Source: Chitinivibrionales bacterium
Lineage (GTDB): Bacteria; Fibrobacterota; Chitinivibrionia; Chitinivibrionales; FEN-1185
NCBI GenBank assembly: GCA_035516255.1
Contig: DATJAL010000051.1
Coordinates: 1 to 64,000 of the forward strand
Length of the DNA: 64,000 nt
Reading direction: 5' to 3'
Below the pieces are notes generated by a model. The model was not told the origin of the DNA, ran no database searches, and saw only the letters and a program-made list of their open reading frames with translations. This document shows positions 1 to 64,000 of this stretch, in pieces (position 1 is the stretch's first letter; each line of letters begins with the position of its first letter). Both the position numbers and the translations under genes were made by a program.

Positions 1-186
1 GAGGAATAATATTTCTTCCTTTATTTTTTCCAGCGGCTTGTGGCCCTCGAGCCGCTGGCGGTAGCAGCCCCGGCAGTGCAGGTTGCAGATGTCGGTGATC
101 TCCACCCATCCCTGCGGATTGTCGTTGAGCGACCAGGGGAAACGGTAAAGGTCGCTTTTTTCCGGATCAGGAATATTCATGTTCAT
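1..186 (-). CDS. radical SAM protein, N-terminal part (runs off window start)
   Basis: Only the first 62 codons are inside the window, and the rest lies to the left. About residue 32 the protein shows C-N-L-H-C-R-G-C, the CxxxCxxC triad that ligates the [4Fe-4S] cluster and SAM in radical SAM enzymes, preceded by 'WVEITDIC', the usual first beta strand. The ATG at 184-186 is chosen because AAGGAG lies just upstream; a second in-frame ATG is two codons in. Family membership is clear, but the substrate cannot be told from this piece. A sigma-54-type promoter lies about 50 bases upstream (239-254). Confidence 0.8.
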   Translation of the reverse strand, partial: MNMNIPDPEKSDLYRFPWSLNDNPQGWVEITDICNLHCRGCYRQRLEGHKPLEKIKEEILFL

Positions 187-238
187 GGTTGCGCTCCTTG
201 AGAGATTGTTTTTTCTGGCGGATAAGACGTTTATTTAA

Positions 239-254
239 TGCGAACAGCATGCCA
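239..254 (-). promoter_or_regulatory. sigma-54-type promoter for the radical SAM gene
   Basis: Read on the minus strand: TGGCAT-GCTGT-TCGCA. The GG and GC dinucleotides have exact -24/-12 spacing, with one mismatch in the -12 block (TTGC to TCGC). It points at the radical SAM start at 186. The 187-499 gap holds this site and its divergent partner at 433-448, and nothing else recognisable. Confidence 0.55.
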
Positions 255-432
255 ATTATTTCACAGAACGGCGGATAATGGGGGCTTTTTGCTTAAAAGA
301 CTTATTCGCATTTCTGAAAAAAAATTCCTGATTTGCAAAAAAACCGGATGAAGTAAAGTCGCTTTAAAAACGGTTTTTGTTCTGTTAGCCTCTTGACCTG
401 GTCTTTTTGCGTGTTTTTAGAAAGAAATTCCA

Positions 433-448
433 TGGCATTCCTTTTGCG
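433..448 (+). promoter_or_regulatory. sigma-54-type promoter for the cupredoxin gene
   Basis: TGGCAT-TCCTT-TTGCG is an exact match to TGGCAY-N5-TTGC with correct spacing, 52 bases before the cupredoxin ATG. It is among the five best sigma-54 matches in the window. Confidence 0.8.
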
Positions 449-499
449 AAAATTTCTTTAAGAATTCCAAGGACCATGGGGTAAAGTGAGGAGGTAGCG

Positions 500-1150
500 A
501 TGCGGCGCAATAATGGAAATTGTCTTCGCAAAATATATGGGGCGGCCGCCCTTTTAATTCTGGCTGCCGGGACCGGATGGGCCGCAATACAGGTGGTCCA
601 ATTCGGGGGAAATTTGGGGTTCGTCTATTCACCGAGTAATTTCACCGCAACAGTGGGCGACACGGTCCAATGGATCGGCGATTTCAGCGTGCACCCGTTG
701 AGCTCGACCACCATTCCCACGGGCGCGCAGAGCTGGCATAACGGCGGCGGAACGTCCTTCCAATACGTGATAAAAGTGGCCGGGACGTACCATTACCAGT
801 GCGACGTCCATTTCAGCATCGGCATGACCGGCTCGTTTACGGCGAACGGATCGGGTGTGAAGAATTTAGGGCAAAACGGCCGCTCGTTGCAAAACGGCGT
901 TTTTCTGCTTGTGAACACGGGCAACCCAAGAATGCCCTCAATAACGTACGGCGTTCCCCAAGCCGGACCGGTAAGGGTTGAGGTTTTTGATCTGCTGGGG
1001 AACAGTATGTCCCTTGCCGTTTTCCGGCGTCAAGAGGCGGGAATGCATTCCGTACCGCTCGATGCGCGCTTTTTTCCCGCCGGCATTTACTTTGTACGAT
1101 TGACCTGCGGAGAAACGGAATTGGTCAGGGCGATAAGGCTTGCGAAATGA
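500..1150 (+). CDS. secreted plastocyanin-like cupredoxin with type IX-style C-terminal sorting domain
   Basis: A 216-residue exported protein. An N-terminal signal peptide (hydrophobic AAALLILAAGTGWA) is followed by a cupredoxin domain, about residues 30-117. Candidate type-1 copper ligands are visible: His in 'FSVHPL', then Cys, His and Met in 'YQCDVHFSIGM', the plastocyanin/pseudoazurin arrangement. Residues about 125-216 form a C-terminal region ending 'PAGIYFVRL...AIRLAK', with 'VEVFDLLGN' before it, which is the pattern of Por/type IX secretion sorting domains in FCB bacteria. It probably carries electrons or binds copper outside the outer membrane. The ATG is preceded by GAGGTAG. Copper-fold assignment is strong; surface export is inferred from the tail. 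Confidence 0.85.
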   Translation: MRRNNGNCLRKIYGAAALLILAAGTGWAAIQVVQFGGNLGFVYSPSNFTATVGDTVQWIGDFSVHPLSSTTIPTGAQSWHNGGGTSFQYVIKVAGTYHYQCDVHFSIGMTGSFTANGSGVKNLGQNGRSLQNGVFLLVNTGNPRMPSITYGVPQAGPVRVEVFDLLGNSMSLAVFRRQEAGMHSVPLDARFFPAGIYFVRLTCGETELVRAIRLAK

Positions 1151-1178
1151 AAAAAGCCGCGTTACACGGGGCGCCGGT

Positions 1179-1481
1179 TCAGGAGATCGTGATCCTCATC
1201 GCCCCTTTCACGGTGTCCCGATAGGGTGCCTCTATTTTCAGCAACCCGTTTTTCAACCGCGCGTGCGCCTTGCCGGGAACAATGGGACAGCACAAGGACT
1301 CGGACGTTACATAGTGGATGTCGCCCATAGGCGCGGATACATACATGCTGTTTTCGTTGAGCCTGAGCTCGATGTCCTTCCTTTTTACCCCGGGAAGCGC
1401 TATCTCAATGATTAACGTGTCGTCATCGTCGCTGGAATAACGGCAAATGTGCGGCGCCGTCTTTATTTTTTTCGCGTTCAT
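1179..1481 (-). CDS. small heat-shock-like (Hsp20/alpha-crystallin) protein
   Basis: A 100-residue protein resembling a bare alpha-crystallin domain: 'LIIEIALPGVKRKDIELRLNEN' corresponds to the conserved 'lPGv.kedi.v...' strand, and 'ARLKNGLLKIEAP' matches the 'A.l.nGvL.i.lPK' motif. It lacks the long N-terminal arm and most of the C-terminal tail of typical Hsp20 chaperones. The ATG at 1479-1481 is used; an upstream extension in frame would overlap the VOC gene. Likely an ATP-independent holdase, or a CS-domain relative. It is read leftward, possibly with the VOC gene 61 bases upstream. Confidence 0.7.
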   Translation of the reverse strand: MNAKKIKTAPHICRYSSDDDDTLIIEIALPGVKRKDIELRLNENSMYVSAPMGDIHYVTSESLCCPIVPGKAHARLKNGLLKIEAPYRDTVKGAMRITIS

Positions 1482-1542
1482 TGGAATTCCCTTTGTCGGG
1501 AATATCAAGAAAAGGTTGTCGCGAGGGGGGAAAAGCGCCGCG

Positions 1543-1932
1543 TCAACCCGCGGGCTGGGCCAGGTTGACAAGATTGCCGCACGTGTCGTCAAAAAGCACA
1601 GACTTGATTCGGCCCATGGAAAAAGGCTCGCCCCGGAAGGCGACGCCCAGCTTCTTGAGGCGGCCGTACTCGGCGTCAAAATCCTTTGTGACCAGCATCA
1701 AGACCGGCATGCCCGCCCCGTACATGGCCTTCTGGTACGTTTGGGCCTGCGGGGATGCGGCAGCTTCAAGGACCAATTCCGCTCCGTCAACGCCTTCGGG
1801 TGAACTCACCGTCAGCCACCGGTATTCCCCCTGCGTGACATCACCCTTCTTCATGAAACCCAGGACCGTCGTGTAATACTGCAGCGCTTCATCCTGATTT
1901 TTCACGTACAGGCTTGCAAACTTTATGATCAT
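1543..1932 (-). CDS. VOC-superfamily (glyoxalase/dioxygenase-like) protein
   Basis: This 129-residue protein starts 'MIIKFASLYVKNQDEALQYY' and continues 'VLGF', the standard first beta-alpha unit of vicinal-oxygen-chelate proteins. It ends with 'RIKSVLFDDTCGNLVNLAQP', the 'F.DPdGN...l.q' motif. Such proteins are metal-dependent lyases, isomerases, dioxygenases or antibiotic-binding proteins, and the exact substrate cannot be assigned. Only part of the usual His/Glu metal set is obvious. It could be cotranscribed with the Hsp20-like gene downstream. Confidence 0.8.
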   Translation of the reverse strand: MIIKFASLYVKNQDEALQYYTTVLGFMKKGDVTQGEYRWLTVSSPEGVDGAELVLEAAASPQAQTYQKAMYGAGMPVLMLVTKDFDAEYGRLKKLGVAFRGEPFSMGRIKSVLFDDTCGNLVNLAQPAG

Positions 1933-2028
1933 AACGCCCTCCGCTCAAATGTGTGCATGTTCGGGTTTTGATGAGTCGCGCCGCCGGCTCGGCGCGTGTA
2001 AAGCCGTCCGTCCCGATTTACTATGCGG

Positions 2029-2775
2029 TCACTCGTGCATGTGCATATGCTTGTGGTGCCCGCCCCAGCCTCCGAGAACCAGTCGGATATAGGCGCCGTT
2101 CTGCAGGATCGAAGGCATGTCGGACACACGGATCCCATCGGAATACCAGCTTTTGTTTATGTACAGATCGAACAAATACCCGATCCTGAGTCCTATGGCC
2201 AGCCCCTTGTCCCCGTCCTTTGATGCGAGCACGTAATTGCTGCCGAGTCCGAGATTGAGAAGCGGCGTCAGTTGCCCGATGAATGAATTCGGTTCGGTGG
2301 AAGCAAGCAGCGATGCCAGCGTTTTTGAATTGTCCCTGAAGTAAATTGAATTGCCGCCCACGCCCAGGCCGAGATACGGGTACAGGCTGACGGGCCATTC
2401 GGGAGGGAGTGAATTGAACCCCATGTTCCACACTATTTCGCCGGCGCACAATGTCACGCGGACCGGCCCGTTTACATTGTCTCCCCAAATCCTGAACATG
2501 ATCGCGCTTTCCATGACCAGCCGGCGATAGTCTTTATACCCGCCGAGTGAAAGCGTCCATGCCTGTTCGGGAAAGGCCGAAAAGCCTGAGGATTTTAGGA
2601 AATTGTTCAATTGCCCGAAGTCAATCCAGGAGAACCCGGGGCTGATGTAGCCGAACTGGTGGGTCGGCTTCATCATTTTCATCTCCATCGAATCGTTCTC
2701 CATGGAGTGCGCTGCGGCAATGCTAACAAAGGCGGCCAGAAACAGCAGGACGAACCTTTGTTGAAAAGCTTTCAT
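2029..2775 (-). CDS. predicted outer-membrane barrel protein with Met/His-rich ends
   Basis: A 248-residue protein with a clear signal peptide (FVLLFLAAFVSIAAA). The mature N-terminus is Met-rich ('HSMENDSMEMKMMKPTH') and the last residues are 'GGHHKHMHMHE'. In between are alternating aromatic and glycine-rich strands ('LYPYLGLGVGGNSIYF', 'LAIGLRIGYLFDLYI', 'AYIRLVLGG'), as in small outer-membrane beta-barrels. Met/His clusters at both ends suggest copper or other metal binding, but that is inference. No family name is recognised. A sigma-54-type site lies 52 bases upstream of the start. Confidence 0.6.
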   Translation of the reverse strand: MKAFQQRFVLLFLAAFVSIAAAHSMENDSMEMKMMKPTHQFGYISPGFSWIDFGQLNNFLKSSGFSAFPEQAWTLSLGGYKDYRRLVMESAIMFRIWGDNVNGPVRVTLCAGEIVWNMGFNSLPPEWPVSLYPYLGLGVGGNSIYFRDNSKTLASLLASTEPNSFIGQLTPLLNLGLGSNYVLASKDGDKGLAIGLRIGYLFDLYINKSWYSDGIRVSDMPSILQNGAYIRLVLGGWGGHHKHMHMHE

Positions 2776-2826
2776 AAATTCCTCCCTGTTGACGGTGTGC
2801 TTTGGTTTTCTTACTCATTAACCTTT

Positions 2827-2842
2827 CGCAATTCCTGTTCCA
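2827..2842 (-). promoter_or_regulatory. sigma-54-type promoter for the barrel protein gene
   Basis: Read on the minus strand: TGGAAC-AGGAA-TTGCG. Spacing is exact, with one mismatch (C to A) in the -24 block. Together with the site at 3028-3043 it makes the 2776-3125 gap another divergent sigma-54 region. Confidence 0.55.
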
Positions 2843-2890
2843 ACCTGGGAAAAGGGATTTGCATTTATTTATTAACAGGGGAAAATGTCA

Positions 2891-3055
2891 ATGGTACAAT
2901 CGGATATTCCTGTTTTTGCAAAAGAGATTATCAAAAATGGTATTCTTACGGGAAAGTGTCCGTGGAAAGCAATCCGGGTAAAAGCACCGGTTGAAAAGCA
3001 ACTAGTCATAAAGAAATACGCGGGACAAGGCACGTTGCTTGCTTATTATAGTTGA
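2891..3055 (+). CDS. possible 54-residue small protein
   Basis: This short reading frame (an earlier in-frame ATG is at 2885) has AGGGG about nine bases before the ATG at 2891. The product begins 'MVQSDIPVFAKEIIKNGILT' and is basic with no known motif. It is doubtful because a good sigma-54 site (3028-3043) lies inside its 3' end. It may be chance or a remnant. Confidence 0.25.
   Translation: MVQSDIPVFAKEIIKNGILTGKCPWKAIRVKAPVEKQLVIKKYAGQGTLLAYYS
3028..3043 (+). promoter_or_regulatory. sigma-54-type promoter for the GGDEF operon
   Basis: AGGCAC-GTTGC-TTGCT has exact -24/-12 spacing and one mismatch (T to A at the first base). It lies 83 bases before the ATG at 3126, the first gene of a four-gene rightward run. 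Confidence 0.6.
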
Positions 3056-3125
3056 CTGTTACCATCGACCCGTTTCGATAACGAAGGGGCCGGAGAGGGC
3101 GCAATAAGAATCGGGGGAAAAAATT

Positions 3126-3599
3126 ATGAACCAAACTGGGACACCGGTGATCGAGAACGATGCCTTGCTCTCCGAAGACTATTTCCAAAAAATGCTGATT
3201 CACGAGCGCAAACGGACCGAACGTTTCGGCCGGCCCTTCATGCTCATCATGCTTGACGTGGGCCGGCTGGTTGAAAAACGGCGGGAAGCAAACGACATTC
3301 TTTTTCAGAACCTTGCCCTGGCGGTAAATTCCTCCACCCGGGAAATCGACCTGAAGGGCTGGTACATGCGCGATAAGCTTATCGGCATTTTGTGTCCCGA
3401 ATTCAGCAGGGCCGACAAAAACTGGATTCTCGAAAAGCTTGGGCAGAAACTTGCCGCGTACCTGGAGCCCGACGAAGCGGCGGCAATCAAGATATTCTGC
3501 TTGTTCTATCCCGATATTGAGGAAAAGAACGCCCGTGGCGCAAAAGACATTGACATTGACGAACTGCATCCGGAATGGCGGGGGTTTTTCCAATCGTAA
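3126..3599 (+). CDS. stand-alone degenerate GGDEF-like protein
   Basis: A 157-residue soluble protein. 'SEDYFQKMLIHERKRTERFGRPFMLIMLDVG' has the look of the first half of a GGDEF domain (RRYF...L..E..RA.RYG.P..LL.LDID). Where the catalytic RYGGDEF should be, it has 'KGWYMRDKLIGIL', so the metal- and GTP-binding acid residues are missing. The same domain occurs at the N-terminus of the sugar transferase at 19510-20667 (shared SEDYF, ERKR-ER, STR-ID-KGWY, IGI). It sits eight bases before an active diguanylate cyclase. A likely role is nucleotide sensing or a protein-protein module in c-di-GMP control; no enzymatic activity is expected. Confidence 0.65.
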   Translation: MNQTGTPVIENDALLSEDYFQKMLIHERKRTERFGRPFMLIMLDVGRLVEKRREANDILFQNLALAVNSSTREIDLKGWYMRDKLIGILCPEFSRADKNWILEKLGQKLAAYLEPDEAAAIKIFCLFYPDIEEKNARGAKDIDIDELHPEWRGFFQS

Positions 3600-3606
3600 A
3601 GCCGCC

Positions 3607-4548
3607 ATGCCGGACAGCGCATGCCCGATCACCATGGTTCTTGAGAACGCACCTGTGGATAAAGAAACGAGCCGCGAAAGAAATGATGAGGAAGGGGTGG
3701 AAACCTTGCCGTTTTACACTCCCTTGTCCCTTGACCTTGTTTCCGCACTGGCGGGCGACCGGCCGCTCACCGATCCCGAAAAAGCGGTGGTGGAGGAAAT
3801 GCGGAAAAAGCGTGAGGAAAAGTTTTTTTCCGACCTCCTGTACGCCGTCACGCACCGTTTTTTTTCCCCTTCCGTCGCCGAGGACCTGTGGAACAAAATC
3901 CTGCGGCACAAATATGAAATGTCAAGCATCATGAAACGGAACATCCGGATCGCCGTCGCCTCGCTCGACTACCTTTCGAACCTTACCACGGAACTCCCTT
4001 CCCCCACGGTGAGCGACGAAGGGTATATTTCCAATCTCGTCTATCTTTCCGTTCATGACGGCCTCACCGGCCTGTTCAACCATTCGTCCTGCTTCCAGAA
4101 AATGGACGCCGAGCTGAAGCGGTTCACCCGCTATCATACGCCCGCATCGCTCCTCATGATCGATATCGACAATTTCAAGGAAATCAACGACCGGTTGGGC
4201 CACCAGGCGGGGGACAACGTCCTGGTGTCGCTGGGAAAAATTATTCGCGAGGAGGTGCGGGAGCCGGACATCTGCTGCCGCTACGGCGGCGACGAGTTTT
4301 CGGTGGTGATGCCGCTCACCAATTCAGACGAAGCCGGAATCCTGGCGGAGCGGTTGAGGGAACGGATCGCGCACAGCCAGTTTGACGGCAGCAGTCTGAC
4401 GGTCAGCATCGGAGTGGCATCCTACGGCGACGACACCCGGACGTCGCAAAAGCTCCTGCAGAAAGCCGACACCGCGTTGTACGAGGCGAAACGCGGCGGG
4501 AAGAACCGGGTCGTGGTGAGCGCGCAGGAACAGCAAAAGGCCGCGTAG
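3607..4548 (+). CDS. diguanylate cyclase (GGDEF domain)
   Basis: Makes cyclic di-GMP from two GTP. The 313-residue protein has an N-terminal region of about 145 residues with no recognised sensor fold, then a full GGDEF domain: 'DGLTGLFNHSSCF', 'LLMIDIDNFKEINDRLGH' and the active-site 'RYGGDEFSVV'. An RxxD inhibitory site (REPD) lies five residues before GGDEF, so product feedback inhibition is likely. 'LTVSIGVA' and 'ADTALYEAKRGGKN' complete the fold. The start at 3607 avoids overlap with the upstream gene; an ATG at 3634 is an alternative. It has no membrane segment. Confidence 0.92.
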   Translation: MPDSACPITMVLENAPVDKETSRERNDEEGVETLPFYTPLSLDLVSALAGDRPLTDPEKAVVEEMRKKREEKFFSDLLYAVTHRFFSPSVAEDLWNKILRHKYEMSSIMKRNIRIAVASLDYLSNLTTELPSPTVSDEGYISNLVYLSVHDGLTGLFNHSSCFQKMDAELKRFTRYHTPASLLMIDIDNFKEINDRLGHQAGDNVLVSLGKIIREEVREPDICCRYGGDEFSVVMPLTNSDEAGILAERLRERIAHSQFDGSSLTVSIGVASYGDDTRTSQKLLQKADTALYEAKRGGKNRVVVSAQEQQKAA

Positions 4549-4563
4549 AAAGGAATGCCGTAC

Positions 4564-5055
4564 ATGGACATCCTGGATTTTGCCCTGGGTATCGAAGAGG
4601 AAGGCATGGCCCTGTACGCCGGCCTTGCCGAAAAGGCCGCGCCGCGTGAAATCGCGGGCATTTTCAGGTTTTTTGAAACCGAGGAGAAGCGCCATTACGA
4701 AATATTCGAAGCCTGGAAGAAAAACAGCGCGGCGCCGCCCGTGGAGGACACCGGTCTGCCGGATAAGGTCGCGGAGGCCTTCAAGAACCTGTCGCAGCAA
4801 TTCGATGCGGCGGGCGTTCCCGCCCTCGACCACGAAGACGCCTACAAGAAGGCGTTGGGCGTCGAGGAGAAAAGCATAAAGTTCTACGGCGCGATGCAAG
4901 ACGACATGGATGACGAGGAGCAAAAACTGGTGCTCGGGCTCATCATCCAGCAGGAGCACGCGCATGTGACGCTGATACACCAATTGATGGAATTCCAGCG
5001 GCACCCGAACGAATGGCTCGAAAACGCCGAATGGAACCATTACGAGGATTATTGA
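4564..5055 (+). CDS. rubrerythrin-like ferritin-fold protein
   Basis: This four-helix protein of about 163 residues has two copies of the diiron pattern: 'EEEGMALY' with 'EEKRHYE' in the first half, and 'EEKSIKFY' with 'QQEHAHV' in the second. That is the E...ExxH arrangement of the rubrerythrin/erythrin family. No C-terminal rubredoxin domain is present. A likely role is peroxide reduction or iron handling in the cytoplasm. AAGGA is better spaced for the ATG at 4564 than for the ATG at 4555. It is in one run with the cyclase and the pterin dehydratase. Confidence 0.8.
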   Translation: MDILDFALGIEEEGMALYAGLAEKAAPREIAGIFRFFETEEKRHYEIFEAWKKNSAAPPVEDTGLPDKVAEAFKNLSQQFDAAGVPALDHEDAYKKALGVEEKSIKFYGAMQDDMDDEEQKLVLGLIIQQEHAHVTLIHQLMEFQRHPNEWLENAEWNHYEDY

Positions 5056-5089
5056 CGTCTGCGAATAATAAACCCTTAAAGGAGACGGC

Positions 5090-5419
5090 ATGAACCTGAA
5101 CAATGAGCACTGCACCCCAATTGCAGCCGGAAGCGCTCCGCTGAGCGACCGGGATGAAGACGAGTATCTCGAATCCGTTGCCGGATGGGATCTGGTCCGC
5201 GAAACGCCGCACAAGATCAAACGGGAGATTAAATTCGGCACATACATGGACGGCGCTGATTTCGCGCACGAGGTCGCCGCGATCGCCGACGCCGAGAACC
5301 ACCATCCCGCGATGCACGTGTATTATAAAAAGGTCGTCATCGAGCTGTATACCCATTCGGTGGAGGGGTTGTCGAAAAATGATTTTATCATTGCGGCGAA
5401 AGTCAATAATGCCCTGTAA
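5090..5419 (+). CDS. pterin-4a-carbinolamine dehydratase-like protein
   Basis: The 109-residue product contains the family signature around 'DAENHHPAMHVYYKKVVIEL', followed by 'THSVEGLSKNDFIIAAKVN', which holds the conserved 'THd.gGLt..D...A..id' segment. The enzyme dehydrates 4a-hydroxytetrahydropterin, and many bacterial members are of unknown physiological role. The ATG is preceded by AAAGGAG. It is the last gene of the sigma-54-headed run. Confidence 0.85.
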   Translation: MNLNNEHCTPIAAGSAPLSDRDEDEYLESVAGWDLVRETPHKIKREIKFGTYMDGADFAHEVAAIADAENHHPAMHVYYKKVVIELYTHSVEGLSKNDFIIAAKVNNAL

Positions 5420-5486
5420 GCTGCCTGCCTTTAGCTTCAGATGCTGACATTCTTTACTAAAGAAAAGCTCCACCACTTGTAATCAT

Positions 5487-5540
5487 CGGGGCCTTCAGCC
5501 CCGAACCCCGACCCACTTTTCTTCTGCAGCCAAGAAAAGT
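5487..5540. terminator. two adjacent hairpins, likely terminator or remnant of a dispersed element
   Basis: CGGGGC-N5-GCCCCG at 5487-5503 is followed by ACTTTTCTT-N8-AAGAAAAGT at 5515-5540, a perfect nine-base-pair stem. The flanking text resembles a widespread intergenic element with AAGAAAAGT arms. It separates the pterin dehydratase from the converging giant lipoprotein gene. The rest of 5541-5655 is GC-rich and shows no gene. Confidence 0.5.
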
Positions 5541-5655
5541 AGGCAAAAGACGCCGCGCCCGCAGCGCCGCCGCGGCGAGGCCGCGGAACGCCCAGAGTAT
5601 TATTATTTTGTAAAACGGAATTTAGCAAGAAGGGCCCGGAAGGCACAAGTAAACG

Positions 5656-8600
5656 TTACGGCGTCACCGAGACTGAAGCACTTGGCGGTGATTCCCCGGC
5701 AAGGTTCACCGCGGTCACGGTAAACCAATATTGCACGGCGGGGATGAGTCCCGGCAGAATGAATGGTGAAACCGCTTCCGTAAGGACGGTCGCCGAGTCC
5801 TTGACAAACGTATTCCCGGTAGCATAATACAGGTTGTACGACGCGGCGCCTGGAACGGCGTTCCAGCTTACCATCACGGTGTCGTTGCTCGCCGTCAACC
5901 CGCCGATGACGGGCGCGGCGGGGACCGGCGGCATCGGCGTCGCGGTCTGCGCCGCGCTCAGGGGCGATTCGCCCGACATGTTGACCGCGGTCACGGCAAA
6001 CGCATACTGCGTTCCATTGACAAGACCGGAAACAAGCCCGGGCGAGGTCGCGCCGGCAATGACCGAGGCCGTCGTCCTGCTGACCGCGGATCCGGCTTGA
6101 TAATAGAGATTGTACGAAGTCGCCCCCGCCGCCGCGGCCCAGGTCACCGTCGCGCTTGCGTCGCCGGCGGTCACGCCGCCGATGGCGGGCGCGGCGGGAA
6201 CCGGCGGCATGGGCGTCGCGGTCTGCACCGCGCTCAGGGGCGATTCGCCCGACGCGTTGACCGCGGTCACGGCGAACGCGTATTGGGTCCCATCGGCGAG
6301 CCCGGTGATCTGCCGCGGGGAAGCCGCCCCCGTTATGACCGTTGCTGTTCCTTTGTCAACGGTATTCCCCGTCTGGTAATAAATATTGTATGACGTTGCT
6401 CCCGACACCGGGACCCATCCCACCGAAACGCTTGCATCACCCGGCGTCGCCCCGCTGATGACCGGCGCGGCCGGAACGGGCGGCATGGGTGTCGCGGTCT
6501 GCACCGCGCTCAGGGGGGATTCTCCCGATGCGTTGACCGCGGTCACGGCGAACGCGTACTGCACCGCGTTGACAAGACCGGAAACAATCTGCGGGGACGC
6601 CCCGCCGGTGACGACCGATGCCGCGCCGATGGCCACCGAATTTCCCGGTTCGTAGTACACGTTGTACGAGGTGGCCCCCGGAACCGCGGCCCACGTCAGG
6701 GTGACCGTTGCGTTTCCCGCGAGCACGGAGGAGATGAGCGGCGCACCCGGCGTGGGCGGCATGGGGGTCGCGGTCTGCACCGCGCTCAGGGGCGATTCGC
6801 CGGCGATGTTTACGCCCGTCACGGCGAACGCGTACTGCGTGCCGTTGGCAAGGCCCGTCACGGCCTGCGGCGATGCCGCGCCGGCGATCACCGCGGCCGT
6901 CCCCTTGACAATTGAGCTTCCCGCCTGGTAATACAGGTTATACGACGTGGCGCCGGAGGCGGCCGACCATGCCACGCTCACGCTCGTGTTGCCGGCCAGC
7001 GCGCCCGTGATGGCCGGCGCCGGCGGCACCGCGGGAAGCGGCGTCGCGGCAAGAGGCGCGCTCAGGGGAGATTCACCCGCGATATTCACCGCGGTCACCG
7101 CAAACGCGTATTTCGTTCCATTGGCGAGGCCGGCAACGGTCCGGGGTGACGATGCACCCGGAATCTGGGTAGCAGACGTCTTGACCACCGAATCGCCCGC
7201 CTGGAAATACAGATTGTACGACGTGGCGCCCGACACGGAATTCCATCCTACCGTCACGCTCGCATTTCCCGGGATGGCGCTCGTTATCGCGGGCGCGGCA
7301 GGCAGGGGAGGCAAGGGCGTGGCGGTTTGCACCGCGGAAAGGGGGGATTCTCCCGAAATGTTCACCGCGGCCACGGCAAAGGCGTATTGGGTCCCATTGG
7401 TCAGCCCGCCCACCGCCTGCGGGGAAGTTGCGCCGGTGATCACCGAGGCTGATCCCTTGACAACTGAGAGCCCTGGTTGGTAGTAAAGGTTATACGATGT
7501 CGCCCGCGCAGAGGAGCCGAACGCAACCGTCGCCGACGCATTGCCGGGCGCAACGGCGGTGATGGCCGGCGCCGCGGGTACTGCGGGCTGCGGGGTCGCG
7601 GTCTGCACCTGGCTCAGGGGCGATTCGCCGGAAACGTTCACCGCGCTCACGGCAAACGCATATTGTGTCCCGTTGGCAAGCCCGCTTACCGTCGCCGGCG
7701 TAACCGCGCCGGTGAGCACGGCGGCGGTCCCCTTGACAATTGAGCTTCCCGCCTGGTAATACACATTGTACGATGTTGCGCGAGCGGAGGGGCCGAATGT
7801 CACGGTGACGGCGCCGTCGCCGGCTGCGATGCCGGTGATCGCCGGAGCCGCGGGAACCGCTGGCTGGGGCGTGGCGGTCTGCACCGGGCTCAGGTCGGAC
7901 TCGCCCGAAACGTTCTGGGCCGACACGGCAAACGCATACTGTGTGCCGTTTGTCAATCCGGAGACCAGGGCGGGCGAGACCACGCCGGCCACCTTCACGC
8001 CGGCCGCCTTGGACACCGTGTTCCCCGCCTGGTAATAAATGTTGTAAGAGGTGGAACCCGAAACGCTGCTGAAGCTCACGGTGACGCTCCCGTCGCCGGC
8101 AAGCAGGTTTGAGATGAGCGGGGCGCCCGGTACGGGCTGCTGCGGCGTGGCGGTCTGCACGGGCGAGAGCGGCGACTCGCCTGAAATGTTCACCGCGCTC
8201 ACGGCGAACGCATACTGCGTCCCGTTTATAAGGCCGGCCGCCGCCTGGGGCGAAACCGCGCCGGTGACCTTGGTGAGTGTCGTTTTGTCAACCGTGCCGC
8301 CCGCGGCGTAGTACAAAATATATGATGTTGCGCCGGTCACCGCGGCCCAGCTCACCGTCACGGTGCCGTTGCCCGCGGCCGCGCTCTGGATCACCGGAGC
8401 ATTCGGGATGGGGGGCATCGGCGTTGCCGTCTGGACGGGTGAGAGCCCGGATTCGCCGGCGCTGTTCTGGGAGCTCACCGCAAACGCATATTGCGTTCCG
8501 GTGGTCAGCCCGACCACGGTGGCCGGCGAGGCGGCGCCGGCGATTTTTGTTCCGGCGGTCTTGGTCACCGTTGCGCCGGCCGCATAATAAATGTTGTACG

Positions 8601-8688
8601 TGAGGGCGCCCGCGGCGGCGGGCCAGCTCACCGAGACCGCCGTGGCGGACTGCGGCGTGGCGCTGGGCGCCAGGGGCGCGGCGGGCAG
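5656..8688 (-). repeat. eleven tandem FN3-encoding repeats, about 276 bp each
   Basis: The 3' third of the giant lipoprotein gene is built of eleven units of 92 codons, the first slightly longer and the last slightly shorter. Units are highly alike in protein (GESPLSAVQTATPMPP-type boundaries) and partly in DNA, so unit number could change by recombination. Confidence 0.85.
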
Positions 8689-11600
8689 CGTCGCGCTCAC
8701 GGTGATGGTGATGGTCTGCGAGTCACTCAACGGCGGGACCTCGTTGTCGGATGCGAAAAAGGCGACGGCGTAGGTTCCCGCCTGGCCGTAGGCCGGGGTC
8801 CACGAAAACTGGTTCGCCGCGAGGGACGCTCCCGCGGGGGCGTTGCGCATGGAATAGGAGATGACGTCCTGGTTGGAATCGGTGGCCGACAGAACGAATT
8901 GCAGGGGCTTGGTTTCGGCCGCGAGCTTGTTGCCGATCGGGGCAAGCACCGGCGCGACGTTCACATGGACCACCGTGATCGAGACCACCTGTGAATCGCT
9001 CATCTGCGGGACGCCGTTGTCGCGTGCGTAAAACATCACCGAATAGGTTCCCGCCTGGCCATAGGCGGGGACCCAGGTGAACTGCGGGCCCGTGAGGGAG
9101 GCCCCCGACGGCGGGTTCTTGACAAAAAAGCTTATTTGGTCACCGTCGATATCCGTCGCGGAAAGGGAGAAGCCGAGTAGGCGGTTCTCGTTCACGGTTT
9201 GGTTGCCGGGATTCGCCAGCACCGGAGGCACATTGACATCGTTCACCGTTATCGAAATGGTTTGCGAATCGCTCATGGGCGGGGTGCCGTTGTCGGTGAC
9301 GCGGAATTTCACGTCGTAGACACCTGCCGCGGTGTAGGACGGGGTCCACGAGAACTGCCCGCCCGCGAGCACGGCGCCGGCCGGGGCGCCGGCCGTGGAA
9401 AACGTCAGGCTGTCGCCGTTGACGTCGGTCGCCGACAGGGTGAATTGCAGAAGCTGGCCCTCATTAACGGAGCGGTTGCCCGGTGACGCAAGAACGGGCG
9501 CGATGTTGATTTTATTCACGGTCACGGTGACCAGTGCGGAATCGGCGGCCGGCGGAGAACCGTTGTCCTTTACAATAAATAATATCTGATATTGTCCGAT
9601 TTGCGCGTACACCGGCGTCCAGGAGAACTGGTTGCCGGCGAGGGCCGCGCCGGTCGGAGCGTTCTGCATCGAATAGGAAAGGCTGTTGTTGTCGACGTCG
9701 GTGGCCGACAGAGTGAACGCGAGGGTCTTGCCTGCCGAAACCGATTTGTTTCCCGGGTTCGCAAGCACGGGAGGCGCGTTGACGTTGTTGACGGTGATGG
9801 TGATGCTCTGCGAATCCGCAAGCGGCGGCGTGCCGTTGTCCGTCGCGTAAAATTTCACCACATAGACGCCGGACTGCGTGTAGGACGGGGTCCAGTTGAA
9901 ATGCGCGCCGGAAAGCGTCGCGCCCGGCGGCAGGGCTTCGGCGGAAAACCGTATGCTGTCGCCGTTGACGTCGGACGCGGAGAGGTTGAATGCGACAGGC
10001 TGGTTTTCGTTGACCGTTTTGTTCCCCGGGTCTGCGAGCACCGGCGCGACGTTGGCCTTGAGGACCGTTATGGCGACGGCGGCCGAATCGCCGAGCACGG
10101 GCGCGCCGTTGTCCTTCACGTAAAACATCACGGTGTATTGTCCTATTTGTGAATAAGCGGGGGTCCAGCTGAACTGATTTCCCGAAAGCGATGCGCCGGC
10201 CGGCGCTCCCGCCATCGAGTAGGTGAGCGTCTGGCCGACGTCCATGTCCGATGCGGCGAGCGCAAATGAAAGGTTCTGGTTCACCACGGCCGATTTGGCG
10301 CCGGGGTTGACGAGCACGGGCGCCACGTTGACATTGTTCACCGTGATCACGATGTTTTGCGTATCGGAAAGCGGCACCGCGCGGTTGCGCTCGCGCACCA
10401 CGAACGACACCGCGTGCTGCCCCGCGTCCCAGTAGGAGGGCGTCCAGGAGAACACGGCGCTGTCGAGGCGCGCGCCGAGCGGGAACTGCGGCCCGAAGAA
10501 GAAGTCGAGCGGGTCGCCGTCCGCGTCGGACGCAACGAGCGTGAAGCGCAGGAGTTTGAGTTTGTCAACCGATTTGTTGCCGGGGTTCACGAGCACGGGC
10601 GGCCAGTTGTACGGGACCACTGTCACGGTCCATCCAAGGGAGGCGCTCTGCCTGCCGTTGCTCGCCGAAACGAGCACCTGGAATTTACCCGTGTCCCCCG
10701 CCTGGGGGGTCCACGTGATCCGGCCCGTGGCATCAATGGACATGGCCGAGGGGGAGGGCGGCTTTGCCAGCGCATAGGTGAGCGGCTTGTTCTGGGGGTC
10801 TTGCGCCTTTACCGTCGCGATGTAGGCCGAGAGAGCGACCACGGAATCGGGGACGGTCGACTTATCGTTTGTAAATATAGGAACCGAATCGCCCGGCGCG
10901 GTGACGAACATGCGCCATTGCGCGGTGTCGCTGCCGCCCCAGCCGTCCTGCACCAGCACCGCGAACGTGTCCGTGCCCGTGGCCGTCGGCGTGCACTGCA
11001 GCGTAGCGGTCGATCCGACTGAAACGAGCGAAGGCATTGTCGTGCCGGCGGCGGGCGACTGGAGAATTTTGAACTTCAGGGAGTCATTGTCCGCGTCCAC
11101 GGCATGCAGCGCAACGGCGTAGGAGGTGTTGACGGTCAGGTGCGTGTCGAGCTGGCCGGCGGAAAATTTCGGCGGAAAGTTCTGCACGACCACCACCGTA
11201 TCAAACGCGGCGTTCCGGTTGGCGCTCGAATCCACCGCGGTGACGCGCAGCGTGTCGGGCCCGTGACGCAATTTCACTAGAAGGCTGAAGTCCGGATACG
11301 CGACGGCGGCCGCCGCGCCGTTTATAGTCACCGACGCGAGACCGCTCGCGTCGGTGGCGATGCCGCGCACCAGCACCGCGGTGTCGCCGATGTGTTTGAG
11401 CGGCGCGGGATCCGAAATGGTGATGCTCGGAGGGGTTATGTCGATTGCGGCGGCCAGGTGGAAGATATTCAACGTGTCGTAGCCGATGTTCCCCTTGGTA
11501 TCAACCGACTTTATCGCGAACACGTTCCAGCCTTCGGCGAGGAGCATCGAAATCACGTAAGTGCTGTCGGTTGGGTCGCGCGCCATGGGCGTGCCGTTGA

Positions 11601-12684
11601 GAAACTCCCCGGCGATTCCCGATTCGTCAACCACGAAGATCCGCACCTGGCACACCGCGGTATTCACCGTGTCGATTTTGTGCGGCGGGACGCGGAAAAT
11701 CACCGTGGGCGGCGACCGGTCCAGGGCCGAGGCGTTGCAGACGACGGCGATGGTGTCCCGCGCGATGTTTCCCCTTGTGTCAACGGCCTGGGCCACGAGA
11801 AGGTTCGTTCCCGCGTTCAGATGGTACTGCCCCTTCCAGACGTCCTGCGTGCGGGAAAGCGCAGCGCCGTTGAGTGAAACGGACGCAACGCCGTTTTCGT
11901 CGGTCGCCTGGACATACACGGGGATGTCCTGCACGTTCACGCTGTCTCCGTTTAAGGGCGCAAGGAATACCATGGTCGGCGGCGTCGTGTCGGGCTTCAG
12001 CACAACCGCGATGTGGACGGTGTCGGCCGGGGAGACGATCCCCTTGTTGTCAAGCACTTTTATCGGGATGGTTTTCTGCCCGGTGTCATAATATACGGAG
12101 GAAATGGTTGCGTCGGCGGTGGTGTCCAGAAAATCGAATCCGTCGAGCGCCCATAAATAAGCGCTTATGGTTCCGCCCTGGTCCGACGCGGTGATCGTGA
12201 TGGTGAACCGCGCGCCGGTTTCAACGGTGTGCGGCACCAGCATTCCCACGATGGCGGGCACGCTCTTTTTAATGATAAGCCTGATGCTGTCATGCGCGGA
12301 ATATCTCCCGTCTTCGTCGACCGCCATGACGCGCGCCGTGAAAACTCCGGGACCGAAGACGTGTTTTACCAGAAAGGTGTCCTGGTCGGTCCCGGGTGTG
12401 CTGTCTTCGAAGACCGTGTCGTTGTCCCAGCTGAAATAGAATTTCTTTATTGCGCCTTTTTCGCCGCCGACCGTGGTGTCGCGGCATAGGATGCGGATCG
12501 GAATGGTGTCGTACAGATATCCCGTAAGGGAATCCTTTTCGAACACCACCTGCGGTCGGGAACCCGAGACGTAGCGCGCGGACTTCGCGTCGAAGGGGTT
12601 GGTGCGTTCGCAAAAGAAAAAAGCGCTCAGCAAAGAGGCCGTCAAAGCGGCGACGGCGATTTTTACATGGAACGGTTTCATCAC
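5656..12684 (-). CDS. giant multidomain lipoprotein (Ig-like, cadherin-like and FN3 repeats)
   Basis: A 2342-residue protein with a signal peptide ending 'LLSAFFFC', a lipobox, and a mature start C-ERTNPFD as in many FCB lipoproteins. Next come PKD/Ig-like domains. Three Ig-like repeats, each with a 'D.TPP...' start and 'DTRGN' or 'DTKGN' motifs, occupy about residues 235-510. Seven cadherin/He_PIG-like repeats of about 91 residues carry the motif 'PVLANPGNKSV...QFSWTPAY'. The C-terminal 1010 residues are eleven fibronectin type III repeats of 92 residues ('TSYNLYYQAG...NGTQYAFAVTAVN.SGESPLS'). No enzyme domain and no type IX sorting tail are seen. Probably a long surface stalk for adhesion or matrix contact, anchored by lipid. 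It is divergent from a membrane kinase, and both can start from one palindromic sigma-54 site. Confidence 0.9.
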   Translation of the reverse strand: MMKPFHVKIAVAALTASLLSAFFFCERTNPFDAKSARYVSGSRPQVVFEKDSLTGYLYDTIPIRILCRDTTVGGEKGAIKKFYFSWDNDTVFEDSTPGTDQDTFLVKHVFGPGVFTARVMAVDEDGRYSAHDSIRLIIKKSVPAIVGMLVPHTVETGARFTITITASDQGGTISAYLWALDGFDFLDTTADATISSVYYDTGQKTIPIKVLDNKGIVSPADTVHIAVVLKPDTTPPTMVFLAPLNGDSVNVQDIPVYVQATDENGVASVSLNGAALSRTQDVWKGQYHLNAGTNLLVAQAVDTRGNIARDTIAVVCNASALDRSPPTVIFRVPPHKIDTVNTAVCQVRIFVVDESGIAGEFLNGTPMARDPTDSTYVISMLLAEGWNVFAIKSVDTKGNIGYDTLNIFHLAAAIDITPPSITISDPAPLKHIGDTAVLVRGIATDASGLASVTINGAAAAVAYPDFSLLVKLRHGPDTLRVTAVDSSANRNAAFDTVVVVQNFPPKFSAGQLDTHLTVNTSYAVALHAVDADNDSLKFKILQSPAAGTTMPSLVSVGSTATLQCTPTATGTDTFAVLVQDGWGGSDTAQWRMFVTAPGDSVPIFTNDKSTVPDSVVALSAYIATVKAQDPQNKPLTYALAKPPSPSAMSIDATGRITWTPQAGDTGKFQVLVSASNGRQSASLGWTVTVVPYNWPPVLVNPGNKSVDKLKLLRFTLVASDADGDPLDFFFGPQFPLGARLDSAVFSWTPSYWDAGQHAVSFVVRERNRAVPLSDTQNIVITVNNVNVAPVLVNPGAKSAVVNQNLSFALAASDMDVGQTLTYSMAGAPAGASLSGNQFSWTPAYSQIGQYTVMFYVKDNGAPVLGDSAAVAITVLKANVAPVLADPGNKTVNENQPVAFNLSASDVNGDSIRFSAEALPPGATLSGAHFNWTPSYTQSGVYVVKFYATDNGTPPLADSQSITITVNNVNAPPVLANPGNKSVSAGKTLAFTLSATDVDNNSLSYSMQNAPTGAALAGNQFSWTPVYAQIGQYQILFIVKDNGSPPAADSALVTVTVNKINIAPVLASPGNRSVNEGQLLQFTLSATDVNGDSLTFSTAGAPAGAVLAGGQFSWTPSYTAAGVYDVKFRVTDNGTPPMSDSQTISITVNDVNVPPVLANPGNQTVNENRLLGFSLSATDIDGDQISFFVKNPPSGASLTGPQFTWVPAYGQAGTYSVMFYARDNGVPQMSDSQVVSITVVHVNVAPVLAPIGNKLAAETKPLQFVLSATDSNQDVISYSMRNAPAGASLAANQFSWTPAYGQAGTYAVAFFASDNEVPPLSDSQTITITVSATLPAAPLAPSATPQSATAVSVSWPAAAGALTYNIYYAAGATVTKTAGTKIAGAASPATVVGLTTGTQYAFAVSSQNSAGESGLSPVQTATPMPPIPNAPVIQSAAAGNGTVTVSWAAVTGATSYILYYAAGGTVDKTTLTKVTGAVSPQAAAGLINGTQYAFAVSAVNISGESPLSPVQTATPQQPVPGAPLISNLLAGDGSVTVSFSSVSGSTSYNIYYQAGNTVSKAAGVKVAGVVSPALVSGLTNGTQYAFAVSAQNVSGESDLSPVQTATPQPAVPAAPAITGIAAGDGAVTVTFGPSARATSYNVYYQAGSSIVKGTAAVLTGAVTPATVSGLANGTQYAFAVSAVNVSGESPLSQVQTATPQPAVPAAPAITAVAPGNASATVAFGSSARATSYNLYYQPGLSVVKGSASVITGATSPQAVGGLTNGTQYAFAVAAVNISGESPLSAVQTATPLPPLPAAPAITSAIPGNASVTVGWNSVSGATSYNLYFQAGDSVVKTSATQIPGASSPRTVAGLANGTKYAFAVTAVNIAGESPLSAPLAATPLPAVPPAPAITGALAGNTSVSVAWSAASGATSYNLYYQAGSSIVKGTAAVIAGAASPQAVTGLANGTQYAFAVTGVNIAGESPLSAVQTATPMPPTPGAPLISSVLAGNATVTLTWAAVPGATSYNVYYEPGNSVAIGAASVVTGGASPQIVSGLVNAVQYAFAVTAVNASGESPLSAVQTATPMPPVPAAPVISGATPGDASVSVGWVPVSGATSYNIYYQTGNTVDKGTATVITGAASPRQITGLADGTQYAFAVTAVNASGESPLSAVQTATPMPPVPAAPAIGGVTAGDASATVTWAAAAGATSYNLYYQAGSAVSRTTASVIAGATSPGLVSGLVNGTQYAFAVTAVNMSGESPLSAAQTATPMPPVPAAPVIGGLTASNDTVMVSWNAVPGAASYNLYYATGNTFVKDSATVLTEAVSPFILPGLIPAVQYWFTVTAVNLAGESPPSASVSVTP
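8689..10610 (-). repeat. seven tandem cadherin-like/He_PIG-encoding repeats, about 273 bp each
   Basis: Units of about 91 codons are marked by 'APVLANPG' at the start and 'SDSQTITITVNNVN' at the end. They are more diverged from one another than the FN3 units. The right boundary is approximate. Confidence 0.75.
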
Positions 12685-12753
12685 TGCAGCTCTTTTATTG
12701 AAAGAACCGTTTCCGATTCACGGTATGTCGATTATTCCAGTCTTTATTTTTTG

Positions 12754-12769
12754 AGGCATGCTAATTGCA
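12754..12769 (+). promoter_or_regulatory. sigma-54-type promoter for the Ser/Thr kinase
   Basis: AGGCAT-GCTAA-TTGCA has exact spacing and one mismatch at the first base. It lies about 126 bases before the kinase ATG and overlaps the opposite-facing site at 12759-12774. Confidence 0.5.
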
Positions 12770-12774
12770 TGCCA
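12759..12774 (-). promoter_or_regulatory. sigma-54-type promoter for the giant lipoprotein
   Basis: Read on the minus strand: TGGCAT-GCAAT-TAGCA, with one mismatch in the -12 block. It lies 75 bases before the lipoprotein start. Both this and the + strand site are embedded in the perfect palindrome GGCATGC-TAATT-GCATGCC (12755-12773). Confidence 0.55.
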
Positions 12775-12894
12775 ATAGTGACGGAAATGTGGACACCTAA
12801 GGGGAAGAAGAAACCGGAGAAATTATTAATAATTTAAGGCGATGTTGAAAATGGAAATCGGGGCGGGGTCCACCTCAGTGAACGGTTATTGAAT

Positions 12895-14826
12895 ATGGCA
12901 TTTTCTTTACGAGATTTTAGCGAATTTAGGAAAATCGGTGAAGGGGGAATGGGGAACCTCTACCTTGCGACGCAAATTTCCCTCGGGCGGAAGGTCGTGA
13001 TAAAGGAACTGGCGTTAAACCTGAAAAAAGACCCGTCCCTTGTAAAACGATTCGAAAACGAGGCGAAATCGGCGGCCGCGCTCGATCATGAGAACATCAT
13101 CCAGGTTTTCGACTTCGGTGCCGACAACGGGTCGTTTTTCATTTCGATGGAATACCTTGACGGATGCAATCTTGAACAGCTCATGGCCCTGCGGCCCTTT
13201 CCGAGGGAAATCGGCATCATCGTGCTGCTCAAGGCGCTCAAAGGCCTCAATTACGCGCACCGGCGGGGCGTGGTGCATTGCGACGTAAAACCGGCGAATA
13301 TCCTTGTGTCAAGGACGGGCAAGGTGAAGGTCGTAGATTTCGGCCTTGCGCACGCGACGTCCCAGGCCGCCGACGGGGGTGATCCTTCCACCATTTTCAT
13401 CACGCCGGGATACATGCCCCCGGAAGTCGCGCGCGGGAGCACGATGCAGGACATCGCCCGGGACGTCTGGTCGGCGGGCGTGCTCGCCTATAAGATCGTA
13501 AGCGGGCGGCTCCCGTTTACCGGCCCAGATGTCCGGGCAACGGTCCATGCCATTGTCAATACGCCTGAGATTGACATACAGGAGCTGTGCCCCTGGCTTC
13601 CCGGCGACTGCGCCGCCGCAGTGCGGGCCTGCCTCCAAAAAGATCCCAAAAAGAGGCCCGCGGCCATTGACGGAATGATTGACTCCTTCAACGAGTATCT
13701 GTATGAGCTCGGCGTCCGCGACAGCGACAAGGTGCTCGTGGAATACCTGCAGGACCGGAAAAAGGCGTCCGTGGAGCTTGCCCGGCTTCTCGCGCAGTAT
13801 CACCGTAATAAAGGCAACGAATATCTTGACTTAGGCGACATCGCCAGGTCAGAGACCCATTTCAAGGAGGCCGAACGGTTCGGCCCCGCCGCCCCGCTAA
13901 AAGAGGAACCCACCCGGCCCCTGCCGCCCGAGTACCGGGCAGGCAGGCAGGCGCGGCCCGCGCCTGCGGCGATCATGAACGGCATTCTGGCGTGGGTATC
14001 AGGCCTTGCGGAGCTTCCCCTGCAGACCATTTTAAAAATAGCGGCCATCGGTGTTGCCGTCACGGCGGGAAGCATTGCGCTCGCATTGTTCATCAGGAAA
14101 ACCAACGCGGAAATCATATCGGATGTCAAGACCGTCGGGGGAGTTTTCGGACCGCACCCCGTTCAACAGGCGCCGGTGCGGAAACCGGCAATTCGCGATA
14201 CGGCGCCGCAGCCCGCAAGCGCCGCAATGCTTGGCAAGGAAGACACCGCGTCGGAACGGGTTGCCCCTTTTACACACGTCAGGGAAAAAACCTCCCCCGC
14301 ACCGGTTGCGGGCAAAGGTGCGGTCCGCGCGGCCGCAATGCGCGATCAGGGCCGCCTGGGAACGGTGAAGATCACCCTTGATCCGCCGACCGCGGCGGTG
14401 TACCTTGACGGAAAAAGAATTTTGCCCAATGATATCGCCGCTGGGGTGAAAGTGGCGGCGGGGTCGCACGCGCTTGCCGCGGCCGCAAGCGGATACAGAT
14501 CGTTTACCGCGATCCTTTCCGTAAAGGCCAATCTCGTCCAGAGCATGCCGGTCGCGCTCAAGCCCATGGAACGGGGCGCGGGGTTTCTCCATGTGTATTC
14601 CTATCCCTGGGCGGGAATTTACATCGACAGCACGTACGAAGGGACCTCGCCCACGCAAACGCCGCTCACGCTCCCGGAAGGAATCCACAGCGTGATGATC
14701 AAACGGGACGGATACAAGCCGTATTACGGGATCGTTGCCGTAGTGCAGGGGGAAGTGGCTCGGGTAAAGGTGCGGCTCGAGGAGGTCGGGGCCGCCGCGC
14801 CGGCGCTTGAAGGATCGTCAGAATGA
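12895..14826 (+). CDS. membrane Ser/Thr protein kinase with two PEGA domains
   Basis: A Hanks-type kinase of 643 residues. The glycine loop is 'IGEGGMGNLYLA', the lysine is in 'VVIKEL', the catalytic loop is 'VVHCDVKPANILV' and DFG is in 'VVDFGLAH'. The Arg of HRD is replaced by Cys (HCD), so activation-loop control may differ from RD kinases. A single membrane segment lies at about residues 379-400, followed by a Pro/Ala-rich stretch and two PEGA-like domains outside the membrane (about 489-555 and 560-635, with 'AVYLDGKRI' and 'GIYIDSTYEGTSP'). PEGA regions often contact envelope proteins or glycans. The ATG at 12895 is used; a TTG two codons earlier is possible. The 3' end overlaps the convergent TPR-like gene by 9 bases. 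Confidence 0.9.
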   Translation: MAFSLRDFSEFRKIGEGGMGNLYLATQISLGRKVVIKELALNLKKDPSLVKRFENEAKSAAALDHENIIQVFDFGADNGSFFISMEYLDGCNLEQLMALRPFPREIGIIVLLKALKGLNYAHRRGVVHCDVKPANILVSRTGKVKVVDFGLAHATSQAADGGDPSTIFITPGYMPPEVARGSTMQDIARDVWSAGVLAYKIVSGRLPFTGPDVRATVHAIVNTPEIDIQELCPWLPGDCAAAVRACLQKDPKKRPAAIDGMIDSFNEYLYELGVRDSDKVLVEYLQDRKKASVELARLLAQYHRNKGNEYLDLGDIARSETHFKEAERFGPAAPLKEEPTRPLPPEYRAGRQARPAPAAIMNGILAWVSGLAELPLQTILKIAAIGVAVTAGSIALALFIRKTNAEIISDVKTVGGVFGPHPVQQAPVRKPAIRDTAPQPASAAMLGKEDTASERVAPFTHVREKTSPAPVAGKGAVRAAAMRDQGRLGTVKITLDPPTAAVYLDGKRILPNDIAAGVKVAAGSHALAAAASGYRSFTAILSVKANLVQSMPVALKPMERGAGFLHVYSYPWAGIYIDSTYEGTSPTQTPLTLPEGIHSVMIKRDGYKPYYGIVAVVQGEVARVKVRLEEVGAAAPALEGSSE

Positions 14827-15549
14827 AAACATCAGCCGAGGCGATCCATTGACAAGGGAGACCGAAAGGGGAGCGGGCCGGATTTCCTTCCTGGCGAAGA
14901 GATAGATCGAGACCGGAACCAGAACCGCCGCGACGCAGGAACAGGCAGCGCCGGCGATAAAGTAATTCCTGCTCATCGAGTAGTAGGCGTCCAGCCGGCC
15001 TTGGTCGGGCTTCGAAAATGACCGATAGCTGCTGTAACTTTGATAACCGCTGTAAAAAAAGTATGCGCCGACTCCCAATCCTGCAACACCGCCGGCCAGC
15101 AGAACGGACGGAAGGACCGTGTTTTTCTTCCGCGCGATCGCGGGCACCGGCCGGACCGGGGCCGAAGCGATGGCCTCGAGTTTTTTTTCCAGTCTTGCTT
15201 GTTTAAAGACCAGGGCGATGTTCGGCGGGACCTCAAGAGTGTCGATGGACATCGAGGGGAATTTTTGCAGCGCGGTCTTGAAGATGCCTTTTGCCGTATC
15301 GATCCGGTTCAACATGGCGTAGGAGAAGCCGAGGTATTTGTAGCTCTGCAGCTCGTCGTCAAGGTCGGAGAGCTGCGGGAGCAGTGCGGTGAGGCTGTCC
15401 GCCGTTTTTTGATACAGGCCGTCCTCGTACCATCCGAGCGCGGCCTTGAGCCGCTCCCGGTCCTTCGCCTCCTCGGCCCGTGCCGGGCTGAATGTTCCGG
15501 CAAGTATCGCAAGCGCAAAAGTAAATAATGGCAGACGGTGAGATGTCAT
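14818..15549 (-). CDS. exported TPR-like protein with C-terminal membrane segments
   Basis: The 243-residue protein has a signal peptide ('LFTFALAILAGTFSPARA'). About 100 residues of helical, TPR-like sequence follow ('GWYEDGLYQKTADSLTALLPQLSDLDDELQSYKYLGFSYAMLNRIDTAKGIFKTAL'-like, split here only for length). Then come two hydrophobic segments, 'LPSVLLAGGVAGLGVGAYFF' and 'FIAGAACSCVAAVLVPVSIY'. Such proteins are common beside FCB envelope kinases and secretion genes. The function is unknown. It may be the last gene of the leftward pirin/OsmC/reductase run (30-base gap). Confidence 0.65.
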   Translation of the reverse strand: MTSHRLPLFTFALAILAGTFSPARAEEAKDRERLKAALGWYEDGLYQKTADSLTALLPQLSDLDDELQSYKYLGFSYAMLNRIDTAKGIFKTALQKFPSMSIDTLEVPPNIALVFKQARLEKKLEAIASAPVRPVPAIARKKNTVLPSVLLAGGVAGLGVGAYFFYSGYQSYSSYRSFSKPDQGRLDAYYSMSRNYFIAGAACSCVAAVLVPVSIYLFARKEIRPAPLSVSLVNGSPRLMFSF

Positions 15550-15579
15550 AATGATTGCCGGGTCACCGGTGCAGGGCGA

Positions 15580-16782
15580 TTACACCGCTTCTTGCAGCGT
15601 TTCACGTAAGACCGGTTCGTTGTTTTTTATCGAGGTGCGGGCGGCGTCGACTTTCCCCCACACATTGCACAGCAGCACTCCGCGGATCCTGCCGTCCTTC
15701 AAATAATACACCACGCCTTTTTCGTTTTCCTTCTGCCAATCCTGCCGCGTCTCGAGGCGGCTGTCGATCTCGCCGACCGCCTCGTATCCCAATTCGAACA
15801 GGTCGGAGAAGAAATAAGACAGGTAGGCATACGGCTCCTTTGCGCCGGCCATGTTCCTTCCCGCGTGTTTGCCCTGGTTGAGCGCATTGTCCCAGTGCTC
15901 GACTCTCCGGGTAACGCCGAGCAGGTGTTCGGGAAATTGGGCGTTGTCTCCCGCCGCATATATATCGGGATGCGAGGTTTGCAAAAGCGAATTCACGGCA
16001 ATGCCGTCCGCGACCGCAAGGCCCGCAATCTTCGCCAACTCAACTGACGGTGAGATGCCGACGCCGGCGATGCAAAGGTCGGACTCCAGGATTTTACCCT
16101 TTTCGGTGTAGGCGGTGAAACGGTCGCCTTTCCTTTCGATGGCCTTCGGCACATCGCCCGCGAGCACGGTTATGCCGCGGTCGCGGTACATTTTCAGGAT
16201 GCTGTCGCCGAGCGGCGCGGGAAAGACCCGGAAGCAGGGGCGCATTTCGGGGAAAAGCATGGTCACCGCCATGCCTTTGGGCGCGAGCGCGGCCGCGATT
16301 TCGGTCCCGATGAACCCGCCGCCGATGACCAGCACGGATTTGCCGTCCTTGACAAGGGGATTCAAGAGAAGAAAATCGTCGAGATACCGGTAATACAAAA
16401 TGCCGTCATCGTCCCCTCCCGGGATCCGGAGCCGGTTCGGGGCGCCGCCGGTCGCAAGGAGCAATTTAACAAAATGGAATTCCGTTCCGGTGCTGTCGGT
16501 GACCGTCTTTGCATCGGCGCTGACGGAGACGGCCCTGGTGCTGTGCCGCAGCGCGATGTTCTGCCGGGTGAAAAAATCCTCTTTTTTCACGAAAATATCC
16601 TGAACGTTTTTCTTCCCCGACCATAACCCCTTTGTCAACGGAGGACGGTTGTAGGGCAGAAATGCCTCGTCGCCGATGATGAGGATGCTTCCCTCGGCGT
16701 CGATCTCACGGATGCCCTCCGCCGCGGACGCGCCGGCAAGGCCGCCGCCGATTATTATATACTTGTAATCATTATTTTCCAT
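15580..16782 (-). CDS. FAD-dependent NAD(P)H oxidoreductase (AIF/ferredoxin-reductase-like)
   Basis: The 400-residue two-dinucleotide-fold flavoprotein shows FAD-binding 'YIIIGGGLAGASAAEGI', NAD(P)-binding 'VLVIGGGFIGTEIAAAL' and the second FAD motif 'IYAAGDNAQFP'. It has no redox-active CxxC, so it belongs with the rubredoxin/ferredoxin reductase and apoptosis-inducing-factor type rather than with thioredoxin reductases. It probably passes electrons from NAD(P)H to a small redox protein or quinone. The OsmC gene ends 15 bases upstream, so coexpression in a redox-defence run is likely. Confidence 0.82.
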   Translation of the reverse strand: MENNDYKYIIIGGGLAGASAAEGIREIDAEGSILIIGDEAFLPYNRPPLTKGLWSGKKNVQDIFVKKEDFFTRQNIALRHSTRAVSVSADAKTVTDSTGTEFHFVKLLLATGGAPNRLRIPGGDDDGILYYRYLDDFLLLNPLVKDGKSVLVIGGGFIGTEIAAALAPKGMAVTMLFPEMRPCFRVFPAPLGDSILKMYRDRGITVLAGDVPKAIERKGDRFTAYTEKGKILESDLCIAGVGISPSVELAKIAGLAVADGIAVNSLLQTSHPDIYAAGDNAQFPEHLLGVTRRVEHWDNALNQGKHAGRNMAGAKEPYAYLSYFFSDLFELGYEAVGEIDSRLETRQDWQKENEKGVVYYLKDGRIRGVLLCNVWGKVDAARTSIKNNEPVLRETLQEAV

Positions 16783-16797
16783 ACGTTGGAATTTCCC

Positions 16798-17244
16798 TTA
16801 TTTTTTTGCCGCGTCCGGGGGCAGGAGCGTCGCCGCCACCGATATTTTCGTCCCGGCGAGGGCCCTCGAAACCGGGCATCCCCGCTTTGCCTCCTCCGCC
16901 AGTTTTTGAAACGTCGTTTCGTCAAGGCCGGACACGCTGGCCTCGGTTGCAAGGTCGATTGATGTTATGGCAAATCCGGCCGCGTCCTTTTCGATTGCCA
17001 CCCTGGCAACGGTTTTTATGGAAGCCGGCACATGGCCCGCATGCTCCAGGATCCCCGCAAAGGCCATGGAAAAACAGCCTGCGTGCGCAGCGCCGATGAG
17101 CTCCTCGGGGTTTGATCCCTTGCCGGCCTCGAACCGGGAAGAAAATGAATAGGGAAACTTGATACCGCCCGAGCCTGTTTTCATCTCCCCAACCCCGCCG
17201 ACGAGGGTGCCTTTCCATACCGCCTCACTTGTGCGTACCGGCAT
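16798..17244 (-). CDS. OsmC-family peroxiredoxin-like protein
   Basis: OsmC/Ohr enzymes reduce organic hydroperoxides with two conserved cysteines. Both are visible in this 148-residue protein: 'AAHAGCFSMAF' and 'AKRGCPVSRAL'. The N-terminal 'AVWKGTLVGGVGEM' also fits. The start at 17244 is preferred because a GGAAGGGGG-like ribosome site precedes it; an in-frame ATG 12 codons earlier lacks one. The gene overlaps the end of the pirin gene by 20 bases. Confidence 0.88.
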   Translation of the reverse strand: MPVRTSEAVWKGTLVGGVGEMKTGSGGIKFPYSFSSRFEAGKGSNPEELIGAAHAGCFSMAFAGILEHAGHVPASIKTVARVAIEKDAAGFAITSIDLATEASVSGLDETTFQKLAEEAKRGCPVSRALAGTKISVAATLLPPDAAKK

Positions 17245-18196
17245 AGGGTGCCCCCTTCCTATTTTTATGCACGCCGGCATCCGGAGCGGCCCCGGTTTTT
17301 ACGAACGTGCCGTTGTTATATTCTTCAAAAGCGATTCTCAATTCCTCCTGCGTGTTCATCACGATGGGCCCGTACCACGCCACCGGTTCGTTGATCGGTT
17401 CCCCCGACACGAGCAGAAAGCGCATGGATTCATCATTCGTTGAAGCCGCGATCACGCTTCCGTCGCCGAACAAAACGAGCGATTCCGCATGGAGCTCCGC
17501 GTCCCTCGCCATGTCGAAGTAGTTGCTGCCCGCCATGTCGTACTGATACGGGTCGGTGCCGTTGCAAAAGATGCCCCTTCCCTCTATGACGTAGGCGAAC
17601 GCCGTGTGTCCCTTCTTTACCTTATGCGAATATTCCGTCTTTTCGGGGATAAAAATGTCAAGGTATTCCGGCTCGGTCACGATGCCGCTCACCGGGCCTT
17701 CGGCGCCGTTCACCGCGCCGCAAATGATTTTGATCCGGACGCCGTTGGCAAGCGTCACCTCGGGCACCTGGCTCTTGAGGATGCCTCGGTAACGCGGCTC
17801 CATCATTTTGCGGGACGCCGGAAGGTTTGCCCACAGTTGAAATCCCCACATGAGCCCGCTTTCGGATCCTTTGGGCATTTCCTGGTGGATGATCCCGCTG
17901 CCCGCAGTCATCCACTGGATGTCGCCCGACGAAATGACGCCGCTGTTGCCCATGCTGTCGCCGTGCTCAACCGCGCCGTGCAGCACGTAGGTGACGGTCT
18001 CGATGCCACGGTGCGGGTGCCAGGGAAAGCCGCGGACGTAGTCGTCGGGATCATCCGAATGAAAATCATCCAGAAGAAGAAAGGGATCGAGCTGCGGAAC
18101 GTGATAATAACCGAATGCCCGTTTCAGGGACACCCCGGCGCCTTCAAGCGTCGGCCGGCTTCGCATCACCATTTTTATCGGACGAAGTTCGTTCAT
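17225..18196 (-). CDS. pirin-family cupin protein
   Basis: This 323-residue bicupin has the pirin metal site: 'FPWHPHRGIETVTYVLHG' and 'IQWMTAGSGIIHQE'. Bacterial pirins are Fe-binding proteins, some with quercetinase activity, and are often linked to oxidative stress. The start at 18196 is supported by AGAGG upstream and by the usual pirin N-terminus; a 32-residue extension in frame is not family-like. The C-terminal tail (about 25 residues, Lys/Gly/Ala-rich) is longer than usual. Confidence 0.88.
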   Translation of the reverse strand: MNELRPIKMVMRSRPTLEGAGVSLKRAFGYYHVPQLDPFLLLDDFHSDDPDDYVRGFPWHPHRGIETVTYVLHGAVEHGDSMGNSGVISSGDIQWMTAGSGIIHQEMPKGSESGLMWGFQLWANLPASRKMMEPRYRGILKSQVPEVTLANGVRIKIICGAVNGAEGPVSGIVTEPEYLDIFIPEKTEYSHKVKKGHTAFAYVIEGRGIFCNGTDPYQYDMAGSNYFDMARDAELHAESLVLFGDGSVIAASTNDESMRFLLVSGEPINEPVAWYGPIVMNTQEELRIAFEEYNNGTFVKTGAAPDAGVHKNRKGAPYAGTHK

Positions 18197-18228
18197 GGCA
18201 GAGACCTCTTGGAATATCAGAATATAAA

Positions 18229-18244
18229 CACAAAAGTTATGCCA
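18229..18244 (-). promoter_or_regulatory. possible sigma-54-type promoter for the pirin run
   Basis: Read on the minus strand: TGGCAT-AACTT-TTGTG. The -24 block is perfect and spacing is exact, but the normally well-conserved C of the -12 GC is T. It lies 33 bases upstream of the pirin ATG. Confidence 0.4.
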
Positions 18245-18441
18245 AGTGGATTTTCTGGTAATAATGGGCGAACCATTATCATTATTTGGCATTTTTAAAA
18301 TTTTTTTTCCAATTCTGCGAAAAGCAACAAATACGAAAATTTATGGAAGACGGCGAACAGAAGGATTGTTTTGGTCCTCGTTCTGAGGCGAGATTGTAAA
18401 ATGGCGTCTCAAACCATCGGCATTATTCACAGAGGGGAAAT

Positions 18442-19443
18442 TTAAAGCGCCACCGTCTTCCCGTTCTGGCGCAGCGACCGGTCGCAAGCATCGAGCAATC
18501 GTACGACGTGGAGGCCCGATTCGCCGTCGTTGATCGGTTTCGTGCCGCTCCCCACGCATTCGATGAAATATTCCGTTTCGTCCTTCAGCGCTTCCTTGTT
18601 TTCGAGTTTCGGCGTCCAGATGTCGCCGGAGCGGTAGTTCACCAGCAGATTGTAAATGCCCTCCTGGGTCGTCACGTCGATGCCCTTGTCGTACACCTTG
18701 ATCTTTTCGTCGTCGGTGCCGTCGTTCCACACGAGCATTTTTTTCTCGCCGCCGATGAGCGTGGTGCGGATCTTGACAGGGGAGAGCCAGTTGACGTTGA
18801 TATGGGCGATGAGGTTGGAGGCGAAATACACGGCGATGTAGGCGATGTCTTCGAACCCGTTGATGTGCGCCCTGCCGTAGGCGGCGACTTCGACGGGACG
18901 GTCTTCGATGAGGTGGCTCATGATGGAAAAATCGTGCGGCGCAAGGTCCCAGATGACGTTGACGTCATGCTGGAAAAGGCCGAGGTTCACGCGGGTCGAG
19001 TCGTAATAATAGATATTGCCGAGCGCCTTCTCACGGATGAGGTCCTTGATTTTCCGCACCGCGCCCGTAAAGAGAAAAGTATGGTCCACCATGACGACAA
19101 GATTTTTTTGCGCGGCGAGTTCGATCAGCGCTTCCGCGTGCGCGATGGAATCGGTGAACGGTTTTTCGATGAATACATGTTTCCCGTTTTCCAAGGCGGT
19201 TTTTGCAAGTTCAAAATGGGATGACACCGGCGTCACGATCGCCACCGCGTCGATGTCGGGGGACCCGAGAATGTCGCGGCTGTCGGTGACCGAAGCGATG
19301 CAGGGGTGGTTCGTCGTGAGCTTTTTCAACGTTTCGGGCTTTTTATCGCATACCGCAACGACTTTTGCGTTGTCGGCGTTGCAGAAGTTCCGCACGATGT
19401 TCGGTCCCCAGTACCCGTAGCCGATAACGCCGATGTTAACCAT
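18442..19443 (-). CDS. Gfo/Idh/MocA-family sugar dehydrogenase
   Basis: A 333-residue NAD(P)-dependent oxidoreductase: Rossmann start 'IGVIGYGYWGPNIVRNF', 'AIVTPVSSHFELAKTALENG' and the catalytic-lysine motif 'HVFIEKPF'. Close relatives oxidise nucleotide-sugars (for example UDP-HexNAc 3-dehydrogenation) in surface polysaccharide synthesis. It follows the sugar transferase by 66 bases on the same strand, which supports a role in making an exopolysaccharide or O-chain sugar. ATG at 19443 gives the family-typical start; the ATG at 19458 is also in frame. Confidence 0.85.
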   Translation of the reverse strand: MVNIGVIGYGYWGPNIVRNFCNADNAKVVAVCDKKPETLKKLTTNHPCIASVTDSRDILGSPDIDAVAIVTPVSSHFELAKTALENGKHVFIEKPFTDSIAHAEALIELAAQKNLVVMVDHTFLFTGAVRKIKDLIREKALGNIYYYDSTRVNLGLFQHDVNVIWDLAPHDFSIMSHLIEDRPVEVAAYGRAHINGFEDIAYIAVYFASNLIAHINVNWLSPVKIRTTLIGGEKKMLVWNDGTDDEKIKVYDKGIDVTTQEGIYNLLVNYRSGDIWTPKLENKEALKDETEYFIECVGSGTKPINDGESGLHVVRLLDACDRSLRQNGKTVAL

Positions 19444-19509
19444 AGTATCAATTCTCATTGGTAAACTGTCAATATCCCGTCATGCCGCCCGGTTTCTTCA
19501 TCGCTCCGG

Positions 19510-20667
19510 TCAATAGGCGCCTTTGAAAATGGCGGCCGGGGTGCTGAGCATCAATTTGAAGTCCCACCACAGGGACCACCTGGTGATATATTGCAGATCC
19601 ATCCTCACCATCGTGTCAAACGATGTGGCGCTCCGTCCTTTTACCTGCCAGAATCCGGTGATGCCGGGTTTGATTTCCAAGACCCGGCGTTTGTGCCAGG
19701 AAAGGTAATTTTCAATTTCATAAGGAATGGGCGGACGGGGCCCCACCAGCGACATGTCGCCGAAAAGAACATTAAACAACTGCGGTATTTCGTCAAGACT
19801 CGTTTTCCTGAGGAACTTGCCGATTCTCGTTACCCTCGGGTCGTTCACTATCTTATAAACCCCGGGCTGCTGCGCTGCTGCGCCTTCGGTTTTCCCTTGT
19901 ATGAGGTTTTTTACAAAGTCCCTATGCACCGCGCAATCGCACCCGACGCGCATGGACCGGAATTTATAGAAGGTAAATTTGTTTCCGCGCAAACCGATGC
20001 GGGTCTGGGTGAATAACACCGGTCCGTTTGAGCTGCATTTGACCAGAACGGCGATGATGATGAAAAGAGGTGAGAACAATAGGATGAGAAAAATGCTGCC
20101 GATGATGTCGGCGCACCGTTTAAACAGGAGCGTCAACCGTTTTGCCGGTCGAAAATCATCAAGGACGGGATAGAACCTGAGATCAGCGATATTCCCCGGC
20201 CCCCCCGGAGATGAGGCGTTCTCGTCGGGAAACAGGGCGCAGGACACGGCGATCTTACTGCCTCGTTCCGGCCCGAATGCAACGATCAGGTTTTTATAAA
20301 TTTTCTCTAATATTGTTTGTTTGGACGAGCCCGATATTTCTGTGTAGATGATGCCGATGTGCTGGCCGGATTTGTACCACCCTTTTATGTCGATGTCCCT
20401 GGTTGATGCCGTGAGAAGTAACGCTATTTCCTGTGCGAATATTTTGTGGCTGGTGCGGGAGGCCACCTCACCGATGCCGAGCATCACGAGGAGAATTGAT
20501 TTCTGAGAACGTTCGCTCCTTTTTCTCTCGATGACGAGCATGTTATGGAAATAATCTTCGGAATAAAAACCGAATTCCTGGTCAAAGACCGCGAAGTTTT
20601 TCCGTGGCGTTTCATTATTAAAAATTGGTTCCAGAAACCCGTTGTGGAAATATTTCTTGGTGTTCAT
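19510..20667 (-). CDS. polyprenyl-phosphate sugar-1-phosphate transferase with degenerate GGDEF-like N-domain
   Basis: The C-terminal 220 residues are a bacterial sugar transferase (monotopic phosphoglycosyl transferase). A reentrant hydrophobic helix ('IIGSIFLILLFSPLFIIIAVLV') is followed by 'GPVLFTQTRIGLRGNKF', 'YKFRSMR', catalytic Asp-Glu in 'SLDEIPQLFNV', 'SLVGPRPP' and 'KPGITGFWQV'. These enzymes load the first sugar phosphate onto undecaprenyl phosphate. Residues about 30-150 are not the usual CoA-binding or membrane domain but a GGDEF-like fold lacking GGDEF ('IDIKGWYKSGQHIGII'), closely similar to the protein at 3126-3599. This suggests nucleotide or partner control of polysaccharide initiation. 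A sigma-54 site is upstream. Confidence 0.88.
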   Translation of the reverse strand: MNTKKYFHNGFLEPIFNNETPRKNFAVFDQEFGFYSEDYFHNMLVIERKRSERSQKSILLVMLGIGEVASRTSHKIFAQEIALLLTASTRDIDIKGWYKSGQHIGIIYTEISGSSKQTILEKIYKNLIVAFGPERGSKIAVSCALFPDENASSPGGPGNIADLRFYPVLDDFRPAKRLTLLFKRCADIIGSIFLILLFSPLFIIIAVLVKCSSNGPVLFTQTRIGLRGNKFTFYKFRSMRVGCDCAVHRDFVKNLIQGKTEGAAAQQPGVYKIVNDPRVTRIGKFLRKTSLDEIPQLFNVLFGDMSLVGPRPPIPYEIENYLSWHKRRVLEIKPGITGFWQVKGRSATSFDTMVRMDLQYITRWSLWWDFKLMLSTPAAIFKGAY

Positions 20668-20743
20668 GCGTCCCGTCCTCTCGCTGCGACAACTCGCACG
20701 CAGTTACTTTTCCACTCGTGAATTTTGCCTTTTAAAATGGATA

Positions 20744-20759
20744 TGCAAACGGTATGCCT
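20744..20759 (-). promoter_or_regulatory. sigma-54-type promoter for the sugar transferase
   Basis: Read on the minus strand: AGGCAT-ACCGT-TTGCA. Spacing is exact, with one mismatch at the first base. It lies 77 bases ahead of the sugar transferase start. Confidence 0.6.
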
Positions 20760-20998
20760 ACACAAAACGGAGGCTCGATGGAGATGAAGCACGTCTTTTT
20801 TTGAATTAAACTATTTACAAAATTGATTAAGGAAGTGGAGGCCTTCAGATGACGCACCCATCTTCCACACCTTTTGCGGGGAACATTTTACCTCGAATTT
20901 AATTATTATATATGAGAATATTTTTTTCGATTTCAAGAAAAGTCCTGGCAAAAGTCTTTTTTTATTAAAAAAACGCTGTTTTGCCCGTTTCCCAAAAC

Positions 20999-21014
20999 AG
21001 GCATGCACATTGCA
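20999..21014 (+). promoter_or_regulatory. sigma-54-type promoter in the long leader of the NtrC-type gene
   Basis: AGGCAT-GCACA-TTGCA has exact spacing and one mismatch. The next gene on this strand starts over 300 bases away, so it would make a long 5' leader or a small RNA. Confidence 0.5.
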
Positions 21015-21331
21015 AATAGATATGAAGCAATTTTAATAATGAAGGACGGCGGGGATTGCACGCGCAGAAAAATCCTGTCAATACCATCACGAGTGGAAGA
21101 GATGGTATTTCAGTGACCGGAAGAAAAACCTTATCAAGACATCCTCTTTTGGTGAATTTATTCTTTTTAGATTATGCCAGACAATTACGCAAAGGAAATG
21201 CCACTGGATTTAATTGCAGGTGATTGAGAAAAAAGCCTATTTTAATTACCCTGATAATGGAAATAAGAATTTTTTTTGAATTGGGAATCTTTGGATATCG
21301 CACCCTTCTTTTTTTATAGGTGGGAAACCCT
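21015..21331 (+). other. AT-rich leader with a 9-bp dyad and a 25-residue open frame
   Basis: This gene-free stretch holds a perfect inverted repeat, AATACCATC (21080-21088) and GATGGTATT (21101-21109), separated by 12 bases. It could be an RNA hairpin or an enhancer-binding protein site. A 26-codon frame (21039-21116, 'MKDGGDCTRRKILSIPSRVE...') spans it but lacks a ribosome site. The rest of the gap from 20760 onward is AT-rich with no convincing gene. Confidence 0.45.
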
Positions 21332-22666
21332 ATGAGAACGCAAAAATTACTTCTCGTTGAAGACGATGAGGCCGCTTTGTTCGCCTATGAGCGATACCTT
21401 ACCAAGAACGGGTATGCGACGCAGAGCTCCTCAAACCTTGCGGATGCAAAGAATGCCGTTTCATCAGACCGCTTTGACGCAGTTGTCCTCGATTTGAAAT
21501 TGCCGGATGGTGACGCCCTTGAATGGCTTCCCGAGCTGAAAAAGGGATATCCCCATCTTCCGGTCATCGTCATCACCGGCAGCAGCGACATTCCCACGGC
21601 GGTAAAAGCGACAAAAAACGGCGCTGAGGACTTTCTCACCAAGCCGGTTGAAATGACCGACCTGCTCGCCTCGCTGCGGAAATCCCTTGAAATCGGATCC
21701 CTCCGGAAACTGGCCCTGGTTCAAAACCGTCTTGGCAAACAGGACGAACCGTATTTCGGCTCAAGCCGGACCATTGCCGAGGTGATGGAGCACGCTGCCG
21801 TCGCCGCCGCCAACGATACCGTGGTTCTGATCCTGGGCGAGACCGGCACCGGCAAAGGATTGCTTGCCAAATGGATTCACAACCAGAGCGAAAGAAAATC
21901 CGAGGCCTTTGTCGAGTTGAACTGCTCGAGCCTCAGGGGAGACCTTCTGCGGAGCGAGTTGTTCGGTCATGTTAAAGGCGCATTCACCTCCTCCATCAAG
22001 GACAAGGAAGGGCTTATCGAGGTTGCCGACGGAGGGACCCTGTTTCTCGACGAGATAGGGGACATGGACATGGAAGTGCAGGCGCAGCTGCTCAAGACCA
22101 TCGAAGAGAAATCGTTCCGGAGAATAGGGGAAAACCACCTTCGGAAAAGCGATTTCAGGCTGATATGCGCCACCAACAGGGACCTGCTCAAGGAAACAGA
22201 ATCCGGAAAATTCAGGAACGATCTGTACTACCGGATCTGCGTTTTCCCCGTTCATCTGCCGGCACTGCGCGAGAGAAAAGACGACATTCCCGGACTGTGC
22301 GAACAAATTCTGAAAAGTTTCGATTATTCCCACTTGCCTTTGTCAAGGACCGTGAACGACCTTCTGGTGGCGTATCCCTGGCCGGGGAATATACGCGAAT
22401 TGCGGAACATGCTGGAAAGGGCCTTTTTGCTGGCGCGAGGGCAGGAAATCGAACCCGTCCATTTTCCCGGACTCAACGCTGCGGCGCCGTCCCCATTGCA
22501 AGGGGGGAACGGGTTCTCCCCGATAAATCTCGAGGAAATGGAGAAAATACATATAAAGAGGGTGCTTGACCATTGCGCGGGCGACAAGTATAAGGCAAGC
22601 GAGATTCTCGGCATTTCCCTCTCGTCGCTCTACCGGAAACTTGCAAAAGTAGATGAAGGAAAATAG
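21332..22666 (+). CDS. NtrC-type response regulator with GAFTSS loop
   Basis: A 444-residue regulator in three parts. The receiver (residues 1-118) has acidic pocket 'EDDE', phosphoacceptor Asp in 'VLDLKLPDGD' and Lys in 'LTKPVE'. The AAA+ domain (about 140-375) has Walker A 'GETGTGKGLLAKW', Walker B 'GGTLFLDEIGD' and an arginine-finger region. The Fis-type DNA-binding helix is at the end ('KYKASEILGISLSSLYRKL'). The sigma-54 contact loop normally reads GAFTGA; here it is GAFTSS, which may alter or weaken sigma-54 activation. The ATG at 21332 has AGGTGGG upstream; a GTG four codons earlier is less likely. No sensor kinase gene adjoins it. Confidence 0.92.
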   Translation: MRTQKLLLVEDDEAALFAYERYLTKNGYATQSSSNLADAKNAVSSDRFDAVVLDLKLPDGDALEWLPELKKGYPHLPVIVITGSSDIPTAVKATKNGAEDFLTKPVEMTDLLASLRKSLEIGSLRKLALVQNRLGKQDEPYFGSSRTIAEVMEHAAVAAANDTVVLILGETGTGKGLLAKWIHNQSERKSEAFVELNCSSLRGDLLRSELFGHVKGAFTSSIKDKEGLIEVADGGTLFLDEIGDMDMEVQAQLLKTIEEKSFRRIGENHLRKSDFRLICATNRDLLKETESGKFRNDLYYRICVFPVHLPALRERKDDIPGLCEQILKSFDYSHLPLSRTVNDLLVAYPWPGNIRELRNMLERAFLLARGQEIEPVHFPGLNAAAPSPLQGGNGFSPINLEEMEKIHIKRVLDHCAGDKYKASEILGISLSSLYRKLAKVDEGK

Positions 22667-22740
22667 AGAGTGTTCCGCCGCTCGATTGCGGCCGGCGCTG
22701 ATGTTCAACCTGCGTGCCGCAAAGCTTGAAAAGCCGCTTT

Positions 22741-23286
22741 CTATACGGCGTATTGCCTGGTTAACCGGGCCAGCTTCTCTTCAATGAACGAGATGTGGTT
22801 CGTTTGCAGTTGGGAAAGGTAATTGAAAAGGTTTTTCGTTTGACGATTGCTGTCGAGACCGGCCAGGTTCAAATAGAGAACCTGCTTGTTGTGTTCACGG
22901 GCGAACGCAAAAGAATACGTGTCTTCGATTGAAGCGATCTGCGACATATTAATTCCTGGTTGATAATGCGGAATGGAAATAATGCTTCGTTTTTTCATTT
23001 TAAGCATCGCACGATATCCATCCGCCTTGTAAAAGCTGTATAAAAGTTCCGCCTCTTCCTTCTTTCGCAGTGCCATTTCGAGAAGAAAAATGCGCCGGTC
23101 GTCATCAGGGATGTGCGATGCGGCATCTTCGTAGGTCTCCTTATCGCGGAGACTCCTGCGAAAGGCGAAATACAAATATTGCTTTATGGGCTGCTGAACT
23201 GTCTGGGAAAGAAGTGCGGCCGAAGATTTCTTGGGAAATCGCAGGACCGTTTCCGTTTTTTCCTGTTCAAGAACCGTGCTTTCCAT
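22741..23286 (-). CDS. ferritin-like helical protein, metal site uncertain
   Basis: This all-helical protein of 181 residues has a Glu/Lys-rich pattern ('DDRRIFLLEMALRKKEEAELLYSFY', then 'SIEDTYSFAFAREHNKQVLYLNL' and 'QTNHISFIEEKLARL'). It resembles ferritin-fold proteins, but the ExxH pairs are incomplete, so it may not bind two irons. It is 22 bases downstream of the Cys-rich small gene and probably cotranscribed with it from the sigma-54 site at 23622-23637. GGAGAG precedes the ATG. Confidence 0.5.
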   Translation of the reverse strand: MESTVLEQEKTETVLRFPKKSSAALLSQTVQQPIKQYLYFAFRRSLRDKETYEDAASHIPDDDRRIFLLEMALRKKEEAELLYSFYKADGYRAMLKMKKRSIISIPHYQPGINMSQIASIEDTYSFAFAREHNKQVLYLNLAGLDSNRQTKNLFNYLSQLQTNHISFIEEKLARLTRQYAV

Positions 23287-23308
23287 TGGGACTCTCCTTT
23301 GCCATTTA

Positions 23309-23554
23309 TTATAGGTGACAGTGCGTTGCTACCATGCCGCCTGAAGGCTCATAAATATCGGCAGAGCGGACAAAAGGCATTCGGTGATATCTCAAACTCC
23401 GCCGGCGGACCCGGCAATCCACTTTGGCACGATTAATTTGTTCCTTGAGCGACTGCGGCATGCTTCCGCAATAATTGATAAATACGCGGGTATTGGAAGG
23501 GCATGTTGATCTCAAAACACATTCCAGGCATTGCATTTTTCCATTGCATACCAT
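23309..23554 (-). CDS. small Cys-rich protein of unknown function
   Basis: An 81-residue protein starting 'MVCNGKMQCLECVLRSTCPS' and continuing 'NYCGSMPQSLKEQINRAKVDC'. Six cysteines in the first 50 residues suggest zinc or iron-sulfur binding. A strong AAGGAGG ribosome site and an exact sigma-54 promoter support it as real. The C-terminal part is basic. No family is recognised; it leads the two-gene unit with the ferritin-like gene. Confidence 0.6.
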   Translation of the reverse strand: MVCNGKMQCLECVLRSTCPSNTRVFINYCGSMPQSLKEQINRAKVDCRVRRRSLRYHRMPFVRSADIYEPSGGMVATHCHL

Positions 23555-23621
23555 AGGCCCTCCTTGAAAAAGACCCTTTTTGTGCTTTTACCAAAAATCA
23601 GAACCATGGGGATGAAAAAAT

Positions 23622-23637
23622 GGCAATTAATATGCCA
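23622..23637 (-). promoter_or_regulatory. sigma-54-type promoter for the Cys-rich/ferritin-like unit
   Basis: Read on the minus strand: TGGCAT-ATTAA-TTGCC, an exact core match. The + strand segment TGGCA-N7-TGCCA is palindromic. It lies 68 bases from the start at 23554. It is divergent from the site at 23794; the 23555-23939 gap holds these two promoters and no gene. Confidence 0.75.
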
Positions 23638-23793
23638 GAAAATATTCCGAAAACCTGGATTTTTAAAACAAAAAGAATATCGAAATCTCATTTTTTAGAA
23701 TGACTGATAATCAATAGTAAGAATATACCGTTATGAAAAACCTTAAGATTTGTAATTTGATGTTTTTTTATGATAGGTTTTCCTAATTATTAA

Positions 23794-23809
23794 TGGCAGG
23801 AATATTGCA
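23794..23809 (+). promoter_or_regulatory. sigma-54-type promoter for the single-domain response regulator
   Basis: TGGCAG-GAATA-TTGCA is an exact core match with correct spacing, about 146 bases before the ATG at 23940. Confidence 0.75.
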
Positions 23810-23939
23810 AATAAATTTAGTGAGATGGGGAAAAGCGGTTAAACGGCATTATAAAATTTCTTTTATTTTGAGGCGGGTGGCTTTTAATTTTTTTTATTTT
23901 CCAGATATGGGATTGAAAAGGGGCTCGGAAAAGAACAGC

Positions 23940-24320
23940 ATGGACCAGAAAAAAAACAAACTGTTGATTGTCGACGATGAAGAGGCGATTCTTTTTGCAT
24001 TTTCCAAAACGCTTGCGGGACCTGAAGTTGAGATCCACACAGCGCAAACGCTGCATGATGCGCTAAAGCTCCTTCAGGAAAACGACTATCAGGCAGTCAT
24101 TGCCGATCTCAAATTGAGCGGCATCTCAAACTACGATGGCTATGAAGTGATCAAATCCGCCAAAAGAAATCAGAAAGAGTGCAAAATTTTCGTGATGACC
24201 GCCTTTGGCGATGAAAAAACCAAGCAAGCGGTCTTTGCGCTGGGAACAGATTATTATTTGGAAAAACCCATTTCTCCCCAGAAGGTAAAAGAGATTCTTG
24301 CGAGTTTCGGGATGTATTGA
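23940..24320 (+). CDS. stand-alone response-regulator receiver protein
   Basis: The 126-residue product is a single CheY-like domain: acidic pair 'VDDEE', phosphoacceptor Asp in 'VIADLKLSG', Thr in 'FVMTAFGD' and Lys in 'YLEKPIS'. There is no output domain, so it works by binding a partner or relaying phosphate. The ATG at 23940 fits the domain; an in-frame ATG at 23907 is the alternative. Its receiver resembles that of the NtrC-type protein at 21332, which hints at a phosphorelay or decoy role (inference). Confidence 0.88.
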   Translation: MDQKKNKLLIVDDEEAILFAFSKTLAGPEVEIHTAQTLHDALKLLQENDYQAVIADLKLSGISNYDGYEVIKSAKRNQKECKIFVMTAFGDEKTKQAVFALGTDYYLEKPISPQKVKEILASFGMY

Positions 24321-24378
24321 CACCATCTTTTATAACAGATAAACTCCACTTTTAAACTTTCGGATGCTCGCCAAATAT

Positions 24379-24394
24379 TGGCATTATTATTGCA
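24379..24394 (+). promoter_or_regulatory. sigma-54-type promoter for the 24451 gene
   Basis: TGGCAT-TATTA-TTGCA is an exact match with correct spacing, 72 bases upstream of the ATG. Confidence 0.8.
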
Positions 24395-24450
24395 GTTTTC
24401 CTTTTAAGAATTGGGGGCAATTTAAACGTTATAAAAATTGGAGGAATAAA

Positions 24451-25020
24451 ATGAAACAGATCAATACGATTAAAAATCCTTTCATAAAATTTTCGGATAA
24501 AAACCCCGTCAATCATTCTCAAATAACCCGGATATTAACCTCGGCAATAAAGCGTGCAACAGAGGCTGTCACGTTTTTTGAACAGAAAGAATGCGCAACC
24601 GAGACGCTCGTTCAAAAGGCATTTTATAATTATTTGAGCGTTAAAAAAGACGCACAACGGGTTATTATAGAAAAAATCGTCCATTGCCTCGGCATTGAAC
24701 TGGCGCCTCGGGTTTATCTCATGGGCGAGGAAAAAATTTCACTGCCGCCCTGCGAAGGAATTGATGAAGGTTTGGAGCATATTTTTAAAAACGTCCATGA
24801 AACAGCGGCCGATGAATTGGAGTTTTATCTTTCCTATGCGGCGGTTGAAAAAGATGAGAGGATAAATGCAATTCTTCTCATGCTGGCCGACCTGTCGAGA
24901 GAATTTTTATTTGACGTAAAAATCTGGTATCTTAATCATAAGAAACATTTTATCCCGCCAAAGGCGGAAAAACAGGAAATCATTGCACCCGATTATACGG
25001 TGGTAACGGCGTTAAATTGA
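24451..25020 (+). CDS. helical protein, possibly ferritin-like, unknown function
   Basis: This 189-residue protein has a GGAGG ribosome site. The central part is helical with 'HETAADELEFYLSYAAVEKDE' and 'ADLSREFLFDVKIWYLNHKKH', a spacing reminiscent of the second half of rubrerythrin-like proteins, but without clean ExxH pairs. The low GC of this gene and its neighbours (23.5-25.5 kb) contrasts with the GC-rich regions either side. It sits among stress-type genes and is preceded by an exact sigma-54 site. Confidence 0.5.
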   Translation: MKQINTIKNPFIKFSDKNPVNHSQITRILTSAIKRATEAVTFFEQKECATETLVQKAFYNYLSVKKDAQRVIIEKIVHCLGIELAPRVYLMGEEKISLPPCEGIDEGLEHIFKNVHETAADELEFYLSYAAVEKDERINAILLMLADLSREFLFDVKIWYLNHKKHFIPPKAEKQEIIAPDYTVVTALN

Positions 25021-25220
25021 AGGCCGGATATCGGTGCTGCCTCACAAACGAAGCATCTCCTCAATTTTTCATTTTTAAAATTTGTTCCTAAATATTACCG
25101 CACGTGCCATTTTTTTTTGAAAAAGACAAAATTATCGTGGGCATAAGAATTACGGCGAGACATGAGTGAGTGAATTTTTTTTTTTGGGAACGGACGGCAA
25201 GCGAGAAAGGAGTCAGACCT

Positions 25221-25526
25221 ATGAAAGAAAAAGAAGAAATGATGGCCGCGATTCAAGAATGCGATGCGATGGAATGTTCGTTCAATCAGAATAAAAAATG
25301 CCATGCATTCGCCATCAATGTCGGCGGCCCGAATGAAATTTGCGCAAGCTGTGACACGTTTTTTAAAACGAACGTTAAAGGCGGTTTGCAAAATGTCTCG
25401 GGCGGGGTAGGGGCATGCAAGGTGCAGTCATGCGTTTATAATAAATTATTGCAATGCACTGCGGGCTCGGTACGGTTCTCTCTCCATGAGAGTCATGCCG
25501 ATTGCGCGACCTACCAACCCCTTTAA
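25221..25526 (+). CDS. tandem DUF1540-type Cys-rich protein
   Basis: A 101-residue protein with two copies of a Cys motif: 'CDAMECSFNQNKKCHAFAINV' with 'CASCDTF', then 'CKVQSCVYNKLLQCTAGSV' with 'CATYQP'. These match the DUF1540 pattern (C-x3-C-x-yN-x4-C-x-A...C-x-t/s-F/Y), a presumed metal-binding module of unknown role. AAAGGAG lies upstream of the ATG. A weak sigma-54-like site (25139-25154) lies ahead. Confidence 0.7.
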   Translation: MKEKEEMMAAIQECDAMECSFNQNKKCHAFAINVGGPNEICASCDTFFKTNVKGGLQNVSGGVGACKVQSCVYNKLLQCTAGSVRFSLHESHADCATYQPL

Positions 25527-25561
25527 TTTTTAAGGTGGAGAGCTATCCCTTCGGCGGTTCA

Positions 25562-25981
25562 TTACGGCGCAGGGCGATGTTCCGTCATTATGCGCAGGGA
25601 TTTTATCACTTTTCCAATTTGTTTTTTAGGAATCCTGTCAAAGCGCCGGACGTGAAACCTGTGCCGCAAAAAAGCGTGAAGGGTGTTCGAGGCGCCTTCT
25701 TCATCGTTTGCCCGGGTGATCCGTTTCCATAAGACAGCAATCAGGCGAAGCTGTTTCGCGGATGCATAGAGGCGCTTTTGCAAAGACGGAGAATGATCGA
25801 TGGAATGTTCCAGGGCGGCGATGAGGGAAGAGGCTTGATCGAAAGTAAGGTCCTTGCTCGACCACACCGGCGTCCCGTCGGGCATAATAAACGAAGAAAG
25901 CATCGTGCGGTAATTATCCTCATCAAGATTGAGGACGGATTTTAACGCGTGAATTTTTTTTATTTGCGCGCGTGTCGCCAT
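25562..25981 (-). CDS. GemA/Mu gp16-like (DUF1018) protein
   Basis: The 139-residue protein begins 'MATRAQIKKIHALKSVLNLDEDNYRTML', the usual start of phage Mu GemA-family proteins ('...aqi.kIh..k..lgldde.Yr.lL'). It ends with the second conserved half 'QIGKVIKSLRIM'. In Mu this regulator affects host gene expression and DNA supercoiling. No other phage genes are nearby, so this is either a remnant or a domesticated copy. It is 35 bases downstream of the zinc-finger gene on the same strand. Confidence 0.7.
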   Translation of the reverse strand: MATRAQIKKIHALKSVLNLDEDNYRTMLSSFIMPDGTPVWSSKDLTFDQASSLIAALEHSIDHSPSLQKRLYASAKQLRLIAVLWKRITRANDEEGASNTLHAFLRHRFHVRRFDRIPKKQIGKVIKSLRIMTEHRPAP

Positions 25982-26016
25982 TTTTCCATCCCATTTCCGC
26001 TCGGAAAAATCCTACC

Positions 26017-26499
26017 TTAATTTCGCGCCCAAATAACGCGAATGCTCTTTTCGCCCTTGCCATAGGAATACGACAGGTCGCCCTTGAAGGAATGCCGCAA
26101 GGCATCTCCTATTCTGCGGGCAAGATGGATCCCGCTCGTGGAGATGTCGGCGTAGTCCGGCTCGGAATGCATCGCGATGATCTGCTCGAGCGGATGCGTC
26201 CCTCTTTCTTTGCGTTCAATGCGCCTGATCCTGTTCAGTATCTCTGCCTGATGGGCCTGAAAAAAAGGCCCGCTGATTTTGATGTCCCCGGCCGGCCGGT
26301 TGCCGTCCTTTCTGCTGCAGGCCGGACATTTTGCAAGGTACAAGTCGCCGCTGGGAAACATTTTACGTCCGGTCCAGCGTCCATTCCTGAAAACGTCCCC
26401 GCACTCCGGGCACACCGCCGGTTCCGGATATTTTTCTCTTGCTTCGTACTCATCCTGCCGTTCAGGAAATACCCTTCTTGTCCCCATGGTTTTATTCAT
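26017..26499 (-). CDS. BCAM0308-like zinc-ribbon protein
   Basis: A 160-residue basic protein: N-terminal 'CPECGDVFRNGRW' and 'CPACSRK' form a four-Cys zinc ribbon, followed by a charged helical region and a C-terminal 'YSYGKGEKSIRVIWAR'. It resembles the BCAM0308 family of uncharacterised, probably nucleic-acid-binding proteins. The start at 26499 has AAGGGAG upstream. It forms a two-gene unit with the GemA-like gene. Confidence 0.6.
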   Translation of the reverse strand: MNKTMGTRRVFPERQDEYEAREKYPEPAVCPECGDVFRNGRWTGRKMFPSGDLYLAKCPACSRKDGNRPAGDIKISGPFFQAHQAEILNRIRRIERKERGTHPLEQIIAMHSEPDYADISTSGIHLARRIGDALRHSFKGDLSYSYGKGEKSIRVIWARN

Positions 26500-26631
26500 A
26501 ATTTCTCCCTTCCCTCCGTTTATTGTTTTACGGATACTATGGACGGCATATTTTGCCACATGAAATCTTATTTCCGCCTTGCCAATGGTCGCCTCAGCGA
26601 TAGCGGCTGAAACGGGAATCGCCAAAAATTG

Positions 26632-26659
26632 AAAAAGGCCCTTACCTGCGGGCCTTTTT
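26632..26659. terminator. bidirectional rho-independent terminator
   Basis: AAAAAGGCCC (26632-26641) and GGGCCTTTTT (26650-26659) form a perfect ten-base-pair stem with an eight-base loop and flanking A/T runs on both strands. It lies just beyond the stop of the DUF2934 gene. Confidence 0.85.
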
Positions 26660-26672
26660 AAAATCGACCTTG

Positions 26673-26843
26673 TTACAGAAATGTTTTTTTTCTGCCTAAT
26701 GGTTTTTTGTTTTTCTCCAGGCTTTTTATTTCCCTTTCAGCTCGTATCCAATCATCGATATCCCACCCGTGAGTCCTGCCCCGTTCTTCAAAAATCTGGT
26801 AGGCGCGCTGCTCGATTTTCTTACGGTCGATACTGTCAGCCAT
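26673..26843 (-). CDS. DUF2934 small protein
   Basis: A 56-residue protein with 'IEQRAYQIFEERGRTHGWDI' followed by 'DDWIRAEREI', the complete DUF2934 signature. Members are small proteins of unknown role in many soil bacteria. A good AGGAG ribosome site precedes the ATG and a sigma-54 site lies 93 bases upstream. It ends right before a strong terminator, so it is a monocistronic unit. Confidence 0.85.
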   Translation of the reverse strand: MADSIDRKKIEQRAYQIFEERGRTHGWDIDDWIRAEREIKSLEKNKKPLGRKKTFL

Positions 26844-26935
26844 AAAAACTCCTTTCTTAAAAGTGAAAGTAAAAGAAAAAAATTCCTAAATATGCAAAAG
26901 GGAAATAAAAATCCCCATTTTCGATTTTAAATGAC

Positions 26936-26951
26936 CGCAAACAATGTGCCT
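26936..26951 (-). promoter_or_regulatory. sigma-54-type promoter for the DUF2934 gene
   Basis: Read on the minus strand: AGGCAC-ATTGT-TTGCG. Spacing is exact, with a single mismatch at the first base. Confidence 0.6.
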
Positions 26952-27095
26952 GAAGTAAAGTTTGATTAAGTTCAAAAAAAGTATTGGAAGAAACATTGGG
27001 GAAATATTAGCGGCACCGTTGAACAAGAACACTTTTGGAACATCTATTGCTCATTGTAACTGCTGATGAATAAAAAAACCGCGAGATTTTGAGAA

Positions 27096-27842
27096 ATGAA
27101 ACCGTGCAAAATAGTTTTTTATGGAGCCATTCTTGCTGCGGTGTTCGCCGCTTCGCAGAAGAGTTTCGCAGGACCGCCGTTCGTTACCGACGACCCTGAA
27201 CCTGTGGATTTCCTTCACTGGGAAGTCTATGTCGGTTCGCAGATAGAAGAAAATGCTTATGGAATCCAGGGGACGCTCCCGCACGTAGAGGTAAATTTCG
27301 GCGCGTTTCCCGGCGGGCAATTGCATATCATAGCCCCCTACCTCATCGTGAATCCCAGCGGAGGGGGGTTGCGCAATGGGATCGGCGATATAGAACTGGG
27401 CGTGAAATACCGATTTATCAAAGAATATCCGTGGTTTCCGCAGGTGGGAACGTTCCCGCACCTGCTTGTTCCTACCGGAGACACGGCGCGGGGCACCGGA
27501 ACCGGCCGCTACCAGATTTTTGTTCCGCTGTGGCTGCAGAAAAGTTTCGGCGCCTTTACCACATACGGCGGCGGGGGAATGTGGTTCAGTCCAAGCTACT
27601 CCCAATTTAATTATTGGTCTCTCGGATGGGAAGCCCAATACGATATTACCAAAATGTTCACGCTCGGGGCGGAACTCTTCCACAATACCAAGGCGGTGAA
27701 CGCCAACCAGGCGGAAACCGGGTTAAACGGGGGCGGCATCGTCAATGTCAATGCCGCGCACCATATTCTGATTTCCGCGGGTACCGATATCGATGGCCCG
27801 AACCGTCTCATGGTTTATGCCGCTTATCAATTGACAATATGA
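27096..27842 (+). CDS. exported outer-membrane barrel-like protein
   Basis: A 248-residue protein with a signal peptide ('IVFYGAILAAVFAASQKSFA') and mature start 'GPPFVTDDPEPV'. This opening is seen in a broad family of transporter-like outer-membrane proteins with phenol-degradation MetA-like barrels. The rest is beta-rich with regular aromatic residues ('IGDIELGVKYRFI', 'GGGGMWFSPSYSQ', 'LMVYAAYQLTI'). The substrate is unknown. It is followed closely by a DUF488 gene. Confidence 0.65.
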   Translation: MKPCKIVFYGAILAAVFAASQKSFAGPPFVTDDPEPVDFLHWEVYVGSQIEENAYGIQGTLPHVEVNFGAFPGGQLHIIAPYLIVNPSGGGLRNGIGDIELGVKYRFIKEYPWFPQVGTFPHLLVPTGDTARGTGTGRYQIFVPLWLQKSFGAFTTYGGGGMWFSPSYSQFNYWSLGWEAQYDITKMFTLGAELFHNTKAVNANQAETGLNGGGIVNVNAAHHILISAGTDIDGPNRLMVYAAYQLTI

Positions 27843-27897
27843 AATATCCTGGCAAGCATCCTTGGAGTGCGCGGACGACCGTGAAAAGGCCGAAAGT

Positions 27898-28293
27898 ATG
27901 ATCAAGGTAAAACGGGTGTATGATCCCGTCGAGGCAAGCGACGGGGCGAGGTTTCTCGTGGACCGTTTATGGCCGCGCGGTAAAAAGAAAGAAGGTCTTG
28001 CCATAAAGGCATGGGTTCCGGAAATCGCACCGAGCACCGCGCTGCGAACCTGGTTTCACCATGACCCCGGCCGGTGGCCCGAATTCAAACGGCGTTATTT
28101 TGCCGAACTTGATAAACAGGAACATGAGTTAAAAATCCTTAGCGGTGAAAATAATAAAGGAACGCTCACGCTGCTCCACGCGTCAAGCGATAGGGCGTTT
28201 AACAATGCAACCGCCCTTAAGGCGTATCTTGAAATGAAAGCCGGAAAAAGAAATAAAAAACGAGGTGCTTCCGAAGATTTTATGCCGATTTAA
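27898..28293 (+). CDS. DUF488-family protein
   Basis: The 131-residue product contains 'KRVYDPVEASDGARFLVDRLWPRG' and 'TLLHASSD', the hallmark motifs of DUF488 (YeaO-type). The function is unknown in any organism known to me. The ATG at 27898 gives the family N-terminus; an in-frame ATG lies 12 codons earlier. Confidence 0.88.
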   Translation: MIKVKRVYDPVEASDGARFLVDRLWPRGKKKEGLAIKAWVPEIAPSTALRTWFHHDPGRWPEFKRRYFAELDKQEHELKILSGENNKGTLTLLHASSDRAFNNATALKAYLEMKAGKRNKKRGASEDFMPI

Positions 28294-28330
28294 TCCCAGG
28301 GTGATTCATCTTTTTTAAGGAGGATCCGCT

Positions 28331-28957
28331 ATGAAAAGAACATTTGCAATCGTCTTGCTCCTCGGGCTGTGTGCCGGCTGGACCTTTGCGGTCCAGGAGG
28401 CAAAGCAGGCGTCGGCACCTTCGTCATTACAAAGCCCTGTGATGATAGAAGGCCGCATCGTGTCCGTCGATATCGCAGGAAAATCCCTCGTTCTCAAGGC
28501 AAACATTGAGCGGGAAGACACCTTTAAGGTCGACAGCGCGGTCATTATAAAGGCGGGTAAAATAAATGCGACCATGAAGGATCTTGCTCCCAAGATCCCC
28601 GTGCATGTGCATTATTCGATCAAGGAAGGTAAAAAAATCGCCATGCGCATCGCGACCCAACCCATGTGGCGGGAGGCGCCCCCGGCGGTGATAAAAGGCT
28701 ACGACGTGATAATGGCCGAGGGTGTGATACGGTCCATCCGGGACCAGGGCAGAACCATGATCATTTCTGCGGCCCTTGAACAGCAGGACACCTTCTCCCT
28801 CGACAGCAATGCCGTAATCAAGGCCGGCAACCGGTTGTCAACGCTTGACGAAATCAAGGAATATGCAAAGGCCCAAATCCATTACACCATTGAGGGCGGC
28901 AGGAGAATAGCGCATAAAATAATCGGCACCATAAAAAAAATTGGCGGCGGGAACTAG
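28331..28957 (+). CDS. exported protein with two internal repeats
   Basis: The 208-residue protein has a signal peptide ('TFAIVLLLGLCAGWTFA') and two repeats of about 70 residues. Each has a pattern G-x-I-x-S-(V/I)-(D/R)...L-V-L/M-I-I...D-T-F-x-(V/L)-D-S...I-K-A-G, as in 'DTFKVDSAVIIKAGK' and 'DTFSLDSNAVIKAGN'. It is probably a pair of small beta-barrel (OB-like) domains in the periplasm. No family is named with confidence. It lies directly before a di-haem peroxidase, and AAGGAGG lies upstream. Confidence 0.55.
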   Translation: MKRTFAIVLLLGLCAGWTFAVQEAKQASAPSSLQSPVMIEGRIVSVDIAGKSLVLKANIEREDTFKVDSAVIIKAGKINATMKDLAPKIPVHVHYSIKEGKKIAMRIATQPMWREAPPAVIKGYDVIMAEGVIRSIRDQGRTMIISAALEQQDTFSLDSNAVIKAGNRLSTLDEIKEYAKAQIHYTIEGGRRIAHKIIGTIKKIGGGN

Positions 28958-28976
28958 GCAAGAGGATTAAAAAGTC

Positions 28977-30056
28977 ATGAGCGCCCGCCGTTTAAATTTT
29001 TATTTTGTTTTCCCGATATTCTTTGGCGGTGTCTCCCTCGCCGCACCTACGGCGGCCGGCGCCGGGGAAAATGATTCCGGTCTTATGGAGATCGCGCTCA
29101 GGACTTTCGGTGTCCTGCCTGCGGTGATGGCGTCGCCGAAAAACGATGTCACCCCGGAAAAAACATTTCTCGGAAGGATTCTTTTTTTTGAGACCCGCAT
29201 TTCAAAGGATGGGACCGCAAGCTGCTCGCGCTGCCATCTTTTCGGCCTGTACGGCACCGACGGCCTGCCGCTTGCAATCGGCAATTCCTGTAAAGTAAAC
29301 CCGAGGAACGCACCGACCGTTTTCAATGCCGCCGCCCAGATTTCGGCGCATTGGGTCGGCAACAGGACCGACGTTGAAGACCAGGCGAAGCAGGCGCTCG
29401 TGGGGCCGGTGTCGCTCGGCATGCCGTCGTACGACTCGGCCATGAAAGTCCTCAAGTCGATTCCCGGATATCCGCCGCTGTTCAGGGCCGCTTTTCCCAA
29501 AAGCGCCGATCCGGTAACGCCGGAAAATTTTGCGCTTGCGATCGGGGCGTTTGAAAGGACACTCGTCACGCCGGGTCCGCTTGACACATTTGAAAACGGA
29601 GACGCGTCGGCGCTTTCGGCGGCCCAGAAAACGGGGATGAACGTTTTTATCGTCGCGGGATGCTCAAACTGCCATAACGGTCCGTATCTGGGAGGACAAG
29701 AGTATAAAAAATTCGGAATCAAAGAGCCCTACTGGATCTCTACGAAAAGCGCGACAAAGGATCTCGGCCGCTTCATCGTAACGGGCGATGAAAGCGACAA
29801 ATATGTTTTTAAGGTGCCGGTGCTGCGAAACATTGCCATGACCGCGCCCTATTTCCATGACGGGTCGGTTGCCTCGCTCGACACAGCGGTGAGGATAATG
29901 GCCAGGGTCCAGCTCGACAAAGAGCTGTCGGAAATGCAAGTTTCCGACGTCATGGCATTTTTCAATGCGCTTACAGGGACGATCCCCGATTCCTGTTTAA
30001 GGGTTCCGGTGCTGCCGCCGTCTCAACCCCAGGTGACGAAAAGGCCGTCCAAATAA
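28977..30056 (+). CDS. di-haem cytochrome c peroxidase (CcpA/MauG family)
   Basis: A periplasmic 359-residue protein with a signal peptide and two haem c motifs, 'CSRCH' (about residue 83) and 'CSNCH' (about residue 226). Family landmarks include 'LGRILFFETRISKDGTASCSRCH', 'NAPTVFNA' and 'DLGRF.VTGDESDKYVFKVPVLRNIAMTAPYFHDGS' (written with a gap). These enzymes reduce hydrogen peroxide with electrons from cytochrome c or a cupredoxin. The cupredoxin at 500 is a possible partner (inference). The gene is 19 bases after the repeat protein. Confidence 0.92.
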   Translation: MSARRLNFYFVFPIFFGGVSLAAPTAAGAGENDSGLMEIALRTFGVLPAVMASPKNDVTPEKTFLGRILFFETRISKDGTASCSRCHLFGLYGTDGLPLAIGNSCKVNPRNAPTVFNAAAQISAHWVGNRTDVEDQAKQALVGPVSLGMPSYDSAMKVLKSIPGYPPLFRAAFPKSADPVTPENFALAIGAFERTLVTPGPLDTFENGDASALSAAQKTGMNVFIVAGCSNCHNGPYLGGQEYKKFGIKEPYWISTKSATKDLGRFIVTGDESDKYVFKVPVLRNIAMTAPYFHDGSVASLDTAVRIMARVQLDKELSEMQVSDVMAFFNALTGTIPDSCLRVPVLPPSQPQVTKRPSK

Positions 30057-30096
30057 TATGGCCACCTTAGTAATAAAAGGAACAGGCGGATGCCTT

Positions 30097-30648
30097 ATGC
30101 CTTCTGACGAAAAGAAAGAGCCAAAAGACAGTCCGCCGGCGGGTGAGAAGCATGCCCCGGTCGTCGAAGCGGTGATCTTTTCACAGGACGAGCCGCGAAG
30201 AAATGACTTTATCCAGTTTTTCCTGTTCCGCTGCCGGGAAATGAGGTGGTGCTACGAGAACATCGCCCGGCTCATCCGCGGCTCGGCTCAGAAAAAACTG
30301 CTCAAAAATATGGCGGAGCGCAAAAGGAACCACGAACGGAGCCTTATCGCGGCAATGGGAAACGCCGATGAGATAATGGACAAAACGGAACGACAGGTTT
30401 TGAGCCCATTTGTCCAGTATATGCTTGACATCAATCTGAGAAACCTCACGACGATCAACGAGGTATTTATTTTTATTTCAAACAAGGAAAAAAAGGAGCT
30501 TGAGTTATTTTCAAAGCTGGCAGACCTTGAGGAGAACGACGTCATAAAAGGGCTTTTCCTCGAGCAGTCGCAGGCATGCAGGGGACATCTTTCAGGGCTT
30601 GATGAGGATTTTTCGCATGTAACATTGGGAGGGGCCCTGGAATTCTGA
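30097..30648 (+). CDS. helical ferritin-like protein, unknown function
   Basis: A protein of about 183 residues. It has a hydrophilic N-terminus, then helices such as 'CREMRWCYENIARLIRGSAQKKLLKNMAERKRNHERSL'-like sequence, 'INEVFIFISNKEKKELELF' and 'IKGLFLEQSQACRGHLSGL'. The four-helix layout resembles rubrerythrin-like proteins, but metal ligands are partial. An ATG at 30058, two bases after the previous stop, is also in frame, but AGGCGG better supports 30097. Confidence 0.5.
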   Translation: MPSDEKKEPKDSPPAGEKHAPVVEAVIFSQDEPRRNDFIQFFLFRCREMRWCYENIARLIRGSAQKKLLKNMAERKRNHERSLIAAMGNADEIMDKTERQVLSPFVQYMLDINLRNLTTINEVFIFISNKEKKELELFSKLADLEENDVIKGLFLEQSQACRGHLSGLDEDFSHVTLGGALEF

Positions 30649-30697
30649 AAAGGACGGCCGTGAATACAGTTAACACCCATTATAGGAGAGAACGGAT

Positions 30698-31645
30698 ATG
30701 GAAAACCTGGTGATTGTCGGATCCGGTCCTGCGGGACTCACCGCCGCGCTGTACGCCGCGCGGGCGGGCATCGGGCCGCTGGTCATCGAAGGCGCGCAGA
30801 GCGGCGGCATCGCCGGCGGCCAGCTCATGAACGCGGGCGTGATCGAAAACTTTCCCGCGCTTCCGAAGGGCCTTGACGGACCGGAGCTCGTGCGGCTCAT
30901 GCGCGAGCAGGTGCGGGAATACCGTCTGCAAACCATCGCGAGCGACGTGGTCTCTGCGAATCTGATGGCGCGGCCGTTCACCCTGACCTGCGCCAACGGT
31001 AAAAACGTCGAGGCGAAGGCCGTCATCGTCGCGACCGGCGCAGCGGCCCGGCGGCTGCCCATGGAATCGGAAAAAAAATTCTGGGGCAGGGGCGTCTCAG
31101 CTTGCGCCGTATGCGACGGCGCCCTGCCGCTTTTCAGGGACAAGCCTTTGGCCGTCATAGGCGGGGGAGACAGCGCGGCCGAAAGTGCACTCCACCTCAC
31201 GCAGTTCGGAATAAAAATCGCCGTCATTCACCGGCGGGACAGATTAAAAGCCTCAAAAGTCATGCAGCAGCGCGTGCTCGAAAATAAAAAAATCGACGTC
31301 TTCTGGAACAAAACCGTCGTGGAGTTCCTCGGCGACGAAGTGCTCACCGGCTTGCGGCTCAAGGACGAGAAAACCGGAGAAACGTCCGACATCGCGGCGA
31401 GCGGCGCCTTTGAAGCGATCGGCGAAGTGCCGAACAACAAATTCCTCGGCTCTCAAATCAGGCTCGAGGATTCGGGCCATATCCGGACGCAGTCCAACTC
31501 CACCATGACCTCGGTTGACGGCGTTTTCGCGGCCGGCGACATTGCGGATAGGAAATACCGGCAGGCCATCACCGCGTCCGGCAGCGGGTGCATGGCCGCG
31601 CTCGATGCCGAGCGCTGGCTCATCGAAAAGGGTTTGCTTGATTGA
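30698..31645 (+). CDS. trxB: thioredoxin reductase
   Basis: NADPH-dependent flavoenzyme that reduces thioredoxin. The 315 residues show FAD-binding 'IVGSGPAGLTAALYAAR', redox-active 'CAVCDG' (usual form CATC/CAVC), NADPH-binding 'VIGGGDSAAESALHL' and 'FAAGDIADRKYRQAITASGSGCMAALDAERWL' (written here only as a landmark, split in the family into two motifs). Length and order are canonical. AGGAGAG lies upstream. A thioredoxin gene lies 0.5 kb away on the other strand. Confidence 0.95.
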   Translation: MENLVIVGSGPAGLTAALYAARAGIGPLVIEGAQSGGIAGGQLMNAGVIENFPALPKGLDGPELVRLMREQVREYRLQTIASDVVSANLMARPFTLTCANGKNVEAKAVIVATGAAARRLPMESEKKFWGRGVSACAVCDGALPLFRDKPLAVIGGGDSAAESALHLTQFGIKIAVIHRRDRLKASKVMQQRVLENKKIDVFWNKTVVEFLGDEVLTGLRLKDEKTGETSDIAASGAFEAIGEVPNNKFLGSQIRLEDSGHIRTQSNSTMTSVDGVFAAGDIADRKYRQAITASGSGCMAALDAERWLIEKGLLD

Positions 31646-31660
31646 TGGTAAGGCGGTAAG

Positions 31661-32131
31661 ATGGATGACAGGCTTGTTGCCATTTTTGACGCAACCATTC
31701 GTATGGAGCGGAAATGCGCGGAATTCTATCGCTTATTGGATAGATTATTTCCCGTAGACGGACCGTTCTGGCTTAAACTGATGAATGAAGAAGAGCATCA
31801 TGCGATCTTATTCCAGGCAGGCATGGAGCGCTTTTTTGATGAAGATCTTTTTCCCCTGGAGGCCATGGACCCTGATCTCACGAGCATCCAAAAATTAAAT
31901 TCAGAAGTTGAAAGCGCGATTCGACAATATACTCACCAGTTGTCCGATTATCAATTAGTCCGTCATCGCGCCTTGCAGCTTGAATCCTCGTCCGGGGAAT
32001 TTTACTTTGAGTTGGCCTTGGCTTCGAAAGAGGACTCACCGGCTTTGTGGCTCTTCCGGGATCTCTGCGATGATGAACACGATCACCGACAACGCATTCT
32101 TGATTTCTTCAACGAGACAAGGCACTCCTAG
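31661..32131 (+). CDS. diiron ferritin-like (rubrerythrin-type) protein
   Basis: A 156-residue four-helix protein with two clear E...ExxH pairs: 'MERKCAEFY' with 'NEEEHHAIL', and 'ESSSGEFYFE' with 'CDDEHDHRQ'. This is the cleanest diiron site among the ferritin-like proteins in the window. It may act in peroxide scavenging or as an iron store. It follows trxB by 15 bases and is probably cotranscribed. Confidence 0.75.
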   Translation: MDDRLVAIFDATIRMERKCAEFYRLLDRLFPVDGPFWLKLMNEEEHHAILFQAGMERFFDEDLFPLEAMDPDLTSIQKLNSEVESAIRQYTHQLSDYQLVRHRALQLESSSGEFYFELALASKEDSPALWLFRDLCDDEHDHRQRILDFFNETRHS

Positions 32132-32199
32132 TTACCATTTCGATTAATTGATTTATACAAGGCATGCGGCGGCAGTGAAGGCCCCAGCGGTATGTTTTC

Positions 32200-32601
32200 C
32201 TAGGAGCCGAACAGGGGTTGGCTTGCGGCTTGAGAAGGCTGCTCCGGCCAGTGTTCATCGATCTGGCGTTTGACCTCTTCCAACGGTTGCGCCCCGATGA
32301 TCCGTAAAACGGGCTTTCCTTTCCAAAACATCATGACCGTCGGGATGCTACCGATCTGATACCGGGTGGCGATGAGCGGCTTGTCGTCAACGTTCACTTT
32401 TATCGCCAGAAGCCGGCCCGAATATTCCTTCGCGATTTGCTCGATGGTCGGGCTCATGATCCGGCACGGCGCGCACCACACCGCCCAGAAATCAACCAGC
32501 ACGGGTTTTTCATAGGTGAAAATCAATTCTTCAAAAGAGCTCGGCAGGTCGGGCACGCAAAATCCTTTTTTGATTGTTTCCCGATAAACTTCAAAATTCA
32601 T
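32200..32601 (-). CDS. thioredoxin
   Basis: A 133-residue thioredoxin with active site 'WCAPC' in 'VLVDFWAVWCAPCRIMSP', and 'VNVDDKPLIATRYQIGSIPTV' containing the cis-Pro loop (split: residues about 80-100). A 20-residue N-terminal extension precedes the core. It probably pairs with TrxB at 30698. It faces the hydrogenase operon, and its own promoter is not obvious. Confidence 0.92.
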   Translation of the reverse strand: MNFEVYRETIKKGFCVPDLPSSFEELIFTYEKPVLVDFWAVWCAPCRIMSPTIEQIAKEYSGRLLAIKVNVDDKPLIATRYQIGSIPTVMMFWKGKPVLRIIGAQPLEEVKRQIDEHWPEQPSQAASQPLFGS

Positions 32602-32646
32602 GCCAAGAATGAAATAGGTTTCCGTCGATAAAATAGGTTATCTCTC

Positions 32647-32662
32647 TGGCATAAAATTAGCT
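32647..32662 (+). promoter_or_regulatory. sigma-54-type promoter for the ferredoxin-hydrogenase operon
   Basis: TGGCAT-AAAAT-TAGCT has a perfect -24 block and exact spacing, with one mismatch in the -12 block (TTGC to TAGC, the same variant as at 12759-12774). It lies 66 bases before the ferredoxin ATG. Confidence 0.6.
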
Positions 32663-32712
32663 CGTTCTCATTGATCCGGAGGCGATTGTTCAATGAAATA
32701 GGAGGAAGGAAA

Positions 32713-32904
32713 ATGAAAGCCGCCGTTGACAAGAGTTTATGCGTTGGCTGCGAATTGTGCGCCCAGATATGCCCTTCTATTTTTTCGATGGGCGAAGACG
32801 GGTTTGCGGAGGCGGTTTCGACCCCCGTGCCAGCGAACCAAGAGGCATTATGCCGGGAAGCGGCGGAAAGCTGCCCGGTGGACGCAATTACAATAGCGGG
32901 ATAA
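32713..32904 (+). CDS. [4Fe-4S] ferredoxin
   Basis: The 63-residue ferredoxin has 'CVGCELCAQICP' giving three ligands and 'SCPVDAI' giving the fourth, as in single-cluster Thermotoga-type ferredoxins. The remaining Cys pair may form a disulfide. GGAGGAAGG precedes the ATG. As the first gene of the hydrogenase unit, it is the likely electron partner or donor of the hydrogenase. Confidence 0.93.
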   Translation: MKAAVDKSLCVGCELCAQICPSIFSMGEDGFAEAVSTPVPANQEALCREAAESCPVDAITIAG

Positions 32905-32933
32905 CCGGATTCATTCAATCGGGCTTCGCGATT

Positions 32934-33665
32934 ATGAAAAAGCAACGTGTTGCGGTGTTCGATTTCGCCTGCTGCGAGGGCTGCCAGCTCCAATTGCTGA
33001 ACATGGACGAAAAGCTGCTTGATCTCCTCGCAGTTGTTGACATTGTGGAATGGCGGGAGGGAATGTCCGAGCACGGTGCAGCGTATGATATCGCACTCAT
33101 CGAGGGGTCGATCACCAGGCCGGAAGACGAGGAGCGCATCAGGCGCATCCGGGAGCAGGCCCCGGTGCTCATCGAGCTCGGCGCCTGCGCCTCCATCGGC
33201 GGCGTCAACAAGATCAAGAATGCGTCGGACCTGGATGAGGTGAAATCGTGCGTTTATGGAAGCAGCGCGGGCCTGCCGCAGTTCGCAACTTACCAAACGA
33301 AGGCGATACACGAAGTGGTGCAGGTGGAATACACGATCCATGGATGTCCCATTGACTTGGTGGAATTCACCAAGGTCATGACCAGCATCGTCATCGGAAC
33401 GAAGCCCGACATCCCCTCCTATCCCGTGTGCGTGGAATGCAAGATGCGGGGAAATCCCTGCCGCTACGATTACAACGAACTTTGCCTCGGCGTGATCACC
33501 CGCGCGGGGTGCAACGCGCCGTGCCCCTCGGCCGGTTTCTGGTGCTTCGGCTGCCGCGGCCTGGTCGACGATCCCAACGTGAACGCGGCGCGCGGAATGA
33601 TGAAAGAATACAACATCACCCTTGAAAGCCTTGTTGACAAAATCGCATTGTTCAACACGCGCTGA
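32934..33665 (+). CDS. [NiFe] hydrogenase small subunit (group 3-like)
   Basis: The 243-residue iron-sulfur subunit transfers electrons from the NiFe site. The proximal-cluster motif is 'FDFACCEGCQLQLL', with 'ELGACASIGG' and 'HGCPID'. A Cys-rich C-terminal half ('CVECKMRGNPC', 'CNAPCPSAGFWCFGC') supplies the other clusters. There is no Tat signal, so it is cytoplasmic. This layout fits the F420-nonreducing/sulfhydrogenase-delta type of group 3. Its stop overlaps the large-subunit ATG by one base (TGATG). Confidence 0.9.
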   Translation: MKKQRVAVFDFACCEGCQLQLLNMDEKLLDLLAVVDIVEWREGMSEHGAAYDIALIEGSITRPEDEERIRRIREQAPVLIELGACASIGGVNKIKNASDLDEVKSCVYGSSAGLPQFATYQTKAIHEVVQVEYTIHGCPIDLVEFTKVMTSIVIGTKPDIPSYPVCVECKMRGNPCRYDYNELCLGVITRAGCNAPCPSAGFWCFGCRGLVDDPNVNAARGMMKEYNITLESLVDKIALFNTR

Positions 33666-34960
33666 TGCCTCCGTCACTCATGAAAAAAAGAACCGAAATA
33701 ACCGTCAAGCATGTCACCCGTGTCGAAGGGCACGGCGGCATTCACATCGTCGTCGCGGACGGGAGCGTGGAAAAGGTCGAATGGCAGGTGCCGGAGGCGC
33801 CGCGGTTTTTCGAGGCCATGGTGCGCGGCCGCAACTTTCAGGACATCCAGACCGTGGTAAGCCGGATTTGCGGCATTTGCTCGGTCACGCATTCCTTTGC
33901 CGCACTCAAGGCGATCGAGGCGGCATTCGGCGTTACCATTTCCCGTCAGACCGAGCTTTTGCGCATACTCACCCTTTACGGCGAGCACCTCGAAAGCCAT
34001 GCGTTGCATATCGGCTTCCTCGCGGCGCCCGATTTCTTTGGCGCGGCCTCCATCTTCCCGCTTGCCCAATCTCAACCCGCCTTTGTAAAGTCTGTGATGG
34101 GGATTCACCGGCTCGGCAATGATATGATGGAGCGCCTCGGCGGCCGAATGACCCATCCGGTGTCGTTCCGAGTGGGAGGCATGTGCATGCTTCCCTCGGT
34201 GGAAACCATGCGTGCACTCATGAAAAAAATTGAGGATCAGGTCAAACCGCTCGAGTCACTCGTCGAGGAGGCGCGCGGTTTTCTGGACAGAATTCCCGAT
34301 TTTCAACGCGAAACGGAATACGTCGCCGTCAGGCGCCCCGGCCTTTACAGCATATACGATGGAGAGGTCGCAAGCAGTGATGCAGCGGATGGAATTCTAC
34401 CGGCCGGTTTTGAGGCCGCAGTCCGCGAGTATATTCCCCCTATGTCAACAGCTAAGTGGGCGCGCTTGCACCGGGAATCCTATGCCACGGGTGCCCTTGC
34501 CCGTTTCAACCTCAACGGCGCCTTGCTGCTGCCCCGGGCGAAAAAGGCCGCTTCGGCGCTCGGGCTTGACCGGCGGCGCCACAATCCGTTCATGAACACC
34601 ATTGCGCAAATCGTCGAGTGCGTGCACATCGTGGAGCACGCGGCAGTGCTGCTCGACGAGATGCTGGAACGGGGCATGGAGCGGGAACATTACCCGGTTG
34701 TAAGTCCGCAGGCCGCCGTGGGGGCGGCATGCGTGGAGGCGCCGCGGGGGACCCTGTTCCACAAATATGCATTCGATGAACGAGGCAACTGTGTGGCCGC
34801 CAACCTGATCATACCCACCAACCAGAACCACGCAAATATCCAGAAGGATCTTGAGGCGCTGGTGGCGGAGCACGCAAACGATCCGGAAGAGCGCGTCAAA
34901 CAATGGGCCGAGATGCTGGTGCGCGCGTACGATCCGTGCATTTCCTGCTCGACGCATTGA
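33665..34960 (+). CDS. [NiFe] hydrogenase large subunit without C-terminal extension
   Basis: The 431-residue catalytic subunit activates H2. Ni-Fe ligands lie in 'RICGICSVTH' (about residue 60) and 'DPCISCSTH' at the very end; 'VTRVEGHGG' is the L1 region. The stop codon directly follows the final His. Most hydrogenases carry 15-20 further residues that an endopeptidase removes during maturation; here none exist. With only ferredoxin and the small subunit nearby, this is a minimal soluble enzyme. No hyp maturation genes are in the window. Confidence 0.93.
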   Translation: MPPSLMKKRTEITVKHVTRVEGHGGIHIVVADGSVEKVEWQVPEAPRFFEAMVRGRNFQDIQTVVSRICGICSVTHSFAALKAIEAAFGVTISRQTELLRILTLYGEHLESHALHIGFLAAPDFFGAASIFPLAQSQPAFVKSVMGIHRLGNDMMERLGGRMTHPVSFRVGGMCMLPSVETMRALMKKIEDQVKPLESLVEEARGFLDRIPDFQRETEYVAVRRPGLYSIYDGEVASSDAADGILPAGFEAAVREYIPPMSTAKWARLHRESYATGALARFNLNGALLLPRAKKAASALGLDRRRHNPFMNTIAQIVECVHIVEHAAVLLDEMLERGMEREHYPVVSPQAAVGAACVEAPRGTLFHKYAFDERGNCVAANLIIPTNQNHANIQKDLEALVAEHANDPEERVKQWAEMLVRAYDPCISCSTH

Positions 34961-35332
34961 ACCGCATGTTTTTCAACATGGAAAAGATGCCGGGAAGGGA
35001 TTTTTCCGCGGGGCTGGCGAATTTGAAGGATGTTGCGGAAAAGTAATTTGTTTACAAGTGCAAGATAATAAAGCTATGGGCGCTTCCCTCCCCTTCGTCA
35101 AGTTCGGGCGGGCTGCTGAGGTCTCATCCTATTAATCAAAGTTCATTATTTCCAGGTTGATCCTACAAAGCAGGGGAGCGTCCATTTTTTTCCGGTATTC
35201 TCAATTCCGAGAACGGTTTTTGCAGATTTAAGAACGGGACCTTCTCTCACTATTGCGTGATTTAAAATAAACGCCTCCTTCACATCCGGATTTCGGCATT
35301 GTTCATGAATCTGGACTGAATTTTCCCCTGAT
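34961..35332. other. gene-poor gap between hydrogenase and TCA block
   Basis: A 26-residue frame (34966-35046, 'MFFNMEKMPGRDFSAGLANL...') begins five bases after the hydrogenase stop but lacks a ribosome site. On the minus strand, 35146-35283 reads as a protein-like tail ('VKEAFILNHAIVREGPVLKS...WTLPCFVGSTWK') from a GTG and is open further upstream, possibly a gene remnant. No family is recognised for either. Confidence 0.3.
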
Positions 35333-35348
35333 CGGCAGGAATTTTGCG
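35333..35348 (+). promoter_or_regulatory. sigma-54-type promoter for the TCA block
   Basis: CGGCAG-GAATT-TTGCG has exact spacing and one mismatch at the first base. It lies only 37 bases before the fumC ATG and is very similar to the exact site at 23794. Confidence 0.6.
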
Positions 35349-35384
35349 TTCATTTAATCAATATAGAATGAGGAAAACGATTCC

Positions 35385-36782
<1,398 letters not shown>

Positions 36783-36798
36783 CAAAATAAGAGGCACA

Positions 36799-38715
36799 AT
36801 GAAAAACACATTGACCGAACGGCTGCTGCGCGCGCACCTTATCGAAGGGGAAATGGGCCCGGGCCGCGAGATCGGCCTGCGCATCGACCAGACGCTCACC
36901 CAGGACGCGACCGGCACCATGGTGTATCTCGAATTCGAGTCCATGGGATTGCCGCGCGTCAAGGTCGAGCTGGCCGTGAGCTACGTGGACCACAACGTGA
37001 TCCAGACCGATTCCCGCAACGCCGACGACCACCGTTTTCTGCAGTCGTGCGCGGCAAAGTTCGGCGCGATCTTTTCCGGGCCGGGCAACGGCGTGTCGCA
37101 CCACGTGCACCGCCAGCGCTTCGGCGCACCCGGCAAAACGCTCCTAGGCTCCGACAGCCACACCACCACGGGCGGCTGCCTCGCCATGCTTGCCATGGGC
37201 GCGGGCGGCATCGAGGTGGCGCAGGCCATGGCCGGAAAACCCTACTATATTATGACGCCCGCGGTGTGGGGAGTTTACCTTACGGGAATGCTGAGGCCGT
37301 ATGTTTCGGGCAAAGACGTCATCCTCGAATTGCTGCGGCGCCATACCAGCAAAGGCGGGCTGGGAAGGATCATCGAGTTTTTCGGGCCGGGCGTCGCCAC
37401 CCTCGACATGAGCGCGCGCGCCACCATCGCCAACATGTCGGTCGACATGGGATGCACGGCCGCGGTCTTTCCGTCGGACGCAGTAACGCGCCAGTACCTG
37501 GCGCGCAACAGCCGCGAAAGCGATTGGCAGGAATTGTCGGCCGGCGGCGGCCCCGAATGGGACGAGCACACGGAGATTGATCTTGACACAATAGAACCGT
37601 TGGTCGCGTGCCCGTCGAACCCGGACAACGTGAAGCGGGCCGCCGACCTTCGCGGCGTGGAGGTGCAGCAGGTGATATTGGGTTCGTCGTGCAACGGCAG
37701 TTACCGCGATTTCATGATCGCCGCAAAAATCGTGGAAGGCAAACTGAAACACCCCAACGTCGATTTCGAGATCAACACCGGCAGCCGCCAGACGCTCGTC
37801 AACGTGATGAGGGCGGGCGGGACGCGCGCATTCATCGAAGCGGGCGGCCGGGTCCACGAGCCGGCCTGCCTCGGCTGCATCGGCATGGGACAGGCGCCCG
37901 CCACCGGCACGGTCTCGCTCAGGACGTTTCCCCGCAATTTCAAGGGCCGCAGCGGCACCAAGGACGATGCAGTCTACCTGTGTTCGCCTGAGACGGCCGC
38001 GGCATCGGCCTTGACAGGCAGGATAACCGACCCGCGCACGCTCGGACCGTATCCGGAAATCACGCTCCCGGAAAAATATTTTTTCAAGCCGGAATGGTTC
38101 ATCATGCCGCCGGCCGACGCAAGCGGTGTCGAGATCGTGCGCGGCCCCAACATTAAACCGCTGCCGCGTTTCGGCGCAATGCCCGAATCGCTTTCGGCCG
38201 CGGTGCTCATCAAGGTGGGCGACAACATAAGCACCGACGCCATCATGCCCGCGGGCAACCGCGTGTTGCCCTTCCGCAGCAACATTCCGGCAATAAGCGA
38301 TTTCGTTTTTGAAGGACTCGACCCGTCCTTCAGCCGGCGCGCCAAGGAGGCGGGCAGCGGGGTCGTGGTGGGCGGGGAAAATTACGGCCAGGGCTCCTCG
38401 CGCGAGCACGCGGCCCTTGCGCCGCGGTATCTCGGCGTGGTGGCCAAGATCGCCAAGAGTTTCGCGCGCATCCACAAGCAGAACCTCGTCAACTTCGGCA
38501 TCGTGCCGCTCGTGTTCAAAGACCCCAGGGACTACGATTTCGTCGAGGAGGGCGACCGGATCGTCTTTGCCGGCATCAGGCGCGCCATCGAGGCAGGCGC
38601 GACCGAGATTGCCGCGGAGATCGACGAGCGGGTCATCGTGGCCGTGCTTGACGTATCGGACCGGCAGCGCAGCGTTTTGCTTGCCGGCGGCGTGCTCAAC
38701 GCGGAGGCGGCATGA
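36799..38715 (+). CDS. aconitate hydratase (short, single-chain type)
   Basis: The 638-residue protein converts citrate to isocitrate. The cluster-binding cysteines are in 'VACPSNPDNV', 'GSSCNGSYRD' and 'PACLGCIGMGQAP' regions. The swivel domain at the C-terminus has 'GDNISTDAIMPAGN' and 'GENYGQGSSREHAALAPRYLG'. It is shorter than AcnA/AcnB and resembles the isopropylmalate-isomerase-like aconitases of anaerobes and FCB bacteria. A homoaconitase-type substrate is possible, but the TCA context favours aconitase. It overlaps sdhA by four bases (ATGA). Confidence 0.9.
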   Translation: MKNTLTERLLRAHLIEGEMGPGREIGLRIDQTLTQDATGTMVYLEFESMGLPRVKVELAVSYVDHNVIQTDSRNADDHRFLQSCAAKFGAIFSGPGNGVSHHVHRQRFGAPGKTLLGSDSHTTTGGCLAMLAMGAGGIEVAQAMAGKPYYIMTPAVWGVYLTGMLRPYVSGKDVILELLRRHTSKGGLGRIIEFFGPGVATLDMSARATIANMSVDMGCTAAVFPSDAVTRQYLARNSRESDWQELSAGGGPEWDEHTEIDLDTIEPLVACPSNPDNVKRAADLRGVEVQQVILGSSCNGSYRDFMIAAKIVEGKLKHPNVDFEINTGSRQTLVNVMRAGGTRAFIEAGGRVHEPACLGCIGMGQAPATGTVSLRTFPRNFKGRSGTKDDAVYLCSPETAAASALTGRITDPRTLGPYPEITLPEKYFFKPEWFIMPPADASGVEIVRGPNIKPLPRFGAMPESLSAAVLIKVGDNISTDAIMPAGNRVLPFRSNIPAISDFVFEGLDPSFSRRAKEAGSGVVVGGENYGQGSSREHAALAPRYLGVVAKIAKSFARIHKQNLVNFGIVPLVFKDPRDYDFVEEGDRIVFAGIRRAIEAGATEIAAEIDERVIVAVLDVSDRQRSVLLAGGVLNAEAA

Positions 38716-40484
38716 CGCATCCCGCGCTCGCCAAAAACGGCATCGCCGCCGTCCGCGATTTCGACGCCGTGGTCGTGGGCGCGGGCGGCGCGGGCCTGTA
38801 CGCCGCGTTGGAATGCAGCGCCGCGAACAGGAAAACCGCGGTGTTTTCCAAGGTGCATCCGGTGCGCAGCCACACGGGCACGGCGCAGGGCGGCATTGCC
38901 GCCGCGCTCGGCAACGTTGAAGCTGACAAACCGGAATGGCACGCGTTCGACACGATCAAGGGCGGCGACTATCTCGTTGACCAGAACGCCGCGTTTGTTC
39001 TTGCCGAGGAGGCGGTGCGCGCGGTGTACGATCTCGAAAACAGGGGCCTTCCTTTCAACCGCACGGCCGACGGCCGCATCGACCAGCGCCGCTTCGGCGG
39101 GCATACCCGCGATTTCGGCGAGGCGCCGGTGTGCCGCGCCTGCTATTCCGCGGACCGCACCGGTCACATGATACTGCAGACGCTGTACCAGCAGTGCGTG
39201 AAAAACGAGGTGGTTTTTTTCAACGAGTTCCAGCTCGTTGACGTGCTGCTTGACAACAAGGCATGCGGCGGCATTGTGGCGCTCGAGCTTGCCACCGGCC
39301 TGCTGTACGTGGTCAGGGCGAAAGCGGTGCTGGTCGCCACGGGCGGCTTCGGCCGCATGTTCGCGACCACCTCAAACGCCCTTGCCAGCACGGGCGACGG
39401 CCCGGCCGTGCTTGCCCGGCGCGGCGTTCCCCTCGAAGACATGGAGTTTTTCCAGTTCCATCCCACGGGCATCCGGGGCATGGGCATCCTCATCACCGAG
39501 GCGGTGCGCGGCGAGGGCGGGGTGATTCGCAACGGTAAAGGAGAGCGGTTCATGGAACGGTACGCGCCCACGCTCCTCGATCTTGCGCCGCGCGACATGA
39601 TCGCCCGCGCCATGGTCACCGAGATCCGCGCGGGCAGGGGCGTTCTGGGCACCGGCGGCGCCGACGATTTTCTCAACCTTGACGCAACGCGAATCGGCAG
39701 GGACGCGGTGGAGGCCAAGCTGCCCGACATCGCCGATTTCTGCCGCACCTATCTCGGCATTGATCCGGCAACCGCGCCGATCCCGGTCCAGCCCACCGCG
39801 CATTACGCCATGGGCGGGATTTCCACCGACCTGAACGGCCGCGTGCTCGACGGCGCAACGGATGCGTACGAAGGGTTGTATGCAGCCGGCGAGTGCGCGT
39901 GCGTTTCGGTGCACGGCGCAAACCGCCTGGGCACCAACAGTCTTGTCGACCTCGTCGTGTTCGGGCGCCGCGCCGGAAGACACATGGCGGAGTATGTCAA
40001 GCATTGCGATTTGACGCCCCTTCACGGCGACGCCGCAACGACGGCACGCTTGGAGCTGTCAAAATTATTTGAAGGCACGGGAAAAGATAACGCGGCAGAC
40101 ATCCGCGAACGCATGCGGAGCATCATGATGGACAAGGTCGGCATCTTTCGCACGGGTAAACTCATGGAGGAGGCCGTGACGGAGCTAGCCGCGCTCCGTG
40201 AAAGCATCGCTTCCATTCGCGTTTCCGACCGGAGCTCCCGGTTCAACACGGAATTGCTCGAGGCGCTGGAGCTTTCGAACCTGCTCGACCTCTCGCTGGT
40301 CACCGCGGTGTGCGCATCGCATCGCGCCGAGAGCAGGGGAGGCCATGCGCGGGAGGATTATCCGCAGCGCGATGACGAGCGGTTTCTCAACCACACGCTG
40401 GCGTGGCTCAGTGGCACAAAGGTCAGACTCGGCTCCAAGGGTGTCGACACGTCGCGGTTCGCGCCAAAGGCGCGCACTTATTGA
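38712..40484 (+). CDS. sdhA: succinate dehydrogenase/fumarate reductase flavoprotein subunit
   Basis: The 590-residue FAD subunit shows N-terminal 'VVGAGGAGLYAALECS', the covalent-FAD His in 'VRSHTGTAQGGIAAAL', 'HTRDFGEAPVCR', 'FQFHPTGI' and 'HGANRLGTNSLVDLVVFGRRAG' (split across the FAD and capping domains). It oxidises succinate and passes electrons to SdhB. No membrane anchor gene (sdhC/D) lies in this operon. Confidence 0.94.
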   Translation: MTHPALAKNGIAAVRDFDAVVVGAGGAGLYAALECSAANRKTAVFSKVHPVRSHTGTAQGGIAAALGNVEADKPEWHAFDTIKGGDYLVDQNAAFVLAEEAVRAVYDLENRGLPFNRTADGRIDQRRFGGHTRDFGEAPVCRACYSADRTGHMILQTLYQQCVKNEVVFFNEFQLVDVLLDNKACGGIVALELATGLLYVVRAKAVLVATGGFGRMFATTSNALASTGDGPAVLARRGVPLEDMEFFQFHPTGIRGMGILITEAVRGEGGVIRNGKGERFMERYAPTLLDLAPRDMIARAMVTEIRAGRGVLGTGGADDFLNLDATRIGRDAVEAKLPDIADFCRTYLGIDPATAPIPVQPTAHYAMGGISTDLNGRVLDGATDAYEGLYAAGECACVSVHGANRLGTNSLVDLVVFGRRAGRHMAEYVKHCDLTPLHGDAATTARLELSKLFEGTGKDNAADIRERMRSIMMDKVGIFRTGKLMEEAVTELAALRESIASIRVSDRSSRFNTELLEALELSNLLDLSLVTAVCASHRAESRGGHAREDYPQRDDERFLNHTLAWLSGTKVRLGSKGVDTSRFAPKARTY

Positions 40485-40496
40485 AACGGACTTTTC

Positions 40497-41225
40497 ATGA
40501 ACATTGTCCTGCGAATCAAACGGTTTGATCCCGAAACCGGCGCGCCGCCCCAGTACCGGGAGTACCCGGTGGACGCCGATCCGTCCGACCGAGTCCTTGA
40601 AGCGATCCTGTATGTCAAGCACCGCCTTGACGGGACGCTCGCGGTGCGCAAAAGCTGTTGCCACGGCATCTGCGGCTCGGACGCCATGCTCATCAACGGG
40701 GTAGAGCGCCTCGCCTGCAAAACAATCATCAGGGACGTTGCCGTGGAGGGCGGCGTCGTGGTGCTCGAGCCGCTGCGTTCCATGCCCCTTCAGCGCGATC
40801 TCATGGTGGACCTTGACGCATTCTTTGCAAAATACCGTTCTGTCAAGCCCTTTTTCGTCCCTGCCGCGCTGCCGCGTTCCCACGAGGTGCTCCAGTCGCC
40901 GGAGGAGCGGGCGCGCTTCGACGATCCCACCAAATGCATCCTGTGCGGCGCGTGCTATTCGTCGTGCCCCGTGGTGGCGCAGGTAAACCCGGCGTTTGTC
41001 GGCCCGGCGGCCGTGGTGCAGGCGGCGCGCTTCATATTTGACAGCCGCGACATCGGCGCGGGCGAGCGGCTCAACGTCCTTGACGCACCCGACGGCGCCT
41101 GGGCATGCGAGAACCGCTTCAACTGCACCAGGGTCTGCCCCCGCGGCATCAAGGTGACAAAGACCATTAATGAAACAAAACGGGCGATAACCGCGCAAAA
41201 GGAGGGCGGCCATCAAACTGCATGA
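40497..41225 (+). CDS. sdhB: succinate dehydrogenase iron-sulfur subunit
   Basis: The 242-residue protein carries three clusters: [2Fe-2S] ligands in 'SCCHGICGSDAMLING' plus a following 'RLAC', and [4Fe-4S]/[3Fe-4S] ligands in 'CILCGACYSSCPVV' and 'CTRVCPRGI'. It links SdhA to the quinone pool. Its last four codons overlap the start of sucC, and the ribosome site of sucC (AAAAGGAGG) lies inside it. Confidence 0.94.
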   Translation: MNIVLRIKRFDPETGAPPQYREYPVDADPSDRVLEAILYVKHRLDGTLAVRKSCCHGICGSDAMLINGVERLACKTIIRDVAVEGGVVVLEPLRSMPLQRDLMVDLDAFFAKYRSVKPFFVPAALPRSHEVLQSPEERARFDDPTKCILCGACYSSCPVVAQVNPAFVGPAAVVQAARFIFDSRDIGAGERLNVLDAPDGAWACENRFNCTRVCPRGIKVTKTINETKRAITAQKEGGHQTA

Positions 41226-42348
41226 ATTTCAGGCGCGGGAGCTGCTCGCGGCCCACGGCTGCGCCGTTCCCAAAGGCATTCTTGCCTTTTCGGAAAAGGA
41301 AGCTGCGGCCGCCGCGCAGCAGCTGGGCGGCGACGTTGTCGTAAAGGCCCAGGTGCTTTCGGGCGGCCGCGGCAAAGCGGGCGGCGTGAAATTTGCGGCC
41401 ACACCGGAAGAGGCGGGACGGGCCGCGCGCGGCATGCTTGCCATGCGGATCAACGGATTTCCCGTTAAGCAAGTGCTTGTGGCCGAACGGCTGAAGGCGG
41501 AAGGGGAATTTTACGTGGGACTGACCATTGACCGTGCGAGCCGGAGCGTCCAGTGCGTCATGAGCGCGGCCGGCGGAGTTGATATTGAGGAAACGAGCAA
41601 ATCCGCACCGGAAAAAATCGTGACCGCGCCGGTTTCCCTGGCTCCCCGCGCGCCCGTTGTGGGCGAGGGCGTACTCATGCGCGTGTTTGGAAAAAAGGAA
41701 ATCGCGACTATGGCGGCCGATGCCGTCGCGGCATTATCGCGCCTTTTATACGAAAAAGACTGTTCTCTTGTCGAAGTTAATCCATATATATTGACAAGAG
41801 ATAACAAGCTTGTTGCCGCCGACGCAAAGATCATCATTGACGACAATGCCCTGTACAAGCACCCCGATCTCGAGGCGCTCCGTAACAGCGAGGAGTACGG
41901 CGAAGGCGAAATGGCCGCCCAACGCGCCGGCCTGAGCTATGTGGGGCTCGACGGCGACATCGGCTGTATGGTGAACGGAGCCGGTCTCGCCATGGCGACC
42001 ATGGACCTGATCAAGCTGTTCGGCGGCAGGCCGGCAAATTTTCTCGATGTGGGCGGAAGCTCGAACCCCCAAAAAATCCTTGCGGCGTTCGAACTCCTGC
42101 TCGCCGGCAAAACGGTGAAGGTGATTTGCGTGAATATTTTCGGCGGCATCACGAGGTGCGACGACATTGCGCAGGGCATTCTTCTTGCCAAACGGCAACT
42201 GGGCATCGGGTTGCCGCTCGTGGTACGTCTCACCGGTACCAACGGGGAAAAGGGCCGCGCCATGCTGGCGGACGCAGCCATCCATACGCAGACCGACATG
42301 GTTGCCGCTGTTAAAAAGGCCGTGGAACTCGCGGGGGCCGCGCCATGA
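41212..42348 (+). CDS. sucC: succinyl-CoA synthetase beta subunit, apparent ATC start codon
   Basis: ATP-grasp subunit (378 residues) that couples succinyl-CoA to ATP or GTP formation. From 41212 the frame reads '[20 protein letters not shown]', the exact family N-terminus with Ile codon ATC where Met should be, six bases after AGGAGG. Just upstream in frame is a TAA (41188-41190) and no ATG, GTG or TTG; the first normal start is GTG 41353, which would remove the first 47 residues of the ATP-grasp fold. Later motifs: '[19 protein letters not shown]', '[13 protein letters not shown]', 'GGSSNPQKI', '[16 protein letters not shown]'. Confidence 0.9.
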
Positions 42349-43205
42349 GCATACTTGTCGGAAGGGAAACGCGCGTTTTGGTCCAGGGCATCACCGGGCG
42401 CGACGGGTCGTTCCACGCTCTTGCCATGCAGCGGGAAGGAACCGACGTGGTGGGCGGCGTGACGCCGGGAAAGGGAGGTTCACAAGTAGGAACTCTGCCC
42501 GTGTTCAACACGGTGGAGGAAGCGAAGGCTGCGGCCGGCGCGGACTGCTCGGTGGTGTTCGTACCGGCACCGCATGCTTCCGCAGCGATCAGGGAGGCGG
42601 CGGACAGCCGCATCCCGCTCATCGTTTGTATCACCGAAGGGATACCAGTGCTTGAGATGGTCGAGAATTGCCAATATGTCAATAACAGGGGTGTGAGGCT
42701 TGTCGGCCCCAATTGCCCGGGGCTCGCGACGCCGGGCGCGTGCAAGGCGGGGATAATTCCGGCCCCTGTCCTTAGCAAAGGGCCTGTCGGCGTGATGTCG
42801 CGTTCCGGCACGCTCACCTACGAGGTGGTGGCGCGGCTCACCGCTGCCGGCCTGGGGCAGTCGAGCGTCGTTGGTATAGGGGGAGACCCGGTGAAGGGCA
42901 CGAGTTTCGTTGAACTGCTCAATCTTTTCGATGAAGACGAAGCCACCGAGGCGGTCGTCATGATCGGCGAGATCGGCGGCGACGACGAGGAGCGCGCCGC
43001 CGAATATATCCGCCATATGTCGAAACGGGTGGTCGCCTATGTTGCGGGCAAAACCGCGCCGCAGGAAAAAAGGATGGGCCACGCCGGCGCCATTATTTCG
43101 GCGGGAAGGGGCGGCGTTGAAGAGAAAATCGCGGTGCTTGAGGATGCAGGCGTGATCATTGTTGACAGACCGGACTTGGTGGTGGGGGCTTTGGGACTTC
43201 GATAA
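42345..43205 (+). CDS. sucD: succinyl-CoA synthetase alpha subunit
   Basis: The 286-residue CoA-binding subunit has the active-site phosphohistidine in 'GHAGAIIS', CoA-site '[12 protein letters not shown]', and '[11 protein letters not shown]'. It starts in the ATGA overlap with sucC, so the two are translationally coupled. Confidence 0.95.
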
Positions 43206-43224
43206 GGTGTGCAAATGATACATT

Positions 43225-43321
43225 CACCGTAAAGACGCAAAGGCCGCAAAGAAGATTTACAAGAGAATGTGCCATGAAAAAAAATCCATTTGACTTTGCG
43301 TTCTTTGCGCCTTTGCGGTGA
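43225..43321. repeat. inverted repeat of the CACCGCAAAG-CGCAAAG family
   Basis: The left arm CACCGTAAAGACGCAAAG (from 43225) and the right arm, ending CTTTGCGCCTTTGCGGTG (43303-43320), are imperfect inverted copies about 45 bases apart. It is a common class of dispersed intergenic repeat. It splits the TCA block between sucD and sucA and might act as an attenuator or mRNA stabiliser. A single related half-copy is near 55066-55090. Confidence 0.65.
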
Positions 43322-43358
43322 GGTGCGAGCTAGTACTTCAGGTCAGGGACGGTTACCA

Positions 43359-46097
43359 ATGGACAACATCGGCTATATAGAAGACCTGTATGCCCTGTGG
43401 CAAAAGGACCCCGCCGGCGTCCCAAAGGAATGGCACGAGGTGTTTGCGAAGAATGACGGTACCTTGACACCCGCGACGCAGGCAACTGCTCCTGTTAAAG
43501 AGACTTCGGCCGGCCAGCCCTTTCAGCAGCTTAAGCAAAGCCGCGTCGACAGCCTGCTCTGGGCATTCCGCGACGTGGGCTACCTGTACGCGAAACTCAA
43601 TCCGCTGGGAGACTATTCGCTCGACCACAGCTACCTGCCCCATCCGGCAAAAGGCGATTACGAGCGGCTCACCCTCGAGGAATTCGGCATTCCGCAGGAA
43701 GATCTCGACCTGGTCTTTTTCGCGGGCAGGGCCATGCGGCCGCAAAACGCGCCGTTGCGGACCCTCATCGAGGCGTTCCGCGATACTTACTGTTCGTCAA
43801 TCGGCGTCGAGTTCCTCCATATCCAGGACCGGGCGATACGGCGCTGGCTCGTGGAAACCATGGAAACCACCCGCAACCGGCCCGACATCACGACGGAACA
43901 GCGGGAAACGATCCTCGACGATCTTCTGCGCACCGAGGAGCTCGAGCATTTTCTCGACACGTTTTTTCTGGGGCAGCGCCGGTTTTCGCTCGAGGGCTCG
44001 GAGGCGCTCGTGCCCGCGCTCCATTTTCTGGTGGACGAGGCGGCGCGGCAGGGGATCAGCGACATCGTGCTCGGCTCCACGCACCGCGGCAGGCTCTCGA
44101 TCCTCACCACGGTGCTCACCATGTCGGCCGAGGAACTGTTCTCGCGATTCGACGAAAATTACCATCCGGGAATGTACGGCGGCGCCGGCGACGTCAAATA
44201 CCATATCGGCTACGACATGGTCCACAAGAACGAGGACGGCAGCTCCATCAGGGTCACTCTTGCGTCCAACGCGAGCCATCTCGAATCGGTTGACGGCGTG
44301 GTGGAGGGGATCGCCCGGGCGCGCCAGGATAAAAAGGGCGATGCCGGCCGCAAGCGCGTGGTGCCGGTGCTCATCCACGGCGACGCCGCGGTTTCGGGCC
44401 AGGGTATTGTGGCTGAAACAATGAACCTTTCGCGGCTGCCCGGCTATGCCACGGGCGGCACGATACACATCGTGATCAACAACCAGATCGGGTTCACGAC
44501 GTCGGCGCGCAGCGCGCGGTCAACGTTTTTTCCCACCGACGTGGCCAAGATGCTCGCCGTTCCCATCTTACATGTCAATGGCGACGATCCCGAGGCGCTC
44601 GTCTATGCCGTGGGGCTTGCGCTGCGGTTCAGGCAGCGGTTCGCCGGCGACTGCGTGATAGACATCTTCTGCTACCGCCGGCACGGCCACAACGAAGGCG
44701 ACGAACCTTCCTTCACGCACCCGCACATGTACAAGCTCATCGCGGAGCACCAAAGCGTTGCCGTCATGTACGGCAAACGCTGCGAGCAGCGGGGCGTCAT
44801 GGGCGCGCAGGAGCAGCAGCGGCTGCGCTCAACGTATCACGACCGGCTCAAATTCTCTCTTGACAAGGCAAGGGCCGAGGCCGCGGCCGCACCCGAGCCG
44901 GCGCCAGTTGACGAAAAGGAACAACCGCCGGTCTTCACCGGTGTCGCGGAAAAAACGCTGCGCGCGGTGGCCGCTTGCCTCACCACGGTGCCCGAAGGTT
45001 TTTCCATGCACCCGAAGCTGCGGCAGATCGTCGCGGCAAAGGCCAGGCTTCTTGACGAAAAAAAACTGGTTGACTGGGCCTTTGCCGAATCGCTTGCTTT
45101 CGGATCGCTTCTGCTCGAAGGAACGCCGGTGCGCATGAGCGGCCAGGACTGCGAGCGCGGCACGTTCGCCCAGCGCCACATGGTCTGGTGGGACGCAAAG
45201 AGTCAAACGCCGGTTTCACGCACTCCGCTGAACGAGCTGCGGCAGGGCCAGGCGATGCTTCGGCTGTTCGACAGCCCGCTTTCCGAATATTCGGTGCTTG
45301 GCTTCGAATACGGCTATGCCCTCGGAGACCCGTCGGCGCTTACGATTTGGGAGGCCCAGTTCGGCGATTTCACTAACGGCGCCCAAGTAATCCTCGACAA
45401 CTACCTTTGCAGCGCGGAAAAAAAATGGCAGCAGAAAAACGGCCTGGTCCTGCTCATGCCCCACGGCAACGAGGGCCAGGGGCCCGACCACTCCTGCGGC
45501 CTCCTGGAACGGTTCCTGCAGCGATGCGCCGGCAACAACATCCAGGTGTGCAACGCGACCTCGCCGGCGCAGTATTTCCACCTGCTGCGGCGCCAGGCAA
45601 AAGGTTCCTTGCAAAAGCCGCTCGTCGTCATGTCGCCCAAGAGCCTGTTGCGGCATCCGTCCGCCTTATCGCCGTTTTCTGATTTGTCAAACGGCACCTT
45701 TGTGGAGGTCTTGGGTGATCCCGTCTCGCCCGTTGACGTCGTCCGGGTGCTCCTATGCTCGGGAAAGGTGTATTACGACTTGCTTGCGCAACAGGAAAAG
45801 GCGCCCGCAGCGCGCACCGCGATCATCAGGATCGAGCAACTGTACCCGTTTCCGGCGCGCCAGGTGCGGGAAGCGCTCGGCCGGTATCCGCAAAATAAAA
45901 AAATTACATGGGTCCAGGAGGAGCACAAAAATTTCGGCGCGTGGCAATTTGTCCGCGACCGGTTTCTGGAAAATTTCCCGGACGTCGCGCTCGGATATCA
46001 CGGCAGGCCGGAATCCGCCAGCGCCGCAAGCGGCAGGCTCAAGGAACACCGCGCGGAACAGCAAAAACTCGTGGAAAGCATTTTTCCGGAGGAGTAG
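43359..46097 (+). CDS. sucA: 2-oxoglutarate dehydrogenase E1
   Basis: The thiamine-diphosphate subunit (912 residues) decarboxylates 2-oxoglutarate. Landmarks are 'GSTHRGRLSIL', 'GDAAVSGQGIVAETMNLS', 'GTIHIVINNQIGFTT', 'CYRRHGHNEGDEPSFT' and 'LMPHGNEGQGPDHSC'. The N-terminus ('YIEDLYALWQKDPAGVPKEW') is the typical E1o peripheral-binding segment, which fixes the start at 43359. Confidence 0.95.
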   Translation: MDNIGYIEDLYALWQKDPAGVPKEWHEVFAKNDGTLTPATQATAPVKETSAGQPFQQLKQSRVDSLLWAFRDVGYLYAKLNPLGDYSLDHSYLPHPAKGDYERLTLEEFGIPQEDLDLVFFAGRAMRPQNAPLRTLIEAFRDTYCSSIGVEFLHIQDRAIRRWLVETMETTRNRPDITTEQRETILDDLLRTEELEHFLDTFFLGQRRFSLEGSEALVPALHFLVDEAARQGISDIVLGSTHRGRLSILTTVLTMSAEELFSRFDENYHPGMYGGAGDVKYHIGYDMVHKNEDGSSIRVTLASNASHLESVDGVVEGIARARQDKKGDAGRKRVVPVLIHGDAAVSGQGIVAETMNLSRLPGYATGGTIHIVINNQIGFTTSARSARSTFFPTDVAKMLAVPILHVNGDDPEALVYAVGLALRFRQRFAGDCVIDIFCYRRHGHNEGDEPSFTHPHMYKLIAEHQSVAVMYGKRCEQRGVMGAQEQQRLRSTYHDRLKFSLDKARAEAAAAPEPAPVDEKEQPPVFTGVAEKTLRAVAACLTTVPEGFSMHPKLRQIVAAKARLLDEKKLVDWAFAESLAFGSLLLEGTPVRMSGQDCERGTFAQRHMVWWDAKSQTPVSRTPLNELRQGQAMLRLFDSPLSEYSVLGFEYGYALGDPSALTIWEAQFGDFTNGAQVILDNYLCSAEKKWQQKNGLVLLMPHGNEGQGPDHSCGLLERFLQRCAGNNIQVCNATSPAQYFHLLRRQAKGSLQKPLVVMSPKSLLRHPSALSPFSDLSNGTFVEVLGDPVSPVDVVRVLLCSGKVYYDLLAQQEKAPAARTAIIRIEQLYPFPARQVREALGRYPQNKKITWVQEEHKNFGAWQFVRDRFLENFPDVALGYHGRPESASAASGRLKEHRAEQQKLVESIFPEE

Positions 46098-46100
46098 CGT

Positions 46101-47252
<1,152 letters not shown>

Positions 47253-47262
47253 AGCTGACTCC

Positions 47263-48693
47263 ATGAACGCGCAAACGCATTACGACATCCTCGTCATCGG
47301 CGCGGGCCCCGCAGGCTATTGCGCCGCCATCAGGGCCGCGCAGCTCGGCTTCTCGACCGCGGTCATTGACAAAAGCAAAACAGCCGGCGGGACCTGCATC
47401 AACGTCGGGTGCATTCCGTCAAAGGCCCTGCTCGATTCGAGCGAGCTGTTCGACGTGGCGAAAAACGTGCTTTCCGCCCACGGCGTGAATGCAGGAAACG
47501 TTTCCTTGGACCTTGGGGCCATGATGGCGCGCAAGAACGGCGTTGTGGCCGCATTGACGGGCGGCATCGAAACCCTGTTCCGCGCCAACCGCATCAATTT
47601 TGTCCATGGAGCGGCGCGTTTCACGGGCCCGCGTGAGCTGGCGATCGAATCCGCAGGCGGAACCTATGCCATTACGGCGGGACGCGCAATCGTCATTGCC
47701 GCGGGAAGCGCACCTGCCGGCCTTGCCTCGGTTCCCATCGACGGCACGACGGTTGTCGACTCGACGGCCGCGCTCTCCTTTGACAAGGTACCCGCAAGGC
47801 TCGCGATCGTCGGCGGCGGGGCGATCGGCGTGGAACTGGGGAGCGTCTGGTCCAGGCTGGGGGCGAAGGTGACCATCATCGAGCTGATGCCGCAGCTGCT
47901 GCCGGGATGGGACGGCCAGGCCGCGCGGCTGCTTGCCCGTGTGTTGAACAAGCAGGGCGTTGCGGTGATGACCGGAGCAAACGTTGAAGGCGAGGAAATG
48001 CGCGGCGACGGGATGCACCTTGCCGTCCGCTGGAACAACATGGTCGGCGACGTCGCCGCCGACAAGGTCCTGGTCGCTGTGGGACGCAGACCATACACCG
48101 AAAACCTGGGCCTTGACAAAATAGGCATCATCCCTGACCAAAAAACCGGGTGCATCCCGATAAGCAAGCTGGGCATGACCGCATGCGACGGTGTGTATGC
48201 GGCGGGGGACTGCGTTCCCGGTCCAATGCTCGCACACAAGGCGTTTGAAGAGGGCATTGCGGTCGTCGAAACCATTGCGGGAAAAGCCGGGCATGTCGAT
48301 TACGCCACAATCCCCGGCGTTGTGTACACATCGCCCGAAATAGCCTTTGTCGGCGCGACCGAGGAAAATTTAAAGGAGCGCGGCATCGCATTTGCGGCCG
48401 GTAGTTTTCCATTCAGGGCAAACGGCCGGGCCTCGGCAATGGGCGCGACCGACGGCTTTGTCAAGGTACTTTCCGATGCCGCGACCGACGCGGTGCTCGG
48501 GGTGCACATTGTTGGCCCGGTTGCCTCGGAGCTCGTCGCCGAGGCGGTCTCGGTGATGGCGTTCGGCGGCAGCGCCGAGGACATCGCCCGCACGGTCCAT
48601 GCGCACCCGACGCTGTCGGAGGCGCTGCGCGAGGCCGCGCTCGATGTTGACAAACGCTCCTTGCACGCGCCGCCAGTAGGGAAGAAGCAGTGA
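47263..48693 (+). CDS. lpdA: dihydrolipoyl dehydrogenase (E3)
   Basis: The 476-residue flavoenzyme reoxidises dihydrolipoamide. FAD motif 'ILVIGAGPAGYCAAIRAAQLG', redox disulfide 'GGTCINVGCIPSKALL', NAD motif 'AIVGGGAIGVELGSVWSRLG', and the C-terminal His-Glu pair in 'HAHPTLSEALREA'. It is 10 bases after sucB, completing the 2-oxoglutarate complex. Confidence 0.95.
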   Translation: MNAQTHYDILVIGAGPAGYCAAIRAAQLGFSTAVIDKSKTAGGTCINVGCIPSKALLDSSELFDVAKNVLSAHGVNAGNVSLDLGAMMARKNGVVAALTGGIETLFRANRINFVHGAARFTGPRELAIESAGGTYAITAGRAIVIAAGSAPAGLASVPIDGTTVVDSTAALSFDKVPARLAIVGGGAIGVELGSVWSRLGAKVTIIELMPQLLPGWDGQAARLLARVLNKQGVAVMTGANVEGEEMRGDGMHLAVRWNNMVGDVAADKVLVAVGRRPYTENLGLDKIGIIPDQKTGCIPISKLGMTACDGVYAAGDCVPGPMLAHKAFEEGIAVVETIAGKAGHVDYATIPGVVYTSPEIAFVGATEENLKERGIAFAAGSFPFRANGRASAMGATDGFVKVLSDAATDAVLGVHIVGPVASELVAEAVSVMAFGGSAEDIARTVHAHPTLSEALREAALDVDKRSLHAPPVGKKQ

Positions 48694-48741
48694 TACGACA
48701 GCGTTGCACTAATTCAACAATCATTAAAAAAGGAAAAGCCC

Positions 48742-49884
48742 ATGACCGAAACCGCTTACGCAAAAGGTCTTGAAGGCGTTATTGCCGGGGAATCAACGAT
48801 ATGCCAGATCGACGGGCAAAACGGAAGGCTTCTTTACAGAGGGTATGGCATCGATGATCTCGCAAGGAATTCAACGTACGAAGAAACCGTATATCTGCTC
48901 TTGTTCGAAAAACTTCCCACGCCGGCGGAATTTGCCGCGTTCAAGGAAAACTTCCGCTCGGGCAGGGACATAGCGCCGCAGATCCAAGACATGATCCGCA
49001 ACTTTCCCGAGTCGGGCGATCCCATGGAGCTGCTCCAGTCGGTGATGTCGTACCTGAGCGGCTACGTCGCGCACAAGATAAAACATTCCGCGACCTGCAA
49101 CTGCCGCGAGACGCTCCACCAGGTGGCCCAGCTCCCCACCGTGATTGCCGCGTATCAGCGGTTCAAGGAGGGAAAAAACTATGTCGCGCCGCGGCCAGGC
49201 CTTGCGCACGGCGCGAATTTCCTGTACATGCTGCGCGGAGAGGAGCCGCGGCCCTACGAGGCGGCCGTCATGGACAAATGCATGATCATCCACGCCGAGC
49301 ACGGGTTCAACGCATCGACCTTCACCGCGCGCGTGGTGGCGTCGAGCCTTTCCACCTGTTACAGCAGCATCTCGGCCGCCATCGGGTCGCTGCGCGGTTC
49401 GCTGCACGGCGGCGCCAACGAACAGGTGATGGAAATGGTTGATGAGATCGGCGGCATTGACAAGGTGGAGCCATGGCTCGACAAGACGCTTTCCGAAAAG
49501 AAAAAAATAATGGGCATGGGGCACCGGGAATACAGGGTCAAGGACCCGCGGGCGCACCTCATGGAGGGCTATTTGCGGGAATTGACCGAAAGGAAAGGCG
49601 GCAACAGGCATTTGTCAATTTTACTCGCGCTCGAGAAAAGCTTCAGGCAGCGCATGGATCAGAAAGGAAAGCCGCTGTATCCCAACGTGGACTTTTTCTC
49701 CGGCGGCGTGTACGAAATGCTCGGGATACCGCGGCAATTGTTCACGCCCATTTTCGCCATGGCCCGCTCGGCGGGGTGGCTCGCGCACATTCTCGAGCAG
49801 CGGAAAGACAACCGCCTGTTCAGGCCCGAATGCCTGTATACAGGTCCGCGGCCGCGGGAATATGTGAAAATTGAACAAAGATGA
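48742..49884 (+). CDS. gltA: citrate synthase
   Basis: The 380-residue enzyme condenses acetyl-CoA with oxaloacetate. Active-site residues: His in 'GSLHGGANEQVM', His in 'MGMGHREYRVKDPR', Asp in 'NVDFFSGGVYEMLG'. The length fits the short dimeric type of Gram-positives and many FCB bacteria rather than the NADH-sensitive hexamer. AAAAGGAAAAG lies upstream. Confidence 0.95.
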   Translation: MTETAYAKGLEGVIAGESTICQIDGQNGRLLYRGYGIDDLARNSTYEETVYLLLFEKLPTPAEFAAFKENFRSGRDIAPQIQDMIRNFPESGDPMELLQSVMSYLSGYVAHKIKHSATCNCRETLHQVAQLPTVIAAYQRFKEGKNYVAPRPGLAHGANFLYMLRGEEPRPYEAAVMDKCMIIHAEHGFNASTFTARVVASSLSTCYSSISAAIGSLRGSLHGGANEQVMEMVDEIGGIDKVEPWLDKTLSEKKKIMGMGHREYRVKDPRAHLMEGYLRELTERKGGNRHLSILLALEKSFRQRMDQKGKPLYPNVDFFSGGVYEMLGIPRQLFTPIFAMARSAGWLAHILEQRKDNRLFRPECLYTGPRPREYVKIEQR

Positions 49885-49995
49885 ATAACCTGAATGATGC
49901 TGTGATGGGTTGCCGCTGTGAGCGCGGAAAACATGAAGGATAACATCAGAAACAATCAATAGGGGTCTCTAAAAGTTCATTTTGTCAGGAAAACC

Positions 49996-50072
49996 GTCAC
50001 TCCCGCGCAAACGGGAGTCCATCTTCTTTTATGAAACTTCTGAAATGGATTCCCGCTTTCGCGGGAATGACA
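49996..50072. repeat. GTCACTCCCG...CGGGAATGAC dispersed repeat, copy 1
   Basis: Two hairpins, ACTCCCG-N6-CGGGAGT (49999-50018) and ATTCCCGC-N4-GCGGGAAT (50049-50068), lie in inverted overall symmetry. A second copy is at 55132-55225. This is a widespread non-coding repeat type. The remainder of the 49885-50161 gap shows no gene. Confidence 0.8.
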
Positions 50073-50161
50073 CGAAAACTAAGTTGCCTATTGATTAAGC
50101 AATTTTAACAATCTCTTTTTCTGCCGCAATTTTTGTTAGACTTTAATAAAGGTGATCAATT

Positions 50162-51217
50162 ATGCCCGACAAAATTCTTTCTCTTGAGGATGTCCGCGAG
50201 GCTGCAAAGGCCAAGCTCAAGGGCATTTGCGGCGTGTACCGGATTTGCGACGGCCAGGACATCCGGCTGTGCCAGGGGCACAGTTACGGGAGCCCCGTCG
50301 GCATCGGCGGCATCGGCAGCGGCGCGTCGTTCGCCAACAACATCAAGGCGCTCGACGCGATTTGCCTTAAGTCAAGCCTCATCGGCCGGGATTTTACGCC
50401 CGACACCGGGTTCAATTTCTTCGGCCGCAGCCTTTCCATGCCCGTCATGGCGGCCAGCGTGAGCGGCAACCAGAGTTTCGGCGGTGACAGCGTCATCACC
50501 GAGCCCGACCTGTGCCGCGCCGTCGTCACGGGCTGTAAAATGGCGGGCACCCTGGGATGGCGCGGCGACTCATTCAATTACTCCCTCGAAAACGCGTTCG
50601 GCATCGATGCGATCGCAAACGAGGGCGGGTGGGGAGTACAAATTGTCAAGCCGCGGCACCAGGCGACCGTCATCTCATTTTTCCGGAAGGCGGAGCGGGC
50701 CGGGTGCGCGGCGGTGGGCGTTGATATCGACGGCTATGGCTCCAGTGCCATGGCGCGCCATCACCAGCCCGTGTTCCGGAAAAGCATGCTTGACTTAAAA
50801 GAACTGGTGGCCGCAACGGCCCTGCCGGTGATCATCAAGGGGGTCATGTCGGTCGAAGACGCGCAAAACGCTCTTGACGCCGGTGCCGCGGCGATCGTGG
50901 TGTCGAACCACGGCGGCAGGGTGCTCGACCATACGCCGGGAACGGCCGAGGTCCTGCCCGCGATCGCCCAGGAGGTGGGCGGGAAGATCATGGTCCTGGC
51001 AGACGGCGGAGTACGCACCGGGTACGATGTATTGAAGATGCTGGCCGCCGGCGCCCGTGCCGTCCTTGTCGGACGCGACATCGTCCGCGCCGCGGTGGGC
51101 GGCGGCGCAAACGGCGTGAGGATGCAAATGGAGTATTTGAGGGACGACCTCGCCCGGGCGATGAAAATGACGGGATGCGAATCGCTGGACGGGATTTCGC
51201 CCGCCGTAGTGTGCTGA
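50162..51217 (+). CDS. FMN-dependent alpha-hydroxy-acid oxidase/dehydrogenase
   Basis: The 351-residue TIM-barrel flavoprotein has catalytic His/Arg in 'VVSNHGGRVLDHTPGTAEVLP' (split motif) and FMN-phosphate binding 'ADGGVRTGYDVLKMLAAGARAVLVGRD'. It is related to lactate oxidase and glycolate oxidase but begins with an unusual Cys-bearing 'GICGVYRICDGQDIRLCQGH'. The substrate (lactate, glycolate or other) cannot be fixed. It may feed electrons to the quinone pool or directly to O2. Confidence 0.85.
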   Translation: MPDKILSLEDVREAAKAKLKGICGVYRICDGQDIRLCQGHSYGSPVGIGGIGSGASFANNIKALDAICLKSSLIGRDFTPDTGFNFFGRSLSMPVMAASVSGNQSFGGDSVITEPDLCRAVVTGCKMAGTLGWRGDSFNYSLENAFGIDAIANEGGWGVQIVKPRHQATVISFFRKAERAGCAAVGVDIDGYGSSAMARHHQPVFRKSMLDLKELVAATALPVIIKGVMSVEDAQNALDAGAAAIVVSNHGGRVLDHTPGTAEVLPAIAQEVGGKIMVLADGGVRTGYDVLKMLAAGARAVLVGRDIVRAAVGGGANGVRMQMEYLRDDLARAMKMTGCESLDGISPAVVC

Positions 51218-51344
51218 AAAACCGTTTCGCACCGTGAAAATGGTTTAAAATTTATCCCGTCATTTTCTAATGACGGGCCGCACCTGACACCGGAATATAT
51301 TTTTTATCGGGGAAGCGTCAGATGTCCGCAACCGGAGCGTGGCG

Positions 51345-51926
51345 ATGATTGATGATCTCTATGCCTTTCTTGCCAGAATCGGTTTCAGGGAGCCGCTCCA
51401 TTCTCCCATAACGCACATGCCGATCGGCCTGGTGACCGGCGCCCTTATTTTCTTTTTGGTGGCCGTGTTCTTCAAGCGCAAGGAATTCGTACTCACCGCG
51501 CGGCACGCCTCGATCCTCGCGTTCATTTTCGTATTTCCCACCATCATGCTCGGCGTGATCGACTGGATCCATTTCTACCATGCCACCCTGTTCGTGCCGA
51601 TCATGATCAAGATGACCCTCGCTTCCGTCGCGCTCGTGGTGATCGGCGCCGGCATAATCCTGGGAAGCGAAATCAAGCTCCATACCATGACGATGACCGT
51701 CCTTTACACCGTCGCGTTCATCGCCATGGTCGGGCTGGGATATTTCGGGTCGGGGATCATATACGGGCGCGGATTGAAGGTCAAGGCGCCCGCGTCGTCG
51801 CCCGCCGCGGTCCGCCCGGCCGCACCCGCCGGCCGGCACGATACGGCGCAGGCCGGGAGCGTCCAACCAAGGCATGATTCCGCGTCCGTCAACGTTGGGC
51901 CCGGCGCGCCTCCCGTGCCGAGATAA
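51345..51926 (+). CDS. DUF2231-like integral membrane protein
   Basis: This protein of about 193 residues begins with 'PLHSPITHMPIGLVTGALIFFLVAVFF', then has three further hydrophobic helices ('AFIFVFPTIMLGVIDW', 'MTLASVALVVIGAGIILG', 'TVLYTVAFIAMVGLGYFGSGIIYG') and a Pro/Ala-rich tail. 'H.p..H.PI.l...al' resembles DUF2231/cytochrome-associated four-helix membrane proteins. It stands at the head of the sco-oxidase run and may help in oxidase assembly or haem binding (inference). The ATG at 51345 is favoured over the GTG at 51339. Confidence 0.6.
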   Translation: MIDDLYAFLARIGFREPLHSPITHMPIGLVTGALIFFLVAVFFKRKEFVLTARHASILAFIFVFPTIMLGVIDWIHFYHATLFVPIMIKMTLASVALVVIGAGIILGSEIKLHTMTMTVLYTVAFIAMVGLGYFGSGIIYGRGLKVKAPASSPAAVRPAAPAGRHDTAQAGSVQPRHDSASVNVGPGAPPVPR

Positions 51927-51943
51927 TCCTGGGATAAATCGCC

Positions 51944-52837
51944 ATGATGAAACCTGTTGTAAAATCTTCGTTAAGGATAAAACGCCTTGCAATTGCCCTG
52001 CTTGTCGCAGCGATTGCTTTCGCATCGCCGGTCATGGCGCACGGCGGGCACGTTCATAAAGCGCCGGATTCGAATGTTGTGCTCAAAGATTCCCTGATTC
52101 ACCTTGACACCGTGGAAAAATCGCCGCTGTCCGGCACCATGGGCTTTGAGGAAAAGCCGGGCGGCATGGTTCCGCTCGATGTTCCTTTTATCGATGAGGC
52201 GGGCGACACGGTGCGGCTCAAAGACGTCATGCAGGGGCCCACGGTCCTTTCCTTATTATATTACCGGTGCCCCGACGCCTGCGGCCTGCTCCTCACCGGC
52301 ATCGCGCGGGTCCTGGGCGCCATGGGCGACACATCGGGGACGGCGCCGAACGTGGTCACCATCAGCATTGACGAAACAGAAACGCCGGCGGACGCGGCAA
52401 AAGCCAAAACCATCGCGCTTGAGTCGCTCCAGAGACCTCTTTCCAAAACACGGTGGCATTTTCTCACCGGCGCAGGCCCGAGCATCAAACGCGTCACGAA
52501 CGCGGTGGGCTTCCGGTTTGTAAAAAAGGGAAACGAATTCGACCACCCGCTCGGCCTCGTCGTGCTGTCGCCGCAGGGAAAGGTGGTGCGCTACATCATG
52601 GGCACCGATTTTCTTCCCATGGACATCACCCTGTCGCTGATGCAGGCATCAAGCGGCGCCGTCCAGCCCACCATCGCGCGGGTGCTGCGCGCTTGTTTCA
52701 GTTATGATCCCAAAAGCCACCGGTTCGTGTTCAACGTCCTTCAGGTGAGCGCGACGGTCGTTTTCCTCATCGTGGCGATGTTCGTGGCGTACCTTATCGC
52801 CTCCGGCAGGAAGCGCGCAGCGAAAGGCCCCCGATGA
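51944..52837 (+). CDS. SCO1/SenC-type copper chaperone
   Basis: Sco proteins deliver copper to the CuA site. The 297-residue protein has a signal peptide followed by 'HGGHVH', a thioredoxin-like domain with copper-binding 'YRCPDACG' and a distant His in 'EFDHPLG', and a C-terminal membrane anchor ('VSATVVFLIVAMFVAYLIA'). It overlaps ctaD by four bases. Confidence 0.92.
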   Translation: MMKPVVKSSLRIKRLAIALLVAAIAFASPVMAHGGHVHKAPDSNVVLKDSLIHLDTVEKSPLSGTMGFEEKPGGMVPLDVPFIDEAGDTVRLKDVMQGPTVLSLLYYRCPDACGLLLTGIARVLGAMGDTSGTAPNVVTISIDETETPADAAKAKTIALESLQRPLSKTRWHFLTGAGPSIKRVTNAVGFRFVKKGNEFDHPLGLVVLSPQGKVVRYIMGTDFLPMDITLSLMQASSGAVQPTIARVLRACFSYDPKSHRFVFNVLQVSATVVFLIVAMFVAYLIASGRKRAAKGPR

Positions 52838-54462
52838 CCAGCGGCGAACGTCCCGCAGGCACCCCTGTTCCGTATTTTGCCCGCAGGGGAAACCTTCCCC
52901 GCGCCATAGAATGGCTTTTGTCAACCGACCACAAGCGCATCGGCATCCTCTACCTCGTGTGCATCATGACGTTTTTTTCCGTCGCCGTGGCCATCGGCGT
53001 CATCATGCGCATCAGCATGCTTCCGGGCAGCCACCTGCTCACGCCGCAGCGCTACAACGCCGCGTTCACCCTGCACGGCATCATCATGGTTTTTCTGGTG
53101 GTCATCCCGGCCGTGCCCACCATCTTCGGGAATTTTTTTCTTCCCATCCTCATCGGCGGCCGCGACATGATATTTCCCCGGCTCAACCTGTTCACGTGGT
53201 ACCTTTTCGTGACCGGCGCGCTGCTCGCCATGGTGTCGGTGTTCTTCGGCGGCGGCGCGGTGGACACGGGCTGGACCTTCTACGTTCCGTTCAGCCTCAA
53301 GACCACGGTAAACGTGCCGGTCGCGGTGTTCGCGGTGTTCGTGCTCGGCATGTCGTCGATCCTCACCGGCATCAACATCGTCACCACGGTGCACCAGCTC
53401 CGGGCGCCGGGCATGAGGTTTTTCAGGATGCCGCTCTCGGTGTGGGGGTTCTACGCCACCGCGTGGGTGCAGATCCTGGCCACGCCCATCATCGGCGTCA
53501 CCATGCTGCTCGTGCTCGTGGAACGGCTGTTCGGCATCGGCGTGTTCGATCCGTCAAAGGGCGGCGACCCGCTCCTGTACCAGCACCTGTTCTGGATTTA
53601 CTCGCACCCTGCGGTTTACATCATGATACTCCCGGCCATGGGCGTGGTCTCCGACATTTTCCCGGTTTTTTCGCGGAAGAACATTTACGGATACAAGATG
53701 ATCGCGTTTTCGAGCCTCGCCATCGCGAGCGTGGGATCGCTCGTGTGGGGCCATCACATGTACGTGAGCGGACAAAGCGACACCGCCGGCATCATCTTCT
53801 CGTTCCTCACGTTTCTCGTGGCCGTGCCGAGCGCGATCAAGGTGTTTAACTGGCTCGCCACCATGTACAAGGGCTCGATCCAGGTGGAGCCGCCGTTTCT
53901 GTTCGCGCTGGCGTTCATTTTCCTGTTTTCCATCGGGGGGCTCACCGGGCTTTTTCTCGGAGCGCTGTCGCCGAACGTCCAGCTCCATAACACCTACTTC
54001 GTGGTGGCGCATTTCCACTATGTCATTTTCGGCGGCATGGGCTTCGGCCTGTTCGCCACGATCCATTACTGGTTCCCGAAAATGACCGGCAGGATGTACG
54101 CCAAGATGCCCGCGGTGGTGTCGTGGCTCATCATATTCGTGGGCTTCAACATGTTTTATTTCCCCATGTTCATCATGGGTTGGGAAGGGATGCCGCGCCG
54201 CTACGCGACCTATCTTCCGCAGTTTGCCGGGCTTCACCTGTTCGCGAGCATCGGGTCGTTCATCATGGTGGCAGGTCTCGTTCTCATGGCCGCAAACCTT
54301 ATAAGAGGAATGCTGGCGGGCCCCAAGGCGCCGGCAAATCCCTGGGGAGGCGCCACGCTCGAATGGACGCTGCCGTCGCCGCCCGGACACGAAGACTTCG
54401 AGGAGATCCCGGTCATCACGAAGGGCCCTTACGATTTTGTAAAGAAAGACGGCGCCGCATGA
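52834..54462 (+). CDS. ctaD: cytochrome c oxidase subunit I (A2-type)
   Basis: The 542-residue, 12-helix haem-copper oxidase core. Haem a/a3 and CuB ligands are visible in 'FTLHGIIMVF', 'WGHHMYVSG' and 'HFHYVIFGG'. The helix VI segment is 'WIYSHPAVYIMILP' instead of GHPEVY, that is the YSHPxV motif of A2-type oxidases, which lack the D-channel glutamate. It reduces O2 to water with proton pumping. It is translationally coupled with subunit III. Confidence 0.95.
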   Translation: MTSGERPAGTPVPYFARRGNLPRAIEWLLSTDHKRIGILYLVCIMTFFSVAVAIGVIMRISMLPGSHLLTPQRYNAAFTLHGIIMVFLVVIPAVPTIFGNFFLPILIGGRDMIFPRLNLFTWYLFVTGALLAMVSVFFGGGAVDTGWTFYVPFSLKTTVNVPVAVFAVFVLGMSSILTGINIVTTVHQLRAPGMRFFRMPLSVWGFYATAWVQILATPIIGVTMLLVLVERLFGIGVFDPSKGGDPLLYQHLFWIYSHPAVYIMILPAMGVVSDIFPVFSRKNIYGYKMIAFSSLAIASVGSLVWGHHMYVSGQSDTAGIIFSFLTFLVAVPSAIKVFNWLATMYKGSIQVEPPFLFALAFIFLFSIGGLTGLFLGALSPNVQLHNTYFVVAHFHYVIFGGMGFGLFATIHYWFPKMTGRMYAKMPAVVSWLIIFVGFNMFYFPMFIMGWEGMPRRYATYLPQFAGLHLFASIGSFIMVAGLVLMAANLIRGMLAGPKAPANPWGGATLEWTLPSPPGHEDFEEIPVITKGPYDFVKKDGAA

Positions 54463-55058
54463 ACGCCGAAAAAGACACCTTTGCCGGCGCGCGCGTGGGG
54501 ATGTGGCTGTTCATCGCCACGGAATTCATCCTGTTCGGCGGGCTTTTTCTGCTGTACTCCATGTACCGGCTCACGCACCCGGCGGATTTCCACGCCGGAT
54601 CAACGGAGCTGTCGCGGTTTTTCGGCACGCTCAACACCTGCATCCTCATCACGAGCAGCCTTACCGTGGCGCTCGCCATTCTGTTTTTACGGGAGGGAAG
54701 GATAAAAGCCGCCGCGGCGTATCTTCTGGCCACCATCGGTTTCGGGTGCGGTTTCCTTATTGTAAAGGCCTTTGAGTGGACGGCAAAGTTCCATCACGGC
54801 CTATTTCCCGGCGCCGCGCACCTTCTCGGCCTTCCCAAAGGGGAAATTCTGTATTTCGGGCTGTATTACATGATGACGGGCCTGCACGCCCTCCACGTGA
54901 TCGTGGGGATCGTTGTGCTTTCGGTGATGCTCGGCCGGGTCCTGCGCGGCACGGTAAACGCGTCGCGGCCCGTGTATCTCATGAACGCGGGGCTCTACTG
55001 GCATCTGGTGGACATTATCTGGATATTTTTATTTCCGCTATTTTATTTGATAACATGA
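54459..55058 (+). CDS. ctaE: cytochrome c oxidase subunit III
   Basis: A 199-residue, five-helix subunit III of the short (caa3/bo3) type: 'GMWLFIATEFILFGGLFLLY', 'FEWTAKFHHGLF', 'GLHALHVIVGI', 'YWHLVDIIWIFLFPLFYL'. The start is fixed by the ATGA overlap with subunit I. Confidence 0.92.
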   Translation: MNAEKDTFAGARVGMWLFIATEFILFGGLFLLYSMYRLTHPADFHAGSTELSRFFGTLNTCILITSSLTVALAILFLREGRIKAAAAYLLATIGFGCGFLIVKAFEWTAKFHHGLFPGAAHLLGLPKGEILYFGLYYMMTGLHALHVIVGIVVLSVMLGRVLRGTVNASRPVYLMNAGLYWHLVDIIWIFLFPLFYLIT

Positions 55059-55131
55059 AAAAACTTCGCCGCAAAGGACGCAGAAAAGGCAATAGAATGA
55101 GGACCTTGAATAACTCAAAGTAGGGAATGCT

Positions 55132-55225
55132 GTCACTCCCGCGCGGCGCGTTAGCTCTATGGAAGCGGGAGTCCATCTTCTCATTTGAAATTTCAGCCAT
55201 GAATTCCCGCTTTCGCGGGAATGAC
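55132..55225. repeat. GTCACTCCCG...CGGGAATGAC dispersed repeat, copy 2
   Basis: Same element as at 49996-50072, with an extra 20-odd bases in the first hairpin loop (CTCCCGC...GCGGGAG). It is inserted between subunits III and IV of the oxidase, so it interrupts the operon without breaking a gene. Confidence 0.8.
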
Positions 55226-55252
55226 AATGTTTGTTTCACACATTTAGGGCGG

Positions 55253-55570
55253 ATGAAAATGGAAAATCAACAAGTCTCACTAGCATCGCGCGGGTTGCTG
55301 AAGGAAACCGGCCTGCGCGGCCTTATTGGGGTGTGGGCGGCCCTGATCGCCTTTACCGCGCTCACCGTGGCGGTGGCCGGGCTCAATCTGCAGAAAATCG
55401 CGGTGGTGGTGTGCCTGGCAATCGCGGCTGTCAAGTCGACCCTGGTGATATTTTATTTCATGCAGCTCTGGTACGAGCGCCGCCTTATCATACGGCTCAT
55501 CGTGCCCATCGCCATGATCACGCTCGCCATATTCATCGGGCTCACCTTTTCCGACGTGTTCACGAGGTAG
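55253..55570 (+). CDS. cytochrome c oxidase subunit IV
   Basis: A 105-residue three-helix membrane protein ('LIGVWAALIAFTALTVAVAG', 'IAVVVCLAIAAVKSTLVIFYFMQL', 'RLIVPIAMITLAIFIGLTF'). 'KSTLVIFYFMQLWYE' is the prokaryotic subunit IV signature. It lies between subunits III and II. Confidence 0.85.
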   Translation: MKMENQQVSLASRGLLKETGLRGLIGVWAALIAFTALTVAVAGLNLQKIAVVVCLAIAAVKSTLVIFYFMQLWYERRLIIRLIVPIAMITLAIFIGLTFSDVFTR

Positions 55571-55576
55571 GGTTCA

Positions 55577-56491
55577 ATGGCGACCTCCACCGGCATCGTC
55601 AACGGCGCGCTCATCTACATCCTCGCGGTCTCGGTATTGCTGTTTTTCCTCATCGTGTTTTTCATGGCATATTTCCTGGTGCGGTACCGCGCATCGCGCA
55701 ACCCGGTGCCGTCGGAGCTGCCCGCGAGCCGCCTCATCGAGGCGCTGTGGGTGATCGTGCCGACGCTCATCGTCATGACCATGTTCTTCTACGGGCTCAC
55801 CGGGTTCGGCTTCCTCCGCGCGGCGCCGAAGGATTCCTTTTGTGTAAAGGTTTTGTCGCGCCAGTGGTCGTGGCTTTTCGAGTACCCGAATGGGAAAAAG
55901 AGCGCCGATCTGGTGGTGCCCATGGGAAGAAACGTGCGGTGCGAGCTTGTCTCGGCCGACGTGATCCACGGGTTCTACGTGCCCGCGTTTCGGATCCAGC
56001 AGGACGCGGTGCCGGGGATGAAAACGTACGTGTGGTTCAACGCCACGACCCCGGGAACGCATTACGTTCTCTGCTCGCAATATTGCGGCAGAAAACATTC
56101 GTCGATGATCGCGCGGCTGTACGTGGTGCTTCCCGGCCAGTTCGACGACTGGCTCAAGGGGAAGAGCATCCCGCTCGGCAACGTGAACTACGCGAACATG
56201 CCGGCGGGGGAGCGGCTCCTGTTCGAGCGCGGGTGCATCTCGTGCCATTCGCTCGAAGGCACCCTCATGGTGGGACCTTCGTTGAAAGGCCTGTTCGGCT
56301 CGAAGGTGGTCGTGGCCACCGCCGGCGTTGAACACGCCGTAACGGCCGACAGCGCGTATCTGTACCGGTCGATCGCCGACCCCGGCGCCGACGTTGTGTC
56401 GGGGTTCCCCAACACCATGCCGCCCACGAAAGACCTCGTAAACGACCAGGAAATTTCACAGATCATCGCGTACATCAAGGGCCTCAAATGA
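55577..56491 (+). CDS. ctaC: cytochrome c oxidase subunit II with fused cytochrome c (caa3-type)
   Basis: The 304-residue protein has two N-terminal helices, a CuA cupredoxin domain with 'CSQYCGRKHSSM' (CxxxCxxxHxxM) and an upstream His in 'DVIHGFYVP', then a C-terminal haem c domain with 'CISCH' and 'PNTMPP' as the Met ligand region. The fused cytochrome defines a caa3-type oxidase. Subunit II as the last subunit gene is an unusual order. Confidence 0.94.
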   Translation: MATSTGIVNGALIYILAVSVLLFFLIVFFMAYFLVRYRASRNPVPSELPASRLIEALWVIVPTLIVMTMFFYGLTGFGFLRAAPKDSFCVKVLSRQWSWLFEYPNGKKSADLVVPMGRNVRCELVSADVIHGFYVPAFRIQQDAVPGMKTYVWFNATTPGTHYVLCSQYCGRKHSSMIARLYVVLPGQFDDWLKGKSIPLGNVNYANMPAGERLLFERGCISCHSLEGTLMVGPSLKGLFGSKVVVATAGVEHAVTADSAYLYRSIADPGADVVSGFPNTMPPTKDLVNDQEISQIIAYIKGLK

Positions 56492-57348
56492 CGGTTTCCC
56501 GTTTGTCATTTAACTCCGTCGCCGCGCTGGTGCGTCCCCTGCTTTCGCTCGCCGTGGCCTGTTCCGCGGTCGCCGGATACGTGCTGTTCAGCCGGCGGAC
56601 CGAATGGCGCGCGCTCGCCGCCTTCGCAGGCGTGTTCCTCCTTGCGTGCGCGGCCTCGGCGGTCAACCAGGTCCAGGAATCCGCCTATGACGTCCGGATG
56701 GGGCGCACGAAATCACGGCCTTTACCGATGCGAAAAATCACTTCCGCGGCGGCCCTTAGGGTCGCTTTTTCCTGCGGGCTTGCCGGCGCGGGCCTGCTTT
56801 TCTGCACAACGGCCCTTGCGGGCCTGCTCGGCCTTGCGACCCTCGCGTGGTATAACGGTGTTTATACCCCGCTTAAGCCGAAAACACGATTCGCCGTTTT
56901 ATTGGGCGCGCTGGTGGGCGCGCTCCCGCCGGTGATAGGGTACACCGCGGCGGGGGGGGCTATCGTCACCGAATGCACCCTGATTTCCCTTTTCATGTTT
57001 TCGTGGCAGGTTGCCCATTTTCAGTTGCTGATGGTGAAATACGGAAAAGAATATGAAGCGGCGGGATTTGTTCCCCTGATAAGGTCGGAAAAAGACCGGT
57101 TGACACGGATTTCCGTTTTGGTTTGGGTGGCGGCGGCGTCGGCCTGCGCGTTGGCCTTTCCGCTCTTTAATGGCGAAACGGCGATGATCTGGTGGGTGTA
57201 TTGCACCTGCGCGGCCGGCGGCGCCTACTTTCTTTCCGCCGCGATATTGCCGCAAGTCAATTTCAGGGCCGCGTCATTTTCCATGTACCTCTTCCAGGCA
57301 AGCATTCTCGGCACGGTGATCGTCGGGTCGCTGGCATCTTACGGTTGA
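56488..57348 (+). CDS. ctaB: protohaem IX farnesyltransferase
   Basis: A UbiA-superfamily membrane enzyme of 286 residues that makes haem O for the oxidase. 'NQVQESAYDVRMGRTKSRPLP' matches the CtaB substrate-binding loop, with Glu where many have Asp. 'WYNGVYTPLKPKTRFAVLLGALVGALPP' (split) is also characteristic. It overlaps subunit II by four bases, completing the oxidase unit. Confidence 0.9.
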   Translation: MTVSRLSFNSVAALVRPLLSLAVACSAVAGYVLFSRRTEWRALAAFAGVFLLACAASAVNQVQESAYDVRMGRTKSRPLPMRKITSAAALRVAFSCGLAGAGLLFCTTALAGLLGLATLAWYNGVYTPLKPKTRFAVLLGALVGALPPVIGYTAAGGAIVTECTLISLFMFSWQVAHFQLLMVKYGKEYEAAGFVPLIRSEKDRLTRISVLVWVAAASACALAFPLFNGETAMIWWVYCTCAAGGAYFLSAAILPQVNFRAASFSMYLFQASILGTVIVGSLASYG

Positions 57349-57360
57349 TCAGGAAAATAT

Positions 57361-57391
57361 TTCACCACGGAGACACAGAGAGCACGGAGAG
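57361..57391. repeat. TTCACCACGGAGACACAGAG-type repeat fragment
   Basis: TTCACCACGGAGACACAGAG with AGCACGGAGA following is a short copy of a frequently seen intergenic repeat. It lies between convergent ctaB and the zinc-ribbon membrane gene. Confidence 0.55.
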
Positions 57392-57433
57392 GATATACAG
57401 AGTTGGGCCTTCCCGTTAAAAGTGAAAAATCCG

Positions 57434-57991
57434 TCAGCCGGGAAATTTCGCATTAAGCAAGCTCACCCCGAGAACGGCGAGATACGACGCCGCGGCAAGG
57501 GCGCAGGCGCTTAAAGCAGCCACGAGCAATAGCATGCCTCCGGTAAGCGGACGCGAAAGCACGACTGCGGCAATGCCGCAGGAGAGGACGAAAAACACGG
57601 CGGCGACCGTCATTTTTTTTACCAGGATCGGCGTGGTCACCCGCCGGAAGCGGATTTTTCCGTCGAGCAGGCCTGCGCAGAAAGCAAGCGCAACCGTGAC
57701 GGGAAGCAGGGCGCCGAGCACCATGACGGTGGCCGCGACGTTATCCCGGACCGCGCCGTGAAGGACCGTTGCAACGAGGGACATCAGCAGAACGGCGGCG
57801 GTGAACGCCTGCGGAAAGTGAACCATCACGGGATGGATGTCGAGCGACAGGACGAACTTTCTCATGGGGGAAATTTTCTCCGAATACGGCTCGAACATCT
57901 TTTCGCCCACGCCGCAGGCCGGGCACTTGCCGTGAAGCTTTCCTTTTTCCATTATAAAGCCGCACGATTTGCAACGGACATATTCTTTCAT
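57434..57991 (-). CDS. zinc-ribbon plus DUF2231-like membrane protein
   Basis: A 185-residue protein: an N-terminal rubredoxin/zinc-ribbon-like segment 'MKEYVRCKSCGFIMEKG' with 'CPACGVG', then 'LDIHPVMVHFPQAFTAAVLL' and three further helices. 'HP..VHFP.Af' is the DUF2231 membrane motif, also seen in the 51345 protein. The four-Cys site could bind Zn or Fe. AAAGG supports the ATG at 57991. It is the last gene of a leftward run. Confidence 0.7.
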   Translation of the reverse strand: MKEYVRCKSCGFIMEKGKLHGKCPACGVGEKMFEPYSEKISPMRKFVLSLDIHPVMVHFPQAFTAAVLLMSLVATVLHGAVRDNVAATVMVLGALLPVTVALAFCAGLLDGKIRFRRVTTPILVKKMTVAAVFFVLSCGIAAVVLSRPLTGGMLLLVAALSACALAAASYLAVLGVSLLNAKFPG

Positions 57992-58019
57992 AGAAAACCT
58001 TTCTGAGCCGGGCCAATGG

Positions 58020-58904
58020 TCAGTGTGCTTCCAGAAGCAGCATCGCGACGCACCAGAGGTTAAGACCCCCTGAAGCAATCAGGTTCATGAGCATGGTGCG
58101 GTCGAAATCGGCGCGCTTCTCATCGCCGAGCACGGCGAAAAACCAAAAGACAAAATAAATCGCCGCCGGCAGAGACGCGACGGCAAACCATGCAGCCGGC
58201 GCGACACCAAATGAAGCCAGGAAAAAATAAAAGAAACCGGTCAAACCCGCGGCCATCAAAACCGCGGCGAGCGTCATGGTTTTTTTTATGCCGAGAAAAA
58301 GGCTTATCGAAACGTCGCCCCGTCGTGCGTCCTCGCGGTGCTGGTAAATCTGGGTAAGGGGGAAAATGCCGAGGAGAAAAAGACCTGTCGCCGTTGCGGG
58401 AAACAAGAATCTGAATATCGCCAGATCGCGAACCTGCATATTATTGACAGACAGGACAACCAGCAAAAAAGTGAACGTGCCCTGGCCAATTCCCGCCCAC
58501 AGCCATCCGACGACCGGATGCCTTTTAATCCTTACCGTATTCCAACTGTACGCCTTTGATGCCAGTCCGTAGATAAAGCATCCGAGGGCAAAGCGCCATC
58601 CGACAAAAAAGGCGGCAAGAACCGCAGCCGCATCCAGGGCTAGGGAAAACCATAAGAGGTCGGGCGCCACCGGCAGCGGCCGCCTGAGCGCGCCGATGCT
58701 TTCCCGGTCGCGGTCATAAAAGGAATTAAACCCGTTTGATGCCGTGTAAAGGAGAAAATGCAGGACGAAGAAAACAATCCATGCCTTGACGGGATCGAAT
58801 GCCCCCGCCGAAACCAGCGCCAGCAGGAATATCGGCAGCAGAAAAAAGGAAAAGGGCAGCCTGATATGTTCGATGCTTGACCGTGTGATCGGGGTTTTTA
58901 TCAC
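58020..58904 (-). CDS. UbiA-family prenyltransferase
   Basis: The 294-residue membrane protein has two aspartate motifs, 'NGFNSFYDRDRESIGALRRP' and 'QIYQHREDARRGDVS', that bind Mg-prenyl diphosphate. It is not CtaB-like; the acceptor could be a quinone head group or another aromatic. 28 bases separate it from the downstream zinc-ribbon gene. Confidence 0.85.
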   Translation of the reverse strand: MIKTPITRSSIEHIRLPFSFFLLPIFLLALVSAGAFDPVKAWIVFFVLHFLLYTASNGFNSFYDRDRESIGALRRPLPVAPDLLWFSLALDAAAVLAAFFVGWRFALGCFIYGLASKAYSWNTVRIKRHPVVGWLWAGIGQGTFTFLLVVLSVNNMQVRDLAIFRFLFPATATGLFLLGIFPLTQIYQHREDARRGDVSISLFLGIKKTMTLAAVLMAAGLTGFFYFFLASFGVAPAAWFAVASLPAAIYFVFWFFAVLGDEKRADFDRTMLMNLIASGGLNLWCVAMLLLEAH

Positions 58905-58944
58905 CGTTTTTTTCCGGCATTTTCATTTATTTGGGAACGTCCCG

Positions 58945-59907
58945 CTATGGAATTAAAATAATTTTTCCGTACGCTCCCTTGTCCATCACCGCCTTGTGCG
59001 CCGCCGGCGCATCTTTTAACGGGATTTCCTTTCCGACAACCGGATTATACGTTTGGTTTATCAGCCCCGCGATGACCGCGGCATGGATGGAGGCGATGTC
59101 CGCGGCCGAGGCGTTGAACAGCGTCATGCCCAGGACCGACGCGTCGCGCGCCATAAGGTCGCGCGGGTCGATCTCAACGGCGCCCCTGCTGCCGATCACC
59201 ACGACCCTGCCGTTCTTGGCAAGTACCGTGAGGTCGCGCGCGAGGTTTACATTCGCGAGCATTTCCAGCACCACGTCCGCGCCGCGGCCGCCGGTGAGCG
59301 GCGCCACCGCGTCGAGGTAGCCCGGAGCGGTGTGGTCGAGTACGTGCTTGATTCCCTGCGCGGAAAGCAGGCCGCGGCCGCGCTCCGTTCCGCCCGTGGC
59401 GATCACCAGGCACCCGGCCGCCTTCGCCATCTGGACCGCGGCGATGCCTACCCCTCCGGTTGCGCCGTGAACGAGCACGGTTTCACCCGCGGCGGCGCGG
59501 GCGCGCTGGAACAGCGCGCGAAACGCCGTTCCGTACGGCACGCCGATGCACGCTCCCTGCTGAAAGCTGATGCGGCCCGGCAGCGGATGCACGTGGCGCT
59601 GTTCGCACGCCGCGGCCTCGGCGTAGGTTCCCGTCACCGAGCCCGACGTGTACACCCGGTCGCCTTTTTTGAACCCGGTCACGTCTTTTCCCACTGCGTC
59701 AACCACGCCCGCGCCGTCCGCGCCCGGCGTATAGGGGAGCGAGGGCTTGCGGGCATAACCGCCGGAGCGGATATACGCCTCCACCGGATTGACACCCACC
59801 GCCTTTATTCTCACCAGAACCTGCCCGGCTTCGGGAGCAGGTTCCGCGACTTCCTGGTATTTCATCACCTCGGGAGAACCGAATTCGTTTATCCTGATCG
59901 CTTTCAT
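58945..59907 (-). CDS. NADPH:quinone oxidoreductase-like (zinc-free MDR family)
   Basis: A 320-residue medium-chain dehydrogenase: 'MKAIRINEFGSPEVMKYQEV', 'GVNPVEAYIRSG', 'PYTPGADGAGVVDAVG', and nucleotide-binding 'VLVHGATGGVGIAAVQMAKA'. Catalytic Zn ligands are absent, as in quinone reductases. It reduces quinones or other enones with NADPH. GGAGAAT lies upstream of the ATG. Confidence 0.9.
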   Translation of the reverse strand: MKAIRINEFGSPEVMKYQEVAEPAPEAGQVLVRIKAVGVNPVEAYIRSGGYARKPSLPYTPGADGAGVVDAVGKDVTGFKKGDRVYTSGSVTGTYAEAAACEQRHVHPLPGRISFQQGACIGVPYGTAFRALFQRARAAAGETVLVHGATGGVGIAAVQMAKAAGCLVIATGGTERGRGLLSAQGIKHVLDHTAPGYLDAVAPLTGGRGADVVLEMLANVNLARDLTVLAKNGRVVVIGSRGAVEIDPRDLMARDASVLGMTLFNASAADIASIHAAVIAGLINQTYNPVVGKEIPLKDAPAAHKAVMDKGAYGKIILIP

Positions 59908-60024
59908 TTTTATTCTCCTTTGTCTTCACTCGCCGCGTCTATTGACGCGGCCGCTCGCTTATCGGCGGCGTGCTTTGAATGATCGAAAATTCATCGCACG
60001 CTCAACCCTGCCGTGAGCCGCGGT

Positions 60025-61593
60025 TTATTCCACCGTAAAGCCGATAAAGAATGTTGTCGCTTCACGCAGTACCAACAGCATGACCGGGTCGCCTTTGTGA
60101 ATCTTTTCAATGATCTGGTCGAATTCTTTCACCGAAGCCACCGGCTGAAAATCGGTGTTCTTGACCTTGATCTGCTGAATGACGTCGCCCTCCTTGAGCC
60201 CTTCACGCGCGTCGGTGACGCGCGGGTCGACCGAAACGATTGCGATGCCTTTTTCACCGGGAGTGAGACCGTATTTCTTCCTGATGTCGTCGGTTATGTC
60301 CGTCACCGACAGGCCGAGCCGTTTCTCCTTTTCAACAGCGCCGCCTTCGGGCTGCCGCCCTTTTGCCGATGCGAGCCGTGCAATCTCCTTTTCGTTCCGC
60401 TCAACGATAGTGATCGAAAGCGACAGTTGCTTGCCGTTGCGAAACACCACGACGGGATACGTCTTACCGGGCGAAAGGTCGGCAACGATGTTTTTGAGTG
60501 CGTTGGCGGAACCGACGGCCTTATCCGCAATTGAGAGGATAACGTCGCCGCGCCGTATGCCCGCCTTGTCCGCCGGCTGCCCCTTGTAAACATCACCTAT
60601 CAAGACGCCGCCTTTTTCCTTGAGGTCAAGCGCGTCGCGCGTGGCCTGGTTGAGGTTCTGGATCGAAACGCCGATCCAGCCGCGCGACACCTTGCCGGTG
60701 CGGATGAGGTCGTCCATCACCTTGCGCGCCATGTCGATGGGGACGGCAAATCCGATGCCCATGAAGCCGCCGGTTTCGGTAAAGATCATGGTGTTGATGC
60801 CGATCACCTGGCCATCGATATTGACAAGCGCGCCCCCCGAGTTGCCCGGATTGATGGCCGCGTCGGTCTGAATGTAATTCTGGTAGAGGGTGGAGCCCAC
60901 CTCGCGGCCGAGCGCCGAGATGATGCCGAGCGTCACCGTGGAGGTGAGGCTGAACGGGTTGCCGATGGCCAGCGCCCAGTCGCCCGGCCTGAGCTTCGAG
61001 GACTCGCCGAGATCGGCGACGGGAAGCTGGCTTACCTTCTCTTTTATTTTAATCACGGCGACGTCGGACAGCGAATCGGTGCCGATGATCTTCGCCTCGA
61101 ACGACCGCTCGTCCGACAATTTCACCTTGATCTCGTCCGCGCCGGAGACCACATGGTAATTGGTCAGAATGTACCCGTCTTGCGACACGATCACGCCGGA
61201 GCCGAGGGCGTGCTCCTGCCTGAATTCCCTTCTTTCGGGCTGCTTTTTCCGGCGGGGCTGCTGCGGCTGGTTGAAGAAAAAGTCGAACGGGCTGTTGAAA
61301 AAGCTGTCGCTGAAAAAATTGTAAAAAGGGTTTTGCATATAGGTGACGGTGTCGATTTTCGTGAGCAGGACCGAGACCACGCTCGGCGTCACCTTTGCGG
61401 CTATGTCCGCGAACACCGTCTTGAAAGACTCATTGGCGAAGGCCTTCCCGGCCGTTCCCTCACCAGACTTTGTCGAAACGCTGGGAACCGATGACTTTCC
61501 GGATTCCGAAGATGAACACGACAGGGAGGAATACATCGAAAAGACATAGACCGCGGAGACGATAAACAAGCTTGACAATGTTAATTGTTTCAT
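60025..61593 (-). CDS. DegP/HtrA-type serine protease with two PDZ domains
   Basis: A 522-residue periplasmic protease. An N-terminal hydrophobic export segment ends 'YSSLSCSSSES' and may be lipid-modified, though the lipobox is imperfect. The catalytic triad is His in 'ILTNYHVV' (about 145), Asp in 'SLSDVAVIKI' (about 175) and Ser in 'INPGNSGGALVN' (about 253). The first PDZ follows at 'GWIGVSIQNL' and the second at 'LGLSVTDITDDIR'. It degrades or refolds damaged envelope proteins. A sigma-54-type site lies 57 bases upstream, unusual for a gene normally under envelope-stress control. Confidence 0.93.
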   Translation of the reverse strand: MKQLTLSSLFIVSAVYVFSMYSSLSCSSSESGKSSVPSVSTKSGEGTAGKAFANESFKTVFADIAAKVTPSVVSVLLTKIDTVTYMQNPFYNFFSDSFFNSPFDFFFNQPQQPRRKKQPERREFRQEHALGSGVIVSQDGYILTNYHVVSGADEIKVKLSDERSFEAKIIGTDSLSDVAVIKIKEKVSQLPVADLGESSKLRPGDWALAIGNPFSLTSTVTLGIISALGREVGSTLYQNYIQTDAAINPGNSGGALVNIDGQVIGINTMIFTETGGFMGIGFAVPIDMARKVMDDLIRTGKVSRGWIGVSIQNLNQATRDALDLKEKGGVLIGDVYKGQPADKAGIRRGDVILSIADKAVGSANALKNIVADLSPGKTYPVVVFRNGKQLSLSITIVERNEKEIARLASAKGRQPEGGAVEKEKRLGLSVTDITDDIRKKYGLTPGEKGIAIVSVDPRVTDAREGLKEGDVIQQIKVKNTDFQPVASVKEFDQIIEKIHKGDPVMLLVLREATTFFIGFTVE

Positions 61594-61648
61594 GGGGCCC
61601 TCATTTTTTAGAGATTTTTATGCGGCTTTTTTTAATGTCCTCATACAA

Positions 61649-61664
61649 CGCAAAAAGAAGGCCA
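61649..61664 (-). promoter_or_regulatory. sigma-54-type promoter for the HtrA protease
   Basis: Read on the minus strand: TGGCCT-TCTTT-TTGCG. The -12 block and spacing are exact, with one mismatch (A to C) in the -24 block. Confidence 0.5.
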
Positions 61665-61799
61665 AAGGTTGTTCTCGCAGAACTCCTTGTCCGATTATGA
61701 GCGGACTTATTTGCCGATGATGATTCTTATTTGCAAGAATGGATTTTCAAAAATAGGAATGCCGGTCCGTGACGCGCAAAGCACGCCGTTCGGCGCTAT

Positions 61800-61988
61800 T
61801 CATGCCTGAGCGCCGCCGGTGCGGCTGAACCCCGCTTTCACCACGTCGGTGTTGTGCTTGAGCGCCGCATCGATGCACTGCTTCAGCGTCAGCACGGTGT
61901 CCGGTGAAAAAGGGTGGTCCTGGCGCGCCACGTCAATTTCCAGTACCCAACAAAGCACTGCGCCGGCAAAACAACATTTGAACAACAT
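61800..61988 (-). pseudogene. TolC-family outer-membrane efflux protein stub
   Basis: A 62-residue frame. After a signal-like segment ('MLFKCCFAGAVLCWVLEI') comes 'LTLKQCIDAALKHNTDVVKA', the standard opening of TolC/outer-membrane-factor proteins, which normally run to over 400 residues. Here it stops after 'GFSRTGGAQA', and nothing TolC-like follows downstream. AGGAG precedes the ATG at 61988, and a sigma-54 site sits further upstream, so the start region of a once complete gene seems kept. A TTG at 62048 is also in frame. Confidence 0.65.
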
Positions 61989-62043
61989 GGCCGATGCTCC
62001 TGCGATCAAGGGCAGGATCAAGGTGAAATAACAATTCTGTTTT

Positions 62044-62059
62044 TGCAAAATTCATGCCG
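62044..62059 (-). promoter_or_regulatory. sigma-54-type promoter for the TolC stub
   Basis: Read on the minus strand: CGGCAT-GAATT-TTGCA, with one mismatch. Fifteen bases (62045-62059) are identical to the site at 62818-62832. Confidence 0.6.
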
Positions 62060-62097
62060 CGCCGCGAGTTTTCATGCGGCCATATCGTCGCATGATG

Positions 62098-62751
62098 TCA
62101 CCATGCAAGGCAGACGAGCATCGCCGCAAGCCCAAGCGAAAGCAGGAAAGCGAAGAGAATATGGCCCGAGAGCAGGCTCGAACCGATGCCGTGTGCGATG
62201 AGAACGTACATCGCGGTGCCGGGAAGCATGCAAAGCCATGTCCAGAACGAATATGACCAAAATGGAATTCTGCTCAGGCCGAACGTGTAATTTAATACCA
62301 CGTGAGGGAAGAAGGGCATGAGTCTTGACAATATGAGAACTGTGGTCTCATGCCTTCTTATATATGAATTGTACCGCTCGTATTTTGCGTTGCCATGCAG
62401 CCAATTCTCCACACGTTTGGAAGCGAACCTTCGGGCGATCCAAAAGGCGCACGCCGCCGCGGCAAGGCCGCCGACGCTTGAAGCGGCTATTGCGGCAGCT
62501 GGGGGAAAAAGAAATCCTGCGATAAGGGTCATCCCCGTTCCCGGGACCATCGCAAGAGACGTCACGGCGTACAAAACGATAAAGAGCATATAACTAATTT
62601 TCCCTTCCTCAAGGACGAAATTCCTGAGAACCAAGAGCCAGCCGGAAAGGCCCATCGTTTCAGAGAAAAGGACGGCCACGGCTAAAAAGATCAGAAACAA
62701 TTGCCACCGGAATCGTCTGTCACCCGAGCCCGATGCTCTATTTCCCGTCAT
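62098..62751 (-). CDS. TVP38/TMEM64 (DedA-like) membrane protein
   Basis: A 217-residue integral membrane protein: 'VTSLAMVPGTGMTLIAGFLF', 'AAACAFWIARRFASKRVENWL', 'LILSRLMPFFPHVVLNYTFGL' and 'FWTWLCMLPGTAMYVLIAHGIGS'. The R-x-x-P-x-x-P/ 'NY..Gl' region is diagnostic of the VTT domain (SNARE-associated/DedA superfamily), whose members include lipid scramblases. A sigma-54 site lies 67 bases upstream. Confidence 0.88.
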   Translation of the reverse strand: MTGNRASGSGDRRFRWQLFLIFLAVAVLFSETMGLSGWLLVLRNFVLEEGKISYMLFIVLYAVTSLAMVPGTGMTLIAGFLFPPAAAIAASSVGGLAAAACAFWIARRFASKRVENWLHGNAKYERYNSYIRRHETTVLILSRLMPFFPHVVLNYTFGLSRIPFWSYSFWTWLCMLPGTAMYVLIAHGIGSSLLSGHILFAFLLSLGLAAMLVCLAW

Positions 62752-62816
62752 GTGGCCTCCGCAAAGGAATTACCCCGTGGAACAGCCCGAGGAACTTGAC
62801 ATAAGGTTGTGACAAC

Positions 62817-62832
62817 GGCAAAATTCATGCCG
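62817..62832 (-). promoter_or_regulatory. sigma-54-type promoter for the TVP38-type gene
   Basis: Read on the minus strand: CGGCAT-GAATT-TTGCC, with one mismatch. The + strand text CGGCA-N7-TGCCG is palindromic. It is nearly identical to the TolC-stub promoter. Confidence 0.6.
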
Positions 62833-62940
62833 TTGAACTCCGCCTGAAATTATAAGCCCGTTGCGGCTTTAGGGTAAATTCTTAATTCTGATTCCGTATT
62901 TGCGAATTTCCCCAATCAGCCTTGACGGCTTGGCCGACCA

Positions 62941-62956
62941 TGGCACTTTGATTGCT
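62941..62956 (+). promoter_or_regulatory. sigma-54-type promoter for the TolA/TolB-like pair
   Basis: TGGCAC-TTTGA-TTGCT matches the full consensus including the preferred C of the -24 block, with correct spacing. It lies 41 bases ahead of the GAAGGGG ribosome site and ATG at 62997. Confidence 0.85.
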
Positions 62957-62996
62957 GTTATCGAACGAGCATTCTTGCGGTTGAAGGGGTAGTATC

Positions 62997-63647
62997 ATGG
63001 TCCCCTCGTTCGCCGCGGGAAAAAAAAGGCGACGGCGGGACGGGACCGTTTGTGGCCTTTTCAATTGTATTTCACGCGGCGGTGTTGATTATTGTTCCTA
63101 TTTTGTTAAGGCCGTTATTTCCGGAGAGTGCCCTTCACTTGCCGCCGACCTTTGAGCTTGTTTCGGCGAAAACCGTTGCGGACGCGGAGCGCCGCATGGC
63201 GCAGCAGGCCGAGTAATAGAAAAAACGTCCGGAAAAAGCCATGAACCCGTTCCCCAGAAGTCAAGCAGGATGGGGGCGGCGCAGGCGAAAACAGACAAGG
63301 AGAAATCGGATGAAGAACTTTCGGAATTATTATCATCGCTTAAGCCGCATCCGGTTTCCGAAATATCGGCGGGCCGGAATTTCAAATATAACTGGTACAT
63401 TCAGCATATCGTCTCCAAGGTGGAGGAGCATTGGAGGCCGCCGTACGACCTCACCGGCCACGAGGTCTCGGTCGTCGTCACCTTCACCATATCCGGGGAC
63501 GGCCGGATTTCGCCGGCGGCCATCACCACTTCGTCTGGCATTCCATTGCTTGACAATTTGGCAATGGCCGCCATTGCATCGGCTGCGCCCTTTGGGCAAC
63601 TACCGCTGGGCTTTTCCGGCAACAGACTTGACATTCGGTATACCTAG
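62997..63647 (+). pseudogene. TonB/TolA-like energy-transducer gene with two compensating frameshifts
   Basis: The ATG frame starts 'MVPSFAAGKK' after a good ribosome site, then runs into an A8 tract (63020-63027). Just past it the next frame reads a TonB/TolA membrane anchor, 'GPFVAFSIVFHAAVLIIVPI', up to a TAA at 63214. The original frame resumes with a charged linker and, from about 63270, a TonB/TolA C-terminal domain ('YNWYIQHIVSKVEEHWRPP', 'VVVTFTISGDGRISPAAI', 'LDNLAMAAIASAAPFGQLP'). Removing one A in the tract and adding one base between 63156 and 63213 would restore a single protein of about 215 residues. It is either an assembly error, a recent pseudogene, or slippage-dependent expression. 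It lies just before a TolB-like gene. Confidence 0.75.
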
Positions 63648-63673
63648 CATTACTTGAGCCCGCGGGGACAACC

Positions 63674-64000
63674 ATGAAAAGAATAATGGCCGCCGCGGCG
63701 TGGTGCGGATTGGCGGGAAGCTGCTTTGCAACCGAGATCACTCTCGAATCATATGCGAAAAACGCGGATAGCATCGCCATTGGCGTGGTTGAATTCCAAC
63801 CGGCATCTGCCGCGACACTGAGGAAAAACGAACCATGGAAGGTGCTTGCCGCCGATCTGCGCTTCTCCGGCCGCTTCGTTGTCACCGAGACGGTTAGGCC
63901 AGACTCCGCGCTCTTTGCGAAAAACGGCGTTGTGCTCTATGTCAACGGCGACTATGCGGTGAAGGGAAACGGCGTGCGCCTGCATTTCTTTTTACAGGCA
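63674..64000 (+). CDS. tolB: TolB-like periplasmic protein, N-terminal part (runs off window end)
   Basis: The first 109 codons are in the window. A signal peptide ('MAAAAWCGLAGSCFA') is followed by 'SIAIGVVEFQPASAATLRKN', 'VLAADLRFSGRFVV' and 'YVNGDYAVKGNGVRLHFFLQ', the TolB N-terminal domain pattern (I.v.pF......i..ia.DL..sG.F). TolB works with Pal and TolA in outer-membrane constriction and integrity. It is 27 bases after the TolA-like gene, which supports both identifications. The WD40-like propeller part is outside the window. Confidence 0.8.
   Translation, partial: MKRIMAAAAWCGLAGSCFATEITLESYAKNADSIAIGVVEFQPASAATLRKNEPWKVLAADLRFSGRFVVTETVRPDSALFAKNGVVLYVNGDYAVKGNGVRLHFFLQA

Follow-up and report, generated by a model that had tools for sequence, protein, structure and literature searches.

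In the group 3b hydrogenase SHI of P. furiosus, the large subunit carries a VVRL tail that is cut by FrxA, and removal of this tail is required for activity (PMC2865534). A laboratory alpha-delta dimer of SHI is stable and displays methyl viologen activity similar to that of the tetramer; it does not use NADPH, and POR, but not ferredoxin, can serve as its electron donor (PMC3200332). Pairing of the T. kodakarensis HyhL tail with a strand close to the N-terminus leaves this terminus free to recruit HypA to the open site (PMC7294309; PMC12134894). Engineered removal of the tail resulted in nickel-free R. eutropha SH and in cofactor-free E. coli Hyd-2, and assembly with the small subunit has been proposed as the checkpoint for the regulatory hydrogenase and for processed MBH (PMC7294309). 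Natural tail-less [NiFe] hydrogenases have been published for groups 2b, 2d, 4c, 4e and 4g (PMC7294309, PMC12134894), a longer list than the mainly sensor-type and few CO-linked exceptions named in an earlier note on the DNA analysed here. Group 3 is absent from such lists in the open-licence literature, although an earlier report elsewhere is possible.

The stretch analysed here (64,000 nucleotides; hereafter the window) belongs to a draft genome of 4.28 Mb that is 96.6% complete. It contains a three-gene unit encoding a ferredoxin, a small subunit and a large subunit of a [NiFe] hydrogenase (Table 1), in agreement with the earlier note, which described a group-3-like enzyme with only a ferredoxin and a small subunit; no hydB or hydG gene lies within reach of this unit. 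The ferredoxin gene is in tandem with the small-subunit gene and divergent from a thioredoxin gene (32200-32601, minus strand). The small-subunit stop and the large-subunit start overlap by one base (TGATG, 33663-33667), and an alternative in-frame ATG start for the large subunit lies at 33683. The genes adjoining the unit at 28977-32601, which encode a di-haem cytochrome c peroxidase, a thioredoxin reductase, a rubrerythrin-like protein and the thioredoxin, suggest a redox-stress neighbourhood, and the other flank contains fumarase and further citric-acid-cycle genes. Our survey found no second genome with this ferredoxin-small subunit-large subunit arrangement.

Table 1. Features of the hydrogenase unit in the window.
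Feature	Position	Strand	Basis or remark
Single-cluster [4Fe-4S] ferredoxin, 63 aa	32713..32904	+	Pfam Fer4_13, E=9e-16; heads the three-gene unit
Small (delta) subunit, HydD-like	32934..33665	+	NCBIfam sulfhyd_HydD, E=2e-52, under the model cut-off
Large (alpha) subunit, 431 aa, without C-terminal extension	33665..34960	+	ORF, Pfam/NCBIfam, PDB, AlphaFold
N-terminal ligand motif RICGIC (C69, C72)	33863..33880	+	Invariant in the large-subunit alignment
C-terminal ligand motif DPCISCSTH (C425, C428, H431), the final nine residues	34931..34957	+	
TGA stop immediately 3' of H431	34958..34960	+	

The large subunit ends in ...MLVRAYDPCISCSTH, with the TGA directly after DPCISCSTH, confirming that the protein stops at its last ligand motif. 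All four NiFe ligand cysteines and the terminal His are kept, as are the cysteines at 12 of the 12 conserved columns of the small subunit. A split C-terminus of the kind found in VhuU is unneeded, because the complete ligand motif is encoded within the large-subunit gene. Downstream of the stop, no tail-like peptide was found in any frame (best score -1.7, whereas real tails score >16; p=0.18 against shuffles and 0.20 against random genomic stretches). Given that the draft genome is in 61 contigs, the missing tail might reflect faulty assembly or a frameshift of very recent origin; this explanation is extremely improbable and is already contradicted by the identical ends in independent genomes, by the absence of a tail remnant in all frames and by the concomitant absence of a linked HycI gene, hydB and hydG. 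The outcome that the earlier note had set against its own reading, in which all relatives carry the extension and this copy shows a recent nonsense change or frameshift, likewise does not apply, as other group 3b enzymes are tail-less and this copy shows no trace of a lost tail.

Both subunits fall within group 3b according to trees, NCBIfam models and PDB matches; in the trees, each is placed among bacterial subunits encoded in hydBGDA operons. The large subunit matches PF00374, and its best NCBIfam models are the sulfhydrogenase alpha models ShyA (E=6e-76) and HydA (E=1e-71), both under the curated cut-offs; T. kodakarensis HyhL and P. furiosus SHI are its top PDB sequence matches. The AlphaFold model of this subunit (pLDDT 85.8, pTM 0.89) gave the alpha subunit of P. 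furiosus soluble hydrogenase I as the best PDB fold matches, the first being the alpha-delta heterodimer 9e15. The small subunit is 62% identical to a HydD from Phycisphaerae. The unit shares subunit fold, ligand motifs and phylogeny with the HydBGDA enzymes (P. furiosus SHI and SHII, T. kodakarensis HyhBGSL) but lacks the tail, HydB and HydG, and hence the FAD/NAD(P) diaphorase of the four-subunit complex. Because hydB and hydG are missing, the window hydrogenase is a group 3b-derived enzyme and not a standard member of the group. The short tail cut by a HycI/HybD/FrxA-type protease is also absent (tail length 0, no linked HycI gene), but this feature does not define group 3b, since 71 of 189 surveyed loci lack both tail and linked HycI. 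Like the enzymes of groups 2b, 2d, 4c, 4e and 4g, which are Hyp-dependent where tested, the large subunit is translated at its mature length, although it belongs to a different clade. The engineered SHI dimer (PMC3200332; PDB 9e15) resembles the window unit in having two subunits without the diaphorase; it differs in being laboratory-made, in coming from a parent enzyme with the VVRL tail and in not using ferredoxin.

The window copy is not singular in its own genome. Contig C61 of the same assembly carries a complete group 3b operon (hydB, hydG, hydD, hydA and hypA), and there, too, the large subunit terminates at CSTH. Since this operon encodes HydB, HydG, HydD and HydA, the window alpha-delta core could in principle borrow its HydB and HydG to form an NAD(P)-linked isoenzyme; however, the two large subunits are only 48% identical and belong to different clades, and a ferredoxin gene already belongs to the window unit, so that we regard such borrowing as quite improbable. 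The genome contains HypD and HypF genes, and its sole HycI gene is next to that of a group 1 enzyme that is exported by the Tat pathway and has a 15-aa tail on its large subunit. In one cell, therefore, a group 1 hydrogenase retains tail and protease, and the 3b enzyme has neither. A single HycI gene is present in almost all of the other tail-less genomes, and at the seven HycI loci of these genomes with a readable neighbour, the neighbouring large subunit was of the DPCLACA type with a tail of 15-16 residues. No HycI-family match (E<=0.001) was found in the genomes G030, G041, G810 and G386, all of which encode HypD together with a 3b large subunit that lacks the tail; completeness is 98% for G030 and 100% for G041, with no figure given for the other two. 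A further genome, G177, lacks both HypD and HycI and is probably incomplete.

Tail length and protease linkage were surveyed across group 3b using a profile built from 18 large subunits and a scan of named genomes, which yielded 189 readable loci, mostly from metagenome bins, in the phyla reachable from the fetched loci. The tail was absent in 71 of these, the window included, and measured 4-26 aa in the remaining 118; the counts are slightly inflated because a few loci were fetched twice, and Chlorobia dominate the tail-less set. The other tail-less taxa were several bacteria on the Desulfobulbaceae side and four genomes of the window's phylum (the window genome with its C61 copy, G001, G030 and G041). 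The common tail form is 7-8 residues long (for example, YLNVEFV or MLDVQFVK). Where 600 bp or more of downstream DNA was available, HycI was linked to 0 of 68 tail-less and to 72 of 112 tailed large subunits, counts that are inflated by the relatedness of the loci; the tree described below was therefore built without the tail columns. HydG was found at 164 of the related loci searched. Loss of hydG is not a general trait of tail-less enzymes, as 63 of the 70 other tail-less loci have hydG in the available DNA and, at some of the rest, it is located farther away. HypA encoded directly downstream could not serve as a general substitute for HycI either, this arrangement being confined to the phylum of the window, in which hypA lies directly 3' of tail-less large-subunit genes (L053:4046-4378, L055:10975-11307 and L056:18722-19057); tailed operons of other phyla carry hycI at this place. 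Two further features emerged from the survey: in one branch of 3b large subunits (L135, L137, L138 and L141), the tails are exceptionally long (21-26 aa) and HycI is missing from the vicinity, and in some Chlorobia a small RelE/ParE-like gene of opposite orientation separates hydG from the small-subunit gene (L269:6617-6916, L271:8580-8879).

For the large subunits (88 rows), the best tree requires at least four changes of tail state, and the same holds over the 5-95% range of bootstrap trees. The AU test rejected a single origin of tail loss, represented by one tail-less clade (p=1.4e-5), as well as a grouping of the window gene with the copies from its phylum that lack the tail (p=6e-4). The four changes correspond to three losses and one regain, or to five losses if regain of a canonical tail (MLKVNFK in L057) is considered unlikely. 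The window large subunit groups (support 100/99) with ten tailed sequences of Verrucomicrobiota/Kiritimatiellota type, two of which (L010 and L011) sit in hydBGDA-hycI operons, and a quick-method tree places the small subunit among tailed enzymes of Verrucomicrobiota/Planctomycetota (99% SH-aLRT). The nearest relatives of the window large subunit carry a tail of 7-8 aa, but other 3b lineages have none. Compared with its clade relatives, the window unit has lost the tail, hydB, hydG and hycI, and its subunit genes are preceded by a ferredoxin gene. Because the same-genus genome G001 has no copy of the unit, horizontal transfer into the window lineage is likely.

The branch of the window large subunit is long (1.14, compared with a median of 0.27), which fits a changed or relaxed function. 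Together with the loss of hydB, hydG and hycI and the missing copy in G001, this might mean that the unit is a decaying, horizontally acquired fragment from which no active enzyme is made. However, the three ORFs are intact and tightly spaced, all of the NiFe ligands and small-subunit cysteines are kept, departures at near-invariant positions are few (4 in the small subunit and 11 in the large subunit, the latter including 5 extra N-terminal residues and 1 insertion), and the GC3 of the unit is not very different from that of the neighbouring genes. We therefore consider decay a rather improbable reading.

The earlier note had offered either maturation without the endopeptidase step or a sensing role. 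In the latter case, the enzyme, tail-less like HoxBC/HupUV and without a diaphorase, would signal H2 to a regulator, perhaps via the ferredoxin. The absent tail, as in group 2b, is in line with this possibility, as is the finding that 3b-related dimers lacking a diaphorase, from the phylum searched via Desulfobulbaceae, adjoin genes for GAF-GGDEF proteins or for a response regulator and kinase. However, no kinase, GGDEF, PAS or GAF gene, and no regulator gene, was found near the window unit, where the partner gene encodes a ferredoxin, and the 3b phylogeny and lack of an adjacent histidine kinase place the enzyme outside group 2b. Moreover, the complete 3b operon of the same genome is also tail-less, so a missing tail is no mark of sensors, and the sensor-like dimers keep tails of 7-8 aa, so that sensing and the loss of the tail have to be considered separately. 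A sensing role is thus unlikely and finds no support at this locus, and only the protease-free half of the earlier interpretation is well supported by the comparison, in the joint, repeated loss of tail and linked protease and in the four HypD-encoding genomes without HycI.

The sensor-like loci (L273-L280, e.g. L276:7394-10927, L278:8465-11830 and L279:4549-9539) encode 3b-related small and large subunits without hydB or hydG. Directly downstream, most of them have a gene for a GAF-GGDEF diguanylate cyclase, or genes for a response regulator, a (histidine) kinase and a GAF-GGDEF protein. At L281:5864-12063 and L282:5783-8859, related large subunits precede a response regulator and a membrane histidine kinase resembling PilS. 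The L273-L280 dimers are candidate H2 sensors outside group 2. HydDB labels group 2c 'diguanylate cyclase-linked (putative)' (PMC5037454), and we found no 3b equivalent of this group in the open-licence literature.

Judging from sequence comparison, the window unit is probably a working cytoplasmic, 3b-derived alpha-delta hydrogenase that has lost the NAD(P)-linked HydB/HydG part, is matured by the Hyp proteins without proteolysis and works with a dedicated ferredoxin. Under this proposal, the large subunit would be synthesized at its final length, and the apo-protein would never have had a C-terminal peptide. HypCDEF would insert Fe(CN)2CO and HypA/HypB would insert nickel into the tail-less apo-protein, after which C428 and the terminal His would close the NiFe site without proteolysis, and no other processing would take place. 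The HyhL-type tail switch would have to be dispensable in tail-less 3b enzymes; their likely checkpoint, probably also that of the window enzyme, is the joining of the two subunits, in line with the proposal for the regulatory hydrogenase and processed MBH. Electrons would pass from the NiFe site through three Fe-S clusters to the ferredoxin, with which the dimer probably exchanges electrons. In favour of an active enzyme, all Ni-Fe and Fe-S ligands have been retained despite the long branch, and the laboratory SHI dimer shows that an alpha-delta core can be active. Against it, that dimer did not use P. furiosus ferredoxin, which leaves the ferredoxin link of the window enzyme less than assured, and the results for SHI, R. 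eutropha SH and E. coli Hyd-2 imply that tail-less 3b proteins must differ somehow from these enzymes.

The role of the C-terminal peptide of [NiFe] hydrogenases is unsettled, its engineered removal giving, depending on the enzyme, anything from cofactor-free protein to active enzyme (PMC7294309, PMC12134894). Group 3b, with closely related natural enzymes with and without the tail, provides a natural test of this last assembly step. We tentatively propose, at somewhat less than even confidence, that group 3b can dispense with proteolytic maturation and has discarded it repeatedly, with joint loss of tail and protease at least three times and probably five, and that the window unit represents a natural, ferredoxin-served alpha-delta minimal hydrogenase. 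A tail-less enzyme needing fewer maturation genes, as well as a diaphorase-free dimer, would be easier to produce. If the proposal is true, group 3b holds natural pairs of enzymes that differ in their maturation checkpoint, within a subgroup in which the protease is essential in P. furiosus.
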